NCBI GenBank assembly: GCA_913056235.1
Contig: CAJXMW010000003.1
Location: 372,001-436,000 of the forward strand
Direction of reading: 5' to 3'
DNA: 64,000 bases
Origin: an uncultured Fodinibius sp.
GTDB lineage: Bacteria; Bacteroidota; Rhodothermia; Balneolales; Balneolaceae
Below, piece by piece: positions 1-64,000 of this stretch. The notes beneath the pieces were generated by a model that did no database searches, was not told where the DNA came from, and worked only from the letters and a program-made list of their open reading frames with translations. Positions within the stretch are counted from its first letter, which is position 1. Every line of letters begins with the position of its first letter. Both the position numbers and the translations under genes were made by a program.

Positions 1-1
1 G

Positions 2-904
2 AAAATTGCCACTATCCTAGCCGTGGCTAACTATCTGACCAGCCGCCGTGATATTTCGGCTGAAAACCTAAAATCAGCGCTAATTGCTGTACTCCTGATT
101 CTTATACCGGCTATTCTGGTAGTTCTCCAAAATGATACCGGAACCGCCATCATTTTCTTTGCCATGATTCCCGTGATCCTGTTTTGGTCAGGACTACCTT
201 ATGGAATTTCCTTATTTATGATTTCCCCGGCCATCATCGGTTATCTAAGCATCATCGAATGGTACTGGGGATTGGTGGCTGCTGTCATTTTAACGCTAAT
301 GATCTTCATGATTCAGCGTAGAACTTGGCTTACTTTTACCTCTTTTGCTACGGGCATTTTGCTTGTCATTGGTATACAGGTGGCACTTTTCCAAGTACTG
401 CAGCCCCACCAACGGGCTCGTATTGAGGCTTTTACAAATCCCTCTTTTGATCCGCAGGGTGCTGGATGGAATGTTATTCAAGCCAAAACAGCCATCGGTT
501 CAGGAGGACTCTACGGCAAGGGATTTATGGAGGGAACGCAAACTCAGTTGCGATTCCTGCCCGAACAATGGACCGACTTTATCTTCTGCGTAATCGGCGA
601 AGAGTTCGGATTTCTTGGAGCAAGCCTTACTATTTTGTTATTGCTGGGACTTACGTTACGTCTACTGCAAGCCGCTGCTACTCATAAGCACCCTTTTGCC
701 CAACTGGTCATGGTTGGGGTTATCACCATCTTTTTTACACACTTCTTTATCAATGTAGGATCAGCCACAGGATTATTGCCCGTCATCGGTATTCCCCTGC
801 CCTTCATCAGCTACGGGGGATCCGCACTGATAACTAACACAGTGATGCTTGGGATTTGTCTGAACCTGGATTTCTATAAGCGACAGTTTAGCATTTACCG
901 TTAG
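2..904 (+). CDS. rodA: Rod shape-determining protein RodA (5'-truncated by window edge)
   Basis: This is the C-terminal ~300 residues of a SEDS-family peptidoglycan glycosyltransferase, the inner-membrane polymerase that works with PBP2 in cell elongation. The frame is open back to base 2 (it reads KIATILAVANYL), so the true start lies before the window and the GTG at 23 is internal. Seen: repeated hydrophobic helices and the SEDS signature PFISYGGSA near the C-terminus, followed by a final helix. RodA is favoured over FtsW because of the KIATILA-type segment and the short C-terminal tail; this choice is inference. The gene converges with rnhB, 55 bases away. Confidence 0.9.
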   Translation, partial: KIATILAVANYLTSRRDISAENLKSALIAVLLILIPAILVVLQNDTGTAIIFFAMIPVILFWSGLPYGISLFMISPAIIGYLSIIEWYWGLVAAVILTLMIFMIQRRTWLTFTSFATGILLVIGIQVALFQVLQPHQRARIEAFTNPSFDPQGAGWNVIQAKTAIGSGGLYGKGFMEGTQTQLRFLPEQWTDFIFCVIGEEFGFLGASLTILLLLGLTLRLLQAAATHKHPFAQLVMVGVITIFFTHFFINVGSATGLLPVIGIPLPFISYGGSALITNTVMLGICLNLDFYKRQFSIYR

Positions 905-959
905 AAGCATTCTTGGAACGGGCAGGATATCCGGTTCTACAAACTTATTTTTAATAGCT

Positions 960-1607
960 TTACTCTTCTTCGAGCATTTCATCAGTGCGTAGATTAAAAC
1001 TCTGCCGATGCCACTTTGTAGCACCGTGCTCTTCAAGTCCCGCAAAATGCTTCGCAGTGGGATATCCCACATTCGTATCCCAGCCATAATGCGGATATTT
1101 ATCGTGCAAATCGATCATCCACTCATCGCGGTACACTTTTGCGATAATGGACGCTGCTGCAATACTCATCGAGCGATCATCCCCTCCCACAATGCACTTA
1201 TGAGGACATAGTCCCGAACTAAACTTATTACCATCAACCAACAAATAATCAGGATTAGCGCTGTCTGCTTCAGCACATTTACTCATCGCTTTGATGGAGG
1301 CATGTAAAATATTTATATCGTCAATAACCTTTGGAGTACACCACTGTATAGTCCAATAGAGTGCAGTCTCCTTAATTTGCTCAGCCAGTTTTTTGCGCTC
1401 TTCCAGCTCCACGGTTTTGCTGTCTCTGATCTCTTTGACAAAAGTGCCGGGTTTAAAGATAACGCCACCTGCCACAACCGGACCCGAGAGGCAGCCGCGG
1501 CCCACTTCGTCCAGCCCCATTATACGTTGATAATCTTCATCCCAAAGACGTCGCTCAAAGTGAAGCCGATCGACCGAGTCCCCGTTTAATTTGCTAGAAT
1601 TATTCAT
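960..1607 (-). CDS. rnhB: Ribonuclease HII
   Basis: Cleaves the RNA strand of RNA:DNA hybrids and removes single ribonucleotides misincorporated in DNA. The 215 residues match the family length. The first catalytic acidic pair is D33-E34 in GLDEVGRG, the third acid is D125 in LLVDGN, and the typical block SIAAASIIAKVYRDEWM follows. It is transcribed divergently from the VWA gene, with 64 bases between the start codons that must hold both promoters. The N-terminus carries about 20 residues before the core, modestly longer than the E. coli protein. Confidence 0.96.
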   Translation of the reverse strand: MNNSSKLNGDSVDRLHFERRLWDEDYQRIMGLDEVGRGCLSGPVVAGGVIFKPGTFVKEIRDSKTVELEERKKLAEQIKETALYWTIQWCTPKVIDDINILHASIKAMSKCAEADSANPDYLLVDGNKFSSGLCPHKCIVGGDDRSMSIAAASIIAKVYRDEWMIDLHDKYPHYGWDTNVGYPTAKHFAGLEEHGATKWHRQSFNLRTDEMLEEE

Positions 1608-1671
1608 TACTATGAATTAATGTAGTGCTCATTTCGTTACATATACTCCTGCTAAAGTCAACGTTTTTGAT

Positions 1672-2781
1672 ATGCATTTCAAGTACCAACAATGGAGCGA
1701 ACGATTCGCCAATAATCAAGGGAAATCCCCGTTTGATGCGCTTTGGGACACTTTCCAGGAACTACTTACCATAGCAAGTGGTGATGTATCGCAGTCGCTG
1801 AAATGGTTGTCTGAGCTCGACAACGAATACGGGCTTACTGATGATTTTGATGATTACGGAGTTGGAGACTTTATAGACGAACTCAAAGAACGCGGCTACA
1901 TTGAGCAGGATAATGAGCAACAAGCGTATGTGATCACGCGCAAAACCGAACGTAGTCTTCGACAACGCTCGCTTGAACAGATTTTCAAGAATCTCGAAAA
2001 GGGATCGGCCGGTGGACATCAAACTGATCATACCGGCAAAGGACTTGAACGACAACCTGAAACACGACGCTGGCATCAGGGCGACGACATTTCCAACATC
2101 GACAGTGTGGGCACAATGATGAACATGTTGAAACACAGCAACATCGACCAGATGCGCCTACAAGAGGATGACATCCGCGTACACGACACTGACCACTACA
2201 CTTCGGTTGCAACGGTTCTACTAATCGATTTGAGCCACTCCATGATTCTTTATGGCGAAGACCGCATCACCCCGGCCAAGAAAACAGCCATGGCCCTGTC
2301 GGAACTCATCCTGAATAATTACGCCAAAGATTCGCTCGACATTGTTGCCTTCGGTAACGAGGCCTGGAAGGTAGATATCCAAGATCTGCCCTATCTCAAA
2401 GTTGGTCCTTATCACACCAATACCCAACAAGCCCTTGAAGTAGCCCGGCACACGTTGCATAAACGCAAATTTGCCAACAAGCAGATCTTTATGATCACCG
2501 ATGGCAAACCGTCGTGCATTATCGAAAATGGCAAAATGTACAAGAACAGCTTTGGACTCGATCGAAAAATCGTAAATCGGGTACTCGACGAAGCCGTAAA
2601 GTGCCGTCGTGATGATATTGACATTACCACCTTTATGATTGCACGAGACCCTTATCTGCAGGATTTTGTGCGCGAAATGACCGAAGCCAATAAAGGACGT
2701 GCCTATTTTGCCTCCCTTGACAATCTGGGCGGTTATATTTTTGAGGATTACATTCGCAACCGCAAGCGAAGGGTCAAATAA
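1672..2781 (+). CDS. VWA (von Willebrand factor A) domain protein
   Basis: 369 residues without a signal peptide, so probably cytoplasmic. Residues ~1-170 form an acidic, helical N-terminal region. A VWA domain follows at ~180-360, with the MIDAS metal motif D186-L-S188-H-S190. Proteins of this type usually act with a MoxR/BchI-like AAA+ ATPase as metal-dependent scaffolds or chelatase-like chaperones, but no such partner is adjacent here, so the client is unknown. The N-terminal region resembles the leader of CoxE-like VWA proteins only loosely. The gene ends at a hairpin it shares with the convergent ompH operon. Confidence 0.82.
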   Translation: MHFKYQQWSERFANNQGKSPFDALWDTFQELLTIASGDVSQSLKWLSELDNEYGLTDDFDDYGVGDFIDELKERGYIEQDNEQQAYVITRKTERSLRQRSLEQIFKNLEKGSAGGHQTDHTGKGLERQPETRRWHQGDDISNIDSVGTMMNMLKHSNIDQMRLQEDDIRVHDTDHYTSVATVLLIDLSHSMILYGEDRITPAKKTAMALSELILNNYAKDSLDIVAFGNEAWKVDIQDLPYLKVGPYHTNTQQALEVARHTLHKRKFANKQIFMITDGKPSCIIENGKMYKNSFGLDRKIVNRVLDEAVKCRRDDIDITTFMIARDPYLQDFVREMTEANKGRAYFASLDNLGGYIFEDYIRNRKRRVK

Positions 2782-2809
2782 AAAAGGCAGCCCTCGATGA
2801 GAGCTGCCT
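2780..2809 (-). terminator. Rho-independent terminator of the skp/bamA operon
   Basis: AGGCAGC at 2785-2791 pairs with GCTGCCT at 2803-2809; three further pairs (CTC/GAG) close a GAT loop after a one-base mismatch. On the minus strand a run of six T follows (2785-2780), which makes it a good terminator for the skp gene that ends at 2833. On the plus strand the tail is poor in T, so it should be a weaker stop for the VWA gene. Confidence 0.85.
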
Positions 2810-2832
2810 ATAAATTCGTAACATTCTTGAGC

Positions 2833-3384
2833 TTAGATACCAAGCTCCTGCATCACTTGATCAGTAATGTTGTACTTCTGCTGAGCTTCATCGGAAGCGT
2901 ACAGAATAATCACATCGCCTTGGCTGGTGGTCGTATTAATAACATACGTTAGCCCCATATCCTCGGCAACCGTGCTCACCGCCGAGTTTATCTGATCAAG
3001 CAGAGGACTGACCAGCTCTTGCTGTTTCTGCTGTATTTCCTGCTGAATCTGACTCTGGTATTGCTGGAGCTCAGAGTTAAGTTTACCAAGTCGCTCTTCT
3101 TCCTTTTTCTTTGCAGATTCGGAAATCACAGATTGCTTTTGCTGATATTCACTAACCTTCTGCTGGAAGTTTTGCTGCTTGTCAGCAAATTCTTGACGCT
3201 TACGATCAATGAAGTTCTGCAGCCGTTGTTGTACAGCTTTCATTTCAGGCATTTTATTCAGGATTGACTGCGGATCAACATAGCCGATTTCAAGATCCTG
3301 CTGTTGCGCCTGTGCATTCGAAAGGCCAACAAAACCAACGGCCAGTACACTAAGTAGAGATATTGTTAGTAGTCGTTTTAACAT
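2833..3384 (-). CDS. OmpH/Skp-family periplasmic chaperone (third copy)
   Basis: 183 residues. A signal peptide (hydrophobic core ~5-22, probable cleavage after AQA) precedes the start of the mature protein, EIGYVDPQSILNKMPE. A long Q/K/E-rich coiled coil at ~60-130 forms the tentacle. The short C-terminal strand segment ends in NITDQVMQELGI. Skp holds unfolded outer-membrane proteins in the periplasm and hands them to BamA. It is the last gene of the operon, 18 bases after the previous skp, and a terminator follows it. Family membership is clear; the division of labour among the three copies cannot be read from the sequence. Confidence 0.9.
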   Translation of the reverse strand: MLKRLLTISLLSVLAVGFVGLSNAQAQQQDLEIGYVDPQSILNKMPEMKAVQQRLQNFIDRKRQEFADKQQNFQQKVSEYQQKQSVISESAKKKEEERLGKLNSELQQYQSQIQQEIQQKQQELVSPLLDQINSAVSTVAEDMGLTYVINTTTSQGDVIILYASDEAQQKYNITDQVMQELGI

Positions 3385-3402
3385 AGTAACTTTAGTTTTC
3401 TT

Positions 3403-3939
3403 TTAATTCTGAGCTGAGGTAGCGTTAATTTGTTTGAGTACTTCGTCCGTAATATTCAGTTGCTCACTGGCAGAATAGTAAATCACATTTTCACCCGTGC
3501 TTGTTGCCTCATTAATGACAAAATCAAGGTTTCTGTTTTCAGCAACTGTGGCAATCGCCTCATCCATCCTCTGATAGAGCGGCTGCAATAGAGAAGAGCG
3601 ACGCTGTTGAATTTGCTGCTGGATACTTTGGCGAAACTGTTGGACGCTGTTTTCCAGCTTGGTTAACTGCTGTTCTTTCTGCTTGATCTGAGCTTCAGAC
3701 ATACTGCCTCTGTTTTGCTGGTATTCAGCAACAGAGTCTTGGAAAGCAGCCGTCTGTTGTTGTAGCTGCTGACGTTTTTGTTGAATAAAATTATTAAGCT
3801 TTTGTTCAACACTGGAACGCTCCGGCATTTGACTAAGCACTTCCTGGGCGTTCATATAACCAATCTTAAGCTGTCCAAATGCCGTAATATTTACGACAAA
3901 TAGTAACAGAAAAAATATGCTTCCTATCTTTTTTACCAT
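3403..3939 (-). CDS. OmpH/Skp-family periplasmic chaperone (second copy)
   Basis: 178 residues with the same layout as its neighbours: a signal peptide (MVKKIGSIFFLLLF..., cleavage near AFGQ), KIGYMNAQEVLSQMPE, a glutamine-rich coiled coil at ~50-120, and a C-terminal segment ending LNITDEVLKQI plus a short polar tail. It lies 60 bases after the first skp and 18 before the third. The glutamine content of the coiled coil is notably high. Presumed role: trimeric chaperone for outer-membrane proteins working with the adjacent BamA. Confidence 0.9.
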   Translation of the reverse strand: MVKKIGSIFFLLLFVVNITAFGQLKIGYMNAQEVLSQMPERSSVEQKLNNFIQQKRQQLQQQTAAFQDSVAEYQQNRGSMSEAQIKQKEQQLTKLENSVQQFRQSIQQQIQQRRSSLLQPLYQRMDEAIATVAENRNLDFVINEATSTGENVIYYSASEQLNITDEVLKQINATSAQN

Positions 3940-3999
3940 TGATCTTGTTTGTCTTTGTAGTTCAAGTAATTAAGCGTGAGAGTATAACAACAATTTTCG

Positions 4000-4548
4000 T
4001 CAATTGCTTGCTTCATTCAACGTAACACCAAGCTCTTGTAGTACATCTTCATTCAGATTCCACTTCTCAACGCCGTATAACATATTGGAACTCTCGGCAC
4101 GGTCAAAGACGAAATCAAAATTTTGCCGCTTGGCAACAGTATTAATCGCATTAAATACCTTACGTTGAATAGGTTCGAGCAGCTCTTTCTGTTTTTGAAA
4201 ATACTCTCCCTCGGCACCAAACTTTTGATCGAGGTACTGCTGTCGCTGCTGAACCTTGTTCTGAATTTCCTGTTGCTTTTTCTCTTTCAGTTCATCTGTA
4301 TATAATATTTCCTTGGCCTGGTAATCTTCCTTCAGCTGTTCAATTTCTTTTTTCATCTTTTCCAGCTGAGCATTCCACTCCGAGCTTGTAGAGCGCAACT
4401 GCTGCTGAATGCCTTGGTACTCCGACATTTGCGACAAAATATAATCCGTATCCACATAACCAATCTTTTGCTCTTGCGCCTTGCCATTTAGCACAAACGC
4501 TGAAAGCAGCAGCAACAAGGCTATGCTATGCGAAACAAGCTTTTGCAT
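4000..4548 (-). CDS. OmpH/Skp-family periplasmic chaperone (first copy)
   Basis: 182 residues: a signal peptide (cleavage near GKAQ), KIGYVDTDYILSQMSE, a charged K/E-rich coiled coil at ~60-125, and the C-terminal segment WNLNEDVLQELG. It is more charged and less glutamine-rich than the other two copies, which suggests divergence. Its ATG overlaps the bamA stop by one base in TAATG, the arrangement expected for translational coupling, so it is made together with BamA. Confidence 0.92.
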   Translation of the reverse strand: MQKLVSHSIALLLLLSAFVLNGKAQEQKIGYVDTDYILSQMSEYQGIQQQLRSTSSEWNAQLEKMKKEIEQLKEDYQAKEILYTDELKEKKQQEIQNKVQQRQQYLDQKFGAEGEYFQKQKELLEPIQRKVFNAINTVAKRQNFDFVFDRAESSNMLYGVEKWNLNEDVLQELGVTLNEASN

Positions 4549-7037
4549 TAGAACGGAGCGCCTATGTTAAACAGGAATTGCCATTTACCAGGCTGAACGC
4601 CGGCAACCGGTATACCATCGAGGCGGTAACCATAACTGAGGTCAACCAAGCCAAGAATCGGTAGATAGATACGGGTACCAAAACCTACAGATCGTTTCAC
4701 TTCAAAAGGAGCAAACTCGGAAGGATTCAAATATGCATTACCGGCATCGAAGAATGTATAGGGATAAACCTGCGCCTGCTTCTCAGTAATAGCCGGATAC
4801 CGCAACTCCATCGAATACTTGGAGTATAAGCGGCCACCCACGGCTTCGCCATTTTCATAGGGCGTAATTGAACCATTGCGCCCACCGGGGAAACCACGCA
4901 GATCAATGTTATCATCCAAGAATGATTGACGCTGCTGCAGCTGCGTACCACCTAGTTTAAATCGTTGGAAATTGCTACGCTGATCTCCACCCAGGTAACC
5001 AAGGTATCCATATTCAATAGTATTGGTCATGACCAACTTTCCAACAATGGTAGTGTGATTCTGGTAACTGCTTTTAAACTTATAATATTGCGAAAAGCCA
5101 GGTAGTGGTGGAGCTATCTCACCTGAGAGTTTCAGCTTGGAACCGGTGGACGGCGAAATAGCGTTATCAGTAGAATTACGTATAAGTACCTGTTTGAGAC
5201 TCACGATACTGGATGTTCCCTCCGCCAAAAATGAGGCGCCACCAGCAACATCATACAACTGATACGACAATACCGATTGATGCGTAAAGTAATCATCCGG
5301 CCAGTCCAGGCGACGACCCAGCGTCACACTGCTTGAAACCATCTCATTGCGCTCAGAACTATTCCGATAGCTAATCAAATCATAACTCATATTGATCCCC
5401 AGTGACAACGGACGACCTCCCAGCCAGGGCTCTTGGAAACCTAAGCTGTAGCTCTGATAACCACTGCCAGTTACCTGTACACCCAGCGACAGCTTCTGCC
5501 CGTCGCCTGACGGAATGGGATTCCAGCCTTCGCCTCTGATGGCACGGTTCATAGAGAAGTTGTTAAAGTTCAATTTGGCCGATAAGATCAAGCCGATGCC
5601 CTGTCCGCCGAAACCACCAGAAAATTCAAAGTTATCAGTACTTTGTGACTCGTCGAGCGAATAGTTGATATCGACGGTGTGATTTTCTTGATCAGGCGAT
5701 AAGTTAGGTTCAATAGATTTTGAACGGAAATATCCAAGCTGCCCGAGCTCGCGAATAGTTCGGATAATAGCCTGTCGGCTGTATTTTTTGCCGGGCACCG
5801 TGCGCAATGTTCGGCGAATAATATCATCGTGAGTTTTTGTATTGCCCTCAAAAGAAACACGTTGAATAGTGGCAATTTCATCCTCGATAATTTCCATGTT
5901 CAAGTCTACCGAATCTTCACCAACAACTTCGATACGTGGGTTAACCTGGAAAAATAAGTATCCCCTATCCTGATAAAGACTGGTGATATCCGAACTGTTC
6001 TGCGAATATTGCATCTTTTCCTGGAAACGCGACTGATTAAAAATATCGCCCTTCTCAAAGCCCAGCGTCTCGGTCAGTTCTTCATCGGTATAAACTGTAT
6101 TTCCATCCCAAGTAATATCACGGACCTTATACTGCGGACCTTCTTGCACCGTAATATTAACCTTAATTCCACGCGCTTTGTTGGTCAGGAATAACAGCCG
6201 GCGCTGCGTATATGGAAATGTATAGACGGTATCACTTTTAATCTGGAAATCGAGGAAGCCGTGTCTACCATAAAATGTGCGGAGATTCTCTTTTGCTGTT
6301 TCAAAATCATCCTCCTTAAACAGCTTCTTCTTAAAAAACTTCCACCATTTATCCTCTTTAATATCTTCTAGCGAGTTCTGAAGCTTCTTGTCACTAAACT
6401 TCTCATTCCCACTAAAGGTAATCTCTTTGACCTCTAAGCGCTCACCTGGATCAATTTGAAAGTTAACTGTGACCCGGTTTCGGACGGTATCCGTTTTGGA
6501 CTTTTTAACATCAATTTTGGTGTACCAGTATCCTTTTTTATCAAAATAGCGCTGAATGGTACTTTTGGCCTGAGCAAGTGACGATTCGGTGACAGCATAG
6601 CCCTTCAGCAGGGTAATCTCTTCGCGCAGATCACTCTGCTGCGAATTTTTGATACCCCGAAGTTTGTATTTAGCCAGTCGGGGCTGCTCTTGCACAATAA
6701 TCTTTAAATAAATGCCCCCCGGTTCTTGCCCTGTTTGAATAATTTCTACATTCGAAAAGAGACCGGTGCGATACAAGCTCTTGATGGCACGTCCGAGATC
6801 CTCACCGGGAATGGTGATTTGCGTACCCTCTTGCAAGCCACTTGTACCTATTACAAATTCTTTTCGTGATGTGGTAAGCCCTTCTACTTCAACCCCCAGT
6901 ATTTCGTACTGCTGGGGAGTGGCCTCCATGGGATTTTGGATATCAATGGCATCCGTAGAGTCGGGGGTTGTATCCTGGGCAGCCAATGAACTTGCAATAA
7001 GACAAAATATGGAGAGCGAAAATAATAATTTCTTCAC
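4548..7037 (-). CDS. bamA: Outer membrane assembly factor BamA
   Basis: Omp85-family core of the BAM machine that folds beta-barrels into the outer membrane. The N-terminal signal peptide is VKKLLFSLSIFCLIASSLAA; I place the start at the GTG at 7037 because the only upstream alternative is a TTG at 7058. Successive POTRA repeats occupy roughly residues 40-420 (e.g. VEGLTTSRKEFVI, FSGNEKFSDKKL, WDGNTVYTDEEL, FEGNTKTHDDII). The 16-strand barrel follows, with the conserved lid and last strands (LDDNIDLRGFPGG, the end W-Q-F-L-F-N-I-G-A-P-F). About 829 residues, a normal size. It follows uppS by 50 bases from this start and is coupled to skp downstream. Confidence 0.96.
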   Translation of the reverse strand: MKKLLFSLSIFCLIASSLAAQDTTPDSTDAIDIQNPMEATPQQYEILGVEVEGLTTSRKEFVIGTSGLQEGTQITIPGEDLGRAIKSLYRTGLFSNVEIIQTGQEPGGIYLKIIVQEQPRLAKYKLRGIKNSQQSDLREEITLLKGYAVTESSLAQAKSTIQRYFDKKGYWYTKIDVKKSKTDTVRNRVTVNFQIDPGERLEVKEITFSGNEKFSDKKLQNSLEDIKEDKWWKFFKKKLFKEDDFETAKENLRTFYGRHGFLDFQIKSDTVYTFPYTQRRLLFLTNKARGIKVNITVQEGPQYKVRDITWDGNTVYTDEELTETLGFEKGDIFNQSRFQEKMQYSQNSSDITSLYQDRGYLFFQVNPRIEVVGEDSVDLNMEIIEDEIATIQRVSFEGNTKTHDDIIRRTLRTVPGKKYSRQAIIRTIRELGQLGYFRSKSIEPNLSPDQENHTVDINYSLDESQSTDNFEFSGGFGGQGIGLILSAKLNFNNFSMNRAIRGEGWNPIPSGDGQKLSLGVQVTGSGYQSYSLGFQEPWLGGRPLSLGINMSYDLISYRNSSERNEMVSSSVTLGRRLDWPDDYFTHQSVLSYQLYDVAGGASFLAEGTSSIVSLKQVLIRNSTDNAISPSTGSKLKLSGEIAPPLPGFSQYYKFKSSYQNHTTIVGKLVMTNTIEYGYLGYLGGDQRSNFQRFKLGGTQLQQRQSFLDDNIDLRGFPGGRNGSITPYENGEAVGGRLYSKYSMELRYPAITEKQAQVYPYTFFDAGNAYLNPSEFAPFEVKRSVGFGTRIYLPILGLVDLSYGYRLDGIPVAGVQPGKWQFLFNIGAPF

Positions 7038-7087
7038 GTGAGTTAATTCTTGAAACAAGATTGAGCTTACGATATTTGAATGAAAGG

Positions 7088-7855
7088 TTATGGTGTCAGC
7101 TCTTGAACGTATAGACTTGACGATTTCTTTTGTTTTTTCTCAGAAAGCTTGCCAAATCTACGTTCACGTTGTTGAAAGGATTGTATAGCCTTGTATAATT
7201 CATTTCTGCGAAAGTCAGGCCAATAGGTTTCAGTGATATAAAGTTCGGAATATGCAAGTTGCCAAAGTAAAAAGTTGCTCAGGCGATACTCACCGCTGGT
7301 ACGGATAATGAGTTCGGGATCGGGGATATCTGCCGTTGACAAATGTCCGCTAATCATTTCATCATCAATATCTTCGGGATCGATGTTACCGTCTTTCACT
7401 TGATGAGCAAGCTTTTTGACGGCTTCTGTAATATCCCATCGTCCAGAATAGCTGAGCGCCAGACATAAATGCAAGCGGTCGTTACCTTCAGTTAGTTCAA
7501 TAGCTTCTTGTAACTCTCGCTGGCACTTTTTGGGGAAGCGATCAATCTGTCCGATCGTTTCCAGCTTAATATTATTTTCGTTCAGATTTTCAGCCTCTTT
7601 GCGTAACGAATTAGCCAGTAACCGCATCAGGGCGTTTACCTCTATCTTGGGACGATCCCAGTTTTCCGTTGAAAAGGCGTACAGGGTAAGATATTTTACG
7701 CCAATCTGTGCGCAAGCTTCGGTAATATCACGAACCGAATCCACCCCGGCCTTGTGACCATAGGAACGAATATTACCCTTACTTTTCGCCCATCTGCCGT
7801 TACCATCCATAATAATAGCGATGTGTTTGGGAATCTGTCCCTGCTCAATGAGCAT
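7088..7855 (-). CDS. uppS: Undecaprenyl (isoprenyl) diphosphate synthase
   Basis: cis-Prenyltransferase that extends FPP with IPP to undecaprenyl-PP, the lipid carrier for peptidoglycan and O-antigen. Seen: HIAIIMDGNGRWAKSKG with the catalytic Asp, LTLYAFSTENWDRP, LCLALSYSGRWDITEA, and the C-terminal IIRTSGEYRLSNFLLWQLAYSELY. I chose the ATG at 7855, which has AAGGA ten bases upstream. A TTG at 7915 would add 20 polar residues the family does not need. It sits between ribH (about 130 bases upstream) and bamA, within the envelope cluster. Confidence 0.95.
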   Translation of the reverse strand: MLIEQGQIPKHIAIIMDGNGRWAKSKGNIRSYGHKAGVDSVRDITEACAQIGVKYLTLYAFSTENWDRPKIEVNALMRLLANSLRKEAENLNENNIKLETIGQIDRFPKKCQRELQEAIELTEGNDRLHLCLALSYSGRWDITEAVKKLAHQVKDGNIDPEDIDDEMISGHLSTADIPDPELIIRTSGEYRLSNFLLWQLAYSELYITETYWPDFRRNELYKAIQSFQQRERRFGKLSEKKQKKSSSLYVQELTP

Positions 7856-7986
7856 AGACTGCGATTCCTTATCGCTATCTTCTTGTTCGTTATTTGTGAG
7901 CGAAATTGGTTTCAATGCGTAATATCCGTGTTTTATTAAGCTATCAATATTAGAGTTTTATCCCCGTTATATCAAGCACTCAAACA

Positions 7987-8463
7987 TTATAATTGTTCAA
8001 TAGCTTCCGACAGCGAAAGCATCTCTAATAGCGCTAGTGCTGCTTCCGATCCTTTGTTTCCACCATCTCCTTGTTGCCCAGAGCGTTCCCGGGCTTGTTT
8101 CACATTATCAGTTGTTAAAACGCCAAACACCACGGGCTTATTTCCCGCCATATTCAGATCGGTGATTCCGCGGTTCACAGCATCGCACACGTAATCAAAA
8201 TGAGGTGTATCACCTCGAATAACGGCTCCCAGTGTAATTACACCATCTACCTTTGATAAAAGCCGTCGGGCGGTGAACGGAATTTCATATGCTCCGGGAC
8301 AATGAGCAACAACAATCTGTTCGTCAGCAAAACCTTTATTCTGCAATGTTTGAAGTGCCCCATCGAGCAGTTTATCCGTAATAAACGAATTCCATTTTGC
8401 CACGACGATTCCAATAGTAAATGACGAATTCTCGGTATTCCCCTTCAATTCTTGATACCCCAT
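7987..8463 (-). CDS. ribH: 6,7-dimethyl-8-ribityllumazine synthase
   Basis: Condenses 5-amino-6-ribitylaminouracil with 3,4-dihydroxy-2-butanone 4-phosphate in the penultimate step of riboflavin synthesis. The 158 residues match the family. Seen: the substrate segment WNSFIT, HCPGAYEIPF, and the acid/base His88 in GDTPHFDYV. It begins two bases after the PHP gene ends, so the two are probably co-transcribed. No other rib gene and no FMN riboswitch was found nearby, so riboflavin genes are scattered in this genome. Confidence 0.96.
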   Translation of the reverse strand: MGYQELKGNTENSSFTIGIVVAKWNSFITDKLLDGALQTLQNKGFADEQIVVAHCPGAYEIPFTARRLLSKVDGVITLGAVIRGDTPHFDYVCDAVNRGITDLNMAGNKPVVFGVLTTDNVKQARERSGQQGDGGNKGSEAALALLEMLSLSEAIEQL

Positions 8464-8465
8464 AA

Positions 8466-9305
8466 TTAAACCGTAAGTTCTTTGCGCTGCTTGGCCAATC
8501 GTTTTAGTTGATGTATATACGTTGTGTTAATGGTCACTACCCCAAAAAATTTCTGATAATCCGTATCCCCGCCATGAAAGTCGCTGCCACCGGTCGTCAA
8601 CAAATGATGCTTTTCGGCAAACTCCTCAATCCTCTTTTGGGTCTTGTAATCGTGGCTGGGATGCAAAAATTCAATGCCGTCTACACCGGCTTCGACCAGC
8701 AACTCGAGTTCCTCATCGTTGTACATATTACCCGGATGCGCAATAGCAATCACCCCTCCCGCCTCTTTTATCTTGCTGATTACCTCATGGTGTGAAAAGT
8801 ACTCATTATAAATATCTCCCAACGCCTCATCACTCAGATACCGGATAAACGCTTCTTTAAATGATGCCACATATCCCTTGTCCACAAGTACTGAAGCGAT
8901 GTGCGGACGCCCGATGTTGGAGCCATTCGCCTCTGCTTTCACTTCATCAATATCAACTTGCAATCCCTCTTTCGATAGCTGGTTTAAAATCCATTTACCG
9001 CGTTCCAACCGTGACTTGTAATGTTGCAACAGGACCTGTTTTACAGCTTGGTGATCGGGATCAAAACAGTATGCCAGAAGGTGACACTCTCGGCCATTAA
9101 AGTCAGCAGTTATTTCAACACCTGGTAGTAGTTCAATTTCATATTGGGGTGCCAGCTCTGCCGCTTTACGGTAGCCGCGAATGGTGTCGTGGTCTGTAAT
9201 AGCTATAGTATTCAGCTTGTGTTTTTGGGCATTTTTGAGGATCTGCTCCGGCGTAGAACGTCCGTCAGAAGCCGTGGTATGGATATGTAGATCTGCTCTT
9301 GCCAC
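8466..9305 (-). CDS. PHP-domain phosphoesterase (YciV/RNase AM-like)
   Basis: 279 residues. The PHP trinuclear metal ligands are visible: H7-x-H9 with D14 (DLHIHTTASDG), D38-H39-D40 (ITDHDT), a later AHPG histidine and GGSDFHG. Its size and motif order match the nucleoside 3',5'-bisphosphate phosphatase/RNase AM group, which hydrolyses pAp and trims RNA 5' ends; that substrate is inferred from the family. The start is a GTG one base after the protease stop, and only two bases separate its end from ribH. It sits firmly inside the operon. Confidence 0.88.
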   Translation of the reverse strand: MARADLHIHTTASDGRSTPEQILKNAQKHKLNTIAITDHDTIRGYRKAAELAPQYEIELLPGVEITADFNGRECHLLAYCFDPDHQAVKQVLLQHYKSRLERGKWILNQLSKEGLQVDIDEVKAEANGSNIGRPHIASVLVDKGYVASFKEAFIRYLSDEALGDIYNEYFSHHEVISKIKEAGGVIAIAHPGNMYNDEELELLVEAGVDGIEFLHPSHDYKTQKRIEEFAEKHHLLTTGGSDFHGGDTDYQKFFGVVTINTTYIHQLKRLAKQRKELTV

Positions 9306-9306
9306 G

Positions 9307-10956
9307 CTAGTTCGAAACCGTTAAAATATTCGTGTAACGATTCGAGTTTTTCAGAACATCAATGGCACGATTCACCATTCTGTCGAAGGGCAATGATGCC
9401 TCAGTTTGTCCTTTTTGCCCCTTATACCGGGTAATAAGCTCCAGATAAAGCATTTCTTCCAGGTCGGTCCGCTCGCGTTCAAACGCCTGCTTTTTATGCG
9501 CTTGAATCTTTTGGCGCAACGCCTGGATGTGCGTATCCGACGGCATCTGAGCATCACTGAGGGACGAATCAATTTTGGAAAGGTACCGTTCAGATGGCAA
9601 CCGATACTCAAAGTCGCGCTGTTCTACAAATCCCAAAAAGTCTTGGTACAACTGATCAGATCGTGCCTCTTTGGAGAGTGAGTCGTGCTGGGCAGCATAC
9701 TGATTGGCAAACTCAAAAAAGATATTGTGCTGCATCAACGAAGTTTGCAGCAACGACGGTTTCTTGGCAGATACTTTCACATCGGGCGAAATTCCATCCC
9801 CATCATAAACGGTACGCCCGTTGCGGGTTTTATATGCTTTTCGCATCGAATCGGGTTTCACAACAGCGTTATTACTGTCGTCGTGCGTGTAGGTAACCGA
9901 CTGAATACTCCGTCCACTGGGGATATAATAGCGCGAAATCGTCAGTTTTAGTGCAGTATTATATGAAAGCTGGCGGACAGTCTGGACTAATCCTTTCCCA
10001 AAACTCTGCTCACCTAAGATGACAGCCCGATCTAAATCCTGCAACGCACCTGCCACAATCTCAGAAGCACTAGCACTACCGCCGTTTTGCAGCACTACCA
10101 GTGGAAGATCTGGTGCCATCGGCGATTCACTCGTTTTGAAAACACTGTTATGTTGATTCAGCCGCCCGCGCGTTTCCACGACCATCTGATCCGCAGGGAC
10201 AAATTTATCCACGGTAGCAACCGCTTCCTCTAAGAGTCCACCGGGATTGTTGCGAAGATCGAGGACCAACCCTGACAGCTCCTTCTCTGACTCAAGATTC
10301 TTGATCGCACGGCGGATTTCTTCACCTGTATTCTGCGAAAAGCGATTTAGCAGTATATAGCCCACATCCTTTTGCTCCCCAACAAAACCGGTATAATTCA
10401 CATTATTAACCTCAACACGCTGACGCTCGAGCTCAAACGTAAGCGGATGGTCAATGCCATAACGCTGAATCTTCAGGTTAACTGTTGTACCAGGTTCTCC
10501 AGTAGTTAGATTCTGTACTTCCTCCGGTTTTAAATCGTCAACATCCACGCCATTGACTTCGGTAATTACATCCCCCGACCGGATACCTTTGCGATGGGCT
10601 GAATATCCCTCAATAGGCGCAATTACGACAACCTTTCCGCCCCGGTATCCCACATCCATACCTACCCCGCCATAACTTCCGCGGGTTATAATTTCCATAT
10701 TCTGATTCTGAGCTTCATCAATCAGAACTGTGTAGGGATCCAGCGATCCCAGCATCGCGCTAATGCCTTTACGCATGAGTTTTTCGGGATTCACTTCATC
10801 CACATAATGCAGCGAGACCTCCCGATAGACTTCGCTGAAAATGGTGAAATTCTTTTTGATGAGGAAATAAATATCGGGGTTACGGACGAATCCCAGTACA
10901 GCCAGCGAGCTGACCACCAGAATTCCCGCAATGAAAAATTTCCTCACCTTTGTCAT
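9307..10956 (-). CDS. S41 carboxy-terminal processing protease (CtpA/Prc type)
   Basis: 549 residues. An N-terminal signal anchor (~7-24) puts it in the periplasm. A PDZ domain at ~90-175 (GGVGMDVGYRGGKVVVIAP) is followed by the S41 domain with nucleophile S296 in GGSASASEI and general base K321 in SFGKGLVQ, exactly 25 residues apart as in E. coli Prc. A helical C-terminal extension of ~150 residues follows. Proteases of this group trim exported proteins and murein hydrolases. Lying 11 bases after the lytic transglycosylase gene, it may control that enzyme, as Prc does for cell-wall hydrolases in E. coli; this is inference. Confidence 0.93.
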   Translation of the reverse strand: MTKVRKFFIAGILVVSSLAVLGFVRNPDIYFLIKKNFTIFSEVYREVSLHYVDEVNPEKLMRKGISAMLGSLDPYTVLIDEAQNQNMEIITRGSYGGVGMDVGYRGGKVVVIAPIEGYSAHRKGIRSGDVITEVNGVDVDDLKPEEVQNLTTGEPGTTVNLKIQRYGIDHPLTFELERQRVEVNNVNYTGFVGEQKDVGYILLNRFSQNTGEEIRRAIKNLESEKELSGLVLDLRNNPGGLLEEAVATVDKFVPADQMVVETRGRLNQHNSVFKTSESPMAPDLPLVVLQNGGSASASEIVAGALQDLDRAVILGEQSFGKGLVQTVRQLSYNTALKLTISRYYIPSGRSIQSVTYTHDDSNNAVVKPDSMRKAYKTRNGRTVYDGDGISPDVKVSAKKPSLLQTSLMQHNIFFEFANQYAAQHDSLSKEARSDQLYQDFLGFVEQRDFEYRLPSERYLSKIDSSLSDAQMPSDTHIQALRQKIQAHKKQAFERERTDLEEMLYLELITRYKGQKGQTEASLPFDRMVNRAIDVLKNSNRYTNILTVSN

Positions 10957-10967
10957 TGAAATGCTGT

Positions 10968-12962
10968 TTACTTAATTCGTAATTCCTGTCCCACGTAAAT
11001 TCGTGAGCCGTTCAGATCATTCAATCGTTTGAGCTCATTCACTGACACCCCGTACGAACGGGCAATACTAATCAGCGTATCATTGGGTCGAACGGTATAT
11101 GATACCGCCCCTCCAGAGTCTTCCGCAGATGCCAAGTAGGCTTCCGTTACATCCTTGCCGGACCGCTGCTCGCGCTCAATCTTTTGCTTTTTGCTAAACG
11201 ACATATTATCGATTTGGCGATAGTATGACGCTTTTGATTCAGGTACAAACACGGCCAGTTCATCTCCGGGTCGAATGGTATTGGACGTATGATTCCAGGA
11301 GCGTATTTGCCATGCTCTAACATCATACCATTCGGCGATGTGACCAATGGTATCTCCATTTTTAACCTTGTATTGCAATTTTGTGCTGTTAGCCGGAGCC
11401 TTGGGCTCAGACCGTTTGCGTGAGGTTTGTCCACGCGGCTGATTGGTCGGGCGACTGGCCGCTATTTTTTCACTGCTGCCAGGTGCCAGGGGCACTACAA
11501 TTTTCTGTCCCGGATAAATAGTATTCGAAAGATTTTCATTAGTCTCATACAGTGCCCGAACAGAAGTGCCGTATTTCCGGGCAATGTAGCCCAGTGTCTC
11601 CCCGCGATTTACAGTGTGCATTGCAACATTCTGGCTGCGCTTTTCTTTGGGAATGTCATCATAATTCGAGGCAAAACGCTCTTTGGTACCTGTCGGCAAT
11701 TTCAGCGGATACTTGTTGCCCGGTGGGGTAGCCCAGCGTAGCAACTCGGGGTTATATTCTTTCAATTTCGCCGTGCTAATATCTGCCGCATCGGCAAGGG
11801 CATCCAACGGCATCAGGGGATCAACCTCATAGACCTGGTAATCATAGGCTTCCCCCTCATATTTGTCCCTAAACCCAAACTTAGTGGGATTCATATCGAT
11901 CATCGTAGTAGCAATAAAGCCCGGCACATAACCCTGGGTTTCGCGAGGCAGGTACGGGAGTGCAGCCCAGTAATCCTCTTCGCCGGCTGAACGAATAGCA
12001 CGTTTCAACCCGCGGGGACTAATATTATAATTGGCAATTGCCAGGTGCCAATCGCCCCAAATATTGTAAAGGTCCTTGAGGTGTCGGGCAGCAGCACGCG
12101 TGGCCTTCTCTGGATCGAGACGTTCATCGATCCACCAGTTCACCTCCAAGCCATACATCGAACCTGTAGCACGGATGAACTGCCACATACCAACTGCCGA
12201 AGCCCAACTGCGTGCCTCAGGATTGAGTCCACTTTCAACCATTGCCAAGTGAATAAGCTCTACCGGTACATTTTCCTCGTGGAAAATTTCCCGCATCATC
12301 GGAAAATACTTCTCCGATCGTTTGAGCCAGGTCTCCATAACTTCAGGTCGCTTGAGGGTGTAGTACATCAGGTGGCGATTAACCTGCCGGTTCTGTACCA
12401 GTGGTACTTCGGTCTTGGCCGTCGTAATATCTTCAGGCAACCGGTAGCCTTCCTTCATCCAGTCGTTGTTTCCTGAATACAGTTCTTTTTGAATCTTGAA
12501 AATTTCTCCCTCTTCCTTGTTAATGGAATCCTTAATCCCGTAGAACTCCCGATATTCAGTCATCACCGAGCGATAAAGCTCGCTGAACCGAGGATTGGAT
12601 TGCACCTCCGGATAGCTATCCAATAGACTTTGTAGCGAATTCAAGGCATCAGTAATATGCTTCTCTGCACTTAGCGGGTCATTCTGTACCTGGGCCTCGA
12701 TAGCATTAACATGGATACGGTAGATATCCGCAATACGCCCCATAACATCCTTCTGAAAATCATCGAGCTTTTGTCGGTGACGCGTATCATCCGGTACGAA
12801 ATCATCATCGCCACTCACCATCGGGTTATTATAAGGAAGGAGTTTAACCTTTAAAGGCATTTCCTGTAGTTGAAAGGCGGTCGTATCGCTTTGCTGTGCA
12901 AACCCCGGAACAATACCAACAATAAAGATGAGAGCCAGCATTAATTGTAGCTGATTACGCAT
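10968..12962 (-). CDS. mltD: MltD-like lytic transglycosylase with three LysM domains
   Basis: 664 residues with an N-terminal signal peptide (cleavage near GFAQ). After a helical linker the SLT domain carries the catalytic glutamate in AMVESGLNPEA, followed by AVGMWQFIRATG. Three LysM peptidoglycan-binding repeats lie in the C-terminal third, starting HTVNRGETL, YKVKNGDTI and YTVRPNDTL, and the last ends at the C-terminus. It cuts glycan strands to 1,6-anhydroMurNAc ends. It appears to be the first gene of the minus-strand envelope operon, with 117 bases upstream that lack other features. Confidence 0.93.
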   Translation of the reverse strand: MRNQLQLMLALIFIVGIVPGFAQQSDTTAFQLQEMPLKVKLLPYNNPMVSGDDDFVPDDTRHRQKLDDFQKDVMGRIADIYRIHVNAIEAQVQNDPLSAEKHITDALNSLQSLLDSYPEVQSNPRFSELYRSVMTEYREFYGIKDSINKEEGEIFKIQKELYSGNNDWMKEGYRLPEDITTAKTEVPLVQNRQVNRHLMYYTLKRPEVMETWLKRSEKYFPMMREIFHEENVPVELIHLAMVESGLNPEARSWASAVGMWQFIRATGSMYGLEVNWWIDERLDPEKATRAAARHLKDLYNIWGDWHLAIANYNISPRGLKRAIRSAGEEDYWAALPYLPRETQGYVPGFIATTMIDMNPTKFGFRDKYEGEAYDYQVYEVDPLMPLDALADAADISTAKLKEYNPELLRWATPPGNKYPLKLPTGTKERFASNYDDIPKEKRSQNVAMHTVNRGETLGYIARKYGTSVRALYETNENLSNTIYPGQKIVVPLAPGSSEKIAASRPTNQPRGQTSRKRSEPKAPANSTKLQYKVKNGDTIGHIAEWYDVRAWQIRSWNHTSNTIRPGDELAVFVPESKASYYRQIDNMSFSKKQKIEREQRSGKDVTEAYLASAEDSGGAVSYTVRPNDTLISIARSYGVSVNELKRLNDLNGSRIYVGQELRIK

Positions 12963-13079
12963 AGAGACGTTTCATTAAAAGATTTAGATTTAAAAATTTA
13001 TGCTCGCAATGTGACAATAGATCCCGTCTGCCTAACATAATTGCTAACGACTGCGGAAACAGTTTAGCATGTAAAAAAA

Positions 13080-14753
13080 TTACTCCCGGTTAATTGTCCA
13101 TTGTTGAGCAATGGGCCATCGGCGTCCGCTGCCAAAAGCTTTGCTGCTCACTTTGAGGCCGGGCACCGCCTGAAACCGCTTGTACTCGTTGTGGTCCACC
13201 AGCGAAGTAATGCGTTCAACGGTCGAAGCATCAAATCCATGAGCCACAATTTCGTGGTCAGCAAGCTGTTGTTCAATATACGCTTTTAGAATAGGATCCA
13301 ACACCTCGTAATCCGGCAAACTGTCGGCATCTTTCTGATCGGGACGCAGCTCGGCACTTGGGGGTTTCGACAAAATGTCTGCCGGAATAATCTCCCGATT
13401 AAAATAGTCATTATTCAGCCAATGAGCCATCTCATAAACCTCGGTTTTATAAAGATCCGAAATAATACCTAGTCCCCCGGCCATATCACCGTATAGTGTA
13501 CAATAGCCGGTGGCCAATTCTGATTTGTTGCCAGTGTTGAGCAACATGTGGTCAAACTTGTTTGACCATGCCATCAGCAGTGTGCCGCGGATGCGCGGCT
13601 GTATATTTTCTTCTGCTACTCCAAAGGAAGTCCCTTCAAAAAGGGGTTCCAAGGTCTTATTAAACTGATCGTAAATATCCTTAATCGCCAGCTCATGAAG
13701 TTCAATTCCTAAATTATCGGCCAGCTTCTGCGAGTCGGTAATACTGCCTTCCGATGAAAACTCCGAAGGCATAGTGATGCCAATCACATTTTCGGCCCCC
13801 AGTGCTTCGGCGGCAATCGTAGCTACAAGTGCGGAGTCGATTCCACCGCTCAAACCCAGCACTACTTTATCAGCAACATCGGTTTTTCGCAGATAGTCCT
13901 GCAATCCCAGCACTAACGCATGAAACATTTGCTCAATTTTTTCAGGAACCTCTACCGGTGGAGCACCTATATTAGCAACTTGCGTATCATCATCGTACCA
14001 ATCCAAATCAATGTGGGATGCCTCAAACAGCGGAGCCCTTCCAACTACTTTCCCATCAGAATCTAAGGCCATAGAATCGCCGTCGGAAACCAGCTCGGTG
14101 TTGCCGCCTACCTGATTTGCATAAAAAACAGGGACGTTCCTTTTCTCAACATGTTGCTGAAGCATCCGTTTCCTGCCATCAGGTTTACCCTGCGAAAAAG
14201 GTGAAGCCGAGACGTTGAAAATAGCTTCAGCTCCCTCAGCTACTAATTCTTGTACCGGATTCACATCGTAGGTGAGATAGGATAGTTCAAAATTATGCCA
14301 GATATCTTCACAAACGGTTATGCCCAACTTTCGTCCCTGGAACTCCACACAGGCAAATCCATTGTTATTAGGCTCGAAGTATCGCAGCTCATCATATACA
14401 TCATAGGTGGGCAACAGTGTCTTGTGAACTTCAGCCAATATCTTTCCCTGCTGGACGAGCAGCGCGCTATTAAAACATTTACGACCAACACCATCATTCA
14501 CTGTTGCGGTGCCAAAAAGCACAGCAGTATCCATCGCTGAAGTCGTGATTTCACTATTCGCATCGTAAATTGCATCGCGAAAAGCGGGACGCTCTATCAA
14601 ATCCATCGGGGGATAGCCACAAACCACAAGTTCGGGCAGTACCAGCAAATCGATCCCATCGGCGTTGGCCTTATCCATGGAATCTTTGATAAGTGACACA
14701 TTTCCAGCTATATCACCGATCATGGGATTAAGCTGTGCTAAGCGAATTTTCAT
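13080..14753 (-). CDS. nadE: Glutamine-dependent NAD+ synthetase
   Basis: 557 residues. The N-terminal nitrilase-type glutaminase has its Glu in LPELVVCG, Lys in VHKTLLPTYDVYDE and Cys in GITVCEDIW. The C-terminal NAD synthase PP-loop is GLSGGIDSALVATIAAEAL, with the later segment GNKSELATGYCTLYGDMAGG. It amidates deamido-NAD with glutamine nitrogen and ATP. It follows the amidohydrolase stop by 12 bases and is probably co-transcribed with it. The 117 bases beyond its end contain an imperfect hairpin without a T-tract, so no convincing terminator. Confidence 0.96.
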   Translation of the reverse strand: MKIRLAQLNPMIGDIAGNVSLIKDSMDKANADGIDLLVLPELVVCGYPPMDLIERPAFRDAIYDANSEITTSAMDTAVLFGTATVNDGVGRKCFNSALLVQQGKILAEVHKTLLPTYDVYDELRYFEPNNNGFACVEFQGRKLGITVCEDIWHNFELSYLTYDVNPVQELVAEGAEAIFNVSASPFSQGKPDGRKRMLQQHVEKRNVPVFYANQVGGNTELVSDGDSMALDSDGKVVGRAPLFEASHIDLDWYDDDTQVANIGAPPVEVPEKIEQMFHALVLGLQDYLRKTDVADKVVLGLSGGIDSALVATIAAEALGAENVIGITMPSEFSSEGSITDSQKLADNLGIELHELAIKDIYDQFNKTLEPLFEGTSFGVAEENIQPRIRGTLLMAWSNKFDHMLLNTGNKSELATGYCTLYGDMAGGLGIISDLYKTEVYEMAHWLNNDYFNREIIPADILSKPPSAELRPDQKDADSLPDYEVLDPILKAYIEQQLADHEIVAHGFDASTVERITSLVDHNEYKRFQAVPGLKVSSKAFGSGRRWPIAQQWTINRE

Positions 14754-14765
14754 AAAAGACAGTGC

Positions 14766-16445
14766 TTACTGTTCTGCAGAATATACCTTGTCACCGGCCA
14801 CCCACGTTTGCAGGACATCGATCTGCCAGATTTCGGTGGCCGGCACTTCAAAATAATTGCGGTCTATAAGAATGAAATCGGCCCATTTCCCCGGCTCCAG
14901 GCTACCGAGCACATCTTCCTGATGAGCTGCATAGGCAGCATCTAACGTAAATGAGCGGAATGCCTGCCTTCGGGTCATACTCTCAGAGGAATACCAGCCT
15001 CCTTCGGGATTTCCCTGGTGATCTTGCCGTGTGACAGCAGAATACAATCCGTAAAAAGGATTTACGCTTTCAACCGGAAAATCGGAACCCGAAGCTACTA
15101 CTGTTCCCTGATCTAAAAATGTCTGCCAGGCATAGGCCCCCTCCATACGTTCTTGGCCAATGCGATCCTCGGCCATATTCATATCACTGGTAGCGTGGGT
15201 GGGCTGCATGGAAGCAATAATATTCAACTCTTTGAAACGAGGGATATCATCCGGTTGTACAATCTGCGCATGCTCAATTCTATTTCGCAGTCCCTGCTCG
15301 CCGAGGCTGTCTTTGGCATTTTCAAAAGCATTTAGCACCTGGCGGTTGGCGCGATCACCAATAGCATGCACGTTGGTCTGGTATCCGTTGGCCATCGCCT
15401 TTAACACCATCTGGTTCATTTCTTCCTGGCTGTGAAAAAGCAATCCTCGATTATCCGGATCGTCGGAATACGGTTCAATCATCGCCGCACCCCGGCTACC
15501 CAGTGCACCGTCGGCATACAACTTCACGCTTTGCAGTGAAAGCATATCATTGTTGTACGACTCAATGGGGCCATTTTGTGAAAGGGAATCAAAAATCGCT
15601 CCAGTGCCGCTGATCATCGCATAAATACGGGTGCTCAGCTCTCCATTGTCGGCAAAATCTTTATACATCTGCCAGGTATCCACACCAATACCCGCATTAT
15701 GTGCACCTGTTAATCCATGACTGCGCATCTGCTGAAGCGCTTTTTCAAAGGCTATCTTCTGCTCTTCGGCCGGGGGTTCTGGAATTTTTGACTCAACCAA
15801 ACTCATCGCACCGTCTACAAAAACACCCGTTGGCTCTCCATTCTCATCACGGATAATTTTTCCTCCTTCCGGATCTTCTGTGTCGGCCGTAATACCCGCC
15901 ATCTCCATTGCCTTGGAATTGGCCCATCCGGCATGACCGTCAACACGACTCAGCCAAACGGGACGGTCATTGACCACTTCGTCCAGTTCTTCGGCCGTAG
16001 GGAATCGATCAATATCCCAGTGCGTATGATTCCAGCCACGTCCTTCAATCCAGTTCAGATCGGGATAGTTGGCTGCATATTCTTTTACGCGCTGCTGGGC
16101 TTCATCAATCGACTGCGACTCGGTCAGGTTCACGTTCATCTGTTGAAAACCAAGCCCCATCACATGACCATGTGCGTCAGTGAGGCCGGGTAGCATTACT
16201 TTACCTTCGCCGTCAATCACTTTCGTATCAGCATCTGCCTCAAAAGTGGTATCGCTGTACACATCGATTACTTTTCCATCCTCAAAAGCCAAGGCCGAAA
16301 ACTCTCGCAGTTCACCCTCATAGAAGGTATATCCCTCCACATTTTGGATGACGGTCGTTTGCGATGAATTATCCGACTGGCAGGCAAACCCTGTTACTGC
16401 TAACACTAAAACGACAAAAAAAGAAGCAACGCGTGAACTGGTCAT
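14766..16445 (-). CDS. Exported YtcJ-like amidohydrolase
   Basis: 559 residues of the amidohydrolase (metal-dependent TIM barrel, YtcJ/NfdA) family. An N-terminal signal with Cys22 (TGFAC) suggests a lipoprotein, although the -3 residue is not a classic lipobox. Metal and catalytic residues are visible: DAHGHV (HxH), the Lys in KLYADGALGSRG, NVHAIGDRA, RIEHAQIVQ and the Asp in ASGSDFPVE. The family hydrolyses amides such as N-formyl or N-substituted amides; the real substrate is unknown. It lies upstream of nadE in the same transcript, with no evident metabolic link. Confidence 0.88.
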   Translation of the reverse strand: MTSSRVASFFVVLVLAVTGFACQSDNSSQTTVIQNVEGYTFYEGELREFSALAFEDGKVIDVYSDTTFEADADTKVIDGEGKVMLPGLTDAHGHVMGLGFQQMNVNLTESQSIDEAQQRVKEYAANYPDLNWIEGRGWNHTHWDIDRFPTAEELDEVVNDRPVWLSRVDGHAGWANSKAMEMAGITADTEDPEGGKIIRDENGEPTGVFVDGAMSLVESKIPEPPAEEQKIAFEKALQQMRSHGLTGAHNAGIGVDTWQMYKDFADNGELSTRIYAMISGTGAIFDSLSQNGPIESYNNDMLSLQSVKLYADGALGSRGAAMIEPYSDDPDNRGLLFHSQEEMNQMVLKAMANGYQTNVHAIGDRANRQVLNAFENAKDSLGEQGLRNRIEHAQIVQPDDIPRFKELNIIASMQPTHATSDMNMAEDRIGQERMEGAYAWQTFLDQGTVVASGSDFPVESVNPFYGLYSAVTRQDHQGNPEGGWYSSESMTRRQAFRSFTLDAAYAAHQEDVLGSLEPGKWADFILIDRNYFEVPATEIWQIDVLQTWVAGDKVYSAEQ

Positions 16446-16523
16446 ACAATGAGGTTGATTGAAATTGAAGCCTCTAAATTTATGATAATCAGGCTAGGAT
16501 AAAAAATAGATTCCCGCTTTGTG

Positions 16524-16997
16524 CTACGGGCTTTTGAAGGGATGAAAACTGGAGCGTTGATTCCATTGCAACAACTTGGGCAGCAGATTTTCGGGAGCAA
16601 AAACAATCTCGTCAAGATCATCCAGCGGTACCCATTGCAAGTCGTGCATCAACTGCTGATTCCAGCCCAGTTCAGGGTCAGTGCCCAGTTTCAGTTCACC
16701 ACCTCGCTTCTCAACCTCAAAGTAGAACTCCACCGCATGAAACGGCTGTTGAACAAGCTCGTTGATGTGCAACAGATCATGGACAGTAATCTGTAAATTT
16801 GTTTCCTGCAAAAACTCTCGTTTTACGCCCTCTACCATTGTTTCGCCATACTGCAACCCGCCGCCGGGTGGCGTCCATATCAAGTCATCGATAACCGGCG
16901 AATGGATTTGAGCCAGCAGAATGTGATCATCCTTGACCAGTAATCCGCAGACACGCAGCCTTAACTCTTGACGATAGATAGATTCATCTGCTGTCAT
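16524..16997 (-). CDS. Nudix hydrolase
   Basis: 157 residues with a complete Nudix box (GGLQYGETMVEG, then REFLQETNL), the Mg-binding motif for cleaving nucleoside diphosphates linked to other groups. The N-terminal strand RLRVCGLLVKDDHILLA is typical of the fold. It starts seven bases after the pyrG stop, so it is expressed with CTP synthase. A nucleotide-pool sanitising role would fit, but the family does not predict substrate. Confidence 0.9.
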   Translation of the reverse strand: MTADESIYRQELRLRVCGLLVKDDHILLAQIHSPVIDDLIWTPPGGGLQYGETMVEGVKREFLQETNLQITVHDLLHINELVQQPFHAVEFYFEVEKRGGELKLGTDPELGWNQQLMHDLQWVPLDDLDEIVFAPENLLPKLLQWNQRSSFHPFKSP

Positions 16998-17004
16998 TGG
17001 ACCA

Positions 17005-19100
<2,096 letters not shown>

Positions 19101-19967
19101 TCAGTGGTATTCGCTGACTACGCGCTTCAGCACGTCCGGCTTGTTGGTAAAAATGCCCTTGACGCCTGCGTTAATTAGCTTTCGCATTTTTGATTCTCTG
19201 TTTACTGTATAAATAAAACTTGGAATGTCGTGAGTCCGCAGGTCAGCAAGCCGTCGTTTGGTGAGCTGACGATAACTGCAATTAAAGGCATCCGCTTTAA
19301 ATTGCTTCAAAAGCTGATGGGGCAATAATCGGTTGTACCAGCCTCTGTTGTAAAGCAACGCCACAGGAATCTCAGGTTCTAGCTCTTTGAGGTGCTGTAG
19401 CGCATTGTAATTAAAGCTAGAAAATAGCACATGATCTTCCATATTATGCTCGCGAACCAGTTCTAAGCTTTTTTCTTCGATGCCTCCTTTGATCTGATCA
19501 GTCACAGCTCCCGTTTTGATTTCAATATTAACAGCAATTTTCCCTGAGGCAAACGCCAACACTTCTCCGAGGGTTGGAATCTGCTGGTCGGAAAATCGCT
19601 GATCGAACCACGAACCGGCATCGAATTTTTTGAGTTCTTCCAGCGTATGGTTAATCACACGTCCAGAACCGTTGGTATGTGCATTCAGGGTAGCATCGTG
19701 CGAAACGACAGGAACGCCATCCTTACTCAGCAGTACATCAAGCTCAATCATTTCTGCATCCATCTCCACCGCCGCACGAAATGCAGCCATGGTATTTTCA
19801 GGATAGTATGCACTAGCTCCACGATGAGCAATCACAATAAACCCGTCACCGTCATCATTAAATAAAGAGGGTAAATTATGTTCTTGCGTCATAGTGGATT
19901 GCGAAAAAGAATTACCGAAAGCGCCACATACCAGCACCAAGATAAAACAGATTATCCTAACTCTCAT
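19101..19967 (-). CDS. Glycerophosphodiester phosphodiesterase, exported
   Basis: 288 residues from the ATG at 19967 (MRVRIICFILVLVCG), which gives a proper signal peptide; the frame also runs upstream to 20039 but would bury it. GDPD motifs: AHRGASAYYPENTMAAF with the catalytic His and Glu, ELDVLLSKDGVPVVSHD, and the Glu-Lys in NIEIKTG. It hydrolyses glycerophosphodiesters to glycerol 3-phosphate and an alcohol. The first 11 bases overlap the end of the upstream membrane-protein gene, so the two are translationally linked. Confidence 0.9.
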   Translation of the reverse strand: MRVRIICFILVLVCGAFGNSFSQSTMTQEHNLPSLFNDDGDGFIVIAHRGASAYYPENTMAAFRAAVEMDAEMIELDVLLSKDGVPVVSHDATLNAHTNGSGRVINHTLEELKKFDAGSWFDQRFSDQQIPTLGEVLAFASGKIAVNIEIKTGAVTDQIKGGIEEKSLELVREHNMEDHVLFSSFNYNALQHLKELEPEIPVALLYNRGWYNRLLPHQLLKQFKADAFNCSYRQLTKRRLADLRTHDIPSFIYTVNRESKMRKLINAGVKGIFTNKPDVLKRVVSEYH

Positions 19968-20289
19968 GCTGCTTCTTCCATTCCAGGTATTCGCCAAGCT
20001 CATCGATCTGATTTTTCTGATAAAAGATGAGTCCCACATTTACCACAAAGACTGCAAAGATGATATAGAAAAAGGTGGAGCCTAGTTGCGTGATGTCGAA
20101 ATAAAAGGAGTATCCAAAAAACAGTATAGCTGCGACATTCACAGCCAATTGAATCCACTTGTTGCGCTTTTTCTTGTCAAGCGCTTCAAGTTGACCCTCA
20201 GGGGGGAGAGATAACTCATCTTTTTTTAAATGAATGTTTAGATATGATTGTAGACGATCTTGAGTATCAGAATCCGAAAAATCCGTCAT
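19957..20289 (-). CDS. Small membrane protein, unrecognised
   Basis: 110 residues. A polar, acidic N-terminal ~45 residues precedes two predicted membrane helices (~47-64 and ~70-90) and a short charged tail ending EWKKQHES. No family recognised. It begins one base after the stop of the gene above and overlaps the GDPD gene by 11 bases, so the three probably form one operon. Spacing and composition support a real gene; function unknown. Confidence 0.7.
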   Translation of the reverse strand: MTDFSDSDTQDRLQSYLNIHLKKDELSLPPEGQLEALDKKKRNKWIQLAVNVAAILFFGYSFYFDITQLGSTFFYIIFAVFVVNVGLIFYQKNQIDELGEYLEWKKQHES

Positions 20290-20290
20290 G

Positions 20291-20635
20291 TTAATTTCTG
20301 TATTCCATCACACGCTTCATAGCTGAGCGCAACAAAGAGTTATGAGTCTGTGCATTACTGACCGTAATATACAGAAGATATAACCCAATCATAGTGGTTA
20401 CGCTAGCAGCCATAATCAAAATAGTGGATACCCAAAAAGGTTTAAGCAAACCGAGTACTGAAACCGTTATCACAGCCAACCCAAGCAAAACCTGGCAGAC
20501 GCCGGCAATCACATGAACTGCCAAAAGCGAATGCGAATTTTCTACTATGCTCGAAACTCGTGAATTCCGAGGTGAATTGGTTATATTTGAAGATTCAAAC
20601 GGTGTGTACCATTCGTTCTTGTTATGTTTATCCAT
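20291..20635 (-). CDS. Small membrane protein, unrecognised
   Basis: 114 residues: an N-terminal polar stretch rich in Asn/Ser (~1-35), then two hydrophobic helices (~38-60 and ~68-90) and a basic tail. It is first in the three-gene operon with the next membrane protein and the GDPD. The two small proteins have similar size and topology but no obvious sequence identity. No function can be assigned. Confidence 0.68.
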   Translation of the reverse strand: MDKHNKNEWYTPFESSNITNSPRNSRVSSIVENSHSLLAVHVIAGVCQVLLGLAVITVSVLGLLKPFWVSTILIMAASVTTMIGLYLLYITVSNAQTHNSLLRSAMKRVMEYRN

Positions 20636-20710
20636 CGTATGTCCCCATTTAATTTATAAGCCTTTTGAAAGGTAACCGAAATTTTAACGATTTCAATCTC
20701 TTAGGCATTT

Positions 20711-21463
20711 ATGTCCGAAAACAACTCTAACATATATATCTACGGTCGCAATCCCATCGAAGAAGCATTGGCAACGGAGGGCGATCAAATTGATAAGATC
20801 TTTGTTCGCGATTCCATCAGTGACGCTCAGCTTTCGACAATATTTGACTTGGCCTCACAACATCGTATACCCATTTCGCACGTCCCCGGTTCCAAACTTT
20901 ATGAACTTGTTGGTAGTGTTAAAGATCAGGGCGTAGTAGCTGTGCGAAGTGAGGTTTCATACACCGGTTTTGGCGAATGGCTCGATTCTATTGATACAGA
21001 AAGCTACCCTGCAGTACTACTGATGGACGAAATTGAGGATCCCGGCAACCTTGGAGCTATCATCCGAACCGCTGCGGCGGCTGGAATATCGGCCGTACTT
21101 GTCCCCAAACATCGACAGGCCCCGGTCAATGCCACTGTGTATAAAACGTCAGCCGGCACTGCGGGACGCATCCCCATTGTGCGCGTTGGAAATCTGAATC
21201 AAGCTATCATGAAACTTAAAGATGAGGACTTTTGGATTGGCGGACTTGATATGAACGGCGACCAAAAGCTGTGGGATCTCGAAGTGGACCGTCCCCTGGC
21301 TTTTGTAATCGGCAACGAAGGCAGCGGCATCAGCCTGAAAACACTCGAACACTGCGACTATCGGTTTCAAATTCCCATGGATAACAATGTAGAATCATTG
21401 AACGCTTCGGTTAGTGCCGGACTTGTTTGCTATGAGTGGAGACGAAAAAAAGAAATGACCTAA
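20711..21463 (+). CDS. rlmB: 23S rRNA (guanosine-2'-O-)-methyltransferase RlmB-like
   Basis: 250-residue SpoU/TrmH methyltransferase. The N-terminal substrate-binding domain starts YIYGRNPIEEAL. The knotted SPOUT domain shows the three motifs DEIEDPGNLGAIIRTAAAAG, FVIGNEGSGIS and IPMDNNVESLNASVSAG. The family methylates the 2'-OH of G2251 in the 23S peptidyl-transferase centre. Related TrmH paralogues share these motifs, so RlmB is the likely but not certain identity. It is divergent from the membrane-protein/GDPD operon. Confidence 0.9.
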   Translation: MSENNSNIYIYGRNPIEEALATEGDQIDKIFVRDSISDAQLSTIFDLASQHRIPISHVPGSKLYELVGSVKDQGVVAVRSEVSYTGFGEWLDSIDTESYPAVLLMDEIEDPGNLGAIIRTAAAAGISAVLVPKHRQAPVNATVYKTSAGTAGRIPIVRVGNLNQAIMKLKDEDFWIGGLDMNGDQKLWDLEVDRPLAFVIGNEGSGISLKTLEHCDYRFQIPMDNNVESLNASVSAGLVCYEWRRKKEMT

Positions 21464-21486
21464 ACTTCCAATTGGGAGTGCCAGCT

Positions 21487-22224
21487 ATGCCGGTCAACTT
21501 GCTTATTATAGCTTGCTGCCAAGCTGCCATCTGGGCTATTGTTCGTCTGCTGCCCCATACGGGGCGAATTGAACGTTACCAATGGCTCAAAATTGCTGTC
21601 ATAGGAACCGTTTTTGGTATCCTGATGGATCTGTTGCTCGGCATCGCTGGATTATTTGCTTACCTGCCGGAAGGTGCTCAGGCCAAGCCGGTTGAGCCAA
21701 AGGATCTTCCTCTTTTTCTGTTTTTTATAAACGCCTTCCTTTCATACGGATTAGCTGTTGCCACAACAGCCCTGATAGCTGACTCAATAATTGAAAGGAG
21801 GAAAAGTTCAAAATTTTGGCTATTCGCTTTGGGGATTCTAGTCACCTTGGGAACACTCGGCATCTTTCTATCATCGCCAGCAAGTTTACCAATGATGTTT
21901 TCTTGCGGAATGACTATTGTAGCTGGCGGAGAATTTCTTCTGGTCATAAATAACCAAAGCGGACCGTTAGTGTTACTCTTTTCGAACGTAAGCTACCTCC
22001 CTTTTCTCAAACTCTGGGCGTTCAGCATTCTCCTTGGTGCAGGATATGAAATAGCCAATCTGTATTTCCCCTTTTGGGTCTGGCTTCCCAGCTCCAACAT
22101 TTCGGAAATCAATATAAGAGTACTGGTAATTTTTCTGGGCTACGTTGCCTTATGTCATCCAATTGCAGTTCTATGGAATTTCTTCGGTTCCAAGACAAAG
22201 AATTCTCGCTTACGCTGGGAATGA
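21487..22224 (+). CDS. Polytopic membrane protein, unrecognised
   Basis: 245 residues from the ATG at 21487, which has GGGAG eight bases upstream. An in-frame ATG at 21436 would overlap rlmB by 28 bases and add 17 polar residues. Six or seven hydrophobic helices are visible, separated by short loops (e.g. FLFFINAFLSYGLAVATTALIAD). No catalytic motif or family was recognised. It lies 23 bases after rlmB, so it is probably co-transcribed, and it converges with namZ. Confidence 0.75.
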   Translation: MPVNLLIIACCQAAIWAIVRLLPHTGRIERYQWLKIAVIGTVFGILMDLLLGIAGLFAYLPEGAQAKPVEPKDLPLFLFFINAFLSYGLAVATTALIADSIIERRKSSKFWLFALGILVTLGTLGIFLSSPASLPMMFSCGMTIVAGGEFLLVINNQSGPLVLLFSNVSYLPFLKLWAFSILLGAGYEIANLYFPFWVWLPSSNISEINIRVLVIFLGYVALCHPIAVLWNFFGSKTKNSRLRWE

Positions 22225-22253
22225 ACTGTATTTAAAATTAATACACCAGCTTA

Positions 22254-23492
22254 TTAGTCGTACAGCAAATATTCCTTCCGACGCTGTGCAAACTCCTCGG
22301 AAGTCTGGTCCCAATTTTTCATATAGGATTTATCCTGAAGCTGATTCAAAAACAATGATTTGTCAATACCACTCAGCTTTTCGATATAATCATTCAGGGA
22401 GGCTTCGGGCGTAGCATCCAGCAGTGTTGCCAGCAGCTCAACACCCAGTTTTATCGGATTAAATTGCTGGGGATCGATGACCCTGATTTCAACACCGTGA
22501 CACTTCTGGTCTTCAAAATCGGGATGCAGTGCCTTACCCGGCATCGACTCGGGCGTAAAAGAAATGCGTTCGATATTGACGCCCGAAAACTGTCGGCGCA
22601 ATTTTGCAATATGCGAAGAGGTTAATGTTGTAGTGGGTGCTCCTACTTTTAAAAATGGATCTGAGGTGCCGCGCCCCTCGGAAATATTGACTCCCTCGAA
22701 CAATACCGTCCCAAGATATACAAAGGCATGGTTGAAAGTGGGTAAATTAGGCGATGGTGCAATCCATTTCAGCCCTGTTTCGGGCCACTTCATAGAACGC
22801 TTCCACCCGTCCATAGGGATTACACGGACCTGGGCCTTGTCGGCATGTGGAATCCAGTATTCGCCCACCATCATTTGGGCAAGTTCACCTAGTGTCATGC
22901 CGTGCGCCATGGGAATGGGGTAAGCGCCCACAAACGACTTGTGCTTTTCCTGCATCATCCATCCAGAAATAAATTCGCCACCAGCCGGATTGGGACGATC
23001 AAGCACCCAAACAGGCACATCGTGCGGTGCCGCGCCTTTAATAATATTTCCAAGCGTAGCGTTATAGGTATAAAAACGGGCTCCCACATCCTGCATATCA
23101 AAAAGGAGCACATCTACTTTTTCGAGCATCTCAGCCGTGGGCGTCCGGGTGTCACCATAGAGGGAAAAGACCGGTAGGCCCGTCGCCTGATCTATGCCAT
23201 CTTCGATCGTTTCGCCGGCTCCAACATCACCACGGAAGCCGTGCTCGGGAGCAAAAAGGGCTGTGACATTAACTCCATGAGCCAGCAGCGTATCGAGCAT
23301 ATGCGAGCCGCCCACGCGCGCTGTGGGATTCATCACCAGTCCAACGCGCTTGCCTTCAAGCTCATCAAGATGATCATCCAACAGCACCTCGGCCCCGACC
23401 TTTACCGGGGTATCAGATGTTGAGGAAGCGGATGACCTACATCCCTGAACCAGCATCGACAAACACAGGCTCAGTAAAACTACTGCTCGCAT
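22254..23492 (-). CDS. namZ: Exo-beta-N-acetylmuramidase NamZ-like lipoprotein (DUF1343)
   Basis: 412 residues. The lipoprotein signal has the lipobox VQGC (Cys18). The DUF1343 body shows VGLVMNPTARVGGSHMLD, ALFAPEHGFRGDVGAGE, LFDMQDVGARFYTY, DRPNPAGG and YLGTVLFEGVNISEGRGT. The characterised Bacteroidota member NamZ removes terminal MurNAc from peptidoglycan fragments, so a cell-wall recycling or scavenging role is inferred. It follows ndk by 19 bases. The GH20 hexosaminidase further along the window could act on complementary GlcNAc ends. Confidence 0.88.
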   Translation of the reverse strand: MRAVVLLSLCLSMLVQGCRSSASSTSDTPVKVGAEVLLDDHLDELEGKRVGLVMNPTARVGGSHMLDTLLAHGVNVTALFAPEHGFRGDVGAGETIEDGIDQATGLPVFSLYGDTRTPTAEMLEKVDVLLFDMQDVGARFYTYNATLGNIIKGAAPHDVPVWVLDRPNPAGGEFISGWMMQEKHKSFVGAYPIPMAHGMTLGELAQMMVGEYWIPHADKAQVRVIPMDGWKRSMKWPETGLKWIAPSPNLPTFNHAFVYLGTVLFEGVNISEGRGTSDPFLKVGAPTTTLTSSHIAKLRRQFSGVNIERISFTPESMPGKALHPDFEDQKCHGVEIRVIDPQQFNPIKLGVELLATLLDATPEASLNDYIEKLSGIDKSLFLNQLQDKSYMKNWDQTSEEFAQRRKEYLLYD

Positions 23493-23511
23493 ATACTCCG
23501 CTGTTTGGTAA

Positions 23512-23943
23512 TTACGCTTTGTTAGCTACAACCTCTTGCTCACTGAAAAAGAATGCAGCCTCTTTTTTGCCGTTCTCAACAGAGTCTGAGCCGTGAATAA
23601 TATTTTCACCTACACTGTCGGCAAAGTCGGCCCTGATGGTTCCCTCTTCAGCTTCACTAGGATCCGTTGCCCCAATAAATTCACGGAAATCTTCAATAGC
23701 ATTTTCTTTTTCCAGAATCATCGGTACGCAGGGGCCGCTGCTCATAAATTCGCAAAGCTCATCGTAGAATGGACGTTCTTTGTGCACGGCATAAAATCCG
23801 CCGGCGGTATCTTTGGTCAGGCGCGTCATCTTCATCGCAACAATACGAAATCCAGCTTCCTGGATTCGGCGCGTAACTTCGCCAATGAGTTCTTTGCGTA
23901 CACAATCTGGTTTCAAAATGGTTAGCGTTCGTTCAACTGCCAT
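23512..23943 (-). CDS. ndk: Nucleoside diphosphate kinase
   Basis: 143 residues. Transfers the gamma-phosphate of ATP to NDPs through a phosphohistidine, H117 in NIIHGSDS. Other marks: [12 protein letters not shown] at the N-terminus, [13 protein letters not shown] and the nucleotide-binding [16 protein letters not shown]. The size and motifs are standard. It is upstream of namZ in the same direction. The 132 bases before its start separate it from the divergent adenylate cyclase and should contain both promoters. Confidence 0.97.
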
Positions 23944-24075
23944 AAATAGATTAAAAAATTTGTAACAATTATCGGTTTCAGTTCTCTTATAAATAAAGGA
24001 CGATAAATATAAAGCTTAGATTGCTAATTCACGAAGCGAATTGGCACTAAACTTTTGTTCTAAATCAGGGATCAA

Positions 24076-25923
24076 ATGTTCACTAGACAGCCGTTACATC
24101 TTTCATGGAACTGGCAGCTTAACTCTGCGCCAGAGCAGCTATGGCCATTCCTTACCAATACCAATCGGCTGTTCAAAGATCTGAAACAACCGAGTATTCA
24201 ACAGGCTCACATCACGCAGTCAGTTGAACCCGGCTTTATTCAGCTTTCTCATAACGGTATCAACAGATACGAAGTATGGGAGGAAGAACCCCACCAATGG
24301 GAATATCCTTTTCGTTTTGGACTCACAAGGCACTATCAGTCAGGACCGTTTAAGGATCTGAAAGTACAGGTCGATCTTCAGCCCAATACTGATGGCACCC
24401 GTATCAAGATTGACATCTGGGCTAAACCTCGACTGGGAATTTTATCACTGCTGAGCACATTCAAGCTCAAAACGCTGATCAAACGTCGACTCAAAAAAAC
24501 TATTCGCCATTACGATAAATTGGCTTTTAGTGGTAACAAGCCTTACCAGTTGGCAGACGAAAAAAGCTTGGTACGCGGCGGCGAAAAGCGTTTAAACCAA
24601 ATACTTGAAGAACTTCATAACAGCGACGTAGATGCCCAGATACTCAGTAAGCTTGTCGATTACATTCGCAGAGCCGACAGCCTGGATCTCGAGCGCATCC
24701 ATCCCTTTGAACTCGCTGACCACTGGGATATCCCCCGCAAGCGAGTGCTACAAGTATTTATCCATGCCTCGAAAGCTAATCTGCTCAATTTTAATTGGGA
24801 TCTGCACTGCCCCACCTGCCGCAGCATTCAGGAGTCAGTTAAAACGCTAAACCAGATTCACGAACCCATTTACTGCGACGAGTGTGAACAAGAATTCAGT
24901 GTAAACTTCAACAAAACCATTCAGCTCAGCTTTACACCGCATCCATTAATCCGCAAAATTGATAACAAGAAATATTGTGTTCGTGGGCCCCAATCCAAGT
25001 CACATGTGGTTATACAACAGTACCTAGAGCCGGGCGAAAACAGGTACCTTAAAACTGAACTATCGCCGGGCAGCTACCTGTTGCGCTCTACCCATTCCAA
25101 AGGAACAGCTAAAGTACATGTACGAAAAAACGGCAACGATACCGTACATATCGAACTACGTTCAGCCGGGCTCAACGGCGAAGAAGTACACATTTCGGAA
25201 GATCCCAACCTGAGTATCCAGAATAGCAGTTCCGAAACCCAGCTTATTACCCTGGAGAGGGAGTCATGGAATGACTGTAGTGTTAGTGCTGCCGAAATTA
25301 CCTCATCACAGCTATTCAGAGACCTTTTCGGTAATGAAGTACTCAAGAAAGGCGAAAAAATATCTGTAGATAACATCACCCTGATGTTTACCGACCTGTT
25401 CGATTCCACCAGCATGTACAACGAAAAAGGAGACGACAAGGCCGTGGGTCAGGTTATTGATCACTTTGAGATCCTCGAGAATGCCATTGCTGAAGAAAAT
25501 GGAGCAATCGTCAAAACAATTGGCGACTCCGTGATGGCTGTTTTCTGTCAACCGGATCAGGCACTCCGGGCATATTTACGAGCCCAGAAAATGCTATTGC
25601 AGGATGATCGGTTCAACAAAAGGCTCCAGCTCAAAGCGGGTATCCATCACGGCAGTTGTGTAGCTGTCAACCTCAATAACCGGATCGACTACTTCGGATC
25701 CACCGTTAACATTGCATCTCGCTTTGTCGATTACGCTTCAGAAAACGAGGCTATCCTCGCTCAGGGAACATTCAGCAAAAGTAACCTGGATAACATCCTC
25801 GGTGAATACGGTAATGATAATACCGTAGAAGATATGAGCACACAACTCAAGGGCTTCCAAAAAGAATCCTTCCTGATCAAGCGCATTCAGGTCGAAAGCT
25901 CTCCCCTTCGACTGGCCATCTGA
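24076..25923 (+). CDS. Class III adenylate cyclase with SRPBCC-like and zinc-ribbon (DUF5939-type) domains
   Basis: 615 residues, no membrane helices. Residues ~1-150 look like an SRPBCC/START-type ligand fold. Residues ~165-390 form a DUF5939-like region containing a zinc ribbon (C245, C248, C267, C270). Residues ~430-600 are the cyclase domain. All class III catalytic positions are present: metal ligands D440 and D484, adenine-selecting K480 and D538, and transition-state N545 and R549. It should therefore make cAMP from ATP and be active as a homodimer. It is followed by mgsA and a DUF255 gene on the same strand. The ligand of the N-terminal domain is unknown. Confidence 0.9.
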   Translation: MFTRQPLHLSWNWQLNSAPEQLWPFLTNTNRLFKDLKQPSIQQAHITQSVEPGFIQLSHNGINRYEVWEEEPHQWEYPFRFGLTRHYQSGPFKDLKVQVDLQPNTDGTRIKIDIWAKPRLGILSLLSTFKLKTLIKRRLKKTIRHYDKLAFSGNKPYQLADEKSLVRGGEKRLNQILEELHNSDVDAQILSKLVDYIRRADSLDLERIHPFELADHWDIPRKRVLQVFIHASKANLLNFNWDLHCPTCRSIQESVKTLNQIHEPIYCDECEQEFSVNFNKTIQLSFTPHPLIRKIDNKKYCVRGPQSKSHVVIQQYLEPGENRYLKTELSPGSYLLRSTHSKGTAKVHVRKNGNDTVHIELRSAGLNGEEVHISEDPNLSIQNSSSETQLITLERESWNDCSVSAAEITSSQLFRDLFGNEVLKKGEKISVDNITLMFTDLFDSTSMYNEKGDDKAVGQVIDHFEILENAIAEENGAIVKTIGDSVMAVFCQPDQALRAYLRAQKMLLQDDRFNKRLQLKAGIHHGSCVAVNLNNRIDYFGSTVNIASRFVDYASENEAILAQGTFSKSNLDNILGEYGNDNTVEDMSTQLKGFQKESFLIKRIQVESSPLRLAI

Positions 25924-26028
25924 TACCGGTTACGCAATTACTGCTTGAGAGCCACCTATTCTTACCGTAGCTTTCCCCTGACAAGGTTCGTCCAGAACCG
26001 TTCATTCTTCACCCTCAAATTTGTTTCT

Positions 26029-26514
26029 ATGAGTTACAAAGACTCCGATCCCCCTATTGCCCACAGCTCCAAAAAGATGGGTAAACGAAAGAAAATTGCG
26101 TTAATCGCCCATGATCACCGTAAGTCGGATCTGATTGACTGGTGCGAATTCAATTCTGGCTCCCTATCCAAGCATAAACTGTACGGCACCGGCACCACCG
26201 GCACGATGATCGCCGACAAGGTGGGACTGGATGTAACGCCCTTTAACAGCGGTCCGCTTGGTGGGGATCTCCAAATCGGTGCAGCCATCTCGGAACATAA
26301 AATCGATATGATGATTTTCTTCTGGGATCCCCTGCAGGCACAGCCCCATGATGTGGATGTTAAAGCGTTGTTGCGCATCGGCGTGCTCTACAATATCCCG
26401 ATTGCCAACAATCGAGCTTCGGCCGACTTCATAATCTCCAGTGACCTTATGGACGAGGAGTACAACCGCTTTATGGTAGATTACAGTAAACGTTTCAGTA
26501 AAGATGTCGAATAA
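26029..26514 (+). CDS. mgsA: Methylglyoxal synthase
   Basis: 161 residues from the ATG at 26029. An in-frame upstream start at 25945 would add 28 residues unlike the family. Converts dihydroxyacetone phosphate to methylglyoxal, a bypass of lower glycolysis under phosphate limitation. Seen: ALIAHDHRKSDLIDW, the phosphate loop GTGTTGT, the catalytic Asp80 in GPLGGDLQIGA, and H107/D110 in PHDVDVKALLRI. It lies 105 bases after the cyclase and three before the DUF255 gene. Confidence 0.95.
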   Translation: MSYKDSDPPIAHSSKKMGKRKKIALIAHDHRKSDLIDWCEFNSGSLSKHKLYGTGTTGTMIADKVGLDVTPFNSGPLGGDLQIGAAISEHKIDMMIFFWDPLQAQPHDVDVKALLRIGVLYNIPIANNRASADFIISSDLMDEEYNRFMVDYSKRFSKDVE

Positions 26515-26517
26515 TTA

Positions 26518-28611
26518 ATGACCGATTCCAACCAAGATCACCAAAATAAACTCGCAAACGAATCAAGTCCGTACCTGCTGCAACACGCAGATAATCCGGT
26601 AGATTGGTACCCCTGGGGCGACGAAGCTTTCGAAAAAGCCAAACGCGAAGACAAACCGGTACTGGTATCTATTGGCTATGCCACCTGCCACTGGTGCCAT
26701 GTGATGGCGCACGAGTCATTTGAAGATGAAGAGGTCGCCAGCCTGATGAACGAATACTTTGTCAATATAAAAGTAGACCGCGAAGAACGTCCTGAAATTG
26801 ATAACACCTACATGCTGGTTTGCCAGATGCTGACCGGCAGCGGAGGCTGGCCACTCAATGTTTTCTTGACGCCGGAGAAAAAACCTTTCTACGCCGCTAC
26901 GTACATCCCCAAAACGGGACGACAGGGACGGCCGGGAATGCTGCAACTTATTCCCCGACTGGCGCAGCTCTGGGAGAACGAACGCGAAAAAATTTCCAGC
27001 TCCACGGATGAAATTATCAGTGCCTTTCAAAAATCAAATCAATTTGAAGGGGATAATGAACTCGATGAGCTTGTACTGGATAAAGCCTACAGCCAGTTTG
27101 AAAGTCAGTATGACACCGTCCACGGCGGATTCGGATCATCGCCCAAATTCCCCAGCGCCCACAACCTGATGTTTTTACTCCGCTATGCCCAACGCAACCC
27201 CGACTCCAAAGCCCTGGAGATGGTGGAACAAACGCTAACGCAAATGCGCAGGGGCGGTATTTTTGATCACATCGGATGGGGCTTTCACCGCTATTCGACT
27301 GATCCCAAATGGCTGGTGCCGCACTTCGAGAAAATGCTTTACGATCAGGCGATTCTGCTGATGGCCTATACCGAGGGATGGCAGCTCACGGGCAATGAAC
27401 TGTTCAAGCAGACGGCAGATGAAATCATCACCTATCTGCTGCGCAAGATGCAGGACGATAGCGGTGGTTTTTACTCAGCTGAAGATGCCGACAGCGAAGG
27501 TGAAGAAGGCAAGTTTTATGTCTGGAGTATTTCTGAGGTCCGTGAAATATTACCGGCCACCGAAGCTGAGTTGGCTATCGAGGTATTTAACTTTACTGAA
27601 GATGGAAACTATGCGGATGAAGCTACCGGCCAACGTACCGGCAAAAATATCCCACACCTAAGAATGCCGCTGGAAGAACTAGCCAAAGAGCGTAATATGA
27701 GTGAAGCGCAACTGGTTGATACGCTTGAAGGTATCCGCGAGAAACTACTGGAAACCCGTCAGGACCGCGTGCACCCTTTACTGGATGACAAAATCCTGAC
27801 CGACTGGAATGGACTTATGATTGCGGCCCTGGCCAAAGCGGGACGCACCTTCCAAAATGGGGAGTACACTCAAAAGGCCAAGCAATGTTGGGATTTCTTG
27901 GAAACTCACATGTTGAGCGATGACCACACGCTCATGCATCGCTACCGCAACGAGGATGTAGCTATTGAGGGTCACGCCGACGATTACGCTTTCGTAATCT
28001 GGGGGCTTATCGAACTTTATGGATCCACGCTTGAATCAACGTATCTGCAAGAAGCCGTTGCGCTGAATGAAGCATTTATCAATGAGTTTTGGGATCAAAA
28101 AGATGGCGGCTTCTATTTTACTTCCGAGTCGGCCGAAGAGCTGCTGGGACGCAAAAAAGAGATCTACGACGGTGCTATGCCCTCCAGCAATTCGGTAGCC
28201 ATGATGAACCTGCTGCGGCTAGGACGCATGACCGGCAATACCGACTGGGAACAGATGGCAGACCAAGCTCAGAAACGTTTTGCCAAGGATCTGAAGAAGG
28301 CACCTACTGGTTTTGGTGCAGCCCTGCAGAGCATCGATTTTGCGTTGGGGGCGTCCCAGGAAATCATTATTTCCGGAGAGCCGGCAGCTGATGATACCCA
28401 GCAGATGCTTCAAAAAATAAATGGGCAATTTTTGCCGCGCGCCGTGCTCCTGCTCAACGATCCCGATGATGAGATGATCAGAAACCTTGCTCCGTATCTC
28501 TCCGACTTTGATATGCACGAAGGCCAAGCGACAGTGTATGTCTGCCAGAATTATAGCTGTGAGCTGCCGACTACAGATCCAGAGAAAATGCTCGAATTAA
28601 TTAATTTTTGA
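26518..28611 (+). CDS. DUF255 thioredoxin-fold / six-hairpin glycosidase-like protein (YyaL family)
   Basis: 697 residues. The N-terminal thioredoxin-like domain begins [25 protein letters not shown] and has a CxxC in [15 protein letters not shown]. The remainder is an (alpha/alpha)6 barrel related to N-acylglucosamine 2-epimerase, with [15 protein letters not shown] and [14 protein letters not shown]. This full-length architecture is widespread in bacteria and in eukaryotic SPATA20, but its reaction is not established. The three-base gap to mgsA means co-expression, which may be a clue to function. Confidence 0.92.
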
Positions 28612-29309
28612 TTATGACCTAACAAACTAAATTCCTGTATATCAATGGGGATAAAGATGCAAACGCAGAGCTAATATGGAGCAAAAAGAACTATCTTTCA
28701 CTAATAATCCTCCATCGCGAATCACTATCTAGTGTTATCTAATATTCTGAACAGGGATTATCCTGAAGAGCTGGAAACAACAATTTCGGATCAGGATATC
28801 AAAGAGAAAATAAGCACCTCGAAATTGCGACTTCATCTGAACAGCCTTTACGAGGCTGTCTATAAGAAAAAGCATCTTATACTGCATTTATTCTGATAAA
28901 TTAATGCCACAGGTGGACGCTATCGTAAAACTATCGATTTACCTCCCTTATTCCCTCTCTGAAAATTAGGGAGGAAGGTTCGATTCGTATACCTGCTATC
29001 TGATGAAGTGGTTTGAAGTCCTGAATTTATCGGGTTTTTCAAATTCAGAATCCAAAATTAAGAAGTGGTCCACTTCCAAACTGGGCTACTCCTTAAATAT
29101 CCTAACAAAGTTCTCTCACTTCGTTCGAGATGACAATCAAACTACCACAGCTGACTGAAATGTTCACACTTCAGCTTAACTGGTAGTGCTAAACTCGTAA
29201 TTAAAAAGTCTTTCTCCATACTTGTAGGGAGAAAACAAAAGAGGGTCACCTTCTTCATTAATCACAATCCATCAGATTTTAAATTTAGAAACCTAATAAA
29301 GATGCATTC
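28612..29309. other. Gene-poor region of about 700 bases with remnants and small palindromes
   Basis: No intact gene. It contains a short protein-like frame at 28732-28896 (listed separately), preceded in another frame by a stretch reading YINGDKDANAELIWSKKNYL, which fits a frameshifted old gene. CCTCCCT at ~28940 pairs with AGGGAGG about 20 bases later. A short REP-like word (ttctctcacttcgttcgaga, 29111-29130) lies further on. No tRNA or tmRNA structure was found; the GGTTCGATTC at ~28978 lacks the matching acceptor and anticodon arms. Confidence 0.5.
28732..28896 (+). pseudogene. Coding remnant of an unrecognised gene
   Basis: A 54-codon frame reading VLSNILNRDYPEELETTIS and on to NSLYEAVYKKKHLILHLF, then TGA. 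The amphipathic, charged composition is protein-like. The N-terminal part seems to continue in a different frame upstream (about 28640-28740), which suggests a frameshifted and truncated gene. No family was recognised, so chance cannot be excluded. Confidence 0.28.
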
Positions 29310-30470
29310 CTACTCAGACTCCAAAGTAATCACAGAAATATTCGGCCCAGCATTATAGCGGATGGGGGCCAGCGTAAATCCAAGTCCGTTGTTGACGTTG
29401 ATGGGAATGCCTTCTCGGTAAAGGCCGGATATATATTCGGTTTCTCGTTCTGAAGCCGAAAACGTCATCCCCATAAACGGCACGCGTAGCTGTCCGCCAT
29501 GAGTGTGCCCCGCAAGCATCAAATCATAGCCATTATCCTTGGCACTGCGAATCAAGTTATTTTTGACCTGATGCGAGGCAAATATTTTGAGGCCAGCATC
29601 CGCTGCATGACTGGCTAGCGAGTCAACCACAGCCGGATTGGCATGCTTGCTGTACACTTCGGTAACACCGGTTACAAGAATGTTTGAGCTATCTGCTTTC
29701 AGAATGTGATTCTCATCCTGTAGCAATAGAATCTCCTCTTTTTGCAATGCCGATCGCACATTTTCAACTCCGGCCCAGTAATCGTGATCTCCCACCACGG
29801 CAATAGTGCCCAACTGGGATTGCACTTTTCCCAGTTCTTCTGCTGACATTTTGATGAAATCTGTGCCGTATGAAATCAGATCACCGGTGAAAATCACCAG
29901 GTCAGGCTGTTGCTCATTTACCTTTTGGACATAGCGGGCAATTTCTTCCTGTCCGGTGTATTCATCTCCTTGAATATCGGAAATGTGTACGAGCCGAAAA
30001 CCTTCGAGCGATTTTGGCAACTCGTCAACTGAAATGGTGATGTTATCAGTTTTAATTGTAGTCGTATCATGTTGGACTTTCCAGCCGGTGTACATAAATA
30101 TAGCTGCAAAAAGCACCAATGCTGCCCGGGCATGGTAGTGTGCAATTGAGCTGCTGTCCCAAGAGAAAAATCGGGCGGCTAATTTCAAGACGTCCACAAT
30201 AATCATCCACGTGGCGAGCTGGAACACAAATACCAAGCCGAACCAAAACCAGTAGGTCAGTGGCTTGGGATATTTTAGCACGTCAATGCTGCCAGTGACG
30301 TAAAAATCAACAAGTCCACTTACTGGAAAAGCATAAAACGAAATCAGGGCTATAGGCAACAACAGGCGTAATCGCGACCATTTCTGAGGAGTTTGCTTTC
30401 CAACGACATAGTATCGAAAACAGAGATAAAGTACAGCCGGTGCCATCATCATAGACACCAGAAGCGTCAT
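29310..30470 (-). CDS. Membrane-anchored calcineurin-like metallophosphoesterase
   Basis: 386 residues from the ATG at 30470 (an upstream TTG at 30488 adds six). About four N-terminal membrane helices (~1-135) precede a metallophosphoesterase domain (~155-386) related to YaeI/YkuE: VHISDIQGDEYTG, VIFTGDLISYG, VVGDHDYW and LAGHTHGGQ. Two metal-site positions differ from the usual DxH and GNHD: they read D165-x-Q167 and G-D228-H-D. YaeI-like enzymes hydrolyse UDP-linked lipids or phosphodiesters; the substrate here is unknown. Membrane attachment suggests an envelope lipid substrate. Confidence 0.88.
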   Translation of the reverse strand: MTLLVSMMMAPAVLYLCFRYYVVGKQTPQKWSRLRLLLPIALISFYAFPVSGLVDFYVTGSIDVLKYPKPLTYWFWFGLVFVFQLATWMIIVDVLKLAARFFSWDSSSIAHYHARAALVLFAAIFMYTGWKVQHDTTTIKTDNITISVDELPKSLEGFRLVHISDIQGDEYTGQEEIARYVQKVNEQQPDLVIFTGDLISYGTDFIKMSAEELGKVQSQLGTIAVVGDHDYWAGVENVRSALQKEEILLLQDENHILKADSSNILVTGVTEVYSKHANPAVVDSLASHAADAGLKIFASHQVKNNLIRSAKDNGYDLMLAGHTHGGQLRVPFMGMTFSASERETEYISGLYREGIPINVNNGLGFTLAPIRYNAGPNISVITLESE

Positions 30471-30621
30471 TTCAAGTAGCCAGGGCAAAATTCAAATAGT
30501 TCAAAAGTTCTTGTTATCTTTTTGCTGATTTAGCCTAACAGAATTTCAGGGTTTGACCAAATTCTTTCTTCCATAAATCTACTTCGCTTATACTTGCGTA
30601 GTATACTAACAGAGTGATGAC

Positions 30622-31242
30622 GTGTTAATATTCACCATACTTGCTACCATCGGTAAATTTACACACGGCAATGCCGATGATGAAATTGCAATCATGAAGC
30701 GCATCCAGGAGCGCGATGAAAAAGCGCTCGAGGAGTTGTATGATTTGTACAATCGACTACTCTTTGGGATGGTGATTTCTATCGTTAAGAAGCGAGAAGA
30801 AGCCGAAGATGTGCTCCAGGAAATTTTTGTAAAAATATGGAATAAAGCAGAATCATTTGATCCCGAACGAGGTAATGTGTATAGCTGGATTGTAACGCTG
30901 GCACGCAATAAAGCCATTGACCGCATCCGTTCGAAAGGATACAAGACCCAGCAAAAGCAGTCCGTAAGCATCCATCAACCACTATTCTCGCTGGAGGGTG
31001 ACAAACACGACCCGATGGAGACCACGATTTTTTCGGATCGGGCTGAATTGGTCAAAAAAGCATTAAAACAAATCCCTGAGAAGCAGAGCGAAGTAATTAA
31101 AATTGCTTACTACCGGGGCATGACACAATCCGAAATTTCGGATCATCTGGATATTCCACTGGGAACGGTAAAAACCCGAACCCGCCAGGGAATGATAAAA
31201 TTAAAACGCATTTTAGGAGAATTTATATCAACTGATGGCTGA
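30622..31242 (+). CDS. ECF-type RNA polymerase sigma factor (SigK-like)
   Basis: 206 residues. Region 2 is ALEELYDLYNRLLFGMVIS, then EDVLQEIFVKIWNKAESFD; region 4 is ALKQIPEKQSEVIKIAYYRGM with the helix-turn-helix SEISDHLDIPLGTVKTRT. The start is a GTG at 30622; an ATG at 30694 would trim into the first helix of region 2. The last eight bases overlap the start of the anti-sigma gene, the normal layout for a sigma/anti-sigma pair. It probably transcribes its own operon, but I could not identify the promoter. Confidence 0.93.
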   Translation: MLIFTILATIGKFTHGNADDEIAIMKRIQERDEKALEELYDLYNRLLFGMVISIVKKREEAEDVLQEIFVKIWNKAESFDPERGNVYSWIVTLARNKAIDRIRSKGYKTQQKQSVSIHQPLFSLEGDKHDPMETTIFSDRAELVKKALKQIPEKQSEVIKIAYYRGMTQSEISDHLDIPLGTVKTRTRQGMIKLKRILGEFISTDG

Positions 31243-32110
31243 CGAACAATCACATAATGAAAAATTTGAAGAGCTCTGTGCCGGCTATGTGCTCCACGCT
31301 CTGGATGAGGAGGAGCGCGAAGAGTTTGAAGCAATGCTGGCAAAAGCCTCCGACGAACAGCGCACACTGTATCAGAAGATGTGGTCAGCTGCTAACCAGC
31401 TGGCGTTTACCGTTGAGCAGCAAGAACCGCCTGAATCGCTCAAAGAACAACTCATGGCTGAGATACGCTCCGAAGAATCAGCTGATGAAGATCAAGAATC
31501 CTCGGTCACTTCTATAGATGATCAAGAGGGTGAAAGCGATTCTATGACTGATGAAAAAGACGATGGTTTCAACTGGTCGGCCTTTGCTGTTGCTGCCTCA
31601 TTTGCCCTTTTAGTGGTAAGCCTGAGCCTGATTTTTTACTCTTTCAACCTGAACTCTGAGATTAGTAAGAAAGATTCGGTGATCGCTCAGCAAGAAACAC
31701 AAATTACAGAACTCAAGTCCGAACTTCAGCAAAAAGAGGAAATGCTGGCTATTCTTGAGGCCCGTGAAGTGGACTTGGTGATGATGTCGGGCATGGAGGT
31801 CAATCCTGATGGATACGGCAAAGTAATTTGGGATTCGGAAAAACAACAGGCTCTTTTGCAGGTCTCCAATCTGCCAGCTGTACCCAAGGACAAAGACTAT
31901 CAGCTCTGGCTAATTAAAAACAATAAGCCTATCAGCGCTGGGGTATTTGCTGTGAATGATCAGGGCGATAACTTTTTCAAGATTGAAAAAATGGCCCAGG
32001 CTGACGAACAGGCGGCCAATGCCTTTGCCATCACGATGGAACCCAAAGGTGGCATGCCACAACCTACCGGCGACATGTATTTGATGGGAAATATGGACAA
32101 GGGTAATTAG
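31235..32110 (+). CDS. RskA-like anti-sigma factor
   Basis: 291 residues. The cytoplasmic N-terminal helical domain (EKFEELCAGYVLHALDEEE) binds sigma; an acidic linker is at ~75-112, one membrane helix at ~115-138 and a coiled coil at ~140-176. The periplasmic RskA-type domain follows, with WDSEKQQALLQVSNLP, YQLWLIKNNKPISAGVF and the end FAITMEPKGGMPQP. The HxxxC zinc motif of ZAS-type anti-sigmas is not obvious. It overlaps the sigma gene by eight bases and would release sigma on an envelope or oxidative signal; which one is unknown. Confidence 0.9.
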   Translation: MADEQSHNEKFEELCAGYVLHALDEEEREEFEAMLAKASDEQRTLYQKMWSAANQLAFTVEQQEPPESLKEQLMAEIRSEESADEDQESSVTSIDDQEGESDSMTDEKDDGFNWSAFAVAASFALLVVSLSLIFYSFNLNSEISKKDSVIAQQETQITELKSELQQKEEMLAILEAREVDLVMMSGMEVNPDGYGKVIWDSEKQQALLQVSNLPAVPKDKDYQLWLIKNNKPISAGVFAVNDQGDNFFKIEKMAQADEQAANAFAITMEPKGGMPQPTGDMYLMGNMDKGN

Positions 32111-32115
32111 TCATG

Positions 32116-32287
32116 AGTAGTGAGTGTTGAGTAAGCTTAAACAAATGCCTGATGATGAATCCGCGGGCTAAGTACGAAATACCTAAGCTCATTAAATGAG
32201 CTTTTACCAAACGTTAGCCTAATAAATCATTATCAGGCGATTAGTAATAAAGCTCCACCCAACTCTCATGACTCAATACTCACTACT
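32116..32287. repeat. 172-bp palindromic element between convergent genes
   Basis: The outer arms AGTAGTGAGTGTTGAGT (32116-32132) and ACTCAATACTCACTACT (32271-32287) are complementary at 16 of 17 positions. Inside lie further paired words: CCTGAT/ATCAGG, GGCTAA/TTAGCC and a perfect 9-bp hairpin AAGCTCATT/AATGAGCTT at 32185-32203. The whole could fold as one long imperfect hairpin. It fills the gap between the anti-sigma gene and the convergent DUF4412 gene, so it may end both transcripts or be a small non-coding mobile element. Confidence 0.65.
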
Positions 32288-32293
32288 AAAAAA

Positions 32294-33049
32294 TCACTGC
32301 TTGCTCATCTGCTGAAAAAGATAATTTTGAAAACTGAGCACCTGCACGCCTGTGGGTACTTTCACCATGGCGCGGGCAATGGGGGATTTGTTGACCTCAG
32401 TTGCTTCCATTCTTGACGTCATTTGGTCGTTCTCAAAGACCTCCACTTTTAGAGGAAAATATTTGTCCTTGAACACCAAATCAGTGGGCAAACTGCTGAT
32501 CATCGCATCCGCACCATCACTCCAGGGTTCCGCCAGCATCCCCCAGTTCACCTGCAAATCTTTGGTCATCCAAACTTCAGTCCTGACGTTGGGCTCCTCT
32601 TCATCATGAAAAATAAATTTTTCGCACTGGTATCCTTTGATATCAGCCATTTCGCCCGTCTTGTCGTATTTGATATCCTCTCCCTTCTCTGTCACCTTTT
32701 TTGAAGTGCTTTCTCCATTTTCAAACATATTCATCATAGAAGTGATGTCCATTTTGGAGATTTTAAGTGCTTTTTCATCCCCTGTCAGAAAAACAAAATC
32801 CTGAAAGTCCAGGCGCACTAACACCCCTTCGGTCTGGATGGATCCCATAAAATCGTACTTCTTATCTCCCTGCAAAAGGATACGATCTTGTGTTAGATAC
32901 ATAGTGAATTCATCCTGTTTCTGCTCAGTACCTTCCGAGGAATAATCATAACTACTGTACGAAATTTTACCCTCGAACTGAGCAGTAGCAGGCTGGGTAA
33001 AACAAGCGACCATCAGCATGGCCGAAACATAATATTTGGCTTTTTTCAT
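32294..33049 (-). CDS. Exported DUF4412-like protein
   Basis: 251 residues with a signal peptide (MKKAKYYVSAMLMVACFTQPATAQ). The mature part starts FEGKISYSSYDYSSEG and continues with FTMYLTQDRILLQGDKKYDF and the central GEMADIKGYQCEKFIF, with WMTKDLQVNWG later. This beta-rich, lipoprotein-carrier-like pattern is typical of Bacteroidota DUF4412 proteins. It is exported to the periplasm or outer membrane; function unknown. It is a single-gene unit that converges with the anti-sigma operon. Confidence 0.82.
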   Translation of the reverse strand: MKKAKYYVSAMLMVACFTQPATAQFEGKISYSSYDYSSEGTEQKQDEFTMYLTQDRILLQGDKKYDFMGSIQTEGVLVRLDFQDFVFLTGDEKALKISKMDITSMMNMFENGESTSKKVTEKGEDIKYDKTGEMADIKGYQCEKFIFHDEEEPNVRTEVWMTKDLQVNWGMLAEPWSDGADAMISSLPTDLVFKDKYFPLKVEVFENDQMTSRMEATEVNKSPIARAMVKVPTGVQVLSFQNYLFQQMSKQ

Positions 33050-33121
33050 GATAAGGGGTGTCTTTAAAATTCGTTATGTAACTGCAAATTGTACATACTA
33101 AGCTAACATAATGTTTCACGC

Positions 33122-33155
33122 AAAAAAATAGCCTGCCCGGGCTAGCGAGCAGACT
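33122..33155 (-). terminator. Rho-independent terminator after mnmA
   Basis: On the minus strand AGTCTGCTCG (33155-33146) pairs with CGGGCAGGCT (33139-33130) over ten positions, two of them G-T wobbles, around a six-base loop. A run of seven T follows. It lies 26 bases past the mnmA stop, so it fits a strong intrinsic terminator separating mnmA from the downstream DUF4412 gene. Confidence 0.85.
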
Positions 33156-33180
33156 ATATAACGGGGGATGTTATAGAAAA

Positions 33181-34311
33181 TTATACTTCTTGCAGAACAT
33201 CGGTGTCCACATTTACTTTGTGGATCCAACCACCGCCGACCACGTCGTTGTCTTCATAACAAACAACCGCTTGGCCGGGCGTAATGGCTTCACGTCCTGT
33301 GGGAAATGTTACTTCAATCTCGTCATCGCCAAGCTGCTTGAGCTCTCCTACAACCCCGTCATCGTTATAGCGAATTTGGCCGGTCACTTCCATTTCTCCA
33401 CCAGGCACTTCGCCATACTTGCTAAGATTAATATTCTTAGCTCGGCAGGTCGTGCTCACGAGATCTTTTTTCTCACCAATGGTAATCACGTTGGTTTCGG
33501 GATCAATATCCGTTACATACACACGCTTACCGAGTGCCAAGTCGAGCCCACGACGTTGGCCGATGGTGTAGAAGGGATAACCTTCATGTTCGCCAACGAT
33601 ATTGCCATCCTGATCTATGAATTTGCCGCCTTTAACGCGTTCTTCAAGTCCATCAACGCGATCTTTAAGGAATCGGCGGTAATCATCATCTGGCACGAAG
33701 CAGATCTCATACGAGTCGGGCTTATCGGCTACTTTTGTTAGGCCAAACTCTTCGGCCATATCCCGAATTTCGGTTTTTTCATAACTACCTAATGGAAATA
33801 TTGTTCGAGCAAGGTGCTTCTGTTCGACGCCCCAGAGTGCATATGACTGATCCTTTTTGGGATCCAATCCGCGGGAAATCACGTATCGTCCGTTCTCTTC
33901 GCGGACGTTGGCATAATGGCCGGTGGCAATATAATCACACCCGAGATTATCCGCACGACGCAACAGCGCTGCCCATTTAATGTGCGTATTACACAACACG
34001 CAGGGATTGGGCGTACGGCCGTTCATGTAATCCTCTACAAAACGGTCGATCACCCAGTCGCCAAATTCATCACGAATATCCACAATAAAGTGTTTAAAAC
34101 CGTGGTTTACGGCAATTTGTCGGGCATCGTTCATTGATTCCAGTGTGCAGCATCCAGTCTCCTTGTCGGACTTACCACCCACGCGGGAGTAATCCCACGT
34201 CTTCATGGTAATGCCGATTACATCATATCCTTGTTCTTTGAGCATTACAGCCGCTACGGAAGAGTCTACTCCTCCGCTCATGGCTACCAACACTCGTCCT
34301 TTGTTACTCAT
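33181..34311 (-). CDS. mnmA: tRNA-specific 2-thiouridylase MnmA
   Basis: 376 residues from the ATG at 34311 (MSNKGRVLVAMSGG); the frame runs upstream without a plausible start for the family. Installs the 2-thio group on wobble U34 of tRNA(Lys/Glu/Gln). Seen: PP-loop MSGGVDSSVAAVML, the first catalytic Cys in NPCVLCN, the second in SYEICFVPDDDYRRFL, TGHYANV and FYTIGQRRGLDLALG. It is preceded 119 bases upstream by the HNH gene on the same strand and ends at a terminator. Confidence 0.96.
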   Translation of the reverse strand: MSNKGRVLVAMSGGVDSSVAAVMLKEQGYDVIGITMKTWDYSRVGGKSDKETGCCTLESMNDARQIAVNHGFKHFIVDIRDEFGDWVIDRFVEDYMNGRTPNPCVLCNTHIKWAALLRRADNLGCDYIATGHYANVREENGRYVISRGLDPKKDQSYALWGVEQKHLARTIFPLGSYEKTEIRDMAEEFGLTKVADKPDSYEICFVPDDDYRRFLKDRVDGLEERVKGGKFIDQDGNIVGEHEGYPFYTIGQRRGLDLALGKRVYVTDIDPETNVITIGEKKDLVSTTCRAKNINLSKYGEVPGGEMEVTGQIRYNDDGVVGELKQLGDDEIEVTFPTGREAITPGQAVVCYEDNDVVGGGWIHKVNVDTDVLQEV

Positions 34312-34430
34312 AGTACTGTTTGTTTTGGAAATCTGGATGAACCTCGAAAATAAGGTTTTTTTATGTATTTCGTGTGAAGAAAAAGTGACGCGTTTACCTT
34401 CATCAACACGATAAGATAGAAGAGCATATG

Positions 34431-34928
34431 TTACATGTACAGGTAGGGTTTCCAGTCCTCTTGCACCCCGCCCATGATAGACTGAAGAAAGGTAATATGA
34501 ATTGGACGGAAAGGTTTTCGCTTCAGTGGCATGCCGGCTTCCTCTGGAGTTCGATTGCCCTTTTTTACATTGCAATCATCACAGGCGGTTACCAGGTTCT
34601 CCCAGGTATCTTTGCCTCCCCTGCTCTTTGGGAACACGTGATCAATTGTAAGATTTTGCGAAGCTCCGCAGTACTGGCATTTCTTGGAATCACGCTTCAT
34701 GATATTGTAGCGCGATAATACAATCTTGTTGTAAGGAATATTGATATAACGCCGCAGTCGTATTACAGAGGGATAGGAATAATCCTCAGAAACAGTACTA
34801 ATTTTTCGCTCGGGATAGTCGTGAACCATTTCGGCTTTATCCAAAAAAAGGAGCTTAACCGAGCGATGTACCGAACATACATGCAACGGTTGGTAATCTT
34901 TATTTAGGACTAATACGTTAGCGTCCAT
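34431..34928 (-). CDS. HNH endonuclease domain protein
   Basis: 165 residues. The N-terminal segment MDANVLVLNKDYQPLHVCSV is typical of the chromosomal HNH family found across Bacteroidota and cyanobacteria. The HNH domain at ~82-125 has two zinc pairs C84/C87 and C116/C119, with the catalytic H97 (TIDHVFPKSRGG) and N111. No methylase or phage gene is nearby, so this is not a restriction system or homing element by context. The role is unknown; a housekeeping nucleic-acid function is likely. Confidence 0.88.
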   Translation of the reverse strand: MDANVLVLNKDYQPLHVCSVHRSVKLLFLDKAEMVHDYPERKISTVSEDYSYPSVIRLRRYINIPYNKIVLSRYNIMKRDSKKCQYCGASQNLTIDHVFPKSRGGKDTWENLVTACDDCNVKKGNRTPEEAGMPLKRKPFRPIHITFLQSIMGGVQEDWKPYLYM

Positions 34929-35322
34929 AGTATAGTAATTAAATTAATGCACAGGCATATACGCAAACTACCAAGCATATATTGCCCAAAAACATTAGTG
35001 TGGAATCAACATTAATTTTTATTCAAATGCAACAACAATAGGCCCTGCAAGTGTTCCCAACGCCTAAAATAAAATACTTATCCACTTTTATATTCTCTTA
35101 TTATTCAAAGGCAAAGTCCAGATTGCTCAAATTTTAAAGCATTTACTGGCTGACACTAAAAGTTTGCTAAGATTAAGAATCCGCCTTATATGATCTAGGA
35201 AATTTTTCATACCTTTCTGCCTTAAAATAAGTGGGATGTTAAACTACTGATCGATGCTCCCACAAAAGATAATTGCAAACAGATTAGATTTATTTTCCCG
35301 TTTTATGCCATACAATAAAAAT
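34929..35322. other. Divergent promoter region (about 390 bases)
   Basis: AT-rich stretch between the divergent HNH and glutamate dehydrogenase genes. I see no gene, no strong hairpin and no repeat. It must contain both promoters. An upstream in-frame extension of the dehydrogenase runs from 35254 but does not resemble the family. Confidence 0.5.
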
Positions 35323-36612
35323 ATGTACACCACCGGTTATTATAAGGAGCCAGGCCCCAAGCTCGATGAAGAATCTCCTTTTGAATCCATGATGGAACGT
35401 TTTCGGTTCGCGGCTGAGATCCTCGAGCTCGACGAGGGCATGTTCCAGTATTTAGCCAGTCCTGTTAAGCAGGTGACGGTCTCTATCCCTATCGTCATGG
35501 ACTCCGGTGAAATCAGGGTCTTTGAAGGATATCGCGTTATCCACAACAATTTGCTTGGGCCGTCCAAAGGTGGCATCCGCTATGCACCCGATGTAACGCT
35601 GGAAGAGGTAAAAGCCCTGGCAGCATGGATGACCTGGAAGTGTGCCATTGTAAACGTACCATTCGGTGGTGCCAAAGGAGGTGTCCGGTGCGATCCAAAG
35701 CAACTGTCAAACGGCGAATTGGAAAGGCTTACACGCCGTTATACCGCTAATATGCTGGAAGTTTTTGGTCCCGACCGTGACATCCCCGCCCCTGATATGA
35801 ACACCAATGAACAGATCATGGCCTGGGTGATGGATACATATAGCATGAACGCCCACAAAACGGAAACAGCTGTGGTTACCGGCAAGCCTATTATTCTCGG
35901 TGGTTCACATGGACGCAAGGAAGCCACCGGTCGCGGCGTTGTTACCGTTACGTTGGCTGCCCTCAACAAAGCTGGTATTCTTCCCAACAAGTGTTCCGTG
36001 GCTGTACAGGGATTTGGCAACGTAGGTTCCGTGAGCGCTAAGCTTATGTACGAGCAAGGTGCCAAGATTATTGCTATTAGCGACATTTCGGGAGGCTATT
36101 ACAACGAAAACGGCATTGATATCCCGGAAGCCATGGAGTATGTGAAAAACAACGACGGCTCGCTGGAAGGCTATGAAGAAGCTGAAAAAATTACCAATGA
36201 GGAGCTACTGCAACTCGAATGTGATGTACTCATTCCGGCAGCCAAAGAGGATCAGATTAATCGCCATAACGCTGGCGACCTGAACTGTAAAATTATTGCA
36301 GAGGGCGCTAATGGACCGGTGACAGCCAACGCTGATTCTATCCTTGAGGATAAAGGGATTATGGTGGTACCCGATATCCTGGCCAATGCTGGAGGTGTTA
36401 CTGTTTCCTACTTCGAATGGGTTCAAGATCGCCAGGGTTATTTCTGGACTGAGGAACGGGTCAACCGCCGCCTCAACCGCATGATGCGCAATGCTTTTGA
36501 CAACCTTTTTGAAGTCCGCAACGAATACGATATCACGCTACGACAGGCGGCCTATGTCTTTGGCATCAACAAAGTTGCTACAACTCTGAAAATGCGCGGC
36601 CTTTACGCCTAA
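35323..36612 (+). CDS. gdhA: Glu/Leu/Phe/Val dehydrogenase (glutamate dehydrogenase)
   Basis: 429 residues from the ATG at 35323; a start at 35254 would add 23 residues with no family support. Deaminates glutamate to 2-oxoglutarate or the reverse. Seen: GPSKGGIRYAPDVTLEEVKALAAWMTWK, the catalytic-lysine region NVPFGGAKGG, PAPDMNTNEQIMAW, the dinucleotide fold VQGFGNVGSVSAKL and AEGANGPVT. The Asp in AISD after the second strand favours NAD over NADP; this is inference. It precedes an RsbW-like gene by 50 bases. Confidence 0.93.
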   Translation: MYTTGYYKEPGPKLDEESPFESMMERFRFAAEILELDEGMFQYLASPVKQVTVSIPIVMDSGEIRVFEGYRVIHNNLLGPSKGGIRYAPDVTLEEVKALAAWMTWKCAIVNVPFGGAKGGVRCDPKQLSNGELERLTRRYTANMLEVFGPDRDIPAPDMNTNEQIMAWVMDTYSMNAHKTETAVVTGKPIILGGSHGRKEATGRGVVTVTLAALNKAGILPNKCSVAVQGFGNVGSVSAKLMYEQGAKIIAISDISGGYYNENGIDIPEAMEYVKNNDGSLEGYEEAEKITNEELLQLECDVLIPAAKEDQINRHNAGDLNCKIIAEGANGPVTANADSILEDKGIMVVPDILANAGGVTVSYFEWVQDRQGYFWTEERVNRRLNRMMRNAFDNLFEVRNEYDITLRQAAYVFGINKVATTLKMRGLYA

Positions 36613-36662
36613 TCCAAAGGCATTTCACCGCGACGTGGAATGCCTTTTATAGTTATGATTTT

Positions 36663-37082
36663 ATGTCTGCATCTGATTCGAAAAAGCTTGTATTGAGCTC
36701 GACCTTTGATGAAATGAACCGGCTAGAGCCCTATGTCAATGAATTGAAAAACTGGGCACAATTCGGGGAAGAGGATTTTAATCGAATTATGCTTACGCTG
36801 AGCGAGGCCGTCAACAATGCCATCTTGCATGGCAATGACGAAGATCCTGACAAGCAAGTGCATATCAATTCAATCCTGGATAACGAAAACAAACTGCTTA
36901 AGATAAGTGTAGAGGATGAAGGCGACGGCTTTGATCCCGATGACCTTCCCGATCCGCTAAAAGAGGAAAATCTGATGAATGAGAGTGGACGTGGCGTATA
37001 TCTGATTGAACAGTATGCCGACGATATTCAGTTTACCAAAAATGGTACCAAAGTCACGATTACGTTCCAGTTGGAAGATTAA
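36663..37082 (+). CDS. RsbW-like serine kinase / anti-sigma regulatory ATPase
   Basis: 139 residues of the HATPase_c_2 (GHKL) fold. The N-box is SEAVNNAILHGN, the G1 box DEGDGFDPDDLPDP and the G2 box GRGVYLIEQYADDI. Such proteins phosphorylate STAS anti-anti-sigma proteins or bind sigma factors directly. No STAS or PP2C partner is beside it, so its target is elsewhere. It follows the dehydrogenase by 50 bases and ends before a strong hairpin terminator. Confidence 0.87.
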   Translation: MSASDSKKLVLSSTFDEMNRLEPYVNELKNWAQFGEEDFNRIMLTLSEAVNNAILHGNDEDPDKQVHINSILDNENKLLKISVEDEGDGFDPDDLPDPLKEENLMNESGRGVYLIEQYADDIQFTKNGTKVTITFQLED

Positions 37083-37120
37083 CAAAATCTTTCTCCCAAA
37101 AAGAACCTTACCTAAATACA

Positions 37121-37149
37121 AAAAGGCGATGGTATCCCCATCGCCTTTT
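37121..37149. terminator. Bidirectional rho-independent terminator
   Basis: GGCGATGG and CCATCGCC form a perfect 8-bp stem around TATCC, flanked by AAAA on the left and TTTT on the right, so the tail requirement is met on both strands. It lies between the convergent RsbW-like gene (ends 37082) and trxA (ends 37182). Confidence 0.92.
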
Positions 37150-37181
37150 ATATATCCAATAAATAAGTAACAACTGTTAGT

Positions 37182-37517
37182 TTAGTTGGTAACCTGTGCT
37201 TCCAGCTGCTTTTTGAGCTGAGATTTAGGTACTGCACCAACAATTTGATCCACTACTTCGCCGTCTTTAAAAATAAGCAGTGAAGGAATACTGCGGATGC
37301 CGTACTTGGTAGATGTTTCGGGGTTTGAATCCACATCCACTTTTCCAATCTTTGCTTTGCCCTCAAACTCATCGGCAAGCTCTTCAACAATAGGTCCAAC
37401 TTGCTTGCAGGGTCCGCACCATTCTGCCCAAAAATCAACCAGGACAGGTTTGCCTGAATCTGCATTAAGAACATCTTCTTCGAAAGAATCGTCAGTAAAC
37501 TCTATGGCTTTACTCAT
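37182..37517 (-). CDS. trxA: Thioredoxin
   Basis: 111 residues. Cytoplasmic disulfide reductase with the active site W-C34-G-P-C37 in DFWAEWCGPCKQ and the cis-proline in IRSIPSLLIFKDG. The length and lack of a signal peptide fit TrxA. It sits downstream of dnaE with a 124-base gap, so it probably has its own promoter. Confidence 0.96.
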   Translation of the reverse strand: MSKAIEFTDDSFEEDVLNADSGKPVLVDFWAEWCGPCKQVGPIVEELADEFEGKAKIGKVDVDSNPETSTKYGIRSIPSLLIFKDGEVVDQIVGAVPKSQLKKQLEAQVTN

Positions 37518-37641
37518 AACCGTACCTTCGTATAATTCATTTAATTAGTGTTAAATCTGAATTCTTCTTTGACTAATATCGCATATTAAAAACCAATTAT
37601 CACATCGTTTCTCACTATTGAACACATCATAAAAACTTATC

Positions 37642-40600
37642 TTACCTTCTACCGTTCCCATTCGGCCGGTCCAAAGTCACAGCATCTTTGCCAATCAGTG
37701 CCTTCAGTCCACTCAGCAACTCTTCATTGGGATCCACCACAAACTTACGAACATGCATGGCAAAAGGGCGTTTAGCTTCACTGCTTAACACATTAAACCT
37801 CACATTCGTTTGTCCCTGATGCTGCTTAAACAGCTGAGCCATCTGCTTGAGATCTTCATCGTCAACATAGTTCGTATCAATATCGAGTTTCAACTCAATT
37901 TGATCCTGATGTTTTTCTCGCATGCTTTCAATCCGTTCAAAATTGTTCGCGATAATTTGAAGCTTGCCCCGGGATGAGTCAAACTTGCCATCAACGACTA
38001 CCCGCGTGTCTTTCTGGAGCATACCCAGATTACTGTCATACACATCATTAAACACGACAACCTCGACAGTGCCTTGGCGATCTTCCATCTCCAGGAAGGC
38101 AAACGGGCGTCCTTTTTTGTCAGTCACCCGGTTTACCTGGGTGATGATTCCAGCTGCCCGTATCTTCGTACCGTCATCAAGCTGCTCAAGTTCCTCGGGA
38201 TCCAAGGTATGGGAGCAGAAAATGCGAACGTCTTCTTTGAACCTATCCAGCGGATGTCCACTCAGGTAAAACCCAATAAGCTCACGCTCTTTGTTGAGGC
38301 GTTCGATATTCGACCACTGCTCCACCGGCTCAAGCTCGGGTTCATCAATGGCTGAAGCATTATCGCCGCTATCCCCAAACAGATCCGACTGATTGGAATT
38401 TTCCATCTCCTGCACACGGGAACCATAGCTAATGATGACCTCCATATGATGCAACAGTTGCCGCCGGTTGGTATTCAGCTTGTCAAAAGCACCGGCCTGA
38501 AAAAGACTTTCCAGCGTACGCTTGTTTGTAATACTGGAATCAACACGTCGGGCAAAGTCATAAATAGAATCAAACTTTCCGTTCTCGCGGCGTTCGTTCA
38601 CAATTTCGATAACCACATTTGAGCCTACGCCCTTGATAGCCTCCATTCCGTATTGGATACGGCCATCCACAGCCACAAACTTACCCTTACCATTATTGAT
38701 ATCCGGGGCATCAACTTTAATACCCATACGGTTACATTCCTCGATAAACTTCGAGACCTTGTCAATGTCGCCCATATTATGGGTGAGCACCGCAGCCATG
38801 TACTCAGCTGGATAATTGGCCTTGAAGAACGCCGTCTGGTAAGCCACAACCGAATATGCCGCTGAGTGCGACTTGTTAAAGCCGTAGTTGGCAAATTCGG
38901 CCATGATGTCGAACAGTTCCTCGGCCTTCTTTTCCGAGACCCCGTTATCGACCGCCTTCTTGGTGAAAGTTTCACGCTGCTGGGCCATCACTTTCTGCTT
39001 CTTCTTACCCATCGCTCGACGCAGCAAGTCAGCTTCGCCAAGCGAATAGTCAGCGATAATCTGAGCAGCTTTCATAATCTGCTCCTGGTAAATCATAATG
39101 CCATACGTCGGCTTCAGGAGCTCCTCCAAATCGGGATGCGGATACTCAACCTCCGAGCGTCCGTGTTTTCGATCAATATACTCCGGGATAAACTGCATGG
39201 GACCGGGTCGGTAGAGCGCGTTCATGGCAATGAGGTCATCCAGCTCAGTCGGCTTCAGCTGCTTGAGGTACTTGCGCATACCGTCAGACTCAAACTGGAA
39301 GGTCCCAATCGTATGTCCTTTCTGATACAGCTCAAAGGTCTTCTCATCATCTTCAGGAATCTCATCCAGCTCGTAATGTACGCCGTGATTCTCTTCCACA
39401 TACTGGATCGAGGTCTTCAAAATGGACAACGTCTTAAGCCCCAGAAAATCCATTTTAAGCAGGCCACACTCCTCGGCATGGGGACCATCGTACTGCGTAA
39501 TCAATTCTTTGTCTTTCGACAGAGCTACCGGCACATATTCGCTAATCTCTCCCGGTGCGATAATTACCCCCGCCGCGTGTACGCCCGTCTGACGCGCCGA
39601 ACCCTCCAGCGTACGGGCAAAACGCATCATCTTCTGGATCTGTGGATCGGGCGAATCAAAAAGTTCTTGGATGTCATCCGCCGACTCGGGATTTCTAGAC
39701 TTGTCCAGCACCTTATCAAAAGTATTCAACCCCGGCTGATCGGGAAACAGCTTGGTAATACGATCCACTTCCTGCAGTGGCACGCCCAACACGCGTCCCA
39801 CATCACGGATGGCCGTCTTGGCCTTCATCGTGCCATAGGTCACAATCTGTGCTACATTCTGACGACCGTATTCTTCTACGACGTAATCGATCACTTCCTG
39901 ACGGCCGCTGTCATCAAAATCGATATCAATATCAGGCGGACTTACGCGCTCGGGATTCAGGAATCGCTCGAACAGCAGATCGTGCCGCATCGGATCGATG
40001 TTGATAATACCAAGACAATAAGCCACAACCGATCCCGCCGCTGAGCCACGTCCCGGCCCAACGAATACATCGCGCTTACGGGCCTCGGTGGTGAAGTCCT
40101 GCGTAATCAGGAAGTAACCGGCAAAATCCATCTTGTTGATAATAGCCAGCTCCTGGTTAATACGCTCAGTGATGTCCTGCGTAATTTCTCCATAGCGCTT
40201 TTTAGCTCCTTCGAACGTCATATGGCGCAGGTAATCAGCCATACTGTCAAACTGATCCGGGATGCTGTAGTGCGGCAGGAGTAGCTCAGAGCTCAGATCA
40301 ATATCCTCAATCTTTTCGATAATCTCATTGGTGTTATCTATAGCGGAGGGGAGATCATCGAACAGCTCCTGCATCTCCTCCGGCGTCTTCAGGTAATAAT
40401 CGGTATTCAGGTTGTTGTTGTCGTCGGTAAACCGAAACCGGTTGGGATCGTTGATATCAGCATTGGTCTGCAGCGCCAGCAGAATATCGTGCGCCTCGGA
40501 ATCCTCCTCATTTACATAGTGGCAGTCGTTCGTCGCCACCATTTTAACGTTATACTCTTTCGCCCATTTGACCAACGTCTCGTTGCATTTGTCCTGATCA

Positions 40601-41127
40601 TTCAGCCCATGGCGCTGTAATTCAATATAGTAGTCATCCCCAAACACGTTCAGGTACCACTCAAAAAGGGCTTTTGCTTCCTTTTCCCCTTTGTTGATGA
40701 TCGTCTGGTTGATCTCACTGGCGATACAGCAGGTCGTGGCGATAAGCCCTTCGGCATGCTCGGCCAGCGTCGGCTTGTCGATGCGCGGCTTATAATAGAG
40801 TCCCTCGGTGAAGCCCAGTGAGCACAGCTTCGAGAGATTCTTGTAGCCGGTCATATTTTTGGCCAGCAACACCTGATGGTAGCGCGTGCGATCTTTCTTG
40901 TCGTCCATCCCTGAAGGCGTCACATAAAATTCACACCCTATGATCGGCTTTACATCGTGTTTTTTTGCCTCATTCACGAACTCCGGCACGCCAAACATGT
41001 TGCCGTGATCGGTAATGGCAACGCCCGGCATGTCATGCTTTTTCGACTTTTTGATAATTTCACTGATGCTCGCGGCACCGTCGAGCATACTGAATTGCGT
41101 GTGATTATGGAGGTGTGAGAAGTTCAT
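37642..41127 (-). CDS. dnaE: DNA polymerase III alpha subunit
   Basis: 1161 residues, the replicative polymerase. The N-terminal PHP domain has an intact [13 protein letters not shown] and [10 protein letters not shown]. The C-family polymerase core shows [15 protein letters not shown] and the catalytic aspartates in PDIDIDFDD, then [15 protein letters not shown] and [12 protein letters not shown] tandem HhH region follows, then an OB fold ([18 protein letters not shown]). Complete, with no intein or frameshift seen. A long plus-strand open frame over 38866-40044 is only its antisense shadow. Confidence 0.97.
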
Positions 41128-41300
41128 TCAGAGGGCTTAGCTTTGGGATGCTAGATTGGAATAATAATACGATTCCTGCGCCACAAAATTAAGGTGCGTT
41201 TCCGATTTTTTCGAGCCCCTGCCAGAATAAAAAGTGATCAAAACTAACAGAATTCATCTGACTTCAAACCCAAAACTCGGAGAGAGGATTTTACTTATAA

Positions 41301-41720
41301 TTACTTCCCCATCACCTGAAGAAAGATACGGCGCTCCCGTGACCGGTTGTCGTGGTTGATAATAACCACCTGCTGCCATGTGCCCAACACCGGTTTACCT
41401 TCGTGCAGTGGTACCGTGATGCCCGGCCCCATCATCGTGGCGCGCATGTGCGAAAATCCATTATCATCGCCCCAGGTTTCACCGTGACGCGTGGTCTGAT
41501 TATGCGGGGCAAACTCCTCGAGCTTGTCCTGCATATCCTGCACCAGTGCCGGCTCAAACTCGATGGTTGAAATCGAAGCGGTGGATCCAATGGGGAAAAT
41601 ATGAATTATGCCCTCCTCGAAGCCACTTTCGGTGACAAAAGCAGTCACCTGATCGGTAATATTTTTGATATCTGAAAACCCATCGGACGGCACCGAAATT
41701 TCTTGACTGATGATATCCAT
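41301..41720 (-). CDS. yjbQ: YjbQ family protein (UPF0047)
   Basis: 139 residues from the ATG at 41720; a GTG three codons upstream is possible. The YjbQ fold shows IIHIFPIGSTASISTIEFEP, RHGETWGDDNGFSHMRATMMGPGITVPLHEGKP and the end GTWQQVVIINHDNRSRERRI. Family members have weak thiamin phosphate synthase-like activity in vitro, but the true role is not settled. It lies 173 bases upstream of dnaE on the same strand. Confidence 0.9.
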   Translation of the reverse strand: MDIISQEISVPSDGFSDIKNITDQVTAFVTESGFEEGIIHIFPIGSTASISTIEFEPALVQDMQDKLEEFAPHNQTTRHGETWGDDNGFSHMRATMMGPGITVPLHEGKPVLGTWQQVVIINHDNRSRERRIFLQVMGK

Positions 41721-41860
41721 AGCGTACACTCATATTTGATAATTGACCTTGAACGTGTAATACTCAGAGCTGTTTTTGGGATTCAGCGCTAAAGTAATAG
41801 TTTGAAATATATTTGTTCAAAAGAGATATCTACTTGCTATTTAAATCAGATATTGCCGAT

Positions 41861-42397
41861 ATGGATATTTTTAAAAAAGCTACTACAGCCGTTCCCGCTC
41901 TTCTGCTTTTACTTTTTTGCACTTCAATCGTACATGCCCAAGACAAAATCAGGGTAATCGAGCGTAAAGCCATGATTTATACCAAACCCAAAGTGGACAC
42001 CTCAAAAGCTATTAATGCCGAAAAGGGCGACATCTTTGAGATAGCAACAGAAGAAAATGAATGGATCAAAATCCATTTATTCACCGGCGCAGACCGATAC
42101 ATCGAAAGATCGCTAGTGGAGAAGCTCTATGTAAATGGTGAGATTCCTCCTTATCCATCAGATCCTTCAAAACGAAACAAAGTCTGTAACCAAGTTACTA
42201 AAGCCCAATCCAAGGCTTCAAGAAAAGCGTATTCGAAATATGGAGATGAGTCGGAGCAGCAAGCCGCCTACGAAAAATTTCTGCTCGACAAATATTTATT
42301 GAAGGATTTTCAAGATTTGGGAATCCCGCCCGCTCATTATTCAAAGCTGGTGGAATGCGTTAACAACGGCATGCCACGCATGATAAAAGTTAACTGA
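41861..42397 (+). CDS. Exported SH3-like domain protein, unrecognised
   Basis: 178 residues from the ATG at 41861; a TTG at 41813 would precede the signal peptide by 16 residues. The signal peptide is MDIFKKATTAVPALLLLLFC..., with cleavage near VHAQ. The mature start IRVIERKAMIYTKPKVDTSKAINAEKGDIFEI resembles a bacterial SH3 repeat. The C-terminal half is basic and helical with cysteines at two places. No catalytic motif. Probably periplasmic; function unknown. Confidence 0.72.
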   Translation: MDIFKKATTAVPALLLLLFCTSIVHAQDKIRVIERKAMIYTKPKVDTSKAINAEKGDIFEIATEENEWIKIHLFTGADRYIERSLVEKLYVNGEIPPYPSDPSKRNKVCNQVTKAQSKASRKAYSKYGDESEQQAAYEKFLLDKYLLKDFQDLGIPPAHYSKLVECVNNGMPRMIKVN

Positions 42398-42437
42398 AAG
42401 AAAACCGCCTATATAGTTTTACCCAAAGAACTTCGTG

Positions 42438-43265
42438 CTAACGCTCCTCATACCGAGTATGGTTCTCTAGGAATTGCCGCAATTCGTTTCTGTATTTAGC
42501 GCCCGTCTCCCAAAATCCAGAACCGTGACTACCCCGCAGCTCCACAAATGTTTTGGGGGCATTGGCCGCTTCAAACAGTTGTTGACCATGATGAAATGGG
42601 ACAATCTGATCATCCCGACTGTGCGCCATAAACAGCGGCGAATTAATCTGCTTGATGTGCTCCAGAGTGTTGTATTCAAAATTCATTATCCAGCGCACCG
42701 GCAGCCAAGGATACAGATCGGCACCCAAATCAGCGGCTGACGTAAAGGTAGATTCTATGACCGATGCAGCCGGTGATTTTTGCGCTGCCAGCCACGCCGC
42801 CACTGATCCACCAAGGGAACGCCCCATAATCACAATGCTGGAATCAATAATATTTTTATCCGCCCGCAGATAATTCCACGCAGCTTCAGCATCCCGGTAG
42901 GTGCCCTGCTCGCTGGGACTTCCCTCACTTTTTCCATAACCGCGATAGTCAAAGATGAAAACATTAAGGCCCAGCTCATGAAGTAGCTGTATGGTCTCCA
43001 GCCGTCCTGAGATATTCCCGGCATTTCCGTGAAAGTAGAGCACAGTTAAATGGGCGGAGTCCACAGGCACATGCCAGCCGTGCAGCTTGATATCATCATT
43101 TGTTTGAAAAGTCACCTCCTCGTAGTCCAACCCGGCCGTTGAGGGAGTGGCCAGGACTTCACCCTGCGGATGGTACACCAGGCTGGACTGCATGAGATAC
43201 ATCAGCAGCAGAATAATTATATATCCAATAGCAAGACTGCCTAAAACCCACAATATCGACTGCAT
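42438..43265 (-). CDS. Membrane-anchored alpha/beta hydrolase
   Basis: 275 residues from the ATG at 43265; a TTG at 43274 adds three. An N-terminal membrane helix (~4-24) is followed by an alpha/beta hydrolase of the BEM46/YfhR type: LYFHGNAGNISGR (oxyanion region), FDYRGYGKSEGSPSE, the nucleophile Ser in MGRSLGGSVAAWLA, the Asp in SRDDQIVPF and the His in RGSHGSGF. The complete triad implies an active esterase or peptidase of unknown substrate. Confidence 0.88.
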   Translation of the reverse strand: MQSILWVLGSLAIGYIIILLLMYLMQSSLVYHPQGEVLATPSTAGLDYEEVTFQTNDDIKLHGWHVPVDSAHLTVLYFHGNAGNISGRLETIQLLHELGLNVFIFDYRGYGKSEGSPSEQGTYRDAEAAWNYLRADKNIIDSSIVIMGRSLGGSVAAWLAAQKSPAASVIESTFTSAADLGADLYPWLPVRWIMNFEYNTLEHIKQINSPLFMAHSRDDQIVPFHHGQQLFEAANAPKTFVELRGSHGSGFWETGAKYRNELRQFLENHTRYEER

Positions 43266-43388
43266 GAAGCGCAAAACAAATTCAGTTTATGTTAGATCAT
43301 CTTTTTATTCCGGTACATCTCGCAAATTACGCAGATTAATTATCGATATCTGTGTAATCCACGGTAGCAATAGGCTATGCGCAATCGG

Positions 43389-43672
43389 TCAACGGAAACG
43401 TTTTGATTCGCCCTCCTTGGCACCCTGGGAATTCAGCTTACTTTCATACAGTACGAACTCATCAACCGACACATCGGGCAGCTAAAATGACTTATACCGA
43501 TGGATAAACGACATCATATCTTGTTTAGAGGCACTATTTGTGCGGGCAATAGTAATATGCGGCTTGTACAGTTGTGAGTTGGGATTAAACCCCATAGCCG
43601 TACACTCATCTTCAATAACCTGTTGTAGCTCAACTAACGAGTTGTTCCTAAACCGTTCCCGGAAACGCTATG
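43389..43672 (-). pseudogene. thpR: Decayed RNA 2',3'-cyclic phosphodiesterase (ThpR/LigT) C-terminal half
   Basis: The minus strand reads RFRNNSLVELQQVIEDECTA, then GFNPNSQLYKPHITIARTN, which carries the second HxTx motif (HITI) of the 2H phosphoesterase family. After SFIHRYKSF an in-frame TAG (43484-43482) interrupts it. The same frame then continues with LPDVSVDEFVLYESKLNSQG, the expected family C-terminus, up to a TGA at 43389. The N-terminal half with the first HxTx motif is missing; acylphosphatase follows immediately upstream. So this is a 5'-truncated copy with a premature stop, and almost certainly inactive. Confidence 0.8.
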
Positions 43673-43682
43673 AACAAACGCA

Positions 43683-43958
43683 TCAGTAATACCGTACTTC
43701 AAAATCCTCGTATTCTTCATCTGTCTCCTCGATCGTCACATCAATATTATCAACGCGACTGGGGCCAGGACCTTTTTCGCATCGGTTAACCATCTCACGA
43801 ATATGATCGAGAGGTCCGGCAAAAACGGCCTCCACGCGCCCATCAGGCAGATTCTTAATCCATCCAAATACTCCTACTTCTTCAGCATTAACTTTTGCAA
43901 AGTGACGAAATCCAACGCCCTGAACTCTTCCTTCGATATATACATGCGCCTGTTGCAT
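43683..43958 (-). CDS. acyP: Acylphosphatase
   Basis: 91 residues from the ATG at 43958; the frame extends to 44033 but the family starts here. Hydrolyses acyl phosphates such as acetyl or carbamoyl phosphate. Catalytic R18 lies in EGRVQGVGFRHFA and N36 in GWIKNLPDGRVEA. The length is typical. Its stop lies just before the thpR remnant; the deletion that removed the N-terminal half of thpR ends close to this gene. Confidence 0.94.
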   Translation of the reverse strand: MQQAHVYIEGRVQGVGFRHFAKVNAEEVGVFGWIKNLPDGRVEAVFAGPLDHIREMVNRCEKGPGPSRVDNIDVTIEETDEEYEDFEVRYY

Positions 43959-44144
43959 AAAATGTATGACTAGCCTTTTTATTAACTCTTTTGCTCTCAA
44001 TAAGTTATTGTAGATGCACTGCGTGCACCGCAAATGTACTAATCTGTAAGGAAATCTCTAACTATAACGATTAAAAGCTCTAAAGTTTGTATAATTACCT
44101 GTTGAAAAATTCAACTTTTACACTGTTCAGAACCTGATACAAGC

Positions 44145-45083
44145 ATGACACTTACACAACTTTCGTACGTCGTTGCCGTAGACCGATACAGACATTTTGC
44201 CACAGCTGCTGAAAAATCATACGTCACACAGCCTACCCTAAGTATGCAAATTCACAAGCTCGAAGACGAGCTGGGCGTTACCATTTTCGACCGATCCCGA
44301 TCACCGGTTATACCCACAGAAATTGGAGAAAAGATTATCGAAGAAGCCAAAAAGATGCTGAAACAGGCCAAGCATATCGAAGATCTGGCTTCGCTACAGG
44401 AAGATGAGCTGCGCGGCACTTTCCGAATCGGTATTATTCCTACGGTGGCCCCCTACTTGTTGCCGCTGTTTTTGCGCAGCTTTCGTCAAAAATATCCCGA
44501 TGTGCGACTGATCTTTGAAGAGGTGGTCACTGACAAACTACTTGAGTTGCTCGACCAAGACTACCTCGATATCGGCGTTATTGCCACACCGGTGGATCGC
44601 GGAAATATTTTTGAAGAGGATCTCTATTACGAACCCTTCCTGGGATACGTCTCCGAAGATCACCCGTTGGCCAAAAAAGACCGGCTTACAGTCGATGACC
44701 TTGAAGTAAGTAACCTGTGGCTGCTCAACGAGGGGCACTGTTTCAGAGATCAGACCGTTCAACTTTGCAAGAAATTCCGCAAGGACAAGCTGGAAGACCC
44801 AAAAATTGAGTTCGAAAGCGGCAACCTGGAAACGCTCAAACAACTGGTCGAACAGAACTTTGGGATGACCCTGCTGCCCTATCTGGCCAAGAACCAAATC
44901 AACGAACGGTGCGCCCAGGCTCACCTTCGGTATTTTGATGATCCCGTACCTCGTCGAAAAGTCCGAGTCGTATATGGACGCGAATACCTCAAAAAAAATA
45001 TTATTGAGGCTTTTAAAAAAGAGGTATTGTCTGTAATACCCGAAGAACTCAAAAAAGCAGACGAGGGGTTGCTGGTAGAATAA
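44145..45083 (+). CDS. oxyR: Hydrogen peroxide-inducible regulator OxyR
   Basis: 312-residue LysR-family regulator. The N-terminal winged helix-turn-helix is MTLTQLSYVVAVDRYRHF..., with the recognition segment TQPTLSMQIHKLE. The effector domain carries the redox cysteines C199 and C208 in NEGHCFRDQ and TVQLCKKF, at the same numbers as in E. coli OxyR. It should activate peroxide-stress genes after disulfide formation. The following TerC gene and DNA repair genes may be targets; no operator was identified. Confidence 0.94.
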   Translation: MTLTQLSYVVAVDRYRHFATAAEKSYVTQPTLSMQIHKLEDELGVTIFDRSRSPVIPTEIGEKIIEEAKKMLKQAKHIEDLASLQEDELRGTFRIGIIPTVAPYLLPLFLRSFRQKYPDVRLIFEEVVTDKLLELLDQDYLDIGVIATPVDRGNIFEEDLYYEPFLGYVSEDHPLAKKDRLTVDDLEVSNLWLLNEGHCFRDQTVQLCKKFRKDKLEDPKIEFESGNLETLKQLVEQNFGMTLLPYLAKNQINERCAQAHLRYFDDPVPRRKVRVVYGREYLKKNIIEAFKKEVLSVIPEELKKADEGLLVE

Positions 45084-45166
45084 TAGTTGTTCAAAATTCA
45101 TAGAAATTCTACCAAAGGTTCCATACTTTTGAGGTTTATTTTCAATCCCGAAATGAGATCCTTGTC

Positions 45167-46117
45167 TTGAATCACTCCCTCATACTCTGGACCGTATTCA
45201 ACATTTTTATCGTGGCGATGCTCATCATCGACCTGGCGGTCTTTCACAAAAAAGATCAGGAAGAAAGCATTAAACAAGCGCTCATTTGGACGGGCGTCTG
45301 GATTACCATGGCACTCCTCTTCGGGATTGGCGTCTACTACTACATGGGCTCGCAGCCTGCACTTGACTACTACACGGGCTACCTGATCGAAAAGTCGCTG
45401 AGCGTCGATAATATTTTCGTTTTTCTGCTTGTCTTTTCGTACTTCAAGGTGCCGCCCAATTTTCAGCATAAAGTACTTTTCTGGGGGATTTTCGGTGCCC
45501 TGGTCATGCGTTTCCTATTCATTTTTACCGGTGTAGCCCTGCTCGAACGCTTCCACTGGATTATTTATGTCTTCGGAGGTTTCCTGGTCTTTACCGGCAT
45601 CAAACTAGCCTTTGAAAAAGACAAGGAAGTACATCCCGAACGCAACCCAGTACTTTTGTTGGTTCGCCGAATTTTTCCGACTACCAAAAGCTACTATGGA
45701 TCGAAGTTTTTCATCCGGCGGATGGGCAAGATAATTGCCACTCCGCTGTTTATCGTGTTAATCGTGATCGAGACTACCGATCTCGTCTTTGCCCTCGATT
45801 CTATTCCCGCCATCCTGGCCATCACCCGAGACGAATTTATCGTCTATAGTTCAAATGCATTTGCCATCCTGGGGTTACGGGCACTCTACTTCGCCGTATC
45901 CGGCATCATGCGCCTGTTCCACTACCTGCACTACGGGCTGTCGCTTATACTGGTTTTCGTAGGTGTAAAAATGCTGATCTCTGAATTTTATCATATTCCC
46001 ACCCCCTACGCGCTGGCATTCATCGGCCTTACGCTGACAGTCTCGGTAGTTGCATCGATTTTAAATCCCAAGGAAGAAACACCCATCAACGGCGATCAGG
46101 TACCTGAAGAAGAATAA
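45167..46117 (+). CDS. TerC family integral membrane protein
   Basis: 316 residues with eight or nine membrane helices. The start is a TTG at 45167 (NHSLILWTVFNIFIVAMLIIDLAVFHKK); no ATG or GTG is available upstream in frame. TerC marks: ALDYYTGYLIEKSLSVDNIFVFL and ETTDLVFALDSIPAILAIT, whose acidic residues in membrane helices bind metal. Family members (Alx, MeeF, YceF) export Mn2+. Next to OxyR, a manganese or oxidative-stress link is plausible but inferred. Confidence 0.9.
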   Translation: MNHSLILWTVFNIFIVAMLIIDLAVFHKKDQEESIKQALIWTGVWITMALLFGIGVYYYMGSQPALDYYTGYLIEKSLSVDNIFVFLLVFSYFKVPPNFQHKVLFWGIFGALVMRFLFIFTGVALLERFHWIIYVFGGFLVFTGIKLAFEKDKEVHPERNPVLLLVRRIFPTTKSYYGSKFFIRRMGKIIATPLFIVLIVIETTDLVFALDSIPAILAITRDEFIVYSSNAFAILGLRALYFAVSGIMRLFHYLHYGLSLILVFVGVKMLISEFYHIPTPYALAFIGLTLTVSVVASILNPKEETPINGDQVPEEE

Positions 46118-46120
46118 GCT

Positions 46121-46537
46121 ATGAATTTCGCAAGTAAATGGTTTCTGCTCTATTATGTTATCCTTGGGCTCTCTTTGGTTGGCGGAGGTACCTACCTGAT
46201 CCTAAAAAATAATAAGTGCGCTACCTTTGTCAGGAATGCCGCTCACAATCCAAAACCTCCCCGACTGCTAATACGCATCCTCAAGTATTTCCTATTCTTT
46301 ACCCTGCCGGGCCTGGTGCTTTCCTTCATGCCGTTCTCGATTATCGAACTCCTGTTCACGCTTTGGAGTTTATTGGTAGTGTACATAGCAGGAATCCGGC
46401 TAGTGCGCTGGGACGAAAGTCGCGCACTCATCCGAGCTCAACACGACTCCCTGCCCGACCTGCTCCGAAAAAGTGGTGCCATGATGGTGGCAGTCGGGTT
46501 AGCTATTTTCCTGCTTGCATACGTTGTCATAAAATAG
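46121..46537 (+). CDS. Small membrane protein, unrecognised
   Basis: 138 residues with about four hydrophobic segments (~8-28, ~50-68, ~70-95, ~118-137) and a basic, Pro-rich loop (NAAHNPKPPR). It starts three bases after the TerC stop, so it is translated from the same message and may be an accessory of that transporter. No family recognised. Confidence 0.72.
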   Translation: MNFASKWFLLYYVILGLSLVGGGTYLILKNNKCATFVRNAAHNPKPPRLLIRILKYFLFFTLPGLVLSFMPFSIIELLFTLWSLLVVYIAGIRLVRWDESRALIRAQHDSLPDLLRKSGAMMVAVGLAIFLLAYVVIK

Positions 46538-46600
46538 CTTCTGAGCGATTAGCGCCATCTTTTGATCATCACTGAATAAGCACTCAACTTAAAGTGCACC

Positions 46601-46617
46601 CCATTTTTTAAAAATGG
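46601..46617. repeat. 17-base palindrome over a candidate start codon
   Basis: CCATTTTT and AAAAATGG are perfectly complementary around a single T, and the ATG at 46614 lies inside the right arm. A weaker GCACT/AGTGC pair lies just upstream. It could be an operator, a weak terminator after the TerC operon, or a structure that hides the first ATG. Confidence 0.5.
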
Positions 46618-47630
46618 ACCGCACTGTCAATGACAAAATGAGACATATGAATATCACTAAGGCAGGATATCACGGTATTCTTCTCCCTGATCTCAACATC
46701 GGCTTTGATTATAGCGGCACCGGCACCCAGCACACATTTATTTCGCACGCGCATGCCGATCACATGCCACGCAGTCAAAGCAGCAGTGTCTATTGCACGC
46801 CAAATACCTATAAGTTGATGAAACGCCGTGGTTTCAACGGTGAAGCAATAACGCTCGACTTTGGCGAACCCTTGGAAACCGACGAGGCTCGAATCACCCT
46901 TTATCCCGCGGGACATATTCTTGGCTCAGCCATGGTATTTGTAGAAAGTGACGAGGGATCGGTGCTTTACACAGGCGACTACCGGACGCCGCCATCGCCC
47001 GCCTCAGAGGGATTTGAAATTCCCGAGCAAGCCGACCATTTCATTACCGAAGCCACCTTTGGGCTACCCATTTACAAATGGGACTCCCACGACAAACTTT
47101 CCCAGGAAGTGCGTGATTTTGCCTCACAGACCCTTGCTAATGATTATACTCCCGTTTTTCTGGCTTACAATTTGGGGAAGGCGCAAGAGGTGATGCACAT
47201 GCTGGCCCCGCTGGGACATCCGGTACAAATTCACGGTGCCGGCTACAAAATGTGTGATGTCTATGAGCAGGCGGGCATCGATCTGGGCAATTATGATTCG
47301 TACAACCGCGAAACCTGCGAAGGCAATATCCTGATTACTACCACTTCGGCCATCAACAACGGTTTTGCCTCCAACGTCAGCAAGAAACGCATCGCCTACT
47401 GCTCAGGCTGGGCTACGCGGGAGGCATCGCGCACGCAACTGACGGCACACAAACTGATTCCGCTTTCGGATCACCTCGATTTCTTTGAACTCATTCGACT
47501 ATGCCAAGAACTGGATCCCGAGATGGTACACATCACCCATACGCCCAACGCCGATGTCGTTCGGCATTACCTGGATCAACGCGATATCAACTCTACATTT
47601 TTAGATATGGAAGTTGAAGAAGATGATTAA
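46614..47630 (+). CDS. Ligase-associated MBL-fold DNA exonuclease
   Basis: 338 residues of the metallo-beta-lactamase/beta-CASP fold: metal motif SHAHADH, YPAGHILGSAMVFVE, VLYTGDYR, an Asp/Glu-containing FITEATFGLP, and beta-CASP histidines near the end (LSDHLDF, HITHTPNADV). It matches the exonuclease that is usually paired with bacterial ATP-dependent DNA ligases, and such a ligase gene follows. In-frame ATGs at 46638 and 46647 (MNITKAGYHG) are equally good starts; the one at 46614 sits inside a palindrome. Presumed role: processing DNA ends before ligation. Confidence 0.88.
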   Translation: MDRTVNDKMRHMNITKAGYHGILLPDLNIGFDYSGTGTQHTFISHAHADHMPRSQSSSVYCTPNTYKLMKRRGFNGEAITLDFGEPLETDEARITLYPAGHILGSAMVFVESDEGSVLYTGDYRTPPSPASEGFEIPEQADHFITEATFGLPIYKWDSHDKLSQEVRDFASQTLANDYTPVFLAYNLGKAQEVMHMLAPLGHPVQIHGAGYKMCDVYEQAGIDLGNYDSYNRETCEGNILITTTSAINNGFASNVSKKRIAYCSGWATREASRTQLTAHKLIPLSDHLDFFELIRLCQELDPEMVHITHTPNADVVRHYLDQRDINSTFLDMEVEEDD

Positions 47631-47649
47631 GAATAAAAGATCTTAACCT

Positions 47650-47749
47650 GATAACCACAGAGGACTCAGAGGTAGCCGCGGAGTATCGCAGAGAAAAGCA
47701 TTTAAATCTGTGTCCTCTGCGAATCCCACTGTGTAACTCTGCGGTTATC
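47650..47749. repeat. 100-bp imperfect inverted repeat
   Basis: GATAACCACAGAG on the left and CTCTGCGGTTATC on the right are complementary except for one position. CAGAGG and CCTCTG words inside extend the pairing, so the whole gap can fold as a long interrupted hairpin. It fills the space between the exonuclease and ligase genes. Elements with the core ACCACAGAG are common dispersed non-coding repeats in Bacteroidota-like genomes (from memory). Confidence 0.7.
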
Positions 47750-47767
47750 TAAATAAAGTTTTCAACC

Positions 47768-49477
47768 ATGTCTGATAAATTTCAACAACTGGCTGAGACG
47801 GCGCAACAGATCAACGAAACACGCAGCACGAATTCAAAGATTACAATTTGTGCGGATTATTTTAGTGCTATTGGAAAGGATGAAGACCTAAACCGGGCCG
47901 CTCAGTTCCTGGGCGAAGGCGCTTTCTCGTCGGTCTCGGGCAAGCGAGCCTCGGTAGGCAGTCGTACCTATTCTACCTGTGCGGCTGAATTCTGTGAGAT
48001 CGATTACGAAAAAGTATTCAAGCCCTGCAAAACCGCACTTGGCAGCTCATCCGAGGCCATAGAACAGCTGATGAACAACATTGAAGTTGCCTGCCAAAAA
48101 CGAGAGCCCGCGCAGCTTTCCCTGGAAAAAATTGAGGAAACATACCAACAATTATATCGCGCTTCCGGTCGCGCCGACAAGCAGGAGATCCTACGCGAAA
48201 CGTGGAAACAGATGACCCCGGTAGAAATCAAGTATTTCATCCGGATTATGACGCAGGGTTCCCTGCGCATCGGCTTTGAAACGCGGAGTGTTGTGTCTGC
48301 CATCGCTGAAGCTTTTGACAAAGAAGTTGACGATGTGCGCTATGCTCACATGATCACCGGCAGCGTGGGACGTACGGCCGTACTCTGTAAAAACGACAAC
48401 CTCGACAAAGCCAGCTTTAACCTGTTTCATCCGCTCTCGTTTATGCTGGCCTCCCCCATCGAAAATCGAGCAGTAGAAGATCTCGATGAATATGTTGCGG
48501 AAGAAAAGTTTGATGGAATGCGTGCCCAGGCACACATCAGCGGACAACAGGTAGAGCTTTATTCCCGGGAACTCAATGAAATCACACACTCATTCCCGGA
48601 AATCCAACAATTTTTCCTTAAGCGTGACCTGCCGAATTTAGTACTTGATGGAGAAATTTGTGTCTATAAAGAGGATGAAATACTGCCCTTCCAGCTGCTT
48701 CAAAAACGAATGGGCCGCAAAAAGCCGAGCAAAGAGATCATAGAAAAATATCCGGTCCTTTTTGTCTCGTATGATCTCCTGTATCACGATGATCGCCCTA
48801 TTTTCGATCATACCCTTTCCAAACGTCGAGAACTATTAGTAGAGCTATCTCAGCAGCATAGTTTGCCGATCACCAACCAGTTTGAGGTATCAGATCACGA
48901 CCACGTGGATGAGCTATTCGAGCGGGCGCTTGCCCACGGCAACGAGGGACTGATGCTAAAGAAAAAAGGAAGTACCTACGAATACGGACAGCGCCGAAAG
49001 TCGTGGCTCAAGGTCAAAAAGCCCGGCGGCACGCTCGATACCATCCTGATGTATGCCCACGCGGGCAGCGGAAAACGCGGCGGCTACTACTCGGATTTCA
49101 CCCTGGGCATCAGCGTAAAAGAAGATGAGCGCTATGAAGAGGAATTCATTCCCATTGGCAAAGCGTATGGCGGTTACACCGACGAAGAGATGAAGCGACT
49201 CAACGAGCGCATCAAGGATTTAACCGTTGAGAAATATGGTCCCACACTGGGGCTTATTCCTGAAATTGTCATAGAGCTCGAGTTTGACGATATCCAAGTC
49301 AACAAGCGCACCAAGGCCAACTATACGCTTCGACTACCACGCTTTAAGGCCATCCGTTGGGATTTGGGTCCCAAAGACACCGACACGCTCAAAGATGTGG
49401 AACGGATGTACCAAGAAAAGATCGATCGGGATCGGTTAAAACAAAAAGAAAACCCCTCATTCGTATTTCACCAATGA
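47768..49477 (+). CDS. ATP-dependent DNA ligase
   Basis: 569 residues. An N-terminal helical DNA-binding domain (~1-215) is followed by the adenylation domain with motif I E246-K247-F-D-G, where K247 takes AMP. Then come VLDGEICVYK (motif III), GNEGLMLKKKGSTYEYG (motif IV), WLKVKK (motif V) and the OB-fold domain. It is longer than the LigC/LigD type and resembles LigB-type enzymes. With the upstream exonuclease it forms the ligase-associated pair; the DEXH helicase and PdeM phosphatase often linked to them are absent here. The stop codon lies inside a hairpin. Confidence 0.92.
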   Translation: MSDKFQQLAETAQQINETRSTNSKITICADYFSAIGKDEDLNRAAQFLGEGAFSSVSGKRASVGSRTYSTCAAEFCEIDYEKVFKPCKTALGSSSEAIEQLMNNIEVACQKREPAQLSLEKIEETYQQLYRASGRADKQEILRETWKQMTPVEIKYFIRIMTQGSLRIGFETRSVVSAIAEAFDKEVDDVRYAHMITGSVGRTAVLCKNDNLDKASFNLFHPLSFMLASPIENRAVEDLDEYVAEEKFDGMRAQAHISGQQVELYSRELNEITHSFPEIQQFFLKRDLPNLVLDGEICVYKEDEILPFQLLQKRMGRKKPSKEIIEKYPVLFVSYDLLYHDDRPIFDHTLSKRRELLVELSQQHSLPITNQFEVSDHDHVDELFERALAHGNEGLMLKKKGSTYEYGQRRKSWLKVKKPGGTLDTILMYAHAGSGKRGGYYSDFTLGISVKEDERYEEEFIPIGKAYGGYTDEEMKRLNERIKDLTVEKYGPTLGLIPEIVIELEFDDIQVNKRTKANYTLRLPRFKAIRWDLGPKDTDTLKDVERMYQEKIDRDRLKQKENPSFVFHQ

Positions 49478-49484
49478 GGGGTTT
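49445..49484. terminator. Terminator that includes the ligase stop codon
   Basis: AAACCCCTCATT (49450-49461) and AATGAGGGGTTT (49473-49484) form a perfect 12-bp stem around an 11-base loop. The ligase TGA at 49475-49477 lies in the right arm. On the minus strand the stem is followed by TTCTTTTTG, so it serves the lipoprotein gene better; on the plus strand only TTT follows. Confidence 0.82.
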
Positions 49485-49498
49485 GAATGCAAGTCAGT

Positions 49499-49996
49499 TT
49501 AACCTTGCATGGTCAGGCCTTCTTCTTCTAACTGTTTAAAAAGCGGCCCTAAATGATTCTTCGCGGTCTTTTTCTTGACGTCGAATGTTCGCCACTCCGA
49601 CATCCTTACCTGTTTTTGCAATTTGAACAATACTCTGGAGCCGGAACCTTCATCCGTAACCTTTGCTTTTAACCGGTACCGTTCATCAGTGTCGGACCCC
49701 ATTACGCGTCCACCGGTGGCCGAAGATGAACTACCGGCTTCTCTCCAGTTCGTTTGTAGTGTATGGGTATTTGCATCAGAAGAAGTAATCTCCCATCCCT
49801 CTTCCATCAGCATTTTCGAATTATAGTTCTTTACGGCTTTGGTGACGGCATCGAAAGCCTCATCAGGTGACTCCTGATACGTTTGATAGGTCAGTCCTTT
49901 TTGCTGTGCTTCCGGCAGTTGATAAACGGAACCACTACTGCCACAACCCATCACAAAAAGACCCAGTAACAATATACTTGCTATTCGTACTCTCAT
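49499..49996 (-). CDS. Small lipoprotein, unrecognised
   Basis: 165 residues from the ATG at 49996, which has AGGAGA five bases upstream, a rare good Shine-Dalgarno in this window. A lipobox (VMGC) with Cys18 follows the signal. The body has YQTYQESPDEAFDAVTKAV, then WEITSSDANTHTLQTNW and RYRLKAKVTDEGSGSRVLFKLQKQVR, a DUF-type alpha/beta pattern like other small outer-membrane lipoproteins. An upstream frame to 50143 has no family support. Function unknown. Confidence 0.8.
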   Translation of the reverse strand: MRVRIASILLLGLFVMGCGSSGSVYQLPEAQQKGLTYQTYQESPDEAFDAVTKAVKNYNSKMLMEEGWEITSSDANTHTLQTNWREAGSSSSATGGRVMGSDTDERYRLKAKVTDEGSGSRVLFKLQKQVRMSEWRTFDVKKKTAKNHLGPLFKQLEEEGLTMQG

Positions 49997-50314
49997 AATT
50001 TCTCCTGTTTTTTTCTCTTGTGAGTTAATTGGCTCCAAGAATGGCATATTTTGGCAGATAGTCAAAAACATGACATTCTGGTACCCGCTGTAAAAATTAT
50101 AGTCTGGGAATGGATCTCTCAGTTTATCATCCCAAGACATCAATGGTTTTCTATCACACCTGACCTAAGACAATCTCGAAAGGCAAAAAAAGTGCCTTCG
50201 ATCTCTTGAGAAATGATGGGATAATTGTATAATTACCGATTTTATCCTCCGGGGAATGCTTACACTTGTATCTGCATTTCGTATTTTACATTTCATTTTC
50301 ATTTAATTGATGCT

Positions 50315-51271
50315 ATGAGCAGCTGGACCTTAAAATCTACTCCTCCCCACGACTGGTTTCTGTGTCTCGACATTGATCAATATTTTGACCATGAACACGA
50401 TCCCGAAACTGTTTTTGAAGATGGATTTCGACGCCCCATCCCCGTAGGCGATCGCGATGTCATCGTTACCTCTTTCTTTAATGGGGATCCCGACAACCCG
50501 GAGTTTCATTTCGAAAGTGCTGAAGCGCTCAGCAAGGAAGAGATCGAAGAAGCCAACAAAAGCTTGAGTCGCATCTTCGCCACTGACCTGGATCTGCGTC
50601 CCCTTTACGAGAAGGCTGCAGACGATCCGGTGCTCGGCCCAAAGCTGACTGAGCTGTATGGACTCAAGCGCATGGCCCGGGCAAATCTGTTTGAAGATAC
50701 CGTTAACCGTATAATAGAAATGCGCCTCTCACATAAGCCGACGGCCAAGAAAATGGTTTACAAGGTACGTGAAAACTATGGTTCCCGCGTCACCGCCAAT
50801 GGAGATTCTTTGCCAGCCTGGCCGCGCCCCCATCAACTGGTCAAAGCAAACCCGATGAGCATTCGAAAACTTGAACCGGGACCTACCAAACGGAAAGGCG
50901 AATTTATTATCGGCTTTGCTGAGGATCTGCTCTCGGGCGAACAGGATTTGGAGCATCTAGAAAACTGTCCACCGGAAGAATTTTACGAAACCATCAAAAA
51001 GGTCCGGGGCGTTGGTCCCACCTCGGCCCAGCAGCTGATGCTCTTTCGCAATCGGACCGATGCCAGCTTTCCCAGCAATAAATCATCCGGCAAAGAAAAG
51101 GGACTGCGAAAGTGGATTATCATGAGCTATGGCGGGGATCCCGATAACATTGCCGAAGATGATTTCCAGGAGATGATATCAAGTTGGGAGGGCTACGAGG
51201 CCGCGGGACTCGAATTCCTGTTTGTGGATTGGGTACTCAGCGAAAAAGAGAAACAACAGCATAATAGCTAA
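50315..51271 (+). CDS. HhH-GPD superfamily DNA glycosylase, AlkA-like
   Basis: 318 residues from the ATG at 50315 (MSSWTLKSTPPHDWFLC); the frame extends to 50225 with unlikely sequence. The N-terminal domain resembles AlkA (FLCLDIDQYFDHE). The middle LFEDTVNRIIEMRLSHKPTA matches the helix before the HhH. The helix-hairpin-helix is VRGVGPTSAQQLML (230-243). Where AlkA has FLPDD with the catalytic Asp, this protein reads SFPSN followed by a six-residue KSSGKE insertion. So it is either a catalytically altered glycosylase or one whose Asp is elsewhere. A decayed copy of its 3' end lies at 52373-52480. Confidence 0.8.
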   Translation: MSSWTLKSTPPHDWFLCLDIDQYFDHEHDPETVFEDGFRRPIPVGDRDVIVTSFFNGDPDNPEFHFESAEALSKEEIEEANKSLSRIFATDLDLRPLYEKAADDPVLGPKLTELYGLKRMARANLFEDTVNRIIEMRLSHKPTAKKMVYKVRENYGSRVTANGDSLPAWPRPHQLVKANPMSIRKLEPGPTKRKGEFIIGFAEDLLSGEQDLEHLENCPPEEFYETIKKVRGVGPTSAQQLMLFRNRTDASFPSNKSSGKEKGLRKWIIMSYGGDPDNIAEDDFQEMISSWEGYEAAGLEFLFVDWVLSEKEKQQHNS

Positions 51272-51297
51272 AGCAACAGCACCCGCTAACCAGATCT

Positions 51298-52278
51298 TCA
51301 GTTCTCCTGTAAACTCTGCTTTTCAACCCCCTCAAAAGTAATTTGGACCGGTTCTATATGTCCGTTTTCATCAAACGTCATCTTATCGATACTGGTTACT
51401 CGATGATTGGGATCCGTTTCACCAAGTGGCCGGCGGTGATAAACAATGTACCAGTCGTCTTTCTTCGGTGCTTTTATTATTGAATGATGACCCGCGCCGG
51501 TGGCTACCGAAGAATCCTGCTCTAACACTACACCAATTCGATCAAAAGGTCCCTGGGGCGAATCAGCTATGGCGTAGGCGACGCGATAATTTGGACCGCC
51601 CCAACCGCCTTCCGACCACATGAAATAATATTTATCATTCCTCGTAAACATAAATGATCCTTCTACATACCCATCTGGTGTGATTTCTTTAAATACCGTT
51701 CCATCTTCGAAGGGATCAAAACCGGTAAAATCATCGTTGAGCTTCGTAATATTGCAGTGGCCCCATCCGCCATAAATCATGTAATACTGGCCATCTTCAT
51801 CTTGGAACACAAACTGATCGATAGGCTGGGCACCATTATGGAATTTACTCAACAACGGTTCTCCCAAATAATCTTTATACGGCCCACCGGGATTGTCAGA
51901 AACCCCAATGCCAATACCTCCCATCTGCTCATCCTTCTGGATATCATTAGCGGCAAAAAAGAGAAAATACTTGCCATCTTTTTCGATGATCGATGGGGCC
52001 CACATCGCGCTGTCGGCCCAGGCTACGGAAGCAGTGTCAATAACTTGCTCATGCTTGGTCCAGTTTACCAAATCCGGAGACGAAAACGCATCCATCTTAA
52101 CTTGCTCCTTGTATGGAGCTGAAAAAGTAGGGAAAACCCAATACTGATCTCCAAATACTGCCCCCTCGGGATCTGCATACCAGCCTTCAAATACCGGGTT
52201 ACCCGCCTTTTGCACCTCTTGCGCCGACAGTGTTCCTGCAAATAACAGTGCTACGGCAATGAAAACAGCTTTCTTCAT
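51298..52278 (-). CDS. Glycoside hydrolase family 43-like protein
   Basis: 326 residues from the ATG at 52278 (signal peptide MKKAVFIAVALLFAGTLSAQ). The five-bladed propeller has the GH43 triad: base D36 in EGWYADPEG, pKa-modulating Asp in the APSI region (DSAMWAPSIIEKDGKYFL) and the acid Glu in DGYVEGSFMF. The C-terminal HHSIIKAPKKDDWYIVYHRRP is typical. GH43 enzymes cut alpha-L-arabinofuranosides and beta-xylosides, so a plant or algal glycan is likely. It lies next to the symporter/GH20 cluster; upstream is the decayed glycosylase piece. Confidence 0.88.
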   Translation of the reverse strand: MKKAVFIAVALLFAGTLSAQEVQKAGNPVFEGWYADPEGAVFGDQYWVFPTFSAPYKEQVKMDAFSSPDLVNWTKHEQVIDTASVAWADSAMWAPSIIEKDGKYFLFFAANDIQKDEQMGGIGIGVSDNPGGPYKDYLGEPLLSKFHNGAQPIDQFVFQDEDGQYYMIYGGWGHCNITKLNDDFTGFDPFEDGTVFKEITPDGYVEGSFMFTRNDKYYFMWSEGGWGGPNYRVAYAIADSPQGPFDRIGVVLEQDSSVATGAGHHSIIKAPKKDDWYIVYHRRPLGETDPNHRVTSIDKMTFDENGHIEPVQITFEGVEKQSLQEN

Positions 52279-52372
52279 AATCCCCATATCAAAAAAGTTT
52301 CGAGTTGAACGTGAAAGAAAATCCAAATTCTTCTTAATTATAGCAACTCTGGAAAGCTATCAGCGAAGATAA

Positions 52373-52480
52373 GATGACTTTAAGGCAATGATCAACAATT
52401 GGGACAGATACGAGGTAGCCACACTGGAGTTTCTATTTGCGGACTGGTCTCAGCGAAAAGGAAAAGCAACAAAAAATTAG
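52373..52480 (+). pseudogene. Decayed duplicate of the 3' end of the HhH-GPD glycosylase gene
   Basis: Translation gives DDFKAMINNWDRYEVATLEFLFADW, against DDFQEMISSWEGYEAAGLEFLFVDW of the glycosylase at residues 282-306. At the DNA level the similarity goes on through the next 25 bases (cagcgaaaa-gaaaa-caaca) if one base is deleted, so it ends in a different frame at TAG. Upstream, two extra bases break the frame just before DDF. Only about 36 codons survive. It lies 1.1 kb from the parent on the same strand, on the other side of the GH43 gene. Confidence 0.82.
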
Positions 52481-52600
52481 TTCAATACTCATCCAAATGC
52501 TGGATTTGAAGTCGGATGAGTAGATAACAGCTGACAATTCATCAGACGACAAAACCAGTCGTCAGATGAAGATTCCAATAAAAGAAATACTTAACCATCT

Positions 52601-52627
52601 CATTGCGATGCTCCGCGTAGTAACGTG
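52601..52627. repeat. Short palindromic repeat, copy 1
   Basis: Reads attGCGATGCTCCGCGTAGTAAC. It matches a degenerate version of the GTTACGATGCTC(T/C)GCGT palindrome; a second copy lies at 57489-57512. Both are in intergenic DNA. Confidence 0.5.
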
Positions 52628-52775
52628 TGGCTACACCAATTTTCTCATAAGAGAAGGACCATGGGGGATGGAATCAGGGATTAAAGAGGCAAACGGTAAA
52701 AACACAAGATAAAGCAATGTTTTATACGCACTACTTTTATCTATCAGAAAACAAACCATTTGTCAGATAAAAACC

Positions 52776-53588
52776 TCAATCCTTAGGATACAGAACAACC
52801 TTTGCCACTACGGGTAGGTGATCCGAGAGATCAATATCTGGAGTTTCATAGTCGATTATCTTCCAATTATCCCGCTTTGACAGCCAGATATAATCAATGC
52901 GTTTTTCAGGATTGGCAGTAGGATAAGTCAGCCCGGCCATGTCTACGGCGGATTCAGTTGCGGCATCTTGCCACTTCTCTTGCATGGCAGTGTATCCTTC
53001 GGAATCTGGCGAAAAATTAAAGTCGCCTGCTAAAATTACAGGCCGTGAGGATTCCGAAAACGTTTTATTTATTGCCTCTATTTGAGTCAGACGGTTTCGT
53101 TTATACTGATGATCGAGATGTGTAGCTGCAAAAATCAATGAATGTCCCGACTCCGTTTTAGCACGACCCTTTAGAAGTAACCGCGGCTCACCCTCTTCAG
53201 GATTAGGAAGCTTTATCTTTTTTACCTTTACCGGTCTTTTACTCAAGATAGCAATACCATATCCGCCACCTTGAAAATTGATCGCTTTGCCGAAATAGGC
53301 TTCCATGTCGGTAAGCTTCGCCAAGCTATCAGCCAATCCAAATGAACAACCGGTATTTACTTCGGATAGGCGCGTAGTAGCACTATCAATTTCTTGCAGG
53401 GCTACGAAATCAGGATTTTGATCAGCAATAAAGCGGCCAATTTCCCTCACCGTACTTTTCCCGGGCATCGCTGGATTTTCTCCATGATAGATATTGTACG
53501 TCATGATTGTGAGCGTATCCTGGCCGACAGCACCGGTTGATACCCCCAGGCAAAACAGGCAGCAAAGTAGCAGGTTTTTACTCCTCAT
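52776..53588 (-). CDS. Exported endonuclease/exonuclease/phosphatase family protein
   Basis: 270 residues from the ATG at 53588, which overlaps the end of the symporter gene by 11 bases. A signal peptide (MRSKNLLLCCLFCLGVSTGAVGQ) is followed by the EEP fold: MTYNIYHGENP, FVALQEIDSATTR, LAGDFNFSPDSEG and the final SDHLPVVAKV. Catalytic Asn, Glu, Asp and His are all in place. Exported members are often sugar-phosphate or phospholipid phosphodiesterases rather than nucleases. Tight coupling to the symporter suggests a shared substrate pathway. Confidence 0.88.
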   Translation of the reverse strand: MRSKNLLLCCLFCLGVSTGAVGQDTLTIMTYNIYHGENPAMPGKSTVREIGRFIADQNPDFVALQEIDSATTRLSEVNTGCSFGLADSLAKLTDMEAYFGKAINFQGGGYGIAILSKRPVKVKKIKLPNPEEGEPRLLLKGRAKTESGHSLIFAATHLDHQYKRNRLTQIEAINKTFSESSRPVILAGDFNFSPDSEGYTAMQEKWQDAATESAVDMAGLTYPTANPEKRIDYIWLSKRDNWKIIDYETPDIDLSDHLPVVAKVVLYPKD

Positions 53589-55398
53589 AGAGCTCCTCGT
53601 CTTCGGGTCGAATCTCAATCAGCTTGCGCCAGGCTTTGTATAGAAATCCGCTGGCAACGACTGACACAACGGTAATTACACCGGCCAAAGTCCAGTGGCC
53701 ATAAATCCAATAACCTGTGGCAAAAAGCGCCCCATACACGGCGATGCATCCCAGAACCATGCACAACAATCCCTGTGGCACGCGCCACGCCTCATCTTCG
53801 AGCGGCTCTACCTCTCGGCCTTCCGCCCGAGCCTGCCTGATCACCTTCTGCCAACCTGGTCCGCCGGGACGTGCGATCTCACAAAAGTTTACGAGCGTCT
53901 CTTTGTCAGTTGGTCGCGTCATGAAAGTCACGGATACCCATCCAATGGTGGTGATGATAACCCCAACAATGAGTTCTTGCCAGCCCGTCAGGGTCGGCAG
54001 ACCGGTGTGAGCATGGCCAAATTGAAAATACATGGCCACGGCAAAGGAGATAAACATTGCCGCAATTTCGCTACCTGCATTGATCCGCCACCAGAACCAT
54101 CGCAAAATAAACAGGAGTCCGGTGCCTGCGCCAATCTGCAAAATAATCTGAAAGCTGTCGAGTGCATTACGGAGCAGCAGCGCCAACGCGCCGGCCACCA
54201 CCATTAGTACAACGGTAGAAATACGTCCCACCATTACAAGCTCTTTCTCAGAACTCTCGGGGCTAATAAAACGTGCATAAAAATCATTAACTAAATACGA
54301 CGATCCCCAGTTAAGATGCGTTGAGATGGTGGACATGTACGCAGCCGTCAGCGAAGCGACGACTAATCCCAACCAGCCCTTGGGAATAAATGTGAGCATA
54401 GCAGGATATCCCATATCGTCGCCTGCGACCGAGGCAGCGTTGGGGAATGCCTCTTTCATGGAGGCAACATCTGGGAAAACGATAATGGAACACAACCCGA
54501 CGATAATCCATGGCCAAGGACGCAGGGCATAATGCGCTGCATTGAAAAAGAAGACCGCGCCGATAGAGTTTTCCTCATCTTTGGCCGCAAACATTCGCTG
54601 AGCAATATATCCCCCACCGCCGGGCTCAGCCCCCGGGTAGTAAACGCTCCACCACTGCACGAGCAGCGGGATAAGAAAAATGCCGATGGCCTGTGAGGGA
54701 TCCGAAAAATCGGGTAAAATATTAAGCTGGCTCACAACCTCTTTATGCGAGAGCAACCCATCCAAACCACCTACTTCGGGATGATTGAGGGCTACATAAG
54801 CAGCTACCAAACTGCCGCCAATGGCCAGGAAAAACTGGAAAAAGTCGGTCAGGAGCACACCCTTAAGACCGCCCAGTGAACTGTAGATCACCGTGACAAC
54901 CCCGGCAATAACCACCGTCTCAACGGGCGTAAGTCCCATAAGCACGCCGCTGATCTTAATCGCCGCCAGCGATACTGTCGCCATCACGACCACGTTGAAT
55001 AGAAATCCCAGATAAATAGAACGAAAACCTCGAAGAAAAGCCGCCATTTTTCCACTGTAGCGGAGTTCATAAAATTCGACATCTGTCAGTACCCCAGAGC
55101 GCTTCCAGAGGTTCGCATATACGAAAACAGTGAGCATGCCGGTCAGCAGAAATGCCCACCATACCCAGTTGCCTGATACGCCATCCGTACGAACAATATT
55201 CGACACCAGGTTGGGCGTATCCGTCGAGAAGGTCGTCGCCACCATCGAAACGCCCAGCAACCACCATGGCATATTCTTACCGGCGGCAAAAAACTCGGTG
55301 GAATTCTTGCCGGCCTGGCGCATTACCCATAACCCGATACCCAGTGAAAAAATCAGATACGCGACAATAATGGCCCAGTCAATGGGAGCTAGCAGCAT
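53578..55398 (-). CDS. Sodium:solute symporter (SSS family)
   Basis: 606 residues, 13-14 membrane helices. SSS marks: IVAYLIFSLGIGLWVMRQAGKN, the sodium-site region MVATTFSTDTPNLVSNIV, and LGGLKGVLLTDFFQFFLAIGG. A polar insert near ~500-545 precedes two final helices. Members carry sugars, amino acids or anions with Na+. The neighbouring GH20 and GH43 genes point to a sugar such as GlcNAc, by inference. It is the first gene of a two-gene operon with the EEP protein. Confidence 0.92.
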   Translation of the reverse strand: MLLAPIDWAIIVAYLIFSLGIGLWVMRQAGKNSTEFFAAGKNMPWWLLGVSMVATTFSTDTPNLVSNIVRTDGVSGNWVWWAFLLTGMLTVFVYANLWKRSGVLTDVEFYELRYSGKMAAFLRGFRSIYLGFLFNVVVMATVSLAAIKISGVLMGLTPVETVVIAGVVTVIYSSLGGLKGVLLTDFFQFFLAIGGSLVAAYVALNHPEVGGLDGLLSHKEVVSQLNILPDFSDPSQAIGIFLIPLLVQWWSVYYPGAEPGGGGYIAQRMFAAKDEENSIGAVFFFNAAHYALRPWPWIIVGLCSIIVFPDVASMKEAFPNAASVAGDDMGYPAMLTFIPKGWLGLVVASLTAAYMSTISTHLNWGSSYLVNDFYARFISPESSEKELVMVGRISTVVLMVVAGALALLLRNALDSFQIILQIGAGTGLLFILRWFWWRINAGSEIAAMFISFAVAMYFQFGHAHTGLPTLTGWQELIVGVIITTIGWVSVTFMTRPTDKETLVNFCEIARPGGPGWQKVIRQARAEGREVEPLEDEAWRVPQGLLCMVLGCIAVYGALFATGYWIYGHWTLAGVITVVSVVASGFLYKAWRKLIEIRPEDEELYEE

Positions 55399-55743
55399 GA
55401 CAAAAACTAAAATTAAATATTGGGATTACATTTTTGAAGCAAACTCATCACCAAAACAAGCATTTCGCTGGATAAAAACCAACTACATTTTTTCTGCCTG
55501 ATTGGATTGGTATCTACAAGTTGATCGCAGGTTATTTTTAAAAATAACCGATAAAATATCTACTCGACCTCCCTTTATTTAAGAATATCTCCCTTTTGGG
55601 AGCGGCTCCATAAGCTAGAACGGCCATACTTTTGCTGTACTGCCTCTCTGTTCCGTACATGGTTATAAACCTTATCCCTCTAACCTTTTTATCAATCCCA
55701 TTTTTTGTTAATGTAAACAGCAATTTTCAACAAACATGATCTT
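55399..55743. promoter_or_regulatory. Divergent regulatory region with a 20-bp perfect palindrome
   Basis: 345 bases between the divergent symporter and GH20 genes, with no ORF of note. GGTTATTTTTAAAAATAACC at 55530-55549 is a perfect palindrome, a good size for a dimeric operator, though it could also be a simple A/T hairpin. CTCCC-TTTT-GGGAG at 55589-55602 is a second small hairpin. Shared control of both genes by a regulator bound at the palindrome is a reasonable guess; no regulator gene is adjacent. Confidence 0.45.
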
Positions 55744-57423
55744 ATGACCCGTTGGCTGTTAGTTATTTCTCTATTTCTTATCCTGAGTGGATGTAGTTCC
55801 GATTCCTCTTCGCAATATCAATCCCAAGACATCATCCCCGAACCGGTATCAATAAAGGTGTCGGAAGGCAAATTTGAGCTAGATCGGCAAACAAAAATTC
55901 TTGGTGATACCGCGAACACTGAAGTCCGGAATGTGGCAAATCAGCTGAAAGAAAAACTGGATTCAGCCACCGGCTACGACCTTGCCATTACCTCTGAACA
56001 GCAATCACAAAATGTTATTTCGCTGCATATTGATTCCGATACAGCTAACTACATAAATTCGGAGGCATACCAACTCACCTCTGCTGAAGATCGTGTATCC
56101 ATCGAAGCGCCCAGTGCGGCAGGATTGTTTTACGGGATGCAATCGCTGCTGCAACTATTTCCCGAGCAAATTTATCAAACTGACTACACGCTTGTGCCGC
56201 AAAACGTTGAGTGGACCATCCCATCCGTCGAGATTGAAGATTATCCCCGTTTCAAATATCGCGGTATGCACCTGGATGTAGCGCGTCATTTCTTCCCGGT
56301 CAAATTTGTGAAGCGCTACATTGACCTGATGGCGATGCACAAAATGAATCGTTTCCACTGGCACCTGACCGAAGACCAAGGCTGGCGGATTGAGATCAAA
56401 CAGTATCCCAAATTAACAGAGATCGGGGGCTGGCGCGATTCCACGCTGGTAGGCCACTACGGAACGGGCATCTATGACGGCGAACGTTATGGTGGATTCT
56501 ATACGCAGGAAGAAATCCGCGAAGTGGTGGACTATGCCCAAAAGCGGCACGTCACCATCATCCCCGAAATTGAAATGCCGGGACATGCTTCAGCGGCGCT
56601 GGCCTCTTATCCTGAGCTGGGCTGCATCGAAGGCAAAGATTACAAGGTTCAAACCACGTGGGGCATTTTTGAGGATATCTACTGTCCCAGCGAGCAGACG
56701 TTCACTTTTCTAAAAAATGTGCTTACCGAAGTGATGCAACTGTTCCCCAGCAAATACATCCACATTGGCGGGGACGAAGCGCCCAAAAAGCAGTGGAAGG
56801 AAAGCGAGTTGGCACAGCAGGTTATCCAACGAGAAGGGCTAAAGGATGAAAAGGAATTGCAAAGTTATTTCATCACGCGTATCGAAGAATTTCTTAATAA
56901 AAACGGCCGACAGATTATCGGCTGGGATGAAATCCTCGAAGGCGGCCTGGCACCCAACGCCACGGTGATGAGCTGGCGGGGCACTGAAGGTGGCATTGCA
57001 GCGGCTAAACAGCATCACGATGTGGTGATGACGCCCGGCAGCCATCTGTATTTTGATTACTACCAAGGGGTTCCCGAAACCGAACCGCTGGCTATTGGCG
57101 GCTTTTCGCCGGTCAAAGAGGTCTACAGTTTTGAGCCTATTCCTGAGGAGTTAACTGTAAAAGAATCCAAATTTGTGATGGGTGCTCAAGCCAATGTTTG
57201 GACCGAATATATACAATCGGGCAACAAGGTAGAGTACATGGCCTATCCTCGTGCTGCAGCGCTGTCGGAAGTGACCTGGTCGCCTAAATCCAAGCAGAAC
57301 TGGACGGATTTCTGGCGACGCCTGCAAACTCATTTCGATCGCCTGGATGTGCTGGACGTCAACGCGGCACAGCATTACAATGGCAAAATTCCAGTATTTC
57401 CTGAGGATATTGATGCGTGGTAG
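55744..57423 (+). CDS. Beta-N-acetylhexosaminidase, GH20 lipoprotein
   Basis: 559 residues. The lipobox LSGC has Cys17. The N-terminal GH20b domain is at ~30-165 (VSIEAPSAAGLFYGMQSLLQL), followed by the GH20 barrel: YRGMHLDVARHFF, RFHWHLTEDQGWRIEIK, IPEIEMPGHASAAL and the catalytic pair D344-E345 in HIGGDEAP. Substrate-assisted hydrolysis releases terminal GlcNAc/GalNAc from chitin fragments, glycans or murein. It is divergent from the symporter gene, and both could serve one sugar pathway. The end TAG lies in an A/T hairpin. Confidence 0.95.
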   Translation: MTRWLLVISLFLILSGCSSDSSSQYQSQDIIPEPVSIKVSEGKFELDRQTKILGDTANTEVRNVANQLKEKLDSATGYDLAITSEQQSQNVISLHIDSDTANYINSEAYQLTSAEDRVSIEAPSAAGLFYGMQSLLQLFPEQIYQTDYTLVPQNVEWTIPSVEIEDYPRFKYRGMHLDVARHFFPVKFVKRYIDLMAMHKMNRFHWHLTEDQGWRIEIKQYPKLTEIGGWRDSTLVGHYGTGIYDGERYGGFYTQEEIREVVDYAQKRHVTIIPEIEMPGHASAALASYPELGCIEGKDYKVQTTWGIFEDIYCPSEQTFTFLKNVLTEVMQLFPSKYIHIGGDEAPKKQWKESELAQQVIQREGLKDEKELQSYFITRIEEFLNKNGRQIIGWDEILEGGLAPNATVMSWRGTEGGIAAAKQHHDVVMTPGSHLYFDYYQGVPETEPLAIGGFSPVKEVYSFEPIPEELTVKESKFVMGAQANVWTEYIQSGNKVEYMAYPRAAALSEVTWSPKSKQNWTDFWRRLQTHFDRLDVLDVNAAQHYNGKIPVFPEDIDAW

Positions 57424-57469
57424 TTTTTTTTAAAAAAACTCTGAAATGGTTCTGAACCCTTGCAGAGTT
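57422..57469 (+). terminator. Probable terminator after the GH20 gene
   Basis: AGTTTTTTT/AAAAAAACT (57422-57440) contains the stop codon. It is followed by a larger hairpin, AACTCTG (57437-57443) with CAGAGTT (57463-57469), around an inner GGTTC/GAACC. No T-run follows the second stem, so the mechanism is uncertain. Confidence 0.45.
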
Positions 57470-57488
57470 AATAAGAGCTGCCACCTCT

Positions 57489-57512
57489 AGTTACGATGCT
57501 CTGCGTCATGAC
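57489..57512. repeat. Short palindromic repeat, copy 2
   Basis: Reads aGTTACGATGCTCTGCGTcatgac and shares the core TTACGATGCTCTGCGT with the copy at 52601-52627. It lies in the 285-base gap after the GH20 gene. That gap otherwise holds only some short inverted words and no gene. Confidence 0.5.
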
Positions 57513-57708
57513 AAAATATACTTAGGCATTTGATTACGAAACCAACGCCTTTTTATTAATCAGACAAGCTGTTCTGCAAAGCTAATCTTCGAACCCAGCA
57601 TATTGGATAGCACAGGTGGAGAACCCCTGTCGCTAAGCAGGCTATCCCGCCTCATCTGGATTCTGGCTTTATTCCCTCATTGCCAGTAGCTGGATGTATA
57701 CTTAAGTA

Positions 57709-58143
57709 CTATTCTTTTTCGAAAGATAGGTATCTTCCTACTCTTTCATTGAACAATACAAGCCTGTTTTTATTTATATGGTCAATCATAAAACAGTCTG
57801 TGGATTGGCTATCTTGTTGTATCAATACCCATTGGTCAGAGTTATAAACTGCATCATATCCTGAACCACTACATTGAGAAGTCGTAGCTCCTTCTACCAC
57901 CGAATAAAAATATTCTAAATCGCCCCCGCCTTTAAGTAATTTTGACTCTGTAAACTCCCAGGTAATGCCTTCCGGCATTACTCCTATCCATGTGCCTTTA
58001 ATTAACTCATCGGGTGCTTCTGATTGGGCAAGTGCCGTTTTACAAGTAGATAATGAGCCAACTATAATAACAATTAAATACCCAAACAATTTATATTTAT
58101 TCACTATTCTAACAGATTGATATATTAGCTTGAAGTTGATCAT
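57709..58143 (-). CDS. Small exported protein, unrecognised (lipocalin-like pattern)
   Basis: 144 residues from the ATG at 58143, 17 bases after the upstream stop. A hydrophobic segment (~17-37) contains STC and ends in TALAQ, so it is either a signal peptide or a lipoprotein signal. The mature part is short and beta-rich: LIKGTWIGVMPEGITWEF, YFYSVVEGATTSQCSGSG, NRLVLFNERVGRYL. This resembles a small lipocalin-like barrel. The region is more AT-rich than its neighbours. Function unknown. Confidence 0.65.
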   Translation of the reverse strand: MINFKLIYQSVRIVNKYKLFGYLIVIIVGSLSTCKTALAQSEAPDELIKGTWIGVMPEGITWEFTESKLLKGGGDLEYFYSVVEGATTSQCSGSGYDAVYNSDQWVLIQQDSQSTDCFMIDHINKNRLVLFNERVGRYLSFEKE

Positions 58144-58159
58144 AGTACTCTTTTCTAAC

Positions 58160-58507
58160 TTATCCAAGATTTGGTGCTCCCCTTATAATATCTGTAGACT
58201 TTTTAAAAGACTCTTTGCTACCATCTGAATTTTTAACCTCTTCAATAACATTTTCATTAGAAAACCACAGTGCACCTATTACCGATGTCTTTTGTTGTGC
58301 AATTATTGCAGACGGATTAGGAACAAAATCTTCATTACCATTAAAGTGAGACTGATAATAGTTGGTAAAATAGCTGCAATTACTTTTCCTGTTATTTGCA
58401 TTAAGCCCCGGCCCCTGTACTTCCAACCATCTCCGGTTGATGGAGAACCATTTTCCCATTCGATCGCTATAAGCTATATATTGCCAATTTTTCAGGTTTG
58501 CTAGCAT
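58160..58507 (-). CDS. Small protein, unrecognised
   Basis: 115 residues, no signal peptide, rich in Asn, Trp and Tyr: LKNWQYIAYSDRMGKWF, GPGLNANNRKSNCSYF, SFKKSTDIIRGAPNLG. There is no recognised domain and no coding continuation upstream, so it may be a C-terminal fragment of a larger lost protein. It lies directly upstream of the small exported protein, with 16 bases between them. Low GC and lack of relatives I can name suggest recent acquisition. Confidence 0.5.
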   Translation of the reverse strand: MLANLKNWQYIAYSDRMGKWFSINRRWLEVQGPGLNANNRKSNCSYFTNYYQSHFNGNEDFVPNPSAIIAQQKTSVIGALWFSNENVIEEVKNSDGSKESFKKSTDIIRGAPNLG

Positions 58508-58564
58508 AATTATCTGGAATGGATCGGTTTGGGAGTAAGCGGCTTATCAAGCCGTCCTACATAT

Positions 58565-58672
58565 TCACCCAGTCATCGCTCCCCCTTGGAATGCCATAAC
58601 ATGACCCTTCAATTGTTCAGAGGATTCACGCATATTTTCAAATTGGGTCAGGCTTGTAGCCCAATCCTCCAT
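58565..58672 (-). other. 35-codon micro-ORF
   Basis: Reads MEDWATSLTQFENMRESSEQ and on to GHVMAFQGGAMTG, then TGA. Helical and protein-like, but very short. It lies 57 bases before the 115-residue gene on the same strand. It could be the remnant of a larger protein whose end has been lost, or a leader peptide. Confidence 0.3.
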
Positions 58673-58711
58673 GTCTGTTTCAAATCAGTGTAGATCTGTG
58701 GCAAACTAAAT

Positions 58712-58747
58712 AAAAAAGCCCCACTCTCCACAAGGGAGAATGGGGCT
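58712..58747 (-). terminator. Rho-independent terminator of groESL
   Basis: AGCCCCA...TCTCC pairs with GGGAGA...GGGGCT: a GC-rich outer stem and a second stem around ACAA. On the minus strand a run of six T follows. It lies 45 bases past the groEL stop. Confidence 0.9.
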
Positions 58748-58792
58748 AAATCGTAGGCTGTGCTAGACGCTAGGCGTCAGCGAGCAGTGGGT

Positions 58793-60472
58793 TTACATCA
58801 TGCCACCCATGCCGCCCATTCCGCCCATTCCGCCTGGCATTCCGCCGCCGGCAGGTCCAGCAGGTCCGTCATCATCGTCATCGTCGCCTTCAGAAGGCTT
58901 GTCAGAGACGAGAGCTTCGGTTGTCAGCATGAGACCGGCAACAGAAGCAGCGTTTTCGAGGGCCGTACGAGTAACTTTCGTAGGATCGATAACACCAGCT
59001 TCCATAAGATCTTCATACTGCTCAGTTCGAGCATTGTAGCCAAAGCCGTCTTTGCCTTCTTTGACTTTCTGTACAACAATGGAACCTTCAGCACCAGCAT
59101 TGTTGGCAATGCATCGGAGCGGAGCTTCAAGCGCTCGGCGCACAATGTCAAAGCCAGTTTCCTGATCAGGATTTTCACCTTCGAGTTCAGCAAGTGCAGC
59201 CTGTGCACGCAGCAGCGCAACGCCACCACCAGCAACAACGCCTTCTTCAACAGCAGCGCGGGTTGCATGCAGTGCATCTTCAACACGGGCTTTCTTCTCT
59301 TTCATTTCTACCTCAGAAGCAGCACCAATGTTGAGAACTGCAACGCCGCCGCTCAATTTAGCGAGACGTTCTTGCAGCTTCTCACGATCGTAGTCAGAAG
59401 TAGAAGATTCGATCTGACCTTTGATCTGGTTGACACGAGCTTGGATATCCTCATCTTTGCCCTGTCCACCAACAATGGTAGTGTTATCTTTGGTGATGTT
59501 CACTCGATCAGTGGTACCCAAGAAGTCGAGGGTAGCATTTTCGAGTTTGTAACCACGCTCTTCAGAGATGACTGTACCATCGGTCAGGATAGCGATGTCT
59601 TCCAACATCTGCTTGCGACGATCGCCAAAGCCAGGCGCTTTAACAGCAGCAATCTTGAGCGAGCCGCGCAGCTTGTTAACAACCAATGTAGCCAGTGCTT
59701 CGCCTTCAATATCTTCGGCAATGATAAGCAGCGGCTTACCGGTTTGAATAACTTTTTCAAGAATAGGCAGAAGATCCTTCATGTTGCTAATCTTCTTATC
59801 GAAGATCAGGATGTAAGGCTCTTCCATTTCAGCGACCATGTTCTCAGAATCGGTCACAAAGTAAGGAGAGAGATAGCCACGGTCGAACTGCATACCTTCT
59901 ACTGTTTCGAGGTATGTTTCGGTACCTTTGGCTTCCTCAACAGTGATTACACCATCTTGACCAACTTTTTCCATCGCGTCAGCGATCTTCTGGCCAATCT
60001 CTTCGTCACCATTGGCAGAAATAGTACCAATCTGCTTGATGCTCTCAAGGCTGTCTCCGACAGGCTTACTCATTTTGCGGAGCTCTTCAACAATTGCCTT
60101 CACAGCAATGTCAATTCCGCGCTTCAGTTCCATCGGATTGGCACCGGCCGTAACATTCTTCATACCGGTTTGGATAATGGACTGTGCAAGCACGGTAGCT
60201 GTTGTTGTACCATCGCCAGCAACGTCGCTGGTTTTGGAAGCAACTTCTTTGACCATCTGAGCGCCCATGTTCTGACGCTTGTTGGACAGTTCAATTTCTT
60301 CAGCTACTGTGACACCATCCTTCGTTACGGTAGGTGCACCAAATGATTTTTCGATTACTACGTTTCGTCCACGCGGACCCAAGGTAACCTTGACAGCATT
60401 TGCAAGCTTGTCAACGCCTTGCTTGAGTGCATCACGCGCTTCCATGTCGTAATGAACTAGTTTTGCAGACAT
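58793..60472 (-). CDS. groEL: Chaperonin GroEL
   Basis: 559 residues, the 60-kDa ring chaperonin that folds proteins in an ATP-driven cycle with GroES. Seen: [20 protein letters not shown], the ATP-site [16 protein letters not shown] and [16 protein letters not shown], the apical segments, [12 protein letters not shown], and a C-terminal GGM-repeat tail that follows an acidic DDDDDDDG run. The 55-base gap from groES places both in one operon. The 528-codon plus-strand frame over the same bases is an antisense shadow. Confidence 0.98.
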
Positions 60473-60527
60473 AGTTTATTGTAATTTTATGAGTTTGTGA
60501 TTAAATATTTTTCGAGAAAATGGCGTG

Positions 60528-60821
60528 TTAGTCAACGATTCCAAGAATGTCGGATTCACGCATGATCAAGTACTCTTCACCATCCAGTGTAACTTCCGTG
60601 CCGGAATATTTTCCGTAGAGTACTTTGTCTCCTTCGGATACCGACATTTCAATCTTGTTTCCGTTTTCTACTTTACCAGGTCCTGCCGCAACAACGGTTC
60701 CTTCCTGCGGCTTTTCTTTTGCCGAATCAGGAATAATAATTCCGGAATCCGTTTTTTCCTCAGCAGGTGCTGGCTGAATCAAAACGCGATCACTTAACGG
60801 TTTGATTTTAGATTTAGCCAT
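60528..60821 (-). CDS. groES: Co-chaperonin GroES
   Basis: 97 residues, the heptameric lid of GroEL. Seen: [20 protein letters not shown] (core strand), the mobile loop with the [10 protein letters not shown] signature, [12 protein letters not shown] and [20 protein letters not shown]. It is first in the groESL operon. I looked for a CIRCE inverted repeat (TTAGCACTC-N9-GAGTGCTAA) in the 260 bases upstream and found none, so heat-shock control by HrcA at this promoter is not supported. A small CAGCA/TGCTG hairpin lies at 60875-60890. Confidence 0.97.
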
Positions 60822-61085
60822 ATTTATGACTCCTAGATTTAAGTTATTAGTTGAAATTGAAATTCATTTACCCTCAGCAAAAAAATGCTGGAAATACTTT
60901 TCAAAGAAGTTCGAAACGAAAATCCTTACTCCGTTTCAACAGGTACATAGATGAGCAAGTACCGTACCAAACTTTTGAAGAAATGCAGATTTATTCGACG
61001 CCCTGGCTTAGAAGGCCATAAACGTCAATATGAAACGGTTTTATTTTTATGGATAAAACAGGGGCCAAAAAGAGTAGTCGAAATT

Positions 61086-61862
61086 TCAGGTCAAAATGCC
61101 ATCTTCCACAAATTGTGCTGTCAACTTTTCATATTCGGATGGCACCCAAGCCTCGGCCCGCTTATCAAAGTCGAATCCCTCGGGCAGTTGGTCTTTCGGG
61201 ATGATCGGCTTTAACGCATTACTCAATTTTTTCCGCCGCTGATTGAAGGCCGTGCGCACCACCGTCTTCAGATTTTTATCCGAACAGTTAAGATCGCCCT
61301 TGTCAAACCTCAATCGTACCATTGCACTTTCTACATTGGGCTGCGGCTTAAAGCAGTGTCGCGAAACCGGAAACAGAATCTCCGGCGTACACATCAGCTG
61401 GGTTTGCACGCTCAGGATACCATAGTCTTTCGTACGGATATCTGAGACCAGCCGCTCGGCTACTTCTTTTTGCATCATCAGCAAGGCATCGGACAGGAAC
61501 GCTCGATTTTCCAGCAGCGAAAATAAAATCTGGCTGGTGATATAATACGGCAGATTGCCAACCACATGCGTTTTCTCTTTTCCGATCGAAAGTTCCTCCC
61601 AATCTACATCCAGTACGTTCTCGTGATGAATATTCAGATCGTCAAACTTATGCTCCAGTATTTCAATCGCACGCTGATCGAGCTCCACGGCAACGAGATC
61701 CTTGAAACGGTCAATAAGTTCTCCCGTTAGTGCTCCGGTCCCGGGACCAATTTCAATAACGCGATGTCCTTCCTGGGCTGGAATAGCATCGGCAATTTTG
61801 GCGATGATATTCTCGTCGGTCAAAAAATGCTGTCCTAAACTTTTCTTTGGTCTTAGACTCAT
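61086..61862 (-). CDS. rsmA: 16S rRNA dimethyladenosine transferase RsmA (KsgA)
   Basis: 258 residues. Dimethylates A1518 and A1519 in the small-subunit rRNA. Seen: KKSLGQHFLTDENIIAKI, the SAM site VIEIGPGTGALTGEL, VVGNLPYYITSQILF and the C-terminal RTAFNQRRKKLSNAL. The size is usual. It is on the same strand as groESL but separated by 264 bases, so a separate promoter is likely. Confidence 0.96.
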   Translation of the reverse strand: MSLRPKKSLGQHFLTDENIIAKIADAIPAQEGHRVIEIGPGTGALTGELIDRFKDLVAVELDQRAIEILEHKFDDLNIHHENVLDVDWEELSIGKEKTHVVGNLPYYITSQILFSLLENRAFLSDALLMMQKEVAERLVSDIRTKDYGILSVQTQLMCTPEILFPVSRHCFKPQPNVESAMVRLRFDKGDLNCSDKNLKTVVRTAFNQRRKKLSNALKPIIPKDQLPEGFDFDKRAEAWVPSEYEKLTAQFVEDGILT

Positions 61863-62241
61863 AAATACTATTAGATAAAAGAGTTATAAATTAAACCGAG
61901 GCAGTCAAAACGTTTTAAATAATCAACCTCCCTAGGTCCCTCTTCTCCCACCGGATTCACGGGGCAGGCAAGAGGATTTACTTTCTAACTATTTAGAGAG
62001 TCCCTCCTTAGAAAAGGAGGACAGGAGGATTGATCATATCAAGAAGTATTTGCCAATTCTTTTTGAAAGATCTAAACCAGCCACCGCAGGGTTTAAAAAA
62101 TATTCATCTATTAATTACCTTATCTAACTTCTGAAAAGTCCTGCGGGTCTTTAAAAAGCTAATTTTGTTGTAGAGTTTTGCTTAGCGTCAGAAGGTAGAT
62201 TAAATTATGCTAAATAATCCTTTTCTAGAAAAATAAAGCTT
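61863..62241. repeat. Intergenic region with CCTCC/GGAGG-type repeats
   Basis: About 380 bases between the divergent rsmA and ald genes. AATCAACCTCC at ~61920 faces GGAGGATTGATC at ~62025, giving a loose inverted pair. Inside, CCTCCTTAGAAAAGGAGG (62011-62028) is a clear hairpin. Similar CCTCCC/GGGAGG words occur at ~28945, so this may be a dispersed repeat. The promoters must be near the ends. No ORF seen. Confidence 0.5.
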
Positions 62242-63456
62242 ATGGATATCAATCCACTGGAAACCGAACAAATTGGTATACAGACGCTGGAAAAGCGGCT
62301 GATGAAATCGGAATCCAATATTTCATTAAAGATAGGAGTCCCAAAGGAAGTCTCCAACGACGAACGGCGTATTTGCCTGACCCCGGGAGGTGTATCCGTA
62401 CTGGTTTCCAATGGTCATGAAGTATTCTTCGAGCAAGGCGCGGGCGAAGAGGCCAACTTCACCGACTCGGAATTTGCCGACGCCGGTGCTGAAATCGCTT
62501 ACAGTATTGATGAAGTCTACAGCAAATCGGATATGGTGGTGAAGGTGGCGCCACCTTCGGAATCGGAACTGGAACTTTTGGAACATGATCAAACACTCCT
62601 TTCTGCATTGCACCTTGGCAATACCACCGAAGAATTTATCGAAATCCTCATCAAAAAAGCTATAACGGCTATTGGCTTTGAGTTTATCAAAAGCGATGAC
62701 AAAGAGTTTCCCATCGTGCGCATGATGCATGAGATCACGGGATCCATGGCCGTACAGATCGGGGCGCACTACCTTGAAAAAAGTGAAGGCGGCCAGGGTA
62801 TTATGCTTGGCGGCATTTCGGGGATCCCCCCCGCTACCGTCGTAATCCTGGGAGCGGGCATCACAGCCGAATATGCCGCCCGAACGGCCCTGGGATATGG
62901 GGCACAGGTTTTTGTGATGGATAATGACCTGGCGCGGCTCCGTCATCTGGAGAACGCCCTCGACCGGCGCATCATCACAGCTACTGCCAACTACCAGTAC
63001 CTCTCCTCGGCCCTGCAATACGCCGACGTCGTGATTGGTGCTGCCATGCTTGAAGGCGAACGCGCGCCCTGCCTGGTCACTGAGCCGATGGTGGCCTCGA
63101 TGAAGTCAGGCAGCGTCATCGTGGATACCGTCATCGATCAGGGCGGCTGCATTGCCACCAGTAAGGCGACGACCCACTCCGAACCAACCTACATGAAACA
63201 CGATGTGATACACTACTGCGTGCCCAACATACCCTCCAACGTAGCACGTACGGCTACCTATGCCCTGAACAACGTAATTGTGCCCTACCTGCTAGCTATT
63301 GGCGATGCGGGTGGCATCCGTGAGTGCCTGTGGACTAACACGGCCTTGCGCAATGGCACCTACGTGTATAAAAAGCATCTAACTAAAAAATCGCTCTCCC
63401 AGATTTTTGATATGCCCTACCGTGAGATTGAGATGCTTATTGCAAGCCAAATTTAG
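62242..63456 (+). CDS. ald: Alanine dehydrogenase
   Basis: 404 residues. Interconverts alanine and pyruvate plus ammonia with NAD. Seen: KIGVPKEVSNDERRICLTPGG, the substrate Lys in VVKVAPPSE, the catalytic His in LSALHLGNTTE, the dinucleotide fold VVILGAGITAEYAARTALG and SVIVDTVIDQGGC. The protein core starts at residue ~29, so the N-terminus is about 28 residues longer than usual; an ATG at 62302 would shorten it by 20. Confidence 0.93.
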   Translation: MDINPLETEQIGIQTLEKRLMKSESNISLKIGVPKEVSNDERRICLTPGGVSVLVSNGHEVFFEQGAGEEANFTDSEFADAGAEIAYSIDEVYSKSDMVVKVAPPSESELELLEHDQTLLSALHLGNTTEEFIEILIKKAITAIGFEFIKSDDKEFPIVRMMHEITGSMAVQIGAHYLEKSEGGQGIMLGGISGIPPATVVILGAGITAEYAARTALGYGAQVFVMDNDLARLRHLENALDRRIITATANYQYLSSALQYADVVIGAAMLEGERAPCLVTEPMVASMKSGSVIVDTVIDQGGCIATSKATTHSEPTYMKHDVIHYCVPNIPSNVARTATYALNNVIVPYLLAIGDAGGIRECLWTNTALRNGTYVYKKHLTKKSLSQIFDMPYREIEMLIASQI

Positions 63457-63457
63457 G

Positions 63458-63908
63458 AGTTGGCAGTAGCAGTATACTTTAGCAGTTTAATTAAACAATC
63501 GAAGCTATGAATCAAGGGTTCAAAAACTTAAAAGTCTATAAACTAGCTTATCAGTTGGCAGTCAAGATATTTAAGCTCTCTGACTCTTTTCCAAAGGAAG
63601 AGACCTATTCACTGACTGATCAAATCAGGCGATCTTCGAGAGCTATTTGTGCGAACATCGCAGAAGGGTATCGAAAACGGATTTACCCCAATCATTTTCG
63701 GAGCAAAATGAGCGATGCCGATTCCGAATGTTCTGAAACGATAGTCTGGCTGGATTTTGCTAAAGATTGTGGTTACATAAATGCCGAAGATCACAAAAAC
63801 CTGACTTCAAACTATTTGGAAGTAGGTAAAATGTTAGGCAACATGATTAAACACCCAAAGAAATTTTATCCAAGAAGCTAACGAAACTACCTAGTGCAAC
63901 TGCCAACT
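63458..63908. repeat. Inverted repeat flanking the four-helix-bundle gene
   Basis: AGTTGGCAGT at 63458-63467 and ACTGCCAACT at 63899-63908 are perfect 10-bp inverted copies. They lie 39 bases before the start and 17 bases after the end of a single small gene. No target-site duplication was apparent, so mobility is only a possibility. Confidence 0.6.
63507..63881 (+). CDS. Four-helix-bundle protein (23S rRNA-IVS / S23, Avd-like family)
   Basis: 124 residues. Family marks: FKNLKVYKLAYQLAVKIF, FPKEETYSLTDQIRRSSRAICANIAEGY, a Glu-rich third helix, and the end LEVGKMLGNMIKHP. Related proteins are encoded in intervening sequences of 23S rRNA genes and include Avd, the helper of diversity-generating retroelements. 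No reverse transcriptase or rRNA is present here. The gene is bracketed by 10-bp inverted repeats; in this lineage such genes are scattered in many copies (from memory). Confidence 0.88.
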   Translation: MNQGFKNLKVYKLAYQLAVKIFKLSDSFPKEETYSLTDQIRRSSRAICANIAEGYRKRIYPNHFRSKMSDADSECSETIVWLDFAKDCGYINAEDHKNLTSNYLEVGKMLGNMIKHPKKFYPRS

Positions 63909-63919
63909 GTTTACTGGAT

Positions 63920-64000
63920 ATGAATCAGCAGGAACTACACCCAAAGAACTTTAAGCGCATCTGCGTCATCAACTGGCTGTTGAGCGTGCCCTTTTTTATG
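63920..64000 (+). CDS. Start of a membrane protein gene (truncated by window edge)
   Basis: The ATG at 63920 opens 27 codons reading MNQQELHPKNFKRICVINWL, then LSVPFFM, and runs off the window. A hydrophobic segment begins at ~17, so it is probably a membrane protein. Too short to assign. Confidence 0.55.
   Translation, partial: MNQQELHPKNFKRICVINWLLSVPFFM

Follow-up and report, generated by a model that had tools for sequence, protein, structure and literature searches.

An order-wide Balneolales subfamily of AlkA-fold proteins that most likely carries an invariant glutamate, behind a hairpin insertion, in place of the catalytic aspartate

The 318-residue protein encoded at 50315..51271 (+) of the window, by which we denote the whole 64,000-nucleotide stretch of DNA analysed here, is probably a monofunctional-type glycosylase of the AlkA/OGG1 fold, belonging to a Balneolales subfamily in which the catalytic Asp has given way to a Glu, E261, situated behind a hairpin insertion. 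What was described in an earlier note on this DNA as replacement of the catalytic Asp by Asn most likely dissolves, judging from the alignments, into an Asp-to-Glu replacement displaced by that insertion. The HhH-GPD Asp is treated as a hallmark, and motif-based annotation would label the entire Balneolales family as dead; should Glu work naturally in this position, the definition of the HhH-GPD motif broadens.

The ATG-started open frame (VRGVGPTSAQQL...ASFPSNKSSGKEKGLRKWII) is a real gene with order-wide homologues, and its N-terminus, MSSWTLKS, is common to the whole family in the alignment of relatives. It was matched in 56 of 58 near genomes, the match in one genome (G054) being a short fragment. 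In a class-wide sample, strong matches were found in 66 of the 71 genomes of the same order and in 0 of the other 74, of which 21 gave weak partial matches (best 2.0e-10). Named loci holding the gene are labelled mostly Balneolaceae, Balneolales, Fodinibius, Gracilimonas or Rhodohalobacter, the nearest named match being that of F. halophilus (84%), which makes Fodinibius the most likely source of the window. Among 61 aligned sequences 52 columns are invariant, and among five close relatives dN is 0.10–0.16, given here alone and not as a dN/dS ratio because synonymous sites are saturated; together these values argue for strong purifying selection on the protein. The fragment remaining in G054 comprises 42 residues (G054:C110:4275-4400, L109) and may reflect loss of the gene from that genome. 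Another genome, G032, holds two copies of equal score (G032:C6:18513-19451 and G032:C13:152644-153582). One family of the order (L097–L102) carries an insertion of varied length and sequence after approximately residue 207. A mobile or viral origin was also considered and rejected, as the viral_contigs search gave 44 pattern matches and 0 confirmed relatives, and the plasmid collection two weak matches only, at about 25–27% identity.

Structure prediction and sequence comparison both bear out the initial description of the protein as AlkA-like. An AlphaFold2 model built on a 61-row alignment reached a mean pLDDT of 93.7 and a pTM of 0.90, and Foldseek placed A. fulgidus AlkA, E. coli AlkA and OGG1 in its top ranks. 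Superposition by VIA gave Z 25.5 for E. coli AlkA (3ogd, rmsd 2.8 over 275 residues, covering model residues 1–309), Z 23.9 over 283 residues for A. fulgidus AlkA (2jhj), and Z of about 21–22 for OGG1, the AlkA/OGG1 fold thus spanning the whole length of the model. At the sequence level the best phmmer match was C. acetobutylicum Ogg (1.6e-7), with A. fulgidus AlkA at 1.9e-7. Scores for the AlkA equivalog NF007641 (32.7 bits, curated cut-off 229) and for OGG1 TIGR00588 (22.4 bits, curated cut-off 397.85) fall below their thresholds; Pfam PF00730 did not match the protein at E 10, and matched 22 of 61 aligned relatives at E <= 0.01, weakly (best 2.8e-4). In the phylogenetic tree the family forms one clade whose long stem measures 1.71 changes per column (support 100/99), the placement of its sister having support of 57/25. 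Essentially restricted to the order and scoring under the curated thresholds for known families, this single long-stem clade supports the assignment of a distinct and strongly conserved Balneolales subfamily of AlkA repair enzymes, and the suggestion of a new subfamily is thereby upheld.

The HhH hairpin (residues 232–240, GVGPTSAQQ; 51008..51034, +) is preserved, the two glycines of its GxG motif, G232 and G234, being invariant in 90/90 covering sequences. Position 236, which aligns with AlkA W218 and which we take to be the catalytic Lys position of OGG1 and lyase-type enzymes, is Thr in 87/89 and Ser in 2/89. The OGG1-type Lys is thus absent throughout (Thr/Ser in 89/89), and AP-lyase activity would not be expected. 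Further along, the sequence SFPSN followed by an insertion is present in the protein as first described. The insertion, placed there by both MAFFT and hhalign, starts right after N255 (codon 51077..51079, +) and is five to six residues long; here it comprises K256–K260 (51080..51094, +), is predicted to form a tight beta-hairpin, and has no counterpart in the canonical AlkA enzymes used for comparison. It is followed by E261 (codon 51095..51097, +). DSSP analysis of the AlphaFold2 model assigned hairpin strands at 256–257 and 260–261, and a helix from G263.

The residue named as catalytic in AlkA is D238 (PMC7051996, PMC12785776). When the family was aligned by MAFFT with E. coli AlkA plus 14 further glycosylases, E261 fell on D238 and N255 on D237, and the E261 column contained Asp or Glu in 15/15 outgroup rows; in an earlier MAFFT alignment that did not include E. 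coli AlkA, 10 of 12 outgroups had their catalytic Asp/Glu in line with E261, and the remaining two (L156, L157) were gapped at this column. The family reads E-K-G-L-R where canonical enzymes have D-x-G-L-x, the K-G-L-R after E261 matching T-G-L-Q and G-S-F-R of other enzymes. Across the family, whose alignment has 92 rows, position 261 is Glu in all 89 covering sequences, and this Glu stands at the column of the conserved Asp that follows the G/P loop in HhH-GPD members. Position 255 is variable in the same 89 sequences (N 68, H 7, S 3, R 3, T 2, E 2, K 2, V 1, Q 1).

Profile alignments show that this assignment depends on where the gap is set. Aligning the family by hhalign with f21, a protein family found in four genomes, paired E261 with the f21 Asp; against ten AlkA-like proteins, K262-G-L-R was set on T-G-L-Q, with their Asp opposite K256, immediately before the gap. 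These runs differ in gap position only, so that the pairing of E261 with Asp hangs on gap placement. A truncated model (residues 90–272) had a poor last helix, with a pLDDT of 38 in its last block, and its structural alignments ended at scattered residues, so it was set aside as telling nothing about the residue register. On balance, an Asp-to-Glu substitution plus an insertion is most likely the best reading of the site. The anticipation that a nearby acid might substitute for the missing Asp proved correct in kind, E261 being such an acid, but not for the residue singled out, since D249 is acidic in 84/89 sequences (78 D, 6 E), is not invariant, and comes before the insertion, towards the HhH.

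Compared with its closest known relatives, the family shares with E. coli and A. fulgidus AlkA the whole-length fold, the HhH hairpin and an acid at the D238 column, but differs from these enzymes in having Glu for Asp and a five-residue insertion before it, at about 20% identity. The likeness to OGG1 and bacterial Ogg is one of fold and, for C. acetobutylicum Ogg, also of sequence, whereas T236 at the HhH nucleophile position and Glu in place of Asp268 set the family apart from OGG1. Glu at the catalytic column is unusual: among 30 AlkA-like proteins from this phylum, four of which are also in the query alignment, the residue is Asp in 30/30. Family f21 (L149–L152), an AlkA/OGG-like family from the same phylum and, beyond the order, the top profile match (3.0e-28), resembles the Balneolales family in having Glu at this column in two of its four members, and differs from it in having Asp in the other two and no insertion. 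Its candidacy as a sister clade is unsupported in the tree (57/25), and the common Glu is therefore not claimed as shared ancestry; given the poorly supported sister and the long stem, Glu may have been acquired on more than one occasion.

Two precedents bear on whether Glu could serve in this position. As summarized in a review of the human enzyme, hOGG1 mutants D268E and D268Q stay active and D268N loses activity (PMC4207560); activity of D268E would make Glu a workable substitute, and that of D268Q indicates that a carboxylate, or its charge, is not strictly required. The crenarchaeal Sis-HhH-GPD of Saccharolobus islandicus, which also has cysteines potentially coordinating an Fe-S cluster loop, is, like the Balneolales protein, an HhH-GPD protein that departs from the canonical Asp, and according to its report it can do without Ser152 at the Asp column but not without Glu134 (PMC11754123). 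A missing Asp alone thus does not mean a dead enzyme, although a dispensable Ser in that enzyme differs from the invariant Glu of the Balneolales family. Our limited literature search brought up no description of a naturally occurring Glu at this position, a point that may nevertheless already be published, and a search pairing Balneolaceae with DNA glycosylase returned nothing.

The substrate pocket diverges from that of AlkA. Using an AlkA residue list taken from PMC12785776, the alignment replaces F18 by Y23, R22 by E27, V128 by H140, W218 by T236, Y222 by D/Q240 and Y239 by K262, and sets W272 against position 303, which is mostly F or Y. Of these AlkA pocket residues W218, Y222, Y239 and R22 are lost in the family, while Y23, E27 and H140 are invariant in its alignment, as are E295 and E300. 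The pocket looks rebuilt yet still constrained, and its new invariant residues argue for a different substrate and against decay. The same genome also encodes TAG, AAG, two Fpg/Nei-type genes and two PF00730 proteins whose sizes suggest Nth and MutY; the commonest lesions would thus already be covered by other enzymes.

A catalytic role for E261 is favoured because this residue is invariant while N255 varies, and because the prediction yields the complete AlkA fold with high confidence. Against it stand the DSSP helix, which starts at G263, two residues past E261, the loss of the AlkA pocket residues, and the presence of other glycosylases in the genome. An unlikely alternative, but one deserving attention, is a non-catalytic binder of damaged DNA or abasic sites, in which the fold would serve to recognise damaged DNA, to sculpt it and to bring in the exonuclease and ligase, with E261 in a structural role as a helix cap or in a salt bridge with R265/K262. 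Loss of the AlkA pocket aromatics and of the HhH Lys/Trp would suit such a protein, as would the handling of common lesions by the genome's other glycosylases, and the HhH part draws high-ranking matches to entries for Mag2, whose titles speak of a DNA glycosylase homolog sculpting abasic-site DNA. However, an acid kept invariant at the exact catalytic column exceeds the need of a helix cap, the more so as the flanking N255 column drifts, and the new invariant pocket residues point to a ligand.

A glycosylase working by other chemistry, with catalysis by E27, H140, E295, E300 or K262 of the rebuilt pocket, appears improbable. Invariance of E27, H140, E295 and E300 is consistent with it, and the activity of Sis-HhH-GPD through another Glu offers a model (PMC11754123), but the Asp column of that enzyme, as reported, holds a dispensable Ser where the Balneolales family has an invariant Glu, and the position of its catalytic Glu is here occupied by T236. 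The view of the earlier note, that N255 is in the catalytic position and its Asn should cripple cleavage, is very hard to sustain, since the phmmer alignment that sets N255 on the FPVD Asp of C. acetobutylicum Ogg is local, stops where the insertion begins and so does not cross it, whereas MAFFT and hhalign place an insertion precisely there, leaving the Asn in a variable, non-catalytic column opposite D237 (a residue other than Asn in 21/89) and the invariant Glu in the Asp column.

If E261 is indeed the catalytic residue, DNA would be bound through the HhH and the damaged nucleotide flipped into the rebuilt pocket. There E261, lying close to the N-terminus of the helix following the HhH and displaced in sequence by the hairpin insertion that makes the catalytic site look empty, would stabilise the positively charged sugar during cleavage of the N-glycosidic bond, and the resulting abasic site might be handed to the adjoining exonuclease/ligase pathway. 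Were this true, the family would allow the charge stabilisation proposed for the OGG1 Asp to be tested on a naturally occurring variant.

The genomic setting is compatible with such a hand-off. Upstream of the gene lie an MBL-fold exonuclease (46614..47630, +; TIGR04122 as best match with 226.5 bits, cut-off 325) and an ATP-dependent DNA ligase (47768..49477, +; PRK09247 and TIGR04120 as best NCBIfam matches, neither reaching its curated cut-off), and a ligase-associated helicase (TIGR04121, 1141 bits, above cut-off) is found 2.8 kb past the end of the window and in 28/58 relatives. Linkage to the ligase was counted in the 58 near genomes, taking ligase matches at E <= 1e-60. Both genes are present in 47 of these, on different contigs in 16, and in all 31 same-contig pairs the ligase is upstream on the same strand. 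The distance is <=12 kb in 28 of the 47 genomes (<=200 bp in 8), and 23 kb, 119 kb and 1.5 Mb in the three remaining pairs. Co-occurrence is not strict, as 8 genomes have the gene and no ligase match at this threshold. Linkage to the ligase and exonuclease is thus real but loose, and from it we infer a common functional pathway.

An operon of Lhr helicase, MBL-fold nuclease, phosphodiesterase and LigB ligase has been described (PMC10140301), and it is resembled here in that the ligase and MBL exonuclease genes adjoin the AlkA-fold gene. It differs in that the operon as described there is presented without a glycosylase, and the association seen here is loose. According to that 2023 paper the damage targeted by the Exo-Lig-Lhr cluster is not currently known, and a gene located beside the ligase and exonuclease offers a handle on this question. 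A bolder and rather doubtful proposal, which we put forward only tentatively, is that the order-wide lineage, with its Asp replaced by an invariant Glu and its pocket rebuilt (Y23, E27, H140, T236, K262, E300), might act on a lesion beyond those of TAG, AAG and the Fpg-type, Nth and MutY-type enzymes, and so supply the missing lesion-recognition step of this cluster.

On its other side the gene is followed, at 52371-52481 (+), by a decayed and frameshifted second copy of its own 3' end, corresponding to approximately residues 280–318 and 73% identical over 104 aligned bases. Between gene and remnant lies another gene (51298-52326, −), whose product is presumably a family-43-type glycoside hydrolase. 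A similar remnant occurs in a further genome, G120, about 1.2 kb downstream of its copy of the gene and with a different gene between, which suggests repeated insertions at the gene's 3' end.
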